28,901 bases of DNA, from positions 1-28,901 of IMG/VR virus record IMGVR_UViG_3300025122_000104. One strand, 5' to 3'. Within the stretch, counting starts at the first letter, position 1. Every line of letters begins with the position of its first letter. Shown in pieces: positions 1 to 28,901 of the stretch. Below the pieces are notes generated by a model, which saw nothing but the letters and a program-made list of their open reading frames with translations, ran no database searches and was not told the origin of the DNA. This DNA is from a virus. A program made the translations under genes and the position numbers.

Positions 1-1
1 C

Positions 2-2812
2 ACCTGCAATATCCCATGAAGTCGTCATGTCGTCCCAATTTGTAGTGATGTCGTCCCATAGGTCAACCGCCGTTAATCTCAACGTGTTATCTATTACAGC
101 CATATTTGTTTTAGTGCCTGAATATGCAGTGTGTTCATTTTGAGTTGCGACGACATTTAAATTTGTCATATTCGGTACCGTTACACTTAATATCGCGGCG
201 TTTAGGCTCTGGTGATTAGAACTGTCAACCGCCTTAATTAGGTAAGAGCCAGTTAATAATGGCGAAACTACACTCGTTGCCTTACCGCCAACAGCGGGAA
301 TGATATCGATTGAACTGCCCCAACTCGGACTTAACGTATCGGCTGTATGTCTAACTAATATTTTCCCGCCAATTTTAACGTCCAAATCTGTCGCCTGATC
401 CCAGGATAGGTGCGCATTATTATTTATGACATTTATCGAAAAACCCGTAAGGTCGGCAGGGGGTGTTGATAAGCCTATAATCTCTTTGATCGAGCTAGAA
501 TAAGCAGAGCTTACGCCGTATGAGTTAATCGCCTTCACCCTGAACTCGTATTTACCCGCCTTAATATCAGCAATTTCAAAGCTCGTTGACTGTATACGCC
601 CCATAACGTTATAGCCGACCCCCGACACTAATTTATATTCGAGTTGATATGAACTGATAAAAGCATCTGCACTACCCGAAAAATTAATAATCGCTTTTGT
701 TTTAACGCCTGATCCGTCGGACGTGCTATATATTTCTTCTGTTATTACTGGCGAACCTGGAATTTGGACGTGGTTGTAATCCGGTAGTGGCAAGCTGGTT
801 GCGGGAGTTGGTATAGTCGCTTCTGTATCTGTCCAGGCATAGACATCCGCCGTCTCATGGCGTAACGTTAAATCAACGCCATCACCATTTTGATTGAACG
901 CCCATCCAATCACTCGATATGATTTATTGCTGTATCCAAGAATATCGTTCGTGAAATAGACCGTATCCATAACAGATAACTGCATCGCCTGATAGTTGCA
1001 GTTCATTGTAATTATTTCTGAATAACGATGCCTTTGTAAATATATCTTCGCTAACCGCTGCGCCCTTTCTACATTCGTAACGCCTAGAAATTGTAAATCT
1101 GCTATAAGTTCTTCGCCATTGTCAGCCTCAACATAATCTGAATCTGTTATAACAGGAAATTCGTTATAGTCATCTTGTGCGGTAGTATCTACGTACAGTC
1201 CTTTAACCGTATTGAACAAATTACGTTTCGATTCCTTGGGAGCGACATTAATTCCACCATTAAGCCAAGACTCGTTAATCGTTATTGTGGGCGTATTCCA
1301 CGCCCCTGCATAAACTCGATACTTGCCCTCTGTATAGACAAGAGAACCTGCCATCGTAGCTAGTATGTTTTGAATATTTGAGCGATGATCTGCGTCCATG
1401 AACAAAACGAGATCACATGAATATCTTTTTTGGGTTGATTGATCTGTTATTGTAACGTCTTCGTCGCAGACGTTAGCAGCCGAATTAAATGTAGTTACGT
1501 CTATTTCCGAAGACGTGACACCTAGCCCATAGCGCGAATTGGTCAAGTAATCATATAATATTAGAGTTGGGTTTTGGCTCCATGCTGTTGTTGAGGTTCG
1601 AGTATCGTATACTTTTTTACCTTTTATCTTTGCTTGAAACTGAGGGATCCCAATATTAGAGAAAACGTCAGGGTGATACCTGGCTGTGGTGTATAGATAA
1701 CAGTTTCCAGCGCAGAATGGGTTGCCTGTATCCAATTCAAAATCAAGCCCCTTATATACTTCTGAGATATTAGCGTCGTATGAGGCATCTTGTGTTGTTG
1801 TCCCTAAGTTAGTGAGGACACGTATTGACTTTGTGTAGCCCACGTTAACCTCAAAGAATACGCGGGGGGATATTTTGTATCTATCCTCTGGCGCGTGAAA
1901 AAACGCCATTCCGTATGGTAGGAACGGACTAAATGAATCTGAGTCTGGTATATCCCAGAGAACATTGAATAGTGGCTGATGAGATACAACAACAGTCGCT
2001 CTTCCTTCTGAGTCTGAAGTAAATGAGTTTACGATTGTAAACTCAAATAAATCATTTTTCGGGTTTTCCAGTTTAGAATATCCTATGTCGTCTAATCCAT
2101 TATCCCATCTCGTTGCTGCGACATCCGTATCCTCGTTAAAATCAAATTCTGTGTACCCTTCGATAGTCATTATCTGACCAGTGAAATCATAAGTCGTATT
2201 GGCGGGCAGACCTTTAATTAATATATTCCCTTCATTTAGAATGAAATAATCTTTATTCCATAGGTCAAACCAGGAATACGGCCAAAATTCATTCCCCCAT
2301 GAAGGCGGAGGTTGGAATGAGTCTATCTTGGGTGTGACTTCCTCGCCCGCGATAACAATAGGGGAGCGGAACTTTTCCTCGTTAACCAGGTTGTTGTGAT
2401 CTAAGGTAACAGGCGTATTATTTATAAAACAGGACTCCATAGAATCACATTCGTGACCTACCATCGCAATGAATTGGTGAAGATACTCATTTGATTGGTC
2501 ACTTTCAATCGGTTCGTAATCGACCCTTGTTGTTGTGTTCCGATGGAACACCGAACCGCCGACAGTTCTTTGACCGTATACGATTTTACGCGGGGATAAA
2601 TTGTCGATAGTGTTTGTTTTTAGGCCGCTAAACTGTTTTTTTATAGAATCAATTTCTAACGATTCTATATCGGGTTGTAATAATGCACTAAGCCCTATAC
2701 CCACGAAGGCACCAGACCCAGGTGCTATGGCATTTGACGCTATTGTTGTCGCCAAAATAAAAGTTGTGCGAAGCCCCTCATCATTTGAAATGTCGTCTAT
2801 TACGTTACCCAT
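2..2812 (-). CDS. Tail tip / host-specificity protein, J-like (3' end beyond window)
   Basis: Open from an ATG at 2812 to the left edge without a stop, giving 937 codons; the C-terminus lies outside the window. The start has a GGGAG site 8 bases upstream and overlaps the preceding gene by 8 bases. The middle (about residues 380-600) carries the phage tail tip pattern: NPTLILYDYLTNSRYGLGV, then CDEDV, a KRYSCD strand and a GKYRVYAGAW segment, as in lambda J and related central tail-hub proteins. From about residue 680 there are at least two fibronectin type III-like domains (about 680-775 and 780-880). Family knowledge: this protein closes the tail tip and contacts the receptor. It follows tape measure and small tip genes, as expected. 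The family call is firm; receptor and host are unknown. Confidence 0.9.
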   Translation of the reverse strand, partial: MGNVIDDISNDEGLRTTFILATTIASNAIAPGSGAFVGIGLSALLQPDIESLEIDSIKKQFSGLKTNTIDNLSPRKIVYGQRTVGGSVFHRNTTTRVDYEPIESDQSNEYLHQFIAMVGHECDSMESCFINNTPVTLDHNNLVNEEKFRSPIVIAGEEVTPKIDSFQPPPSWGNEFWPYSWFDLWNKDYFILNEGNILIKGLPANTTYDFTGQIMTIEGYTEFDFNEDTDVAATRWDNGLDDIGYSKLENPKNDLFEFTIVNSFTSDSEGRATVVVSHQPLFNVLWDIPDSDSFSPFLPYGMAFFHAPEDRYKISPRVFFEVNVGYTKSIRVLTNLGTTTQDASYDANISEVYKGLDFELDTGNPFCAGNCYLYTTARYHPDVFSNIGIPQFQAKIKGKKVYDTRTSTTAWSQNPTLILYDYLTNSRYGLGVTSSEIDVTTFNSAANVCDEDVTITDQSTQKRYSCDLVLFMDADHRSNIQNILATMAGSLVYTEGKYRVYAGAWNTPTITINESWLNGGINVAPKESKRNLFNTVKGLYVDTTAQDDYNEFPVITDSDYVEADNGEELIADLQFLGVTNVERAQRLAKIYLQRHRYSEIITMNCNYQAMQLSVMDTVYFTNDILGYSNKSYRVIGWAFNQNGDGVDLTLRHETADVYAWTDTEATIPTPATSLPLPDYNHVQIPGSPVITEEIYSTSDGSGVKTKAIINFSGSADAFISSYQLEYKLVSGVGYNVMGRIQSTSFEIADIKAGKYEFRVKAINSYGVSSAYSSSIKEIIGLSTPPADLTGFSINVINNNAHLSWDQATDLDVKIGGKILVRHTADTLSPSWGSSIDIIPAVGGKATSVVSPLLTGSYLIKAVDSSNHQSLNAAILSVTVPNMTNLNVVATQNEHTAYSGTKTNMAVIDNTLRLTAVDLWDDITTNWDDMTTSWDIAG

Positions 2813-3212
2813 TATGATGACTCCCACAAACGTCAAATGCCGTACATTTTTTCGTTAAAATAAAACTATAATCTCGCCCTCGCCCTCGCCCTAAAAATAT
2901 ACTATCAACGCCGTCACATAAGCCCAGGCAATCTCGATAGACAACAACATCGCCACGATTGCATAGTTCGGTACCCACTTCGCCATAATTATTTTTCATT
3001 AATTCTAAAAGTGATGAGTAGCCTTCATTTTTTAAAACTCGTCTATATCCTCGATAGGTCATATACTTATTTTTGAAATGTGGGAAAAATTCCTTCCCAG
3101 AACGCTGATCCCAGTAACCCCCGACAAACGTAAAACAATCCCACACCCCATATTTGAATTCTCGGTTTTTATTTTTTTCAATATATTCATAAAATTGATC
3201 AGAATTAAACAC
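2805..3212 (-). CDS. Tail-tip associated cysteine-hydrolase-like protein (DUF6950-like)
   Basis: 135 aa. The N-terminal half holds GVWDCFTFV with Cys26, and the second half has GDVVVYRD followed by a short C-terminal strand. This is the layout of DUF6950 and of NlpC/P60-like proteins encoded beside the J-like tail tip gene in siphoviruses and gene transfer agents. In that position they are thought to cut peptidoglycan or help tip assembly. A catalytic His is not obvious, so activity is uncertain. The start is a GTG; it overlaps the upstream gene by 8 bases and the J-like gene by 8 bases, so the tip genes are translationally coupled. A run of GRGRGRD is encoded by a hexanucleotide repeat near 2872-2893. 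Confidence 0.65.
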   Translation of the reverse strand: MFNSDQFYEYIEKNKNREFKYGVWDCFTFVGGYWDQRSGKEFFPHFKNKYMTYRGYRRVLKNEGYSSLLELMKNNYGEVGTELCNRGDVVVYRDCLGLCDGVDSIFLGRGRGRDYSFILTKKCTAFDVCGSHHNG

Positions 3213-3792
3213 TCCGCGTACCGCCCCAGACCAATAACTGTTCTTTCAATGAATCCTGATATAGGAAAGCATCGTCGGTAGGATATTCTTTCCGTTGGTC
3301 GGCATGATTATAACGGCGGTTACTCGCCTTATCGAAACGAACCAATTTATCGACGACCGTTACTTTGATGGTCGCAGTAGGACCTATATTAAGTGTCATA
3401 TTATCAATAAAGCCACTGAATATGACGATAGTGTCTAATATATTTCCCCCGTTAGCCATTGTATCCCTCAACCCTATTTCGACGCTGCAATCTGCACCCT
3501 GATAATCCGTTTGAATTGCTGTGCTAATCGTATTCACATTAATGCCCGACAACGTTAAATCTATCATATTAGCTTGAATCTGAGTTGTTTCGGGTATGGC
3601 TGATACGCTACCTAAATTACCTACCCCCACATAATTAACAGAATCACTTAAAAATGGTGGCGTGTGACTAATGATACCCATGTCAGAATGGACATATACA
3701 GGTGCAGTGAAGTTTAAAGCGACAAGGTATATCGGGTATACATCACCACCTGTAATATTAGATATTCCACTTGAATTAATGGAGCGGGTCAA
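3205..3792 (-). CDS. Tail tip accessory protein (conserved phage family)
   Basis: 195 aa. Features of a conserved phage tail family encoded just before the DUF6950-like and J-like proteins: PETTQIQANMIDLTLSGI near residues 64-81, a DYQGADCSVEIG segment, a strand ending in DKLVRFDK, and a C-terminal NRRYNHADQRKEYPTDDAF motif followed by LLVWGG. The family is probably a tip or distal-tail component, by position equivalent to lambda L/M-region products; I cannot name a precise Pfam entry. The start is TTG at 3792, chosen because GGAGG lies 7 bases upstream inside the end of the previous gene, whose stop overlaps it. No membrane segment or enzyme motif is seen. Confidence 0.6.
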   Translation of the reverse strand: MTRSINSSGISNITGGDVYPIYLVALNFTAPVYVHSDMGIISHTPPFLSDSVNYVGVGNLGSVSAIPETTQIQANMIDLTLSGINVNTISTAIQTDYQGADCSVEIGLRDTMANGGNILDTIVIFSGFIDNMTLNIGPTATIKVTVVDKLVRFDKASNRRYNHADQRKEYPTDDAFLYQDSLKEQLLVWGGTRSV

Positions 3793-4388
3793 CTGATGAC
3801 CTCCATTGCAGCGAAGGTCAAAGGCGCCGACACCCTGTCAATCCCGACGCTGAAATTAATATCATTCCCGATTAATATCATTTCGCACGTTGTATTATTG
3901 ATTGTGATTGTACCGTTATCACTGGGACTTGTTCTTATACCTGGCTGAAATGTAATTGTCGCATTACCCGACCCATCGCTAATAACATCTGAACTAACTT
4001 GTTTCAGTTCGCCGCCGAAACTAATAAAATCACCTGCCTTTAATACTGCTGTAGATATAGTCCATCCATCGGTAATAACACTATTACCCGTTTGGCTCGC
4101 GCCATTAACAACTGGCGTTCCTGTAGAAGTGCCTTGTGTAGTTTTAGAATCTGGGCAAAATCCATTAAACGTGTTCCTTCGCCCTTGAAGCTCATTGAAA
4201 AAGGCTTGCCACGCAGACCAATTTGACCGTGCCATTGGCGGCAACGAATATTCGGCCATCCAGTAGGAACCCGACAAGGTTCTTCTCTGAATTTGTCCGT
4301 TTAACGAAGATTTGAAAATTTGAGTGTTGTTCTGAATGTAGAATCGACTCGAAATGAAACCTGGCGCAACTGGCATTGATAACGGCAT
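3789..4388 (-). CDS. Minor tail protein, distal tail region
   Basis: 199 aa, directly after the tape measure gene. The N-terminal third is WxxW-rich (YWMAEYSLPPM, then NWSAWQAFFNELQGRRNTF), a pattern I associate with conserved minor tail proteins located between tape measure and tip genes. The remainder looks beta-rich (TSTGTPVVNG, ATITFQPGIR, GTITINNTTCEMIL), like a carbohydrate-binding or jelly-roll domain. Function as a distal tail component is inferred from position. The ATG at 4388 is preceded by a run of ten G's spaced four bases away (4393-4402), an unusual ribosome binding site. There are 35 non-coding bases between this gene and the tape measure gene. Confidence 0.55.
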   Translation of the reverse strand: MPLSMPVAPGFISSRFYIQNNTQIFKSSLNGQIQRRTLSGSYWMAEYSLPPMARSNWSAWQAFFNELQGRRNTFNGFCPDSKTTQGTSTGTPVVNGASQTGNSVITDGWTISTAVLKAGDFISFGGELKQVSSDVISDGSGNATITFQPGIRTSPSDNGTITINNTTCEMILIGNDINFSVGIDRVSAPLTFAAMEVIS

Positions 4389-4423
4389 ATTACCCCCCCC
4401 CCTTTTAGATTGTTATTATAGCA

Positions 4424-5878
4424 TTAAACTCTCATTTGTCCGTTACTCAAGGCCGCTTGTACCCCCGCAATAGAAGCCGCTTGTATATGTGGCGCTGCCG
4501 TCGCTATTTCCTCCCGAATAGAGGCCGCTACATTCGTGTCAAATTTGTTGTAGGTATTTATCGTAATCCCATTTGTGCCTTTCGAAAGTCCCGACGTAGG
4601 ACTCGGCGTCATAAGATTATTAATTCCGCCTTGTAGCGCACGGATAAAAGGGTTTGTAATCATCATTTCGATCGCTGTCCTTTTCGCTATATCGGCCAAA
4701 GACTCGAACATGTTACCCCCATCGAGAATCGCATCAGTTAATCGAGAAGACCATTGATCTGTAGCTCCGATCATAGCGTCTTTAATTGCCGTGCTAGATT
4801 CCTTTGCTTGCTTTTCCATCTTAATAATATCATCTTTAATACCTTTTACTGATTCATCTATTATTACTTTATTGGGAAGGGGTGCTATATTTGATTTCCC
4901 CTCCAAGGACTTTGAGACTTTAGCTCTTTTTTGGATAGCCTCTATCTCAGATTGAATTGCAATTTTACGATCATGTAAAGTTTTATTGTAATTATGACTA
5001 TCTTTTTCAGCCTTATTGATTGACTTTGCCATGTTCAGAAATGAATGTTTTGCTTTACTCGATTCCCTTTCTGACAACTCTAATTTAGTAGCAATCCCCT
5101 GTAATTCCATTTTAAGATTCCGCAACATAACTTCATCGGAACGCTCAAAAAGTTTATTTATTTTTTCTGCTAATTTAGCAAGGACAGGTATCATTTTTCC
5201 CTGGATATTGCGTTTTAATAAATTCATATTGTCATTGTAGGTAGCAATTCTGTCAGCATCTTTCTGAGTGATTACGTTTGGGGTTGTTTCTGCTAGTTGC
5301 TTCATCGATAAAATGCCATCTTTTAAAATTTGGTTAAGAGACGACCCCGACCGCCCGAATATATCCATCGCGACCTGTGTCCTTGTAGTGGCGTTTTTGG
5401 TATTCGCAAGTGCCTCCGCTATCACCATAAATTGATTTTCGAGGCTTAACTCCATTAGTTTTTTAGCTTTAATTCCTAACATCTCAAACGCCTGCTTCGC
5501 TTCGCCTACACCCTCGGATGCATCACCTATGTTCCGTTGCATCATTGTAAATCCTGTCGCTAATTGCTCAAAAGCGACACCTGATTGTTCTGCCACAAAT
5601 TTCATTTTACTTAAAAACTCGGTTGTAGTGTCTAATTTCTTACCTAACTTCTGGATACGGTCGACCTCCTTTAGTGTCTGCTTACCCATATATATAATGC
5701 CTGCCGCAGCTGCAATAGCCGCTATGCGAACCTTGTTAAATCCACCAGCTAATAGCTTATTGCTATCTGTCATTTTCTTAGATGATTGTCGCGTCACTTT
5801 AACCGCATTTTTCATATTTTTACGAATATCGGTCAAGTCTGCTTTAATTTCGACGACTAAACTGTCTAAATTTGCCAT
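4424..5878 (-). CDS. Tail tape measure protein
   Basis: 484 aa. It sets tail length and is carried in the tail lumen. The N-terminus has a charged helix (LVVEIKADLTDIRKNM) followed by a hydrophobic stretch near residues 48-66 (VRIAAIAAAAGIIYMG), then a long helical, coiled-coil-prone body. A tape-measure typical segment occurs around FGRSGSSLNQIL, and the C-terminus ends in NTYNKFDTNV plus an alanine-rich helix. At about 0.15 nm per residue this predicts a tail near 70 nm. It lies immediately after the frameshifting chaperone pair, the canonical position. An AGGA site lies 10 bases before the ATG at 5878. Confidence 0.9.
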   Translation of the reverse strand: MANLDSLVVEIKADLTDIRKNMKNAVKVTRQSSKKMTDSNKLLAGGFNKVRIAAIAAAAGIIYMGKQTLKEVDRIQKLGKKLDTTTEFLSKMKFVAEQSGVAFEQLATGFTMMQRNIGDASEGVGEAKQAFEMLGIKAKKLMELSLENQFMVIAEALANTKNATTRTQVAMDIFGRSGSSLNQILKDGILSMKQLAETTPNVITQKDADRIATYNDNMNLLKRNIQGKMIPVLAKLAEKINKLFERSDEVMLRNLKMELQGIATKLELSERESSKAKHSFLNMAKSINKAEKDSHNYNKTLHDRKIAIQSEIEAIQKRAKVSKSLEGKSNIAPLPNKVIIDESVKGIKDDIIKMEKQAKESSTAIKDAMIGATDQWSSRLTDAILDGGNMFESLADIAKRTAIEMMITNPFIRALQGGINNLMTPSPTSGLSKGTNGITINTYNKFDTNVAASIREEIATAAPHIQAASIAGVQAALSNGQMRV

Positions 5879-5890
5879 TTTTTTAAAATC

Positions 5891-6402
5891 CTATTTTAAT
5901 TTTTTCAATCTTTCGATGTCTTCTTTCGTCAAGTCTGTTTTATTTTCTACGCCGTAAAATTCGTTACAGGCTTCGCACGCTAGGTTAAGGTCGTATAATG
6001 TCGCATCTTTAATGTCCCGTGGCGACCACTTCAAATGAAAAAGCATAAATTTATAATATTCTCTATACCGCTGGTATACAGGATTACCATTTATTTTTTT
6101 TTTACGGCTTCTTCTTGCTTTTCGGGCATGAGTAAAAAAAGAATAAAATTCGAAAATTGGCTATTTGCCTCATTGCGATTTACTGAAAGCCATTCTTTTA
6201 ATTGGTCATCCGAAGAATAGTCCTTGCATGGCAACGCTTTATAAAAATTAAAAAGATCACCAATTTTTAACGATTCATCTTTCGTTATTAAATCATACAA
6301 GGAAATGTCTAATGCATTTTCTATCTCGTCATGCAAACTGAAAGACGGTTCAATATTGTAAGTTTTCGAATCTACAGAAAGTTTAAAATTCGGACGTGCC
6401 AT
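5891..6402 (-). CDS. Tail assembly chaperone, -1 frameshift fusion (gpG-T type)
   Basis: Predicted long product made when ribosomes slip back one base on the A10 run at 6094-6103. After the VKKK at the end of the short form, reading continues INGNPVYQRYREYYKFMLFH and so on for 67 codons to the TAG at 5893-5891, giving about 170 aa. The extension contains LKWSPRDIKD, similar to the W-P motif of gpT-type extensions, and ends in a charged helix. It lies directly before the tape measure gene, where lambda G/GT and many siphoviruses have the same arrangement; the long form bridges tape measure and tail tube during assembly. There is no good ribosome binding site for separate translation of the downstream part. 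That the slip happens is inferred, not proven. Confidence 0.8.
6091..6402 (-). CDS. Tail assembly chaperone, short form (gpG-like)
   Basis: 103 aa ending in AVKKK at an A10 run followed at once by TAA. The sequence begins with a short beta segment (NFKLSVDSKTYNIEPSFSLH) and is otherwise helical and acidic, as are many tail assembly chaperones. It lies between the tail tube gene and the tape measure gene. The start overlaps the region of the preceding stop (TAATAATG), so it is probably translated by coupling; no independent Shine-Dalgarno is visible. In the lambda system the short form outnumbers the fusion form by roughly twenty to one; the ratio here is unknown. Confidence 0.8.
   Translation of the reverse strand: MARPNFKLSVDSKTYNIEPSFSLHDEIENALDISLYDLITKDESLKIGDLFNFYKALPCKDYSSDDQLKEWLSVNRNEANSQFSNFILFLLMPEKQEEAVKKK
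6094..6103 (-). promoter_or_regulatory. Programmed -1 ribosomal frameshift site, A10 run
   Basis: On the minus strand the codons are GTA AAA AAA AAA TAA, so A AAA AAA tandem slippery codons sit directly against a stop codon. The -1 frame then stays open for 67 codons and encodes a gpT-like extension. A stop codon right behind the slippery site would promote pausing. Confidence 0.8.
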
Positions 6403-6404
6403 TA

Positions 6405-6836
6405 TTAAGATTCAGCAACAGTTGTTACCGCTCCGCTCGCTTCAAATGTCGCACTAAAAGTCATTTCGCCTGCCACTTCCCCCCCCGCTTCAAGTTGAGA
6501 AATAACCGCTTCGAAAGCCTTTGTTTTCGCTGTGCTATTCCCGCTATCCATTAAAGGATAAACTAAATAGTAGTCGTCTTTAGTTCCTGCGTCATGATTT
6601 GTTTCAAGTGTAGTCCTACTCGCCGAATCTGAATAAAAGCCTTGAACTGATAACGTTTTAGTTAGCTTCCCGCCCCCGCCTAAAAGTTCCCTTTTCTGGT
6701 TCGAATCTTTATCGGTAACGTCGACTATATCGCGTGAGCTTGAAAGTCCCACGCTAGTCACGTGAGCAAGCAGTGTACCAGACCCAACCGACCCTATATA
6801 TACCTTAAAATCGTCCCCATTTGCTTTGTTCGCCAT
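6405..6836 (-). CDS. Major tail (tube) protein
   Basis: 143 aa. The pattern matches TP901-1/HK97-type tail tube proteins: an N-terminal NGDDFKVYIG strand, then HVTSVGLSSSRDIVDVTDKDS, a glycine loop (LLGGGGKL), and a C-terminal beta segment EMTFSATFEASGAVTTV. The length is in the range of small tube proteins without an Ig domain. Six-fold rings stack to form the tail tube. The ATG at 6836 has a G6 run five bases upstream (6842-6847), suiting a highly translated gene. It lies between the tail terminator gene and the chaperone gene, as expected. Confidence 0.88.
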   Translation of the reverse strand: MANKANGDDFKVYIGSVGSGTLLAHVTSVGLSSSRDIVDVTDKDSNQKRELLGGGGKLTKTLSVQGFYSDSASRTTLETNHDAGTKDDYYLVYPLMDSGNSTAKTKAFEAVISQLEAGGEVAGEMTFSATFEASGAVTTVAES

Positions 6837-6853
6837 AATTTCCCCCCTGTTTA

Positions 6854-7279
6854 TTAAACGCCGAGCGTTATCTTAACTCTAATTATACCACTAAACATAT
6901 CGGCGTTCACATCTTCTTGCATGATTGTACTGAATCCATCCCATCGGCTCCTGGCATAGCCGAACCCCGTAACGGTTAAATCTGCACGGTGTAAGCTGGT
7001 ATGTACTTCTCTCATAATGTCGCTCGCTTCTTTTTTATTGCCAGTTTTCGTAAAGGCCGTGATGGTTAGATATATAATGGAGCCTTGCCCGCTTGTGGTA
7101 TCTAAAGGCTCGGCCTGTATGTCTGTGTATGCGAGATATGGGAAAATTAAGCCCTTGGCGGATGCTACATTGTCCCTAATGCCATTAGCCCCATTCCCCA
7201 ACATTCCCGTCAATGTTGAATTGTCTTTTAAAGCCGTTGTCACCGCCTTTTGAACTTCATATATATTAAAACCTGTCAT
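6854..7279 (-). CDS. Tail terminator / tail completion protein (DUF3168, gp17-like)
   Basis: 141 aa. The opening helix (YEVQKAVTTALKDNSTLT), the glycine-rich turn, the FPYLAYTD strand and the later YLTITAFTKTGNKKEASDIM segment follow the DUF3168 / SPP1 gp17 pattern. These proteins form a ring capping the tail tube and join it to the head connector. The start ATG overlaps the stop of the previous gene (ATGA), with GAGGAG a short way upstream. It sits between the gp10-like gene and the tail tube gene. No anomalies are seen. Confidence 0.82.
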   Translation of the reverse strand: MTGFNIYEVQKAVTTALKDNSTLTGMLGNGANGIRDNVASAKGLIFPYLAYTDIQAEPLDTTSGQGSIIYLTITAFTKTGNKKEASDIMREVHTSLHRADLTVTGFGYARSRWDGFSTIMQEDVNADMFSGIIRVKITLGV

Positions 7280-7737
7280 CTTCTCGCAGAACTCCTCAGA
7301 ACCTTCTTTATTGCGATTCTAATGTCTCTTTTAATTTCTTTAATATTCGATTTAAATGATGGGAATAACCACGGGCGAGCGGCCATATTTCTTTTCCCAA
7401 ACTCTAACCCAATCCCATATTTAAGTTTCGTCCCTACCGCGTAGCCTAGACCCCCTATAGCCTTGATAGGCTTAACGAATATACTACTAACTAAGCCTCC
7501 ACGATCTGTTTTAGGGTACTCGCCCGGTCCAGAACGTTGAGCAGATTTACCGCCTCGATAATAGATTACACCTGTTCTACTTCCTTTCTGAATACCTTTT
7601 ATCGCTGTAGTCCTAACTGAATTAGCCGATAAAAATAATTGACGTTTCAACGGCTTCAAGGCATCGGACGGTATCTGCAAGAGCTTGCGTTCTAATCGAC
7701 TAAGATTTTTTACTTTTATCTGCGTTTTCTTGGTCAT
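7276..7737 (-). CDS. HK97 gp10-like head-tail joining / tail completion protein
   Basis: About 153 aa, basic. It carries the HK97-gp10 family pattern: an LERKLLQIPSDALKPLKRQL helix near the N-terminus, a RSGPGEYPKTDRGGLVSSIF motif mid-protein, and LKYGIGLEFGKRNMAARPWL near the C-terminus. I chose the ATG at 7737 because GAGG lies 9 bases upstream; a TTG at 7752 is the longer alternative. It overlaps the small upstream ORF by 38 bases and the tail terminator gene by 4. In the family the protein acts at the head-tail junction. Confidence 0.82.
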   Translation of the reverse strand: MTKKTQIKVKNLSRLERKLLQIPSDALKPLKRQLFLSANSVRTTAIKGIQKGSRTGVIYYRGGKSAQRSGPGEYPKTDRGGLVSSIFVKPIKAIGGLGYAVGTKLKYGIGLEFGKRNMAARPWLFPSFKSNIKEIKRDIRIAIKKVLRSSARR

Positions 7738-7870
7738 TGGGGATTGCCTCAATATAAGCCAATATAGGCTTTAATAATTTGTATGGCACCGATAAAGATT
7801 CGCAGTAACTAGATATATCCTGGAATTCTTTGTTACCTATTATTTTTTTGATTATTTTCTGTTCTGACAT
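7700..7870 (-). CDS. Small phage protein of unknown function (56 aa)
   Basis: ATG at 7870 with a G5 run a few bases upstream, ending at TAG 7702-7700. The product begins MSEQKIIKKIIGNKEF and continues with YCESLSVPYKLLKPILAYIE, a compact helical protein. It lies between head closure and gp10-like genes and overlaps the latter's start, suggesting coupling. I do not recognise a family. The ribosome binding site and lack of any other gene in the gap support it being real. Confidence 0.6.
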   Translation of the reverse strand: MSEQKIIKKIIGNKEFQDISSYCESLSVPYKLLKPILAYIEAIPNDQENADKSKKS

Positions 7871-7917
7871 TTTTTTTCCCCCTTAAAATCTTAAAATCTC
7901 AACAAATTATACATTAC

Positions 7918-8253
7918 TTAATTAAGTATCACTAATTCATTAATCGATTGCGCGCACTTAATTACGTAAAATTCCTCTACGTTATCGACTTCCGCAAAAC
8001 TATCGACCCTCATATACTGCCCGTTGTATCTAATTTTTGAGGTTATATCTATGTTTTGATTTTTTCGGATAATGATATCGTAATGTTTTTCGTTTTTCCT
8101 GTTTCCGTCATCGATCGCAAAAGACGGGTGAATCTGTCTAACCCACGCCCACACCGTAGAGGAAAGAGACCATGTATCGGTGGCCTCGCCAGCATCCCCG
8201 ATAGACTCTGTTTTATTTAATATTTCTATCCGATCTTTAAGTTTTCCTATCAT
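7918..8253 (-). CDS. Head closure / head-tail adaptor protein (SPP1 gp16-like)
   Basis: 111 aa. Starts MIGKLKDRIEILNKTES with GDAGEATDTWSL next, then a WVRQIHPS segment and YDIIIRKNQNI plus IRYNGQYMRV strands: the Phage_H_T_join (gp16/FII-like) beta-barrel pattern. The protein forms the ring between connector and tail and closes the filled head. Its start overlaps the connector stop (CTATGA), so the two are coupled. The length is normal for the family. Confidence 0.85.
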   Translation of the reverse strand: MIGKLKDRIEILNKTESIGDAGEATDTWSLSSTVWAWVRQIHPSFAIDDGNRKNEKHYDIIIRKNQNIDITSKIRYNGQYMRVDSFAEVDNVEEFYVIKCAQSINELVILN

Positions 8254-8885
8254 AGGATTATTGGCCTGTACTGGGATAGTAATTTTTTTGAATTCTCAGA
8301 TATATTGCCGTCGCCCCTATTTTCGTATCGAAAAGCAATATCAATTAGCAATGCCTGTCTTATTGTATCGGGTACATCTGTTGTTGCGGTTCCAAACCCA
8401 CATACAAATCTAATTTCTATACCGTCCGCATTTCGGTCAAAACTCGGCCATATAGCGCCATCACGTAATGTTATTTTTCCTCTTTTCGGGTTAATTCCTG
8501 AGTACGTAGACACCTGATACTCTGTAGAGGATATCGTTGTTGCTGTATCAGAATTGTCATAGGTCATAATGTGCGTAATACTCTGTAGCGGTGCGATAGG
8601 AATCTCAATATATGAATTCTTATTGTAATAACCGATGGGTATCTCGCGCACGCCATTCCACCACGGATCGTTATATGCGGCAGGCCATTCGTCCATGAAC
8701 AAATCCCATGTCGTATCAACGAAGCACATCGCCGTATACTGTTCGGCCATCTGACGTGAAGATGTGATTAAGTTGCCAATTAAGGTATCATCTGCTGAAT
8801 TCTCGACCCGTAAGTGAGCCTTAGTCTCAGCTAGTGTGATAGGCTCTATTGACGGCGATGTATGCAATTTTAAATTATATTTCAT
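8250..8885 (-). CDS. Head-tail connector (gp6 / phiE125 gp8-like)
   Basis: 211 aa. The signature N-terminus is PSIEPITLAETKAHLRVENS followed by DTLIGNLITSSRQMAEQYT, the helical core of phiE125-gp8 and HK97-gp6-like connectors. A beta-rich insertion with EIPIAPLQSITHIMTYD follows, and the C-terminus has DTIRQALLIDIAFRYENRGD, another family hallmark. It docks onto the portal ring. It overlaps both neighbours by 4 bases. A frequent family partner, the major capsid gene, is here separated from it by the fibre-like gene and four small ORFs. Confidence 0.87.
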   Translation of the reverse strand: MKYNLKLHTSPSIEPITLAETKAHLRVENSADDTLIGNLITSSRQMAEQYTAMCFVDTTWDLFMDEWPAAYNDPWWNGVREIPIGYYNKNSYIEIPIAPLQSITHIMTYDNSDTATTISSTEYQVSTYSGINPKRGKITLRDGAIWPSFDRNADGIEIRFVCGFGTATTDVPDTIRQALLIDIAFRYENRGDGNISENSKKLLSQYRPIIL

Positions 8886-9166
8886 AAATCTTTAATTCTG
8901 AGCTCAACTTCTTCTTTTATAGCTAGTATTTCTTTTTTTTCAATTTCTAACGCCGTGGTTTCGAAATTCTTGTTGCTGATCAAAATGTCGATTGAATTAA
9001 CTAATTGAATGGAAACTCTCTTCAGCTCAGATACTTGGTCGTTTTCAAGTTTTGATTTTTCTTCTTTGTGTTTTAAATCTAAATTTAAATATTCGTCCTT
9101 ATCCGTACAGAATCTATTAAAAACATTTACCAGCTCACTATTATTTTTCATATTTTTTAAACTCAT
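8882..9166 (-). CDS. Coiled-coil protein of unknown function
   Basis: 94 aa, strongly charged and almost wholly helical (LKHKEEKSKLENDQVSELKR, then LEIEKKEILAIKEEVELRIK), consistent with a coiled coil. A good GGAG site precedes the ATG at 9166. It lies between the fibre-like gene and the connector and ends inside the connector start. It might assist fibre attachment or trimerisation, but that is only positional inference. I do not recognise a family. Confidence 0.6.
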   Translation of the reverse strand: MSLKNMKNNSELVNVFNRFCTDKDEYLNLDLKHKEEKSKLENDQVSELKRVSIQLVNSIDILISNKNFETTALEIEKKEILAIKEEVELRIKDL

Positions 9167-9185
9167 TTTATTTAACTCCTTTTTT

Positions 9186-11060
9186 TTATTTTCTATATTC
9201 GATGCCGTATTCGTTAAAATATTTCATTGCGATTTCATCCTTTCGATCACCGAAAATGAGGATGTTATATATGCCCTCTTTTTCAACCATGATTTTTGCT
9301 CTTTTTCCTCCTTCTACCACCTCACCCCAAGCACGCCCAAAATGTTTGAAAGGGTTCGCCCAAACTAAGGAATTTTTGTTCAAATGTTCAAAATAATCAG
9401 GTAAATCAATGTAATTACCGCCTTTTTTGCACTCTAATTGATATTTGTAAATATTTCCTCCCGCACTTGGCGTTTCAACAAAGTAATGCCTCAACCGATG
9501 AGTTTCTTTCTTTATGGGGTCGGGATGAGGGATATCGAATGAACCAGAGCTTTTGGACATCGAACCTACTACACGAACATCCCCAGTAACATCTAGTTTG
9601 TAGCTTGGAGACGGTGTAGTCGTGCCAATCCCCACCGTTCCCTTTAATATCGTTTCAGTAATACTATCATTACCGATTGTAACCGTGTTGCTGCCATTTC
9701 CAATAGCCTCATAACCAATGACTATTTGATTGGTCTGATTATTTGCGTTTGTTCTTGCATTCATGCCAATAAATACTGAGTTAGACCCTGTTTCGTTCAA
9801 CGACGACACACCGGCCATAACTCGCCCCGCCGCATAACCAACTGCCGTGTTATTGTCGCCCGTTGTATTATCGTGCTGGGCGAAGGTACCAATGGCTGTA
9901 TTTCGCTCACCTGTTGTATTATTATACATCGAATCATAACCAACTGCCGTGTTATTGTCGCCCGTTGTATTATCGTACTGGGCGAAGGTACCAATGGCTG
10001 TATTTCGCTCACCTGTTGTATTACTAGACAGGGCTTCCTTCCCAATGGCTGTATGGTGCTTACCTGTTGTATTACTATACAGGGACTCGTAACCAATAGC
10101 TGTATTGTCGTCACCCTCTGTATTTGAGAGCATAGAGTGATAACCGATGCCCACATTTCTATTATCACTTAGGTCATCGTCTTTCCCCGCATCTTCTCCT
10201 AGATACGTTGACCCGCCTAACCCTGTCTGTGAAATCAGACCCGATACAGTCATATCATCGTCAATCTGTAGAGCCCCTGTCATTGTTCCTCCCGTCGTCA
10301 TGAGTGCGCCTGCGGCTGATACGTTTGTCGAATCTGTTACATCTGCAAGGGCTTCGACGCCATCTAATTTGTCTTTTAATGTCGGCGTAAAATTTTTTTG
10401 TGTGAGGCCACCGTCACCTACGGTATAAGTTGTGTCTGTAAATAAGGCATTTTCTGGCACATTTGTTAGCACTTGTGAGTCATCAATTTTACTGCCTAAA
10501 GCTGTTTGAGTTGCGTTTGAGATTGGTTTGTTGATATCCGATGTATTATCCACATTACTTAAACCAACGTCTGATTTGGTTAACACTAAAGCTGTTTTTA
10601 ACGTTGTTTCTATATCTAAATTCTCAACATCCCCCACACCAGAGCTGGTACGCCCCTTAACCGTGCCTGAACTTACGGTTTCCATTTTAGCGTTGGTCAC
10701 TGCGTCATCTGCAATAGTCAATGATGCCGATCCAGTGACATCCCCAGTATGGGTGACGTTGCTGACTTTTGCGTTGTTGGCAGAGATATTAGATTCAGAT
10801 GTCGTCGTAAAATGTTTATTGGTGGTACCCTCTGGGATATCATCTAATGTGTCATAATCTTGGCCAATTAATGACCATATCGTGCCATTAGATCGGTACA
10901 ATCCTGCCTGGTCATCGCCTTCGTCCGTCTCAACCAAGTAAACCTTTCCGTTATTATCTGTGGCCGTAGGTAACGAAGAATAGATAGACACCTCGCCGTC
11001 ATAACGCGTAGCGGCATTCCCACCCCCAGCAGACGACAACAAAGTGGTTAATAAGCTCAT
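9186..11060 (-). CDS. Phage fibre-like structural protein with YadA-type head repeats
   Basis: 624 aa. The N-terminal 60 residues (YSSLPTATDNNGKVYLVETD) resemble a virion-attachment module seen in tail-fibre-like proteins. Residues about 60-280 hold low-complexity fibre repeats (THTGDVTGSASLTIADDAVT, NKPISNATQTALGSKID). Residues about 299-408 contain tandem 17-residue units of the form GxxNTAIGxxxxxxNTT, like trimeric autotransporter head domains that wind into a left-handed beta roll. A Pro-rich linker (GIGTTTPSPSYKLDVTGDV) leads to a C-terminal domain (about 505-624) starting SGSFDIPHPDP, a motif frequent at the end of fibre-like proteins; no S74 autoproteolysis motif is seen. The gene lies inside the head module, so it may decorate the capsid or neck rather than the tail. 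The start overlaps the upstream stop (TAATGA). Confidence 0.75.
   Translation of the reverse strand: MSLLTTLLSSAGGGNAATRYDGEVSIYSSLPTATDNNGKVYLVETDEGDDQAGLYRSNGTIWSLIGQDYDTLDDIPEGTTNKHFTTTSESNISANNAKVSNVTHTGDVTGSASLTIADDAVTNAKMETVSSGTVKGRTSSGVGDVENLDIETTLKTALVLTKSDVGLSNVDNTSDINKPISNATQTALGSKIDDSQVLTNVPENALFTDTTYTVGDGGLTQKNFTPTLKDKLDGVEALADVTDSTNVSAAGALMTTGGTMTGALQIDDDMTVSGLISQTGLGGSTYLGEDAGKDDDLSDNRNVGIGYHSMLSNTEGDDNTAIGYESLYSNTTGKHHTAIGKEALSSNTTGERNTAIGTFAQYDNTTGDNNTAVGYDSMYNNTTGERNTAIGTFAQHDNTTGDNNTAVGYAAGRVMAGVSSLNETGSNSVFIGMNARTNANNQTNQIVIGYEAIGNGSNTVTIGNDSITETILKGTVGIGTTTPSPSYKLDVTGDVRVVGSMSKSSGSFDIPHPDPIKKETHRLRHYFVETPSAGGNIYKYQLECKKGGNYIDLPDYFEHLNKNSLVWANPFKHFGRAWGEVVEGGKRAKIMVEKEGIYNILIFGDRKDEIAMKYFNEYGIEYRK
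9834..10166 (-). repeat. Tandem 51-bp coding repeats (17-residue beta-roll units)
   Basis: Six full units and part of a seventh inside the fibre gene. Two copies of a 102-bp double unit, starting near 9837 and 9939, are almost identical in DNA, indicating recent duplication or gene conversion. Core of each unit: NTA(I/V)G, with NTT at its end. Confidence 0.85.
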
Positions 11061-11419
11061 TACAGTGGCCTGAATATTAAGATTATGTCGCAGTCAGTAC
11101 CAGACTGAGAGACATCGCTTACTAATTTTAATTTTGAAATTCCGATCATATCAGCAGTACTTAATCCGTAATGGGCATTAATTGTATTGTCAATTCCGCT
11201 TATTTCGATTGTTGTGCCTGTCGCATTCTTATAAAGGACGTACCCCAACGAAGTATTACTATATACCGTTAATTTTGTGCCCGAAAATGTACTAGGGACA
11301 ACCAACCCAATCAACGTGCCTGACTGACAATGAAAGATAGTACTAGTACTTGAACTGGTAGGAATAGTGACCGTATTATTCGAATCTAATTTCCTTGGAT
11401 AATCGTTAATAAGAGCCAT
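11060..11419 (-). CDS. Small structural-type protein of unknown function
   Basis: 119 aa, beta-rich and Ser/Thr-rich: NNTVTIPTSSSTSTIFHCQ, then GTLIGLVVPSTFSGTKLTVY, ending in CDIILIFRPL. The composition suggests a jelly-roll or sandwich fold such as a capsid or fibre accessory protein. It precedes the fibre-like gene with overlapping stop/start (TAATGA) and its own start overlaps the previous gene by 14 bases. Placement within the head module points to a virion component; no family was recognised. Confidence 0.6.
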   Translation of the reverse strand: MALINDYPRKLDSNNTVTIPTSSSTSTIFHCQSGTLIGLVVPSTFSGTKLTVYSNTSLGYVLYKNATGTTIEISGIDNTINAHYGLSTADMIGISKLKLVSDVSQSGTDCDIILIFRPL

Positions 11420-11702
11420 TTTTAGCGAACCTTTTTTTGAAATTAATTAAATTTGTTAATTTGTTTAAAAATTTTTGTTTAGACGTCTCAACCGCTATTT
11501 TAATTTTTTCATTTTTGGGTTTTTGTGAAATGACCGTCAAAGGATTAAGCTGTATCTCGCCTGTAACCTCGATAGCAACCCCCGACATGAGAAAAGAGTC
11601 AACAAGCGTCCTGGGTACGATGTACGTCTTTCCTTTGTCGTATTCGACTACGTCTATCCCATTCGGCGCGCCTTTTGTATTTTTTATAAAGCGTAAAATC
11701 AT
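11406..11702 (-). CDS. Small conserved phage protein, paralogue A
   Basis: 98 aa. The first 45 residues (ILRFIKNTKGAPNGIDVVEY, then KGKTYIVPRTLVDSFL) form the same small domain as the next gene upstream: a strand, an NGxxVxEYxKG turn, and a V/L-rich helix. This domain is widespread among small proteins near phage capsid genes; its role is not known to me. A basic tail (residues 60-98) follows. The ATG overlaps the stop of the upstream paralogue (ATGA). Confidence 0.65.
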   Translation of the reverse strand: MILRFIKNTKGAPNGIDVVEYDKGKTYIVPRTLVDSFLMSGVAIEVTGEIQLNPLTVISQKPKNEKIKIAVETSKQKFLNKLTNLINFKKRFAKNGSY

Positions 11703-11929
11703 TTTTTATTTTTCTTTATTTTGTTTTTGTGCGAAACTACTTTTTTTTCGTAAAAATTATCAGAGACTACTTTTTTTTCCGTTTCTTCTGCTAAAGAAAA
11801 ATAATTCGATTCTTTTAGGCCGTTATATAAATCATCTGAAATTTCATAAAAATCACCTTTTAGAAATTCTATGACATTAAAACCATCGTTTGAACCTTTG
11901 AAATTTTTTAAAACTTTTATTTTTTTCAT
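11699..11929 (-). CDS. Small conserved phage protein, paralogue B
   Basis: 76 aa. Starts MKKIKVLKNFKGSNDGFNVI and continues EFLKGDFYEISDDLYNGL, aligning with the start of the gene just downstream (KNxKGxxxGxxVxEYxKG). The C-terminal 30 residues are Lys-rich with a duplicated KKVVS. The ATG at 11929 has a G5 site; directly upstream lies the strong hairpin at 11942-11968. The pair is probably a tandem duplication with later divergence. Confidence 0.65.
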   Translation of the reverse strand: MKKIKVLKNFKGSNDGFNVIEFLKGDFYEISDDLYNGLKESNYFSLAEETEKKVVSDNFYEKKVVSHKNKIKKNKK

Positions 11930-11941
11930 TTAAAACCCCCA

Positions 11942-11976
11942 AGGGTAGGGAGCCGACCCCCCTACCCTGTTTTTTT
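11942..11976 (+). terminator. 9-bp hairpin with T7 tail; terminator only for plus-strand RNA
   Basis: AGGGTAGGG (11942-11950) pairs perfectly with CCCTACCCT (11960-11968) around a 9-base loop; on the plus strand it is followed by G and seven T's. All genes here are on the minus strand, where the stem is instead followed within one base by the G5 ribosome binding site of the next gene. It could stop antisense transcripts, or act on the minus strand as a 3' end stabiliser of capsid mRNA or as a translation modulator. Confidence 0.55.
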
Positions 11977-11981
11977 AACCT

Positions 11982-12425
11982 TTAGGTTGCTGTATTAACG
12001 GGCGCTACTCTTGGACTTCCCAACACTGCGCTAACAGATATTGGAGTACCACTAGTGTGCGTCCCTGTAACATTCACGATTACACGAAGATACCTTTTAA
12101 TTCCGGTATATCCGCAAATATATCGTGCGTCGTCTTCGGCTGCATCATCAATAACACCGAAGGTTCCGTCATTCGTGCCAGCAACATAATTCGTTAGGTG
12201 TGTATCTGCAACATCTGTCCATGTAGAATTATCTGCCGATTCTTCGGCCTCTAATTCAATCTTAACTGAACTTGACAGTGTGTCAGCAGACTCACCAATG
12301 TTCGCCAGTAAACAAACCGAATCATATCCGTCAAGGTCGATAGTCGCGCTCGTAGCGTCTGCTGTGACCTTGGCTGGATCAATGATTTGTTGATATTTAA
12401 CGTCTGTATAGATTTTTGAATTCAT
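11982..12425 (-). CDS. Capsid-adjacent protein, probable head decoration
   Basis: 147 aa, acidic and beta-rich. The motif set DLDGYDSVCLLANIGESADT, ADNSTWTDV, ICGYTGIKRYLRVIVNVTG and TPISVSAVLGSPRVAP marks a conserved phage family that almost always follows the major capsid gene. I infer a capsid decoration or stabilising role from position and composition; no experiment known to me fixes it. A GGAG site precedes the ATG at 12425. The gene is the last before the hairpin near 11950, so it likely shares an abundant mRNA with the capsid gene. Confidence 0.65.
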   Translation of the reverse strand: MNSKIYTDVKYQQIIDPAKVTADATSATIDLDGYDSVCLLANIGESADTLSSSVKIELEAEESADNSTWTDVADTHLTNYVAGTNDGTFGVIDDAAEDDARYICGYTGIKRYLRVIVNVTGTHTSGTPISVSAVLGSPRVAPVNTAT

Positions 12426-12450
12426 TTTTTTAACTCCTTTTTTTTAAAAA

Positions 12451-13722
12451 TTAGGTCGCTACCTGCATTACTTTTACAGCTTCGAAATTAGTAACCGCAC
12501 CGCCGAATCGTTGACTTGTTTTGACGATCACGTTGTTGTCATCAGTGTAGATGTCTTTAATTATCCTGAATCCATTTTTACGCACGACTGTGTACGCTTC
12601 CTTAAGATCGCCAAACGCGATAGCGAATGCGTTAGCTGCTATTACAGGCATCGACTGTTGTACCGAAATTGGATAACCGCGATAAACCATTTTTCCGTTA
12701 GGATTTTTGGAGTAGTCCGGATCAAGCAATGGACGGCCGTCCGAATCTTTTAATTTCAGCAACCTGAATGCTGTTGTCGAATGCATGTACATTTTCGCAT
12801 TAGAAGAATACGACGCCTTCAATAATTCGATTAAGCTATCAAGCCCAGTGTCAGAATTAATATCAGCGGCAGCCCCAGAAGTAATATGCTGGATACGAGC
12901 CCTGGTATACGCCCCGTAGGATGTAGACGCATCGGCCGCGTAAGTTAAAATACCCTTTGCCTGATTAACGCCTGTACCCGATAGTATCTGCTCTTCTTCT
13001 TTTAGTGCGAATCCTCGCGCTACTTTTCGAGCAATCCATTGCTCAACGTTAGTAATTCCGTCGTCCAGAATAGAGGTCGTCAAGGTGACTTTACGCATAA
13101 GGTCGTTGACCTTAAGCGCTACATTAGAGATATTTTCTGTTGCAGTAGTTGACGTTCCTTCGCCTTCTCTTACATTAGTCGGTTGAATTATATCGTCGTC
13201 ATCTAATGGATATTCTATCGAATTAACCCCTGCAGACAACGTAACAACGTTGCAATCTTGTGCTATTGATCCCAATTCAGAACGATTGGACTCTAATATT
13301 GACCCGTATTGAGTTCCTACGAGATATCCGCCAAACTCTTGTATATCCGTTCGTAACTCTTTAAGTTCTCGCCCAGAATCAGAACGTGGAATATAGGCAG
13401 AAAAAGATTCTTTTTCTGCTCCAACTTTAAGAAAATCGCTAAAACATTTTTTTTCTAATTTGATTGCTTTTTCTTGTTTTTCTTTTTGATTGGAGTCAGA
13501 ATTTTTAAATTGGTTTTGAAGATGTTTTAATTGTTGGTTATCGACTTCAATTTCTGACAATTTATCGTGTAATTCGGTGTATTTAGCTTCCATAGCCCCT
13601 AGTTTTGCTTTTTGATCTACTGTTTCTTTAGTCGTTTTAGAAACCTCCGCTTGCACGTTAGAAACAAGCCCTTTAATTTCTTCTTTAACTTCATTTTGTA
13701 TTTTAGTAACTTCGTCTGACAT
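12451..13722 (-). CDS. Major capsid protein, HK97 fold
   Basis: 423 aa. Residues 1 to about 105 are a charged coiled coil (delta or scaffolding domain: EVTKIQNEVKEEIKGLVSNV, then heptads to about residue 95) expected to be removed by the protease encoded next door. The mature part begins near LRTDIQEFGGYLVGTQYGS and contains the HK97-family landmarks SIEYPLDD, EEQILSGTGVNQAKGIL, a GLDSLIELLKASYS segment, and RGYPISVQQSMPV. The C-terminal part with AFGDLKEAYTVVRKNGFRI is typical. It assembles into the icosahedral shell. A G5 ribosome binding site precedes the ATG. Confidence 0.95.
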   Translation of the reverse strand: MSDEVTKIQNEVKEEIKGLVSNVQAEVSKTTKETVDQKAKLGAMEAKYTELHDKLSEIEVDNQQLKHLQNQFKNSDSNQKEKQEKAIKLEKKCFSDFLKVGAEKESFSAYIPRSDSGRELKELRTDIQEFGGYLVGTQYGSILESNRSELGSIAQDCNVVTLSAGVNSIEYPLDDDDIIQPTNVREGEGTSTTATENISNVALKVNDLMRKVTLTTSILDDGITNVEQWIARKVARGFALKEEEQILSGTGVNQAKGILTYAADASTSYGAYTRARIQHITSGAAADINSDTGLDSLIELLKASYSSNAKMYMHSTTAFRLLKLKDSDGRPLLDPDYSKNPNGKMVYRGYPISVQQSMPVIAANAFAIAFGDLKEAYTVVRKNGFRIIKDIYTDDNNVIVKTSQRFGGAVTNFEAVKVMQVAT

Positions 13723-13746
13723 TTTTTGTCCCCCTTGATTTATTTT

Positions 13747-14397
13747 TCACATTGATTTGAGTAAAATCAACATTTCGTTTAACGCTTCTATTTCTTTGGA
13801 TGATTCAGCATCTCGCTGTTTGAGTGTGGGTACCCCCCCCGCAATGATAGCTTTCGCCTCATTTCTCGAAAATACTCCTCGCAAGTACGTTTCGAGCTCT
13901 CTAACATCTATTGTACCATCTAATCGCTTCACTTGTACTACGTTGGCCTGTTCGTTAGCTGGAAAAGTTACAAAAGAAATTTCTGGCAACTCTTTGATTA
14001 TTAGAATGTTACGCACACCAGTTTTGCGATTTAAATTATAATCGCCAATTATAAAACCAATCGACATGCTATCAATAGCACCCTCTTTGACTTCCGTATA
14101 GGCGTCTCTGCCTTTTGTGGTATCAATGAATCGCCCCTTAACAAGAAGTCCTTTGTTGTCCTCCTTAAGTTCTTCTATGACTCCAATTACATCATTGCGC
14201 GAGTGTTGGTACAGTAGTTTTGGATATTTTCCTGTTTGTTCTGCCTTTTTGATGATGTTCGAATATGCACCCTTTTCGATAATGTCGTTATCTCTATCCT
14301 TGACGCCTGTTGTACTTCCGTAAGCGATAAAATTCATACAGTCGTCTTTAATTTCTTTTATTTCAAACCCTAAATTTAATACTTCTTTCTTTTCCAT
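13747..14397 (-). CDS. Prohead maturation protease (S78, HK97 gp4-like)
   Basis: 216 aa. GSTTGVKDRDNDIIEKGAYS (28-46 region), His65 in LLYQHSRND, and Ser112 in DSMSIGF are the family landmarks of the herpesvirus-assemblin-like serine protease. EISFVTFPANEQANV near residue 150 is the conserved strand preceding the C-terminal region. It cleaves the capsid delta domain during maturation. The gene lies directly before the capsid gene; a G5 run precedes the start. The C-terminal 50 residues are helical and may be self-cleaved. Confidence 0.92.
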   Translation of the reverse strand: MEKKEVLNLGFEIKEIKDDCMNFIAYGSTTGVKDRDNDIIEKGAYSNIIKKAEQTGKYPKLLYQHSRNDVIGVIEELKEDNKGLLVKGRFIDTTKGRDAYTEVKEGAIDSMSIGFIIGDYNLNRKTGVRNILIIKELPEISFVTFPANEQANVVQVKRLDGTIDVRELETYLRGVFSRNEAKAIIAGGVPTLKQRDAESSKEIEALNEMLILLKSM

Positions 14398-14415
14398 TGT
14401 TTCCCCCTTTTAAAA

Positions 14416-14559
14416 TTACATCCAACCAGTGAGATCGTCGATTATTTCTTCTATATTCTCACCTGTATTAGTTCCTTTAGATGTCTTCATTCCAGTAGCA
14501 TCTTTCGCGATTGATACAGGTAAACTAACTAAATCGCCAACTAAATCAAATAATCCCAT
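14416..14559 (-). CDS. Micro-protein MGLFDLVGDL-type (47 aa)
   Basis: ATG at 14559, stop TAA at 14418-14416. It begins MGLFDLVGDLVSLPVSIAKD, with an amphipathic helix, and ends in EEIIDDLTGWM. Similar small proteins starting MGLFD are encoded by many phages between head genes. The start overlaps the stop of the 29-aa ORF (TAATG), so translation is probably coupled. Its role is unknown; membrane or capsid association is possible because of the amphipathic start. Confidence 0.6.
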   Translation of the reverse strand: MGLFDLVGDLVSLPVSIAKDATGMKTSKGTNTGENIEEIIDDLTGWM

Positions 14560-14648
14560 TATATGAACCAACCGCCGATACTAATAATATATTTATAAAA
14601 ATTGTTAATAGTATTAGAATCAACCTCTGAATAATCTTTAAATCCCAT
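14559..14648 (-). CDS. Micro-ORF (29 aa) upstream of the MGLFD protein
   Basis: ATG at 14648 with a strong AGGAG site 9 bases upstream; stop TAA at 14561-14559 overlaps the next start. The product runs MGFKDYSEVDSNTI then NNFYKYIISIGGWFI, ending in a hydrophobic segment. It could be a real micro-protein or a leader for coupled translation of the next ORF. No homologue recognised. Confidence 0.45.
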   Translation of the reverse strand: MGFKDYSEVDSNTINNFYKYIISIGGWFI

Positions 14649-14649
14649 C

Positions 14650-15447
14650 TCAAACACTCCTTTTTGGTTTTTTGTTTTCGACATACGTCTCCGTGCATCT
14701 ACAATTTATAGTATTAGCAGCGCTGGCATTTGTATCACCTGGATACTTCATCTCTTCGCCACCCACAATAAAATTGTCGTCCATATCGACCCTCTGACCG
14801 TCTGCAGATGCGTGACTAGGGCGTGTCCTGTCATCCTCTACCGCCGCCCATTCTTTACGAAGTCCTAGGTTTAGTTCATCTGATATTTGTCTGGTTGATT
14901 CGTGCTTCGCCCATGACAAGGCGTTATGTGTTTCCGTAACAGCTATCGTTATTGCCCTTGATCTACTTAATGTGTCGCCCCTATCCCTAATAACAGATAC
15001 CGTCTCGTCCACTGACAAGCCCTCTTGCTGTGATCGTAAGATGGCACCCAGCACATTTTTTTCCGTTGTTTCTGTTACTTGTTTCGCTAACTTCATTCCA
15101 TTCTGCATGATAAAATCAAATGCGAGCTGATGGAAATTCGTAGCCGCGTCCTTTTTTTCCATATTTAAATTAAAAACGTGCTTTATCGACTGAAATTGTC
15201 GCTCGCTAGCTAAATCAATAGAATTAGAATACATCTGAAAAGCTATTGCCCGTAGTTCTCGCCGATGATAGTCCATTAACCCTAACGTTAAATGTCCTTG
15301 TTCGTAATACACTTTAGACGCCTTTAAAATCGCCTTTTTAATCGATTTTTTAATTTTGTTTGAATATTTAATCGAAATGATATCTATTAAGCGGCTGAAT
15401 CGTCTTTTTTCGCGTTCCTTATCGCTACTACTAGTCGCTATGGTCAT
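14650..15447 (-). CDS. Phage head morphogenesis protein (SPP1 gp7 / Mu F-like)
   Basis: 265 aa. The N-terminal half is basic and helical. The C-terminal half carries the Phage_Mu_F pattern: ITIAVTETHNALSWAKHE, then KEWAAVEDDRTRPSHASADG, FIVGGEEMKYPGD and NTINCRCTE near the end. This is a minor head protein that binds the portal or enters the capsid. It overlaps the portal gene by 17 bases and has a GAGG site before the ATG. The order portal then gp7-like then protease is standard. Confidence 0.9.
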   Translation of the reverse strand: MTIATSSSDKEREKRRFSRLIDIISIKYSNKIKKSIKKAILKASKVYYEQGHLTLGLMDYHRRELRAIAFQMYSNSIDLASERQFQSIKHVFNLNMEKKDAATNFHQLAFDFIMQNGMKLAKQVTETTEKNVLGAILRSQQEGLSVDETVSVIRDRGDTLSRSRAITIAVTETHNALSWAKHESTRQISDELNLGLRKEWAAVEDDRTRPSHASADGQRVDMDDNFIVGGEEMKYPGDTNASAANTINCRCTETYVENKKPKRSV

Positions 15448-16738
15448 ATACTAACCTCGATAGAACAACGGCTTGTTTTTCGTCGAAACCCTTTTTTATC
15501 AATTCTTTCTGGTAGGATTTGGGTGTGTCTGGCATAACCTCATCATAACCAATCCCGACCTGCGATAGGGGTATTTTATTCATCTCAGTGAGTAAGACGT
15601 CACCACCCTCTAATTCTTCAAGACCCATAGCCGCCCTCTTTTCGTTGGTGGTCATGTACGATATTTCATCTAAACTCTTCCGTTTTCTAGCTCGCTTAGT
15701 AACTATAGCCTCTACTGCATCCTCATCATAACCCAGCCGTAAACCCGCACCAAATCGAGGGACAAGCCAAGCATTCAATTCAGTGATGATATGCTCTAAG
15801 TTAGGTTTGACGGCGTTGTCCCATAATAGCTCTTTCGCCTTTTCCAGATTCTCATATTTCGCTTGATCTGTATTGACTAGGTCGTAAGGTACGCCGTAAG
15901 CGAATGCAATGAATTGGGCGGACATTTTAATTCCTTCTACAAAATTCATATCATTTTGGGTTAGCCCCATCTGCGTATACTTAACGCCCGACGGCAAGAT
16001 TATGTCTCGCTTAGATTCGGCACCTCTGAATTTTTGAAGTGACGATTGCAAATCTTTGACTTGATCGGGCGTTAAGTCCCCTGTCTCGAATACTCCACCC
16101 AGATTGCACCCGTTTTTGAAGATGTTGTTATTCCATTTATTAGAGAAATTTAATTGATCTATATTGTATGCGGCTGCCTGAATAGGCGAAAAACCATAAA
16201 AAATATTCGAAGCACTAAACGATTTGAGGTGTAGGATGTTAGAGTCGCCCGTTATGCTTACGGGAAAAATTATCGAACGACCATTATCTTTGAATTCGTA
16301 GCCGTGAGGGATGGAATTAACCCCGTGTTTAATTTCAATTTTCTCAGGGTTTAGCGAATAAAGAAAAAGAGGGGTGTTGTTCACTTCTTCTGTCCCCGCC
16401 GCTTCAATATAAGCATTACCCGTAATCAATTTTTGCGATATAACATCGATAAAGTATTCAGTCTTGGACTGCATCGGGTTAGGATTCGACAATAGATTAA
16501 GTAACCGATGTGAGTCAATTTTCTTTTCGTTCTGGAATAATACAAAAGGAACTTTCGCCAATTCTTCAGCTATCATGTTCACGCAACGATACACAACGAT
16601 GTTCTGTTCGTAGCCCTCTGTCTGCATCTTCTTTCTATCGAATTCATTGTCGTATGACGCACTCTGCCCGACCAAGCTATTGTATGCCAGGCTCGTTGCG
16701 CTGCTTTTTTTAATGAAATTAAGTAATTTATTGAACAA
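15431..16738 (-). CDS. Portal protein, HK97 family
   Basis: About 435 aa. The N-terminal part has QNIVVYRCVNMIAEELAKVP; the body has the expected DVISQKLITGNAYIEA, a NGxxLGGVFETGDLTPDQV segment, and FVEGIKMSAQFIAFAYGVPY with DLVNTDQAKYENLEKAKELL. The C-terminal region includes TKRARKRKSLDEISYMTTNE. It forms the twelve-fold DNA channel at one vertex. I chose the TTG at 16738 because a G6 run lies five bases upstream; a TTG at 16756 gives six more residues but has no site. It is close to the end of the large terminase gene. Confidence 0.92.
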   Translation of the reverse strand: MFNKLLNFIKKSSATSLAYNSLVGQSASYDNEFDRKKMQTEGYEQNIVVYRCVNMIAEELAKVPFVLFQNEKKIDSHRLLNLLSNPNPMQSKTEYFIDVISQKLITGNAYIEAAGTEEVNNTPLFLYSLNPEKIEIKHGVNSIPHGYEFKDNGRSIIFPVSITGDSNILHLKSFSASNIFYGFSPIQAAAYNIDQLNFSNKWNNNIFKNGCNLGGVFETGDLTPDQVKDLQSSLQKFRGAESKRDIILPSGVKYTQMGLTQNDMNFVEGIKMSAQFIAFAYGVPYDLVNTDQAKYENLEKAKELLWDNAVKPNLEHIITELNAWLVPRFGAGLRLGYDEDAVEAIVTKRARKRKSLDEISYMTTNEKRAAMGLEELEGGDVLLTEMNKIPLSQVGIGYDEVMPDTPKSYQKELIKKGFDEKQAVVLSRLVYDHSD

Positions 16739-16770
16739 TTTAACCCCCCAGTTCAACTATGTAAGTCTAA

Positions 16771-18024
16771 TTATACCACTATACAGTGCGTTAATGCACT
16801 TTTTCGTTGGCTTAATTCGGTAAGCGACCAGACTAATGCATCGAGACGATCAGGCGATACGTCACCATCACCCGTGTACGAGGTCATCTGTTCATCGAGC
16901 TCAGGGAATCTTTTAACGTGATATACCTTATTAGATTCGTATAGACCTGCTATCGGCTCGGCTCTCAATATTTTACCGCGGGTAGCCCTCACCTGCTTAA
17001 ATTTAACGTTTTGATCTAGGTTTTTAATATTTGACTCGATCAAATCACCGCCATTATTGACCTCACCTAGCATACAATCTGCTTCATATTTGTAATAAGC
17101 GTTTAACGCCTTATTACCCCATTCGTTAGGGGTGTATCGCCCGCTGATATCATCTATAACTATCAGATTGTCTAACGTATCTATACCACTAACAATAATT
17201 CCTGTTTCGTCGCTTGTCTTTTTCGATGATACCGCGGGGTCAATAGCAACAACAATCCGCTTGTATGGTCCTAGTCTGCGTGGCTCTCTTGCCTTATCGA
17301 GCATTTTAAACGTCCATAACGCACCCTGGACATCTGACAGCCAGTTCCCCATAAAAATATTGTCATATTTTCGAGGGTTAGCTTCTTTCATTTCTTCGGC
17401 CATATTTACAAATGAATCGTCAAGATTATTTAAGTTGTCGAGATACGATGATTTGATATACAGGGTGTCGGTGCGCCTTCGATTGCCCCTATCATCGTAA
17501 AATCGCTTAAATATCCAATGCCCCTTATCAATAGGATTCAAGACAATCACTATTAGATTCTTTCTATGCTTTGTTCGTATAGACAAATCGACCCGCTCAA
17601 ACAAATCATGATCTGCACATTCTTGTGCCTCTTCGAGTACTAGTATATTGACGTTGTTCGCGGATTTTAAGGCAGAATTAGCTGTATTTGAAGAAGGTTT
17701 TAATCCTCTATATATAATTTCTGAATTTGTTATTTTATTAATTACCTCGCTTTTAGTAGATATAAACGAATCTTCATTACCCAACCATTCCGCTTTTTCC
17801 CTAAATTCAGGGATGATCGATGTCCCTGCCGATGCCATTGTGTACCGTGTAAATAATATCTTATTTTTTGCGTCGAACGTTAAATGGTTAAGAAAGGTAC
17901 TAAGAGCAACAGATTTACCGCTTCCCCTGCCGCCTTCCATAAGAACATAGCGTATATTGTCGTCCGCTATGACCTTGAACAACGGCTTGTATTTGCTACT
18001 TAGATTTATCTGTTTTTGGGTCAT
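16771..18024 (-). CDS. terL: Terminase large subunit
   Basis: 417 aa. ATPase domain: Walker A GGRGSGKS at 31-38 and Walker B NILVLEEA near 126-133. The nuclease domain starts near residue 255 with RIVVAIDPA (Asp262) and ends with SPDRLDALVW (Asp392 and Asp395), the acidic residues of the RNase H-like fold. It most resembles the PBSX/Terminase_3 group. The motor packages DNA through the portal and cuts it. It overlaps the small subunit gene by 29 bases. All catalytic motifs appear intact. Confidence 0.95.
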   Translation of the reverse strand: MTQKQINLSSKYKPLFKVIADDNIRYVLMEGGRGSGKSVALSTFLNHLTFDAKNKILFTRYTMASAGTSIIPEFREKAEWLGNEDSFISTKSEVINKITNSEIIYRGLKPSSNTANSALKSANNVNILVLEEAQECADHDLFERVDLSIRTKHRKNLIVIVLNPIDKGHWIFKRFYDDRGNRRRTDTLYIKSSYLDNLNNLDDSFVNMAEEMKEANPRKYDNIFMGNWLSDVQGALWTFKMLDKAREPRRLGPYKRIVVAIDPAVSSKKTSDETGIIVSGIDTLDNLIVIDDISGRYTPNEWGNKALNAYYKYEADCMLGEVNNGGDLIESNIKNLDQNVKFKQVRATRGKILRAEPIAGLYESNKVYHVKRFPELDEQMTSYTGDGDVSPDRLDALVWSLTELSQRKSALTHCIVV

Positions 18025-18352
18025 TGAAAACTATCTGAGGTGCTGAATTGAGATTTAAACTTCCGCTCTGTTCAACTTCTTGCTTTTCGACGTAACCCCT
18101 CTTTTTCCCTTGTGTTTTTAAAAAGAAAATAATACACGTGTTGTCGCCAGCCTTAATATTCGACAGCAACTTATCTTCTGCAAGATCAAGTGCTGTCTCT
18201 TTAGCTGATTGCTGTTCTTTCGCAAGCTCTTCTGACTTTTGGATTCGGCTATATACTGCTTGACGCGACACGCCCAATTTTAAAGCGGCCTTGGATACGA
18301 TACCCCCTGTGTTTTTAAATGCATCTATTATTTTTTTATTAGTTATTCCCAT
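17996..18352 (-). CDS. terS: Terminase small subunit, helix-turn-helix type
   Basis: 118 aa from the ATG at 18352, preceded by GGGG. The N-terminus (ITNKKIIDAFKNTGGIVSKA) leads into an HTH (ALKLGVSRQAVYSRIQ), followed by ALDLAEDKLLSNIKAGDNTC and FFLKTQGKKRGYVEKQEV, a combination common in small terminase-like proteins. It binds packaging sites and recruits TerL. A longer in-frame start at 18469 exists, but it would run through the neighbouring ORF and lacks a good site. Its first nine codons are duplicated in the ORF just upstream. Confidence 0.8.
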   Translation of the reverse strand: MGITNKKIIDAFKNTGGIVSKAALKLGVSRQAVYSRIQKSEELAKEQQSAKETALDLAEDKLLSNIKAGDNTCIIFFLKTQGKKRGYVEKQEVEQSGSLNLNSAPQIVFNDPKTDKSK

Positions 18353-18627
18353 TTTTTTCCCCTTTTTTTTATTAGATGTCTTTGTATATAATAAAGTAGT
18401 TCCCGCAGTCGCATTTACTATTATTGTGTGGGATTTCTTCTTCATTATGATATTCGGCTGTACATCCACACTTTAAATTTATCGATAAGTAAGCAAATTT
18501 ATCTTCTGGGTTAGGTGACTCCATTTTGTTTACTTCTTTTTTAATCCTTTTTAGTTCACTCAATAAAATAGACCTATTATCAACTGCAACTCCAAATATT
18601 ATTTTTTTATTAGTTATTCCCATTTTT
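18326..18627. repeat. 31-bp direct repeat pair covering two gene starts
   Basis: An identical 31-base sequence occurs at 18326-18356 and 18597-18627. Each copy includes the ATG and first nine codons (MGITNKKII) of a gene, plus a short leader. The spacing is 271 bases, so recombination between copies would cleanly delete the intervening small ORF and leave terS intact. Confidence 0.9.
18372..18623 (-). CDS. Small Cys-rich protein with duplicated terS start
   Basis: 83 aa. It begins with the same nine residues as the small terminase (MGITNKKII), then diverges. The C-terminal half has four-cysteine spacing (NLKCGCTAEYHN and SKCDCGNYFIIY), likely a zinc ribbon. The original start may have been an internal Met (MESPNPEDKF, residue 34), with the fused N-terminus gained through duplication or insertion. 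Function is unknown. The same MGITNKKII codons in two adjacent genes point to a recombination event, discussed in the findings. Confidence 0.55.
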   Translation of the reverse strand: MGITNKKIIFGVAVDNRSILLSELKRIKKEVNKMESPNPEDKFAYLSINLKCGCTAEYHNEEEIPHNNSKCDCGNYFIIYKDI

Positions 18628-18746
18628 CCACCCTTTTTTATGTGTAAACTTTGTCAACTTAATTTTTTTATATTTCCTCATATCTTTTTTTATTAATTTC
18701 CCCTCAAAAACCACTTATATTTTTTATTAAAACAGTTAATAGTTTT

Positions 18747-19625
18747 TTATAATTTTTTAATTTCTTCATTTAAAAATTTAGGTACTGCAAACCTCCATTT
18801 GACGACATGATGTATCCGTTTGTTTTTAATTCCCATTCTCGCAATGCCAACACACGACGGGGCATATATCACAGAATAAAACGACTTAACATAAGTGCCT
18901 AAGTCTAAATATATATCAGTCAGCCCCCCTTCGTTAGCCTGTGTCTGTAATTGTTTAAGTCTAATACCTCCATAGGTATAAAATAAGTGCCCTCTCATTC
19001 CCATCATAACGTAAGTATTAACATCCTCATTGATACGGCCCGAAAATTTAAAGGGTCGATCTGTTGCACAAAAAAAGCTATTCATCGCCTTTCGGCTCAT
19101 TTTATTTTTTAAATATAGCTTAGAAACCGTTGAATTACTCCCCCCAATAAAATCACCCCCTTGCGCGAATGCTATCGTTGTAATTTTTGTGCTTTTTAAA
19201 AAATTTAAAAATATTTTAAAAATTACATCCATTTTAATTATTTTAGTTTTTTTAGTTATGTATTGAAATTGAGAATTAAAAGTATAATCGAAGGATGAAT
19301 AGTCGTCGTCCAGCTGTAAAAAATATTTGATCCCCATTTTTTTGGCAATTTCAAAATTAATGTTACGAGCAAATACAACAGAATTACGCTGCCTGAAATT
19401 ATCACCACTATCTGTTATTTCGATAGCTTTCTTTTTAGAAAATACAACAACTTGGCTTTTATATTTTTTTTTATATTCGTTAATTTCTACGTCTTCATCG
19501 TCAACTAAGATATAGATTAAGCCTGTGTACCCGCATCTACGCAATGTATTATACGTTATTACCCTATTAGCCCTGCCATTAGATAATATAAAAACCGCAA
19601 AATCATTCAGCATTATCGTTCTCAT
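18747..19625 (-). CDS. Glycosyltransferase-like protein (TET-associated GT type)
   Basis: 292 aa. FAVFILSNGRANRVITYNTL at the start, IYILVDDEDVEINEYKKKY, then GDNFRQRNSVVFARN and the LQLDDDYSSFDY segment with Asp106-108 as a DxD-like metal/nucleotide-sugar site. This set recalls a phage GT-A-like family known from comparative genomics as TET-associated glycosyltransferase, predicted to sugar-modify DNA bases. Later segments include GRINEDVNTYVMMGMRG. It overlaps the ParB-domain gene by 23 bases and precedes the terminase, so it likely acts on phage DNA before packaging. No TET/JBP dioxygenase is in the window, so the substrate is unknown. The start could also be the ATG at 19613. Confidence 0.6.
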   Translation of the reverse strand: MRTIMLNDFAVFILSNGRANRVITYNTLRRCGYTGLIYILVDDEDVEINEYKKKYKSQVVVFSKKKAIEITDSGDNFRQRNSVVFARNINFEIAKKMGIKYFLQLDDDYSSFDYTFNSQFQYITKKTKIIKMDVIFKIFLNFLKSTKITTIAFAQGGDFIGGSNSTVSKLYLKNKMSRKAMNSFFCATDRPFKFSGRINEDVNTYVMMGMRGHLFYTYGGIRLKQLQTQANEGGLTDIYLDLGTYVKSFYSVIYAPSCVGIARMGIKNKRIHHVVKWRFAVPKFLNEEIKKL

Positions 19626-20358
19626 ACTGAGCTAATATACTTTCGTTCATAGTCACGTATCCTTGTTCAATCGCTTTATTAAAGTCGATTATGACCAAAC
19701 TTAAATCCTCCATCAATGATTGCACCTCGTTATTAGAATGTGCGTAATATTCCGCGATTAATTCATAATCGAACATCAAGTGCCTTTCCGCCGCCAAAAT
19801 TAAAAAATCCCTCTCTTTTTTAGGTATTTTTGATCTATTAATTTTTTCGACTAAAACATCCCTTTTTTCGGTCGCACATAATGTATCTAAGCCAGGCTTA
19901 ACTACCATCGTGGGGTTATACGTAGGTGTTTCTATTTTTTCGGTGTATTTATCTTGGTCATGAGCCGTAAACCCGAATTCAGAATCTTCGAACCCCCATG
20001 CCTTTAAATTGCCCGTATCAAAATTATTAGCGAGCATATCCCAGTCCCACTCGCCTGTATTCTTGTTAGACCTTATCAAATATTCGTCAAATTCCTCTTT
20101 GGTAAATTCACGGTTAGGCACACGTACATCTACGACATAATCTGCCCCTTTTATTTCTTCTAATATTTTTAATCGTTGATGCCCAGCAACGATTGTATTG
20201 TCGGTGTTAATTAGTGCTATTTCAGCATAATTAAATTTGATAATGCTCTTTTTAAGGTCGCTATATTGCTTTTTAGTTAGCTGTCGGGGATTGTAATCGC
20301 ACCCCTTTAATTCTGAAATTTTACGTTTTTCTGTTTTGAATTCTATTTTTTTAGTCAT
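19603..20358 (-). CDS. ParB N-terminal domain protein, phage type
   Basis: 251 aa. Residues 10-90 form a ParB-N/Srx-like domain: KISELKGCDYNPRQLT, ALINTDNTIVAGHQRL with the GHQR box at 59-62, and VDVRVPNREFTKEEFDEYLI. A second domain (about 145-245) has KIPKKERDFLILAAERHLMF and IAEYYAHSNNEVQSLMED followed by LVIIDFNKAIEQGYV, a conserved phage extension often found beside DNA-modification genes. No methylase motif (DPPY) is present, although ParB-N is often fused to methylases. The gene is coupled to the glycosyltransferase-like gene. The ATG is preceded by GAGGGG. It may direct base modification or nick DNA; neither is shown. Confidence 0.75.
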   Translation of the reverse strand: MTKKIEFKTEKRKISELKGCDYNPRQLTKKQYSDLKKSIIKFNYAEIALINTDNTIVAGHQRLKILEEIKGADYVVDVRVPNREFTKEEFDEYLIRSNKNTGEWDWDMLANNFDTGNLKAWGFEDSEFGFTAHDQDKYTEKIETPTYNPTMVVKPGLDTLCATEKRDVLVEKINRSKIPKKERDFLILAAERHLMFDYELIAEYYAHSNNEVQSLMEDLSLVIIDFNKAIEQGYVTMNESILAQYENDNAE

Positions 20359-20384
20359 TTTTACCCCTCTACATTAAAATTCTA

Positions 20385-20567
20385 TCACCCTGGTCGATGA
20401 TGCCCTATACCATGACTGAGCCAATCCGCATTACTTAACGTTCTATAAACCTTTTTATTCGTTTTTAATTTTTGAACATCGAGTTTATTTTTTCTGATAA
20501 TTACGATCATTTTTTCTTTAAATGACACAGGATCATAATTAAAATTATTTCCGTGGCTTATTTTCAT
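20385..20567 (-). CDS. Small basic phage protein (60 aa)
   Basis: Begins MKISHGNNFNYDPVSFKEKM and ends ADWLSHGIGHHRPG. It is basic, with a helical centre (KMIVIIRKNKLDVQKLK). The C-terminal His-Gly-His segment is unusual and could bind metal. The ribosome binding site is a run of ten G's (20570-20579) only two bases from the ATG, preceded by eight A's on the coding strand. It lies just upstream of the ParB-domain gene. No family recognised. Confidence 0.55.
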   Translation of the reverse strand: MKISHGNNFNYDPVSFKEKMIVIIRKNKLDVQKLKTNKKVYRTLSNADWLSHGIGHHRPG

Positions 20568-20589
20568 TACCCCCCCCCCTTTTTTTTAC

Positions 20590-20790
20590 TTATTTAAAGT
20601 CGATTTTTTCGTATTCCTTGTCTTTTTTTGTATATGAAAAACTATACCCGTTCTTTTCGAATATCGCGGGTGATACAGTTTTACCGTGATAATGGCCAGA
20701 TCGAATACACGCAATCACACGATTAAGAACTGTCGCCATGCCCTCACCAGGCTTTAATGCTAATTTAATGTTAATTTCCGTTGCTTTCAT
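20590..20790 (-). CDS. Small phage protein of unknown function (66 aa)
   Basis: Begins MKATEINIKLALKPGEGMAT and has VLNRVIACIRSGHYHGKTVS then EKNGYSFSYTKKDKEYEKID. The pattern suggests an alpha/beta fold of single-domain phage proteins between replication and packaging genes. No clear Shine-Dalgarno; upstream is the membrane protein gene ending 6 bases away. Function unknown. Confidence 0.5.
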   Translation of the reverse strand: MKATEINIKLALKPGEGMATVLNRVIACIRSGHYHGKTVSPAIFEKNGYSFSYTKKDKEYEKIDFK

Positions 20791-20796
20791 TTTAAA

Positions 20797-21366
20797 TTAA
20801 GCCGACCCGTCGCATTCTTTAATTATAGGAATTCTATTATACGGGCCAGAACTGCTTTTATGCCTTAAAAATTGACCTCTACTACGGTAAAATTTAACGT
20901 AATGACCTGATATAGGGTGTTTTACTTGTACAAGGTCTTGATTTACAAGCGCCAACAACTCGTGAGGGACTTGTATACCATATTTTTCATACTCCATTTT
21001 TTGTTTTTTCCTTGTTAAGTAAAAGTCATAAGGACCAAACACAAGCCAAAAAAACATACAAAATAGATGCAAAGGAAGAACAGGTCCCCAAAACAAAATT
21101 GTTATATAAATCCATGACCAATCAATGATCTTTAACATTTTTAATGAAATTAAAAATATTGTCCCAGTTATTGGTAGATATGTCACAGAATAAATCTTTT
21201 CTATGTTGTAGCTTAATGTAGGCCACCCCCTCAAAACTGGTATTTCGTCGTTGAAATATGTCAATAGTACCCAAGCAATAAAAATAAATACGGGCAAACA
21301 AATCGCAAAGCCAATACTGGATAAGGAAAGGGGTTCCGTGCACAGGTTATTGATAAATTCTATCAT
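20797..21366 (-). CDS. Multi-pass membrane protein of unknown function
   Basis: 189 aa. Hydrophobic segments at about 17-37 (IGFAICLPVFIFIAWVLLTY), 60-79 (SVTYLPITGTIFLISLKML) and 82-113 (WIYITILFWGPVLPLHLF and on) predict three or four membrane spans in the inner membrane. A basic cytoplasmic-type region follows (residues 116-189: YLTRKKQKMEYEKYG), ending KECDGSA. No holin or exclusion family is recognised; placement among replication genes suggests superinfection exclusion or a membrane anchor rather than lysis, but this is a guess. AAGGA precedes the ATG. It overlaps the end of the RusA-like region. Confidence 0.6.
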   Translation of the reverse strand: MIEFINNLCTEPLSLSSIGFAICLPVFIFIAWVLLTYFNDEIPVLRGWPTLSYNIEKIYSVTYLPITGTIFLISLKMLKIIDWSWIYITILFWGPVLPLHLFCMFFWLVFGPYDFYLTRKKQKMEYEKYGIQVPHELLALVNQDLVQVKHPISGHYVKFYRSRGQFLRHKSSSGPYNRIPIIKECDGSA

Positions 21367-21676
21367 TTAATATCCTTTTGTTTTTTTCTGCTGTAATTAT
21401 GATCTCGATATGAGCGGAAGTCGTCGCAGTCCCGATCATTGCCATAAGCTGTGCTCTGTAACGCGTCAAGGATTCCTTTGCCGACATTATCGACGTCCCC
21501 CCGCAGATAACCAACGACGCATATTTCGATTCCAAAACGGCCAGGAAATAAGAAATTTGTACAATGAGGCAATATGCGCTGTATCTCGCCCACTGCTTGT
21601 CGTAATACTTTTGTTTCTGGGTTGTTCTTACGTATGGAACTGGCTTGCCTGGAACAACAAATTTTATTGATTTCAC
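21347..21676 (-). pseudogene. rusA: RusA-type Holliday junction resolvase, frame split
   Basis: The GTG at 21676 has GGAGG nine bases upstream and opens with FVVPGKPVPYVRTTQKQKYY, a RusA N-terminus. The catalytic core, GRFGIEICVVGYL then RGDVDNVGKGILDALQST and AYGNDRD, is read in the -1 frame (21363-21713). The end, AHIEIIITAEKNKR, fits RusA again in the first frame. Two compensating shifts (a lost base between about 21545 and 21600, and a gained base near 21410-21440) would restore a normal resolvase. Both frames stay open over more than 300 bases. Alternatives are sequencing error in two places, true decay, or recoding. RusA cleaves four-way junctions made during phage replication and recombination. 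Confidence 0.65.
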
Positions 21677-21705
21677 GCTTATATGCCTCCTTTGTTAGTT
21701 TATTT

Positions 21706-22128
21706 CTAATCATTATAATATCTGGCGTGGCCTGTAGATATCATTATCTCGCTTACACTCAGCCCATTTGCCCGAACCTCGCAATTAAGACGAAATAGAA
21801 CACCCCTATCGCAGTTTTTCAGCTCCAAATAAACGGCCTTGTTAATTAATTTTGACAAATAATTCCTGGCCGCAACCGCCTTTTCCCTGTTTTCCTTTTT
21901 ATGTTTGGTGGGAACGGCAACCCCTGAAAGTTTTATCGCTATATTTTTACAAAAAATATCATTTTCGCAATTTTTTAAATCGACAAAAATAGTTTCACCG
22001 TCACGCACACTATTCACTCTTTGAATTTCTAGGCCTCTGACATCAACAATTAAAATTAAAAAACAAAAAAAACATGACCAAACTAAACACACCCACACTA
22101 AACTTAATATTCGCATTTGCTTATTCAC
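21706..22128 (-). CDS. Membrane-anchored SNase-like protein, probably inactive
   Basis: 140 aa. An N-terminal membrane segment (WVCLVWSCFFCFLILIV, residues 12-28) is followed by a staphylococcal-nuclease-like OB fold: IQRVNSVRDGETIFVDL, IAIKLSGVAVPTK, AVAARNYLSKLINKAVYLEL and RGVLFRLNCEVRANGLSVSE, ending STGHARYYND. In active thermonucleases the second motif is typically IRLxGxDAPE; here Arg is Lys and the catalytic Glu is Thr, so catalysis is unlikely. It could bind nucleic acid at the membrane. The start is GTG 22128 or ATG 22116. Its stop overlaps the ATG of the alternate RusA frame. Confidence 0.65.
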   Translation of the reverse strand: MNKQMRILSLVWVCLVWSCFFCFLILIVDVRGLEIQRVNSVRDGETIFVDLKNCENDIFCKNIAIKLSGVAVPTKHKKENREKAVAARNYLSKLINKAVYLELKNCDRGVLFRLNCEVRANGLSVSEIMISTGHARYYND

Positions 22129-22154
22129 CTTATCTATAATAAAATTTCAATCCC

Positions 22155-22192
22155 CCTATCGTTGTCATCCCCCCCCCTTTGACAATGATAGG
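22155..22192 (-). other. 13-bp hairpin enclosing a G9 loop
   Basis: CCTATCGTTGTCA (22155-22167, plus strand) pairs with TGACAATGATAGG (22180-22192) with one G-T wobble; on the minus strand this becomes one A-C mismatch. The 12-base loop holds nine consecutive C's (G's in the mRNA). It fills the gap between the 143-aa gene and the SNase-like gene and has no T tail, so it is not a typical terminator. Confidence 0.6.
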
Positions 22193-22194
22193 AC

Positions 22195-22626
22195 TTATAT
22201 TTCTGATTGTGTATTTAGTACTGAAACATAGCCACCTTGCGACTGTTTGAAATTTACAATAACTTTTTTTCCTATAATTTCATCGTACCACTTTTCAGGA
22301 ATTATTTTTTTTCCTGCTTCCTCTTCAACAGAATAACCCGTATTTAGTACAAGATACCTCAATAAGCTGGGCATATATTCCGTTCCATCGGAGCCCGTGG
22401 TCACCTCCGTATTGAATTCCTGTACACTGATTTTGTTCAAATGTTCGCCTTTAACAATTTTAAAAGTTATTTTAGCGATTTTATTTCCAAACCGATTAAC
22501 TAAAGGCTCATTATTATATAAAATAACGATACTTTCGATCTTGCATAACTGATTTTTCAGCGGCTCATTAACATATTCATTCATCTCGCTACCCACCTCG
22601 AAAAAACTACTGTGATTTAAATCCAT
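22195..22626 (-). CDS. Phage protein of unknown function (143 aa)
   Basis: Opens MDLNHSSFFEVGSEMNEYVN and contains two strand-rich blocks, CKIESIVILYNNEPLVNRFG with KIAKITFKIVKGEHL, and later WYDEIIGKKVIVNFKQSQGG plus YVSVLNTQ. The strand pattern and the closing IGKKVIVNFKQSQ region suggest an OB-fold or small nucleic-acid-binding protein, and the neighbours are recombination genes, so an ssDNA-binding-like role is possible but not shown. A GGAG site with a nine-A spacer precedes the ATG. It ends just before a hairpin with a G9 loop. Confidence 0.5.
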   Translation of the reverse strand: MDLNHSSFFEVGSEMNEYVNEPLKNQLCKIESIVILYNNEPLVNRFGNKIAKITFKIVKGEHLNKISVQEFNTEVTTGSDGTEYMPSLLRYLVLNTGYSVEEEAGKKIIPEKWYDEIIGKKVIVNFKQSQGGYVSVLNTQSEI

Positions 22627-22659
22627 TTTTTTTTACTCCTTTACTTTTTATTTTTCTCA

Positions 22660-22713
22660 TCATTTCTCCTCCCACAACTCAGGGTTTTGTTTCTTAATGT
22701 CGTAATAAATCAT
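22660..22713 (-). CDS. Micro-ORF duplicating the start of the repeat protein
   Basis: ATG at 22713 overlaps the stop of the octapeptide-repeat gene (ATGA). The 17 codons read MIYYDIKKQNPELWEEK; the upstream gene starts MIYYDLERKKPVEKG, with the same bases around the ATG. It probably is a remnant of a second copy of that gene start. A second tiny frame starts at 22663 behind GGAGGAG. Coding is uncertain. Confidence 0.35.
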   Translation of the reverse strand: MIYYDIKKQNPELWEEK

Positions 22714-23096
22714 TGTTTCTCCGCATTATTATCTTTTATGTTTGCGTTTTCCCTCGCCCATACCCTTGCGTTTCCCCTAGCCCATACCAGGGCGTTCCCA
22801 CTCGCCTCTACTATCGAATTTTCCTTCGCCCAGACTACTGAGCTACCCCTAGCCCACACAAGGGCGTTTCCGCTCGCCCACACTTTAGATTTGGCTAACG
22901 AGGCTACATTTGAATTGTCAAACGCCCGTATTTTTGAGTTGCCTTTAGCAATTATTATTGAATTGCCTTTAGCAATTACTTTCGAATTACCGAAACAATA
23001 AAAGGTGCCTTTTGTAATGATTGAGTAGCCGTCCTCATCTACCTTAAATTTGCCTTTTTCTACTGGTTTTTTTCGTTCCAAATCGTAATAAATCAT
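22710..23096 (-). CDS. Octapeptide-repeat (solenoid-like) protein A
   Basis: 128 aa. A short N-terminal region (MIYYDLERKKPVEKG, then DEDGYSIITKGTFYC) precedes about eleven imperfect eight-residue units of the form x(G/D)N(S/A)xVxA from about residue 35, e.g. SGNALVWA and RGNARVWA. Regular spacing of small and beta-branched residues suggests a beta-solenoid. A similar but more regular array is encoded by the gene at the right end of the window. The start overlaps the previous stop (ATGA), placing it in the replication operon. Function is unknown; such repeat proteins are seen in phages without a known role to my knowledge. Confidence 0.7.
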   Translation of the reverse strand: MIYYDLERKKPVEKGKFKVDEDGYSIITKGTFYCFGNSKVIAKGNSIIIAKGNSKIRAFDNSNVASLAKSKVWASGNALVWARGSSVVWAKENSIVEASGNALVWARGNARVWARENANIKDNNAEKQ

Positions 23097-23290
23097 TGGT
23101 TAACCTCTTTTTCTAATTCTTCGTACTTATCTTTCCAATAATGACCCCAATCCCGTAACTCTTCGTTAGCTTCCCTCAAATCCTCTATTTCTGAATTAAT
23201 ACTTGCTACAATACTATCGATTGATTCGCCCTCTTTAATTATCTGATCTATTTCGGGGCAAGTGTATTCTGGTTCTCTCGGTTCTCTCAC
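23093..23290 (-). CDS. Small acidic coiled-coil protein (65 aa)
   Basis: Starts from GTG at 23290, which overlaps the stop of the upstream gene (GTGA), with AAAGGTGG ahead of it. The sequence MREPREPEYTCPEIDQIIKE opens with a conserved TCPxID motif found in small phage proteins of replication regions, then a charged coiled coil (EIEDLREANEELRDWGHYWK, ending EELEKEVNQ). Probably a structural partner of a replication protein; no function known. Confidence 0.6.
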   Translation of the reverse strand: MREPREPEYTCPEIDQIIKEGESIDSIVASINSEIEDLREANEELRDWGHYWKDKYEELEKEVNQ

Positions 23291-24087
23291 ATCGCCACCT
23301 TTAATTTTGGTTTATTTTTTTCGTATTCCTTAATCCGATCCAATACAATTTGGTTTCTTTTGGCTTCAAACATCGCCTTAAATAATTTTGTTTTTTTATT
23401 TAAATCGGGTTTAAACGATTCTTGTGTGATTGCGTCTAATGCCTCTGTCTCTAATTCAACTAACGCCTCGGGCGATAGAGATTTTATATATTTTTTCGCT
23501 CTAAATCTGTTCATAGCTTCGCATTCCTCCTTATTTTCCAAAACTACGCCTATCTTCTTAACCGTTGATTTTATTTTTTCGCTCGATTCTAAACACAAAC
23601 TGTTACCTATTCTCGACCACTTCCGCTGGTCGCCGATAACATCAACCTCACCTTTAATTTGCCGTGTGACATATTCCGAAAATTCTTTTTTAATCCAGAT
23701 TAAATCGCTCGCGTGACACTTGTTAATTCGCTCCCATCCGAGCGTCTTCTTAACGTCGTAAGCCCAATCGTCAAGTTTAGAATACGGACTAAACGCAAAA
23801 TCTAGGAAATATTGCCATTTTATATCAATTTCTTTATTTATTTTTTTATCCTCTTTTGAAATCAAAATTGACATAATATCTGACGGCGTTGGGGCATCTT
23901 TATTTTTTCCCGTGCTTTCATCAATAGCTGAGAGTATTTCTGTTGTTTCGTATTTCGAATTCGCTAAAAACGTTGCCAAGGTAGCGACTACCTCGATTTT
24001 ATCTTTTCCCTTCTCGTAAAATCTAGTTAAATCGAAAACTATTGATAATGCAGCCGCAATCGATTGACCTCTCGTTTTCTTAATCAT
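23287..24087 (-). CDS. Replication-partner protein, helicase-loader-like position
   Basis: 266 aa. Coupled by ATGA to the replisome organiser gene. The first 90 residues are helical and end APTPSDIMSIL, resembling the pattern in phage helicase loader/inhibitor proteins (G40P-associated gp39 type), where a short helical domain ends in a P-T-xx-DI motif. The rest (IDIKWQYFLDFAFSPYSKLD, YDVKKTLGWERINKCHASDL, IKKEFSEYVTRQI) has no Walker motif, so it is not a DnaC or DnaB. Function is inferred from position; a different DNA-binding role is possible. Confidence 0.45.
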   Translation of the reverse strand: MIKKTRGQSIAAALSIVFDLTRFYEKGKDKIEVVATLATFLANSKYETTEILSAIDESTGKNKDAPTPSDIMSILISKEDKKINKEIDIKWQYFLDFAFSPYSKLDDWAYDVKKTLGWERINKCHASDLIWIKKEFSEYVTRQIKGEVDVIGDQRKWSRIGNSLCLESSEKIKSTVKKIGVVLENKEECEAMNRFRAKKYIKSLSPEALVELETEALDAITQESFKPDLNKKTKLFKAMFEAKRNQIVLDRIKEYEKNKPKLKVAM

Positions 24088-24950
24088 TTCAATACCTTCA
24101 TTTTTTCCATTATTTTCAGTGCTTCGTCATACGTTTTTTGCATCCCTGGTTTTTCGTTTTCAATTAATTTCCCGTGATGAAAAGATAATTTTTCGACCGC
24201 TTTTTCGTCGTAGTTACCCTCGAGAACTTTTAGATAATTTGAGTCGTTGTCAATCACCCAATCGAAATTAATCACCCATTTTATTTTGTTTATCCCTGTG
24301 TAGTAATCAGGATTTAACTTAAATTTTTGGACAACTAATTTAAAATCATTGAAAAAATCAGGGTTCGATTTTAGACGACTTCTAATTTTGTTTTTTCGAG
24401 GGTCATTTAACCTCGTAGCCCGTGGGATACCCTCCAACGCCTCCCTATTCCAATACTCAATAAAATTTTGATGAATTGAAACTATGGGGGGTGCGACTTT
24501 TTCTTTAGATATATCTTTAGATATATCTTTCTTTTTTTCTTCTTCTTTCTTTCTTTCTTTAGTTGTTGCCACTTCGCTTGCCACTTCGCTTGCCACTTCG
24601 CTTGCCACTTGGTTTGCCCTTTTCGTGCCATCTTGTGTGTCTTCTTCTTGATATTTTATGTAATTTCGAATGTAAATCACAGTGTATCGGCTTGTACTTC
24701 TGGTTGCCACTTGGTTTGACCTTTTCAGCTTGTTTATTGCTTCGCGAATTTGTTTTATTGATAATTTAGTTTCGAAACTTAATTTAGAAATGCTTGTTAT
24801 CAAGGAACCTTTTTCGATCAAGGTTCCTTGCCACATCTTTTCTTTGTAATTCGCTTTAATTAGAAGATGAATAAAGAGACGAGATACGTTGATATCTGAA
24901 TACCATTCCGAATCAATGAACGAACGATGCAATTTAACGTACCCTCTCAT
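24084..24950 (-). CDS. Replisome organiser / replication initiator (phage O-like, winged helix)
   Basis: 288 aa. The N-terminal domain has YVKLHRSFIDSEWYSDINVS, FIHLLIKANYKEKMWQGTLI, then GSLITSISKLSFETKLSIKQ with an IREAINKLKR helix and YTVIYIRNY, the winged-helix arrangement of phage replication initiators. A Lys/Glu-rich linker (residues 113-155) contains SEVA repeated three times, encoded by 12-bp DNA repeats. The C-terminal part (HQNFIEYWNREALEGIPRAT to about 270) resembles the DnaD-like end that recruits helicase. It presumably binds the repeats inside its own gene to start replication. The ATG has a G5 run a few bases upstream. Confidence 0.75.
   Translation of the reverse strand: MRGYVKLHRSFIDSEWYSDINVSRLFIHLLIKANYKEKMWQGTLIEKGSLITSISKLSFETKLSIKQIREAINKLKRSNQVATRSTSRYTVIYIRNYIKYQEEDTQDGTKRANQVASEVASEVASEVATTKERKKEEEKKKDISKDISKEKVAPPIVSIHQNFIEYWNREALEGIPRATRLNDPRKNKIRSRLKSNPDFFNDFKLVVQKFKLNPDYYTGINKIKWVINFDWVIDNDSNYLKVLEGNYDEKAVEKLSFHHGKLIENEKPGMQKTYDEALKIMEKMKVLK
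24503..24715. repeat. Candidate replication origin: iterons, purine tract and AT-rich repeats
   Basis: Inside the initiator gene. Units of TTGCCACTTCGC at 24566-24577, 24578-24589 and 24590-24601, a variant TTGCCACTTGGT at 24602-24613, and a further TTGCCACTTGGT at 24704-24715. Next to them is a polypyrimidine tract on the plus strand (24527-24560, purines on the minus strand), and two AT-rich 12-bp repeats, CTTTAGATATAT, at 24503-24526. The palindrome AGATATATCT occurs twice. This matches the lambda layout of initiator iterons next to an easily melted region. Confidence 0.6.
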
Positions 24951-24959
24951 AGCGCCCCC

Positions 24960-25826
24960 TTAATTGCTTTTCAGGCCGTCAAAATCTGAAACGCTACTTG
25001 TGGCACGATTAGGCTGAACCCCTTTTAATCGTGCCTTCATTTCGTTTTTAGTAGATTCTAGCCACCTCTTCGTATGACTATCAAATAAAGAAAATGCACC
25101 CTTTAGCTCATCTAGGGTTTCACATTCCCTTAACATCTCTACTTCTTTTTGTAAAAGCCAGTGAATCAATGCCTTCGCGTGGTCCTTAGACAGTACTTCA
25201 CCTTCACGATTAGTAAAAACCCCAGTTCGATCTTTAAGTGCATCAAAGCAGTGTTTATGAGACAGCCTTAAAACCGTCGTAAACTCATAATCTAGGCCAT
25301 CACGCTGTTCTGTTTTAAGGCCGACTTTTACCGGTGTTTTTACTAATTTTCCCTGTTTATTTTCCTTGTCTACTATTGAAATGTCGCTTTTCGTTCGTGC
25401 AGTAGCCACAACATGACATTTACAACTTAATATTTTTTCTAAAAATGAATTATGTCTAGGCGTTACTTTTTTCCAGTCTGTATACGAATTATAACCACCT
25501 AAATTAGAATGAATATCCAAACATCCGCCCTCACCACTCCATTCATGGGTGATGGAGTCAATTATAATGACATCATAATTTTCTTTTTCGGCGAAAGATA
25601 TAGCCTCAATATATTTTTCAGGTGTATAAGGCGCTTTTAGCTCACAAACATCATAATTAAAAACGGAGCTATATAAAGACCCGCTCCCCTTCTCGGTATC
25701 AATTAACGCTATTTTTTTACCGAATTCCTGTGCAATTAATAAAGAAGACCATGTCTTGCCGCTGCCGCTAGCACCTTCAATTAATAGCCTTAATTTTAAT
25801 TTATCTTTTTTAGCTTTTTGAAACAT
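24960..25826 (-). CDS. Sak4-like AAA/RecA-type ATPase
   Basis: About 288 aa from the ATG at 25826, chosen because AAGGAG lies nine bases upstream; an in-frame ATG at 25844 adds six residues. Walker A GASGSGKT occurs about residues 18-25 and Walker B is YDVIIIDSITH. HVVATARTKSD and KVGLKTEQRDGLDYEFTTVL are further landmarks of phage Sak4/AAA_24 proteins, single-strand DNA annealing and recombination ATPases. It belongs with the downstream replisome organiser and RusA-like gene. It ends with a charged C-terminus and VSDFDGLKSN. Confidence 0.8.
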   Translation of the reverse strand: MFQKAKKDKLKLRLLIEGASGSGKTWSSLLIAQEFGKKIALIDTEKGSGSLYSSVFNYDVCELKAPYTPEKYIEAISFAEKENYDVIIIDSITHEWSGEGGCLDIHSNLGGYNSYTDWKKVTPRHNSFLEKILSCKCHVVATARTKSDISIVDKENKQGKLVKTPVKVGLKTEQRDGLDYEFTTVLRLSHKHCFDALKDRTGVFTNREGEVLSKDHAKALIHWLLQKEVEMLRECETLDELKGAFSLFDSHTKRWLESTKNEMKARLKGVQPNRATSSVSDFDGLKSN

Positions 25827-25827
25827 T

Positions 25828-26103
25828 TTATATAACTCCTTCAAATTTTCTTAAACATAGTTCGAGATTGAAATTTTCGTACAGATCGAAAAAAAATAAA
25901 AATTCTTCGTTCGTCTTGTGGATTTCTCTAAGAACGTCAATTTTTTCGACGGGGTATTTGCTCATGTCAAGCCCTGCTAGAGGTTCCTTCGACTGTAAGA
26001 AGGTGATAATTTTTTCGAGGTGTTTGGTTCCTATATTTTCGATTTCGATAACTTCACCGTCTTCAGTCACCCATGTTCGCGCATAATCTCTATCTGTATT
26101 CAT
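25828..26103 (-). CDS. Small early phage protein (91 aa)
   Basis: The N-terminus (YARTWVTEDGEVIEIENIGT then KHLEKIITFLQS) resembles small phage proteins that begin with a W-x-T-x-DG strand followed by a HL-N/E helix, often found by recombination genes. The C-terminus is an acidic helix (NEEFLFFFDLYENFNLEL). It ends one base before the favoured ATPase start, so the two are coupled. No biochemical role is known to me. Confidence 0.6.
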   Translation of the reverse strand: MNTDRDYARTWVTEDGEVIEIENIGTKHLEKIITFLQSKEPLAGLDMSKYPVEKIDVLREIHKTNEEFLFFFDLYENFNLELCLRKFEGVI

Positions 26104-26111
26104 TTCAGCAC

Positions 26112-26369
26112 CTATACAGGATAATCGCTACACGTCTTCATCGATTCGTGTACGACTCCAAAAGCTACATGCGCTGTGGGATCGTCACTTAATCCCATAG
26201 CGTCCAAACACGAATCACACGTATATTCTTCGGGGTGGCCGAAGCAATCGGAATCGATGCATTTTTTTTGGGAATCAACAGATGACGACAAACTATTTTT
26301 GTACGCTAGAAAATCTAAAGAGTTGCTTACTCGTGGCCATTTCGATATGTGAGGGTTAATTACATTCAT
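26112..26369 (-). CDS. Small cysteine-containing early protein
   Basis: About 85 aa from the ATG at 26369; a G6 site is eight bases upstream, and a TTG at 26387 gives a longer product without a site. The middle holds CIDSDCFGHPEEYTCDSCLD, two C-x4/2-C pairs with a His that could form a zinc knuckle. The N-terminal part is SKWPRVSNSLDFLAY. It follows another Cys-rich small protein. The role is unknown; possibly host takeover or regulation. Confidence 0.55.
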   Translation of the reverse strand: MNVINPHISKWPRVSNSLDFLAYKNSLSSSVDSQKKCIDSDCFGHPEEYTCDSCLDAMGLSDDPTAHVAFGVVHESMKTCSDYPV

Positions 26370-26371
26370 GT

Positions 26372-26596
26372 CTATAACCCCCCGCAATCGTCAATACAAA
26401 CGTCACAAAAATCGTTATTAACGATTAACGATATTCGATGACATCTTGCACACTCATTTTCAAACGCAATTTCTTTTTTCGACGAAAAAGATTCGAGAAA
26501 AGGTGATGCATTAGCGATAAATTCGTCTTCGGGGAATTGTTTATAGCCGTCATATTCAAGGCAAGTAACGGCGCTTTGTTTAATTTTCGAGCACAT
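26372..26596 (-). CDS. Small zinc-ribbon-like early protein
   Basis: About 74 aa from the ATG at 26596 (G5 site 11 bases upstream; GTG at 26608 is the longer alternative without room for one). The C-terminus contains CARCHRISLIVNNDFCDVCI, two C-x2-C pairs 12 residues apart, typical of a zinc ribbon. The remainder is acidic with an aromatic helix. Its stop lies close to the next G6 ribosome binding site. Function unknown. Confidence 0.55.
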   Translation of the reverse strand: MCSKIKQSAVTCLEYDGYKQFPEDEFIANASPFLESFSSKKEIAFENECARCHRISLIVNNDFCDVCIDDCGGL

Positions 26597-26597
26597 T

Positions 26598-26900
26598 TCA
26601 AACGACACCCCCTTCGATAAATGCCGGCGCCAAGTGGTTAATCAGCATATCGTCAATATCAAGACTGCCATCATCGCTCAATCTATGCAATGAGTAATTA
26701 TTCATGAATTCTGCGCATTCTTCGCTTATATAAGCCTTTTCATCGCTCAAGGATGCCCCCCTGTCTTTGATTTTCATTAAATTGTTTATGTCTATTGACA
26801 ACGCCCCCCCCTGTCCATTATCATACTGTTTAAGTTTTTCAGTACTTAATGTTTTTTCGAGATCACGCTTGCCGGCGTGATTTTCTGTTTCTATAGCCAT
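26598..26900 (-). CDS. Small acidic early protein (100 aa)
   Basis: Starts MAIETENHAGKRDLEKTLST after a perfect AGGAGG. It includes GGALSIDINNLMKIKDRGAS and SEECAEFMNNYSLHRLSDDG, and ends LINHLAPAFIEGGVV. It is acidic with no domain recognised. It is the first gene of the compact early block that runs into the ATPase and replication genes and has the best Shine-Dalgarno of that group. Its stop TGA is one base before the next start. Confidence 0.55.
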   Translation of the reverse strand: MAIETENHAGKRDLEKTLSTEKLKQYDNGQGGALSIDINNLMKIKDRGASLSDEKAYISEECAEFMNNYSLHRLSDDGSLDIDDMLINHLAPAFIEGGVV

Positions 26901-26925
26901 TTTTTGGCCTCCTATTTGTTATAAT

Positions 26926-27180
26926 TTAATCGAAAATTAACAACCTCCTATTTATTTTTAGAGAGTAAAAACCCTCCATGATATGCACATATCGCAAGCG
27001 TCTCTGATTGCTTATTATGCATACCATGGAAAGTTTTGCCCTCGTTAACCTTTTTATTTTTTTGATAAAATTCACTGTATTTTCAGTAAATGTGACGATT
27101 AAATGGGATATTTTTACGTCTTCATAAGACGGTAAATATATATTATGTTGATAATTTTGTTTTGTTATTTTTTTCAACAT
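26926..27180 (-). CDS. Small basic early protein (84 aa)
   Basis: Begins MLKKITKQNYQHNIYLPSYE and continues ISHLIVTFTENTVNFIKKIK, then SMVCIISNQRRLRYVHIMEG. It is basic and strand-rich. The start is six bases after the end of the HTH regulator, with the regulator's GAGGAT terminal codons serving as a ribosome binding site, so regulation would be joint. No family recognised; AT-rich codon use like the neighbours. Confidence 0.5.
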   Translation of the reverse strand: MLKKITKQNYQHNIYLPSYEDVKISHLIVTFTENTVNFIKKIKRLTRAKLSMVCIISNQRRLRYVHIMEGFYSLKINRRLLIFD

Positions 27181-27186
27181 ACTATA

Positions 27187-27405
27187 TCAATCCTCTTGGA
27201 CGAACTCAGTTATAGGAACGTCGAAGTATTTGCAGAGGTGTAAAACATTTTCAAAAGATGGGCAGGTGTAACCATGCGCCCAATTTTCGATTGATTGTCT
27301 TGCTACCCGCTTGCCAGTTTTTTCAGAAAATTTTAAAGCAAATTTCCCCATTGTTATTTTTTCTTTACTTTTTAACTCTTTGAGTTTTTTTTTGTTGAAT
27401 TTCAT
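27187..27405 (-). CDS. Cro/CI-like helix-turn-helix regulator (72 aa)
   Basis: A single XRE-type HTH domain: KITMGKFALKFSEKTGKRVA then RQSIENWAHGYTCPSFENVL, followed by LHLCKYFDVPITEFVQED. Its length fits Cro-type proteins without a cleavable C-terminal domain, so it is unlikely to be a RecA-sensitive repressor by itself. The promoter at 27412-27440 ends so close to the ATG that the transcript would be leaderless, as for lambda cI from PRM. The inverted repeat at 27470-27485 is a candidate operator. It is transcribed in the same direction as all other genes, so there is no divergent immunity region here. Confidence 0.8.
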   Translation of the reverse strand: MKFNKKKLKELKSKEKITMGKFALKFSEKTGKRVARQSIENWAHGYTCPSFENVLHLCKYFDVPITEFVQED

Positions 27406-27411
27406 GTTTTC

Positions 27412-27440
27412 ATTATACCTTGTTTTTTAAAATTAAGCAA
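27412..27440 (-). promoter_or_regulatory. Sigma70-type promoter of the HTH regulator (leaderless)
   Basis: On the minus strand TTGCTT (27440-27435), a 17-base spacer, then perfect TATAAT (27417-27412). Only six bases separate the -10 box from the regulator ATG, so transcription would begin at or within a base or two of the start codon. Confidence 0.75.
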
Positions 27441-27469
27441 CCAGTTTTTTTGTTACATATTAAAATTAA

Positions 27470-27485
27470 ATATTATCCATAATAT
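27470..27485. promoter_or_regulatory. Perfect 16-bp inverted repeat, candidate operator
   Basis: ATATTAT CC ATAATAT, seven-base arms around two bases, lying 30 bases upstream of the regulator's -35 box and downstream of the second promoter. The symmetry suits a dimeric HTH protein, but the arms are only A and T, so chance is possible. Confidence 0.4.
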
Positions 27486-27539
27486 CAGTAATTTCACTTT
27501 AATTTGTGTCTGGGATGCCCCCCAAAATTAGATGCTCTA

Positions 27540-27567
27540 ATTATACATCTGATACGAATTAAATCAA
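27540..27567 (-). promoter_or_regulatory. Second sigma70-type promoter upstream of the regulator
   Basis: TTGATT (27567-27562), 16-base spacer, TATAAT (27545-27540) on the minus strand, in the gap after the DUF4116 gene. It would drive the regulator and early genes with a leader of about 125 bases that crosses the inverted repeat. Confidence 0.6.
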
Positions 27568-27570
27568 TAA

Positions 27571-27933
27571 TCAATTTTTCAAATATCTCTTAGCATGGAA
27601 ATTAATGCTGGGGTCATTTTGTAATCTTGGGGATGCATGCTTGAGGACCCAAGGGTATTGCTGTATCGCCACTTTAACGACTTCCTTGTCATTTTTTAAT
27701 TTCCGCCCGACATATTCCAAACAAAACCCTGCTTGCATTACAGCTAATAACGCTAAATCTTTACAATTTTTCAGTCGAGGTGATGCAAACATAATGTTAT
27801 AGGGTTCTTTGCATATGGCCTCACTCATCACCTCGTAATCATCCCTTAGTCGCAGTGAAAAAAAATTAACCATAAAAATATATTTACTGACATTTGTCGG
27901 GTCAGCCGAACTAAAATTATTATTATTTATCAT
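27571..27933 (-). CDS. DUF4116-repeat protein
   Basis: About 120 aa from ATG 27933 (AAGGAAAAGG lies eight bases upstream; a TTG at 27966 is the longer alternative). Two to three units of the DUF4116 pattern are visible: LRDDYEVMSEAICKEPYNIM, KNCKDLALLAVMQAGFCLEY and LKNDKEVVKVAIQQYPWVLK, with FASPRL and HASPRL closing units. DUF4116 is a helical repeat known from giant viruses, eukaryotes and some bacteria and is uncommon in phages to my knowledge. It may mediate protein binding. It lies between the recombinase gene and the regulator gap. Confidence 0.65.
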   Translation of the reverse strand: MINNNNFSSADPTNVSKYIFMVNFFSLRLRDDYEVMSEAICKEPYNIMFASPRLKNCKDLALLAVMQAGFCLEYVGRKLKNDKEVVKVAIQQYPWVLKHASPRLQNDPSINFHAKRYLKN

Positions 27934-27969
27934 AAATAAAGCCTTTTCCTTGTCGTGTACTATCAAAAA

Positions 27970-28521
27970 TTAATATGTATTTAAATAGTTGTATAAAGTA
28001 GGACGAGATATTTTGAAAAGATCGCATATATCAGCCACCGCAACGTCTTTCGATTTATACATTTCTTTCATGTCTTTAATTTTTTCGGGACTCAACTTAA
28101 ATTTGCGACCGCCTCTAACGCCTCTAGCTCTTGCCGCCTCTAACCCAGCTTTCGTCCGCTCGCTAATAAGTTCTCGTTCCATTTCCGCGAATGCTCCATT
28201 AATATGAAAAAATAAGCGCCCAGAAGCTGTCGATGTGTTTATATTTTCTTGAATCGACACAAACTCGACCCCCTTTTCTTTCAATTCCTGGATGAGATCG
28301 ATCAGCCCTCGAAGTGTCCGGCCAAGCCTATCTAGTCGCCAAACGACTAGAATGTCCCCCTCTCGAATGAACTCCAATAATTTTTTTAAAATGGGTCTGT
28401 CTTTGGATGAACCCGAAATTTGTTCTCGATATATGTCCTCGCACCCCTCTTTTTTAAGTTCGATTATTTGAGAATCGATGTTTTGCTCCTTAGTGCTTAT
28501 TCGCGCATATCCGATTTTCAT
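27970..28521 (-). CDS. Small serine recombinase (resolvase/invertase family)
   Basis: 183 aa. The catalytic domain has KIGYARISTKEQN with nucleophile Ser9, DRPILKKLLEFIREGDILVV, then WRLDRLGRTLRGL and the conserved long helix FFHINGAFAEMERELISERT. The C-terminal HTH (VAVADICDLFKISRPTLYNY) binds DNA. Length and layout match Tn3 resolvase or Gin/Hin-type invertases rather than large integrases. The AGGAG ribosome binding site is inside the last codons of the upstream repeat gene, whose stop is one base before this ATG. Possible roles are dimer resolution, inversion of a segment outside the window, or mobilisation; no paired crossover site was found. Confidence 0.9.
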   Translation of the reverse strand: MKIGYARISTKEQNIDSQIIELKKEGCEDIYREQISGSSKDRPILKKLLEFIREGDILVVWRLDRLGRTLRGLIDLIQELKEKGVEFVSIQENINTSTASGRLFFHINGAFAEMERELISERTKAGLEAARARGVRGGRKFKLSPEKIKDMKEMYKSKDVAVADICDLFKISRPTLYNYLNTY

Positions 28522-28522
28522 T

Positions 28523-28901
28523 TTATTTGCTCCTTAAACCGTTTACTTTTGAATTGTCATTCGCCGTTACTTTCGAATTGTCATTCGCCGTTACTTGCGA
28601 ATTGTCCCTCGCCGTTACTTGCGAATTGTCATACACCCATACCCTTGAATTTTCATACGCCCATACTTGCGAATTGTCTTTAGCCTCTACCCATGAATTG
28701 CCCCTCGCCCAGACCCTTGAATTGTCCCTCGCATCTACCAACGAATTGTCCATCGCCCGTACTTTCGAATTGTCATACGCAATTACTTTCGAATTGCCCC
28801 TCGCCTCAACTTTCGACGTGTCATTCGCCCATACTTTCGAATTGTCGCACGCAATTATCCATGAATTGTCTTTAGCCGTTATTAGCGAATTGTCATACGC
28901 C
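28523..28901 (-). CDS. Octapeptide-repeat protein B (5' end beyond window)
   Basis: Open from the right edge to the stop at 28525-28523, 125 residues in the window; the N-terminus lies outside. It is almost entirely an eight-residue repeat A-x-(D/G)-N-S-x-V-x in about 15 copies, for example RDNSRVWA and NDNSKVTA, ending GLRSK. The repeats are more regular than in protein A near 22.9 kb, and the DNS codons are nearly always GACAATTC(G/A). A beta-solenoid is likely. An internal ATG at 28753 is only part of the array and should not be taken as the start. It is translationally coupled to the serine recombinase. Confidence 0.7.
   Translation of the reverse strand, partial: AYDNSLITAKDNSWIIACDNSKVWANDTSKVEARGNSKVIAYDNSKVRAMDNSLVDARDNSRVWARGNSWVEAKDNSQVWAYENSRVWVYDNSQVTARDNSQVTANDNSKVTANDNSKVNGLRSK
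28545..28901. repeat. 24-bp coding tandem repeats
   Basis: About 15 contiguous, imperfect copies of a 24-bp unit encoding A-x-D-N-S-x-V-x, running off the right edge. The nine bases for DNS are almost invariant while flanking bases vary. No spacers, so not a CRISPR. Confidence 0.85.

Follow-up and report, generated by a model that had tools for sequence, protein, structure and literature searches.

The terminase encoded in the window, a virus record of 28,901 bases, has its closest match in the Nonlabens phages P12024L/S, at 48% identity along part of its length, which makes a flavobacterial host plausible. The gene on which our analysis centers (initiator gene, Table 1) encodes a protein that matches the profiles PHROG 2514, DnaD-like helicase loader (2.6e-25), and PHROG 345, 'replication initiation O-like' (1.6e-21, residues 2-250), with the winged helix included in the match; by these matches the product is a phage initiator of the O-like/DnaD-like kind. 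Pfam gave no match at 1e-3, and a search of solved structures by sequence returned no informative match. AlphaFold predicts a winged helix as a block with pLDDT 92-98 over residues 21-100, comprising helices at residues 20-32, 54-61 and 65-77 and wing strands at 81-85 and 90-94. Family membership suggests that the C-terminal part would recruit the helicase or its loader.

The initiator gene and its AAA/Sak4-like neighbor form a replication-recombination module. Directly downstream of the initiator lies a 266-aa gene (23287-24087), in the position that a DNA helicase gene occupies in several Vibrio relatives; this 266-aa gene has no family or phage match, its candidacy as a helicase loader found no support, and no helicase or loader partner was found in the window. 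Elsewhere in the record, two genes (28523-28901, and 22710-23096 on the minus strand) share a 24-bp repeat encoding 8-aa units of the type 'VxAxDNSx' (AYDNSKVRAMDNSLVDARDNS...). Both match PHROG 15773, of unknown function; the first is cut by the record end and adjoins a DNA-invertase-type serine recombinase gene (27970-28521), and for the second, Mycobacterium and Gordonia phages gave distant matches. No inverted repeats of at least 22 bp occur within 22000-28901. Repeats of 51 and 102 bp at 9833-10115 lie in a 624-aa ORF (9186-11060) that probably encodes a repetitive virion or tail protein.

Table 1. Positions of the initiator gene, its neighbor and the proposed origin elements in the window
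Feature	Position	Strand	Sequence or description	Basis or occurrence in relatives
AAA/Sak4-like recombination gene	24960..25844	(-)	Upstream of initiator, same transcription direction	Pfam AAA_24 1.7e-19; PHROG 124 Sak4-like 1.4e-11
Initiator gene	24084..24950	(-)	288 aa; winged helix at the N-terminus (about residues 15-95), then a repeat-coding linker and a C-terminal domain	
Codon 54 (Ile)	24789..24791	(-)	First residue of predicted helix 54-61; non-Arg predicts A at iteron position 4	Covariation and structure
Codon 66 (Lys)	24753..24755	(-)	Second residue of predicted recognition helix 65-77; predicts iteron GG	Covariation and structure
Wing iteron 1	24711..24721	(-)	GGTCAAACCAA; family position -74	At least 7/9 match to own iteron in 49/105 genes
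Wing iteron 2 (fifth copy of the initial annotation)	24699..24709	(-)	TGGCAACCAGA; family position -62	57/105 genes
Wing iteron 3 (weak in window)	24687..24697	(-)	GTACAAGCCGA; family position -50	44/105 genes
Linker iteron 1	24609..24619	(-)	GGGCAAACCAA	Array scan
Linker iteron 2	24597..24607	(-)	TGGCAAGCGAA	Array scan
Linker iteron 3	24585..24595	(-)	TGGCAAGCGAA	Array scan
Linker iteron 4	24573..24583	(-)	TGGCAAGCGAA	Array scan
Linker iteron 5	24561..24571	(-)	Half match TGGCAACAACT; adjoins melting tract; GGCAACAA ending also in relatives	Array scan
DNA-unwinding element (probable)	24502..24560	(-)	Purine tract and ATATCTAAAG repeats; downstream of iterons on the coding strand	

Tandem repeats lie within the coding sequence of this initiator. 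The four adjoining 12-bp iterons that the initial annotation reported at 24566-24613 are borne out by the sequence, which there consists of three copies of TTGCCACTTCGC and one of TTGCCACTTGGT; on the coding (minus) strand the array reads AACCAAGTGGCAAGCGAAGTGGCAAGCGAAGTGGCAAGCGAAGTGGCAACA and encodes NQVASEVASEVASEVAT, the SEVA repeat attributed to the linker, and a further core, GGGCAAACC, extends the array at 24609-24619. Matches to CAAGTGGCAA with at most one mismatch number five in the 28.9-kb window, all at this locus (1.6 expected), and the best five-site cluster scores 44/50 here, compared with at most 28 elsewhere in the window and at most 29 in shuffled sequence. With the peptide held fixed and codons drawn at the frequencies of the window's other genes, 200,000 synonymous resamplings never produced a codon self-identity as high as that of the array. 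Identical codons can also arise by recent tandem duplication, so that comparison with relatives is the stronger test.

Searching phage records at the DNA level yielded no relatives of the locus, and searching viral contigs with the single initiator protein also yielded none; a profile of the winged helix recovered relatives in viral contigs, and a scan of genome contigs gave three. We compared about 180 related phages, among the matches listed, and the scans reported more than 500 further candidate relatives. Tandem repeats just after the winged helix occur in Vibrio phages, Cellulophaga phage phi18:3, the P22-like phage L and viral contigs, and in most relatives they are spaced 11 bp apart. 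Over 55 nonredundant genes, self-identity of the linker stretch at a lag of 11 was 0.55 and fell to 0.43 when codons were shuffled synonymously (z 20.6); the parts of these genes that encode the winged helix and the C-terminal domain show no lag-11 peak. Arrays exceeded the 95% level of synonymous shuffles in 108 of 153 nonredundant genes, most commonly with spacings of 12-11-11-11 (53 arrays), 11-11-11-11 (27) or 12-12-11-11 (11); the count of spacings is no proof by itself, because the peptide partly fixes the DNA and synonymous shuffles favor the same spacings, and array scores averaged 74.7 for real genes against 58.9 for shuffled ones. All three reading frames are used by 102 of the 108 arrays. 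A spacing of about 11 bp makes the iterons run through all three frames, so selection acts on the DNA.

The window departs from this pattern in having neither canonical spacing (12-11-11-11 or 11-11-11-11): its linker iterons are spaced 12-12-12-12 and thus stay in frame, producing the VASE peptide. Only 3 of the 108 arrays are of this all-12, in-frame form, namely those of the window and of two contigs, L235 and L120. In L235 (1720-2000), ACTAACACACCA-type iterons occupy the wing, the linker and again a downstream stretch (around 1940-1990), an unusually extended putative origin. A search for 12-bp GTGGCAA arrays found 36 contigs, among which L120 is the sole one encoding a relative of the initiator, with a distant domain (27% identical); there, at 3200-3290, an independent all-12-bp GCCACGACCCTT-type array is followed by a purine tract.

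These comparisons bear on the reading in which the DNA repeat is a by-product of the linker peptide (SEVA) or of recent slippage and has no DNA function. The in-frame 12-bp period and the identity of the three middle units, as after a recent duplication, are what such an origin of the repeat would leave, but in relatives the DNA repeat is kept across changing frames and peptides, the synonymous tests detect constraint on the codons, and iteron bases track helix residues, as described below; we regard a by-product as extremely improbable, and its peptide-repeat-only version is ruled out by the synonymous-codon tests together with the frame-shifting 11-bp arrays of relatives. Conserved peptides written in scattered codons would have spoken against the initial annotation, and we observed the opposite, with the relatives' DNA repeats kept and their peptides changed; the peptides change because repeats mostly 11 bp apart shift the frame.

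The initial annotation had listed a fifth copy at 24704. Its sequence is present, as a second TTGCCACTTGGT at 24704-24715 that shares 22/24 bases with the array start (P = 8e-5 under synonymous resampling with the peptide fixed), yet it is not a lone copy: it is the middle member of a family-wide cluster in which three sites follow one another at 12-bp intervals within the wing codons (family positions in Table 1 are counted from the end of the conserved Tyr-Gln). Across 105 genes, background positions match the gene's own iteron at 7/9 or more bases in 0.3% of cases, and the wing cluster matches it better than synonymous shuffles do (z 17) and better than it matches the iterons of other genes (z 16.6), whereas parts of the winged-helix domain away from the wing stretch show no excess. 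The wing sites also follow the residue rules set out below more often than synonymous shuffles do (for example, 0.70 against 0.34 at -62), and the flanking positions -86 and -38 do not follow them in the same comparison. Lys66 genes mostly carry GA instead of GG at -74 and -50, and the wing sites are to that extent imperfect. Judged by these comparisons, the putative origin is larger than first described and has three wing sites in addition to five linker sites.

In the common iteron register, Y-R1-R2-C-[A/C]4-A-R-C-R-A, covariation over the 108 genes showed that residue 66 predicts bases 1-2 (Gln, AA; Arg, GA; Lys, GG) and residue 54 predicts base 4 (Arg, C; otherwise A). The window, with Lys66, Ile54 and the iteron TGGCAAGCGA, obeys both rules. 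In a held-out test on 69 nonredundant genes, which took in 45 genes of the same searches with weaker arrays and for which bases 0, 1, 2 and 4 were masked in the site model, residue 66 was right in 53 of 58 cases (Gln 24/26, Arg 18/20, Lys 11/12) and residue 54 in 63 of 69; misread arrays probably lie behind some of the misses. Overall, the rules hold in 143/156 cases for residue 66 and 161/177 for residue 54. Permuting residue 66 gave 35%, and no other residue was an equally good predictor.

Common ancestry is the chief worry for such covariation. The best tree, built on 80 protein residues, requires 69 or more changes at residue 66; it is poorly resolved and for that reason leaves few independent pairs on supported branches. 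In tree-based independent pairs nearly all differences run in the predicted direction, with supported branches too few for significance. Among 46 close, non-overlapping pairs that differ at residue 66, both iterons were as predicted in 38 and reversed in none, and one such pair is 91% identical elsewhere. The covariation of iteron bases with residues of the predicted winged helix ties the protein to the sites and lends strong, if indirect, support to recognition of the iterons by the protein encoded around them.

An easily melted, AT-rich tract adjoins the iterons in the window. Both elements that the initial annotation had placed here within the initiator coding sequence, a purine tract and AT-rich repeats, were found at 24502-24560, as TCTTTAGATATA repeats (24502-24530) and a tract that is pyrimidine on the plus strand and purine on the minus strand (24526-24560). 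Its best 40- and 60-bp windows are among the least stable 0.4-0.5% of the whole stretch, in which several other segments are even less stable. In the 108 genes, the positions +10 to +49 after the array have an AT fraction of 0.76-0.80 and a coding-strand purine fraction of 0.72-0.77, compared with an AT fraction of 0.53-0.59 within the iterons. The GC-skew shift proposed as a further check did not appear, the sign of the skew being unchanged near the initiator locus.

In an alternative reading, the initiator binds the repeats chiefly to regulate itself, by repressing its own gene or by acting as a roadblock to its transcription, and replication starts elsewhere. The covariation links protein and sites and not origin function, the sites sit in a transcribed gene, and the same data would fit sites that are autoregulatory only. 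We nevertheless hold this to be unlikely, given that in relatives the purine/AT-rich tract keeps its place immediately after the array, that the protein is homologous to initiators, that the annotated origin of phage L, a P22-like relative, falls in the corresponding segment of the gene, and that the cluster scan found no second five-site cluster within the 28,901-nt record, though this record may be a fragment.

Our preferred reading is that 24502-24721 is a phage replication origin embedded in its own initiator gene; we hold this with high confidence, and the locus very probably belongs, by its sequence features, to the class of initiator-embedded iteron origins of the lambda/P22 kind. Three observations support this reading: the layout of the sites, selection on the sites as DNA, and the covariation of bases with residues. 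In the mechanism we propose, the N-terminal winged helix would recognize 11-bp sites that read Y-R-R-C-[A/C]-A-R-C-R-A; the wing codons hold three of them at 12-bp intervals, and the linker codons hold five, at 12-bp intervals in the window and usually at 12-11-11-11 in the family. Protomers may lie side by side, each covering about one helical turn, and bind cooperatively so as to wrap or strain the DNA; the strain would melt the adjoining purine/A-rich tract, and the C-terminal domain, as its initiator families suggest, would then bring in the replicative helicase. With all-12 spacing, successive protomers would be rotated by roughly 50 degrees as opposed to 17, at an assumed 10.5 bp per turn. 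The array could instead be a centromere-like site for partition to which the winged-helix protein binds, and the winged-helix centromere proteins TubR and AspA appear among the fold matches of the initiator, with a ParB-like gene at 19603-20358; but the fold search returned generic winged helices alone, all with E of at least 0.015, and both the initiator families in which the protein falls and its O-like C-terminal part speak against partition, a role to which we give very little probability.

More broadly, we think it likely that a large set of mostly uncultured phages carries a bipartite origin in its initiator codons, with three wing sites, about five linker sites and a melting tract, governed by the rule of residues 66 and 54, and that the window is a rare in-frame, all-12 version of it. 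If so, the specificity of an origin would be predictable from protein sequence, and the protein sequence of wing and linker would be partly dictated by the DNA sites that it carries. The family would then offer a testable rule for which initiator residues choose which origin bases, together with the number and spacing of sites that make an origin, and with it the origins of uncultured phages and their compatibility could be predicted. It would also be a clear case of one DNA stretch selected both as protein and as binding sites, in which the 11-bp period forces the use of three frames. A search of mainly open-access papers, among which the older origin literature is little represented, turned up no description of the 3+5 layout, of 12-11-11-11 spacing or of the two-residue rule, so the novelty of these features is provisional.

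Lambda and Stx phages are established cases of an origin within the initiator gene (PMC7466680); their iterons are about 20 bp long and number four in lambda and six in Stx phages (PMC8022706, PMC7466680). The initial annotation had called the window's origin lambda-like, which applies to the layout, mid-gene iterons beside an AT-rich tract being common to the window, lambda O/ori-lambda and the Stx origins, and does not apply to the iteron type: sets of at least four iterons, each about 20 bp long, are absent from the window, which has a 12-bp period, a second cluster of three sites and a purine-rich melting tract. Closer in this respect is phage L, in whose gene 18 six imprecise 11-bp repeats, TGTCCAACGGA, have been proposed as the likely origin (PMC8022706), and whose record (L012) annotates ori within that gene. 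Gene 18 encodes a homologous initiator (24% identity over residues 2-250) and has short tandem iterons just after the winged helix, followed by an A-rich tract, and it obeys the residue-54 rule, having Arg54 and a C at position 4 of its iterons; unlike the window, its 11-bp repeats differ in sequence, its array is interrupted, and no wing cluster is evident by eye. The initiators of Cellulophaga phage phi18:3 (gp006) and of Vibrio phages are 42-56% identical to the window's winged helix, and phi18:3 and Vibrio phage 1.135 carry GGCAA-type iterons at the same place, but with 11-bp spacing throughout in phi18:3, 12-11-11-11 spacing in Vibrio phage 1.135, and different peptides.
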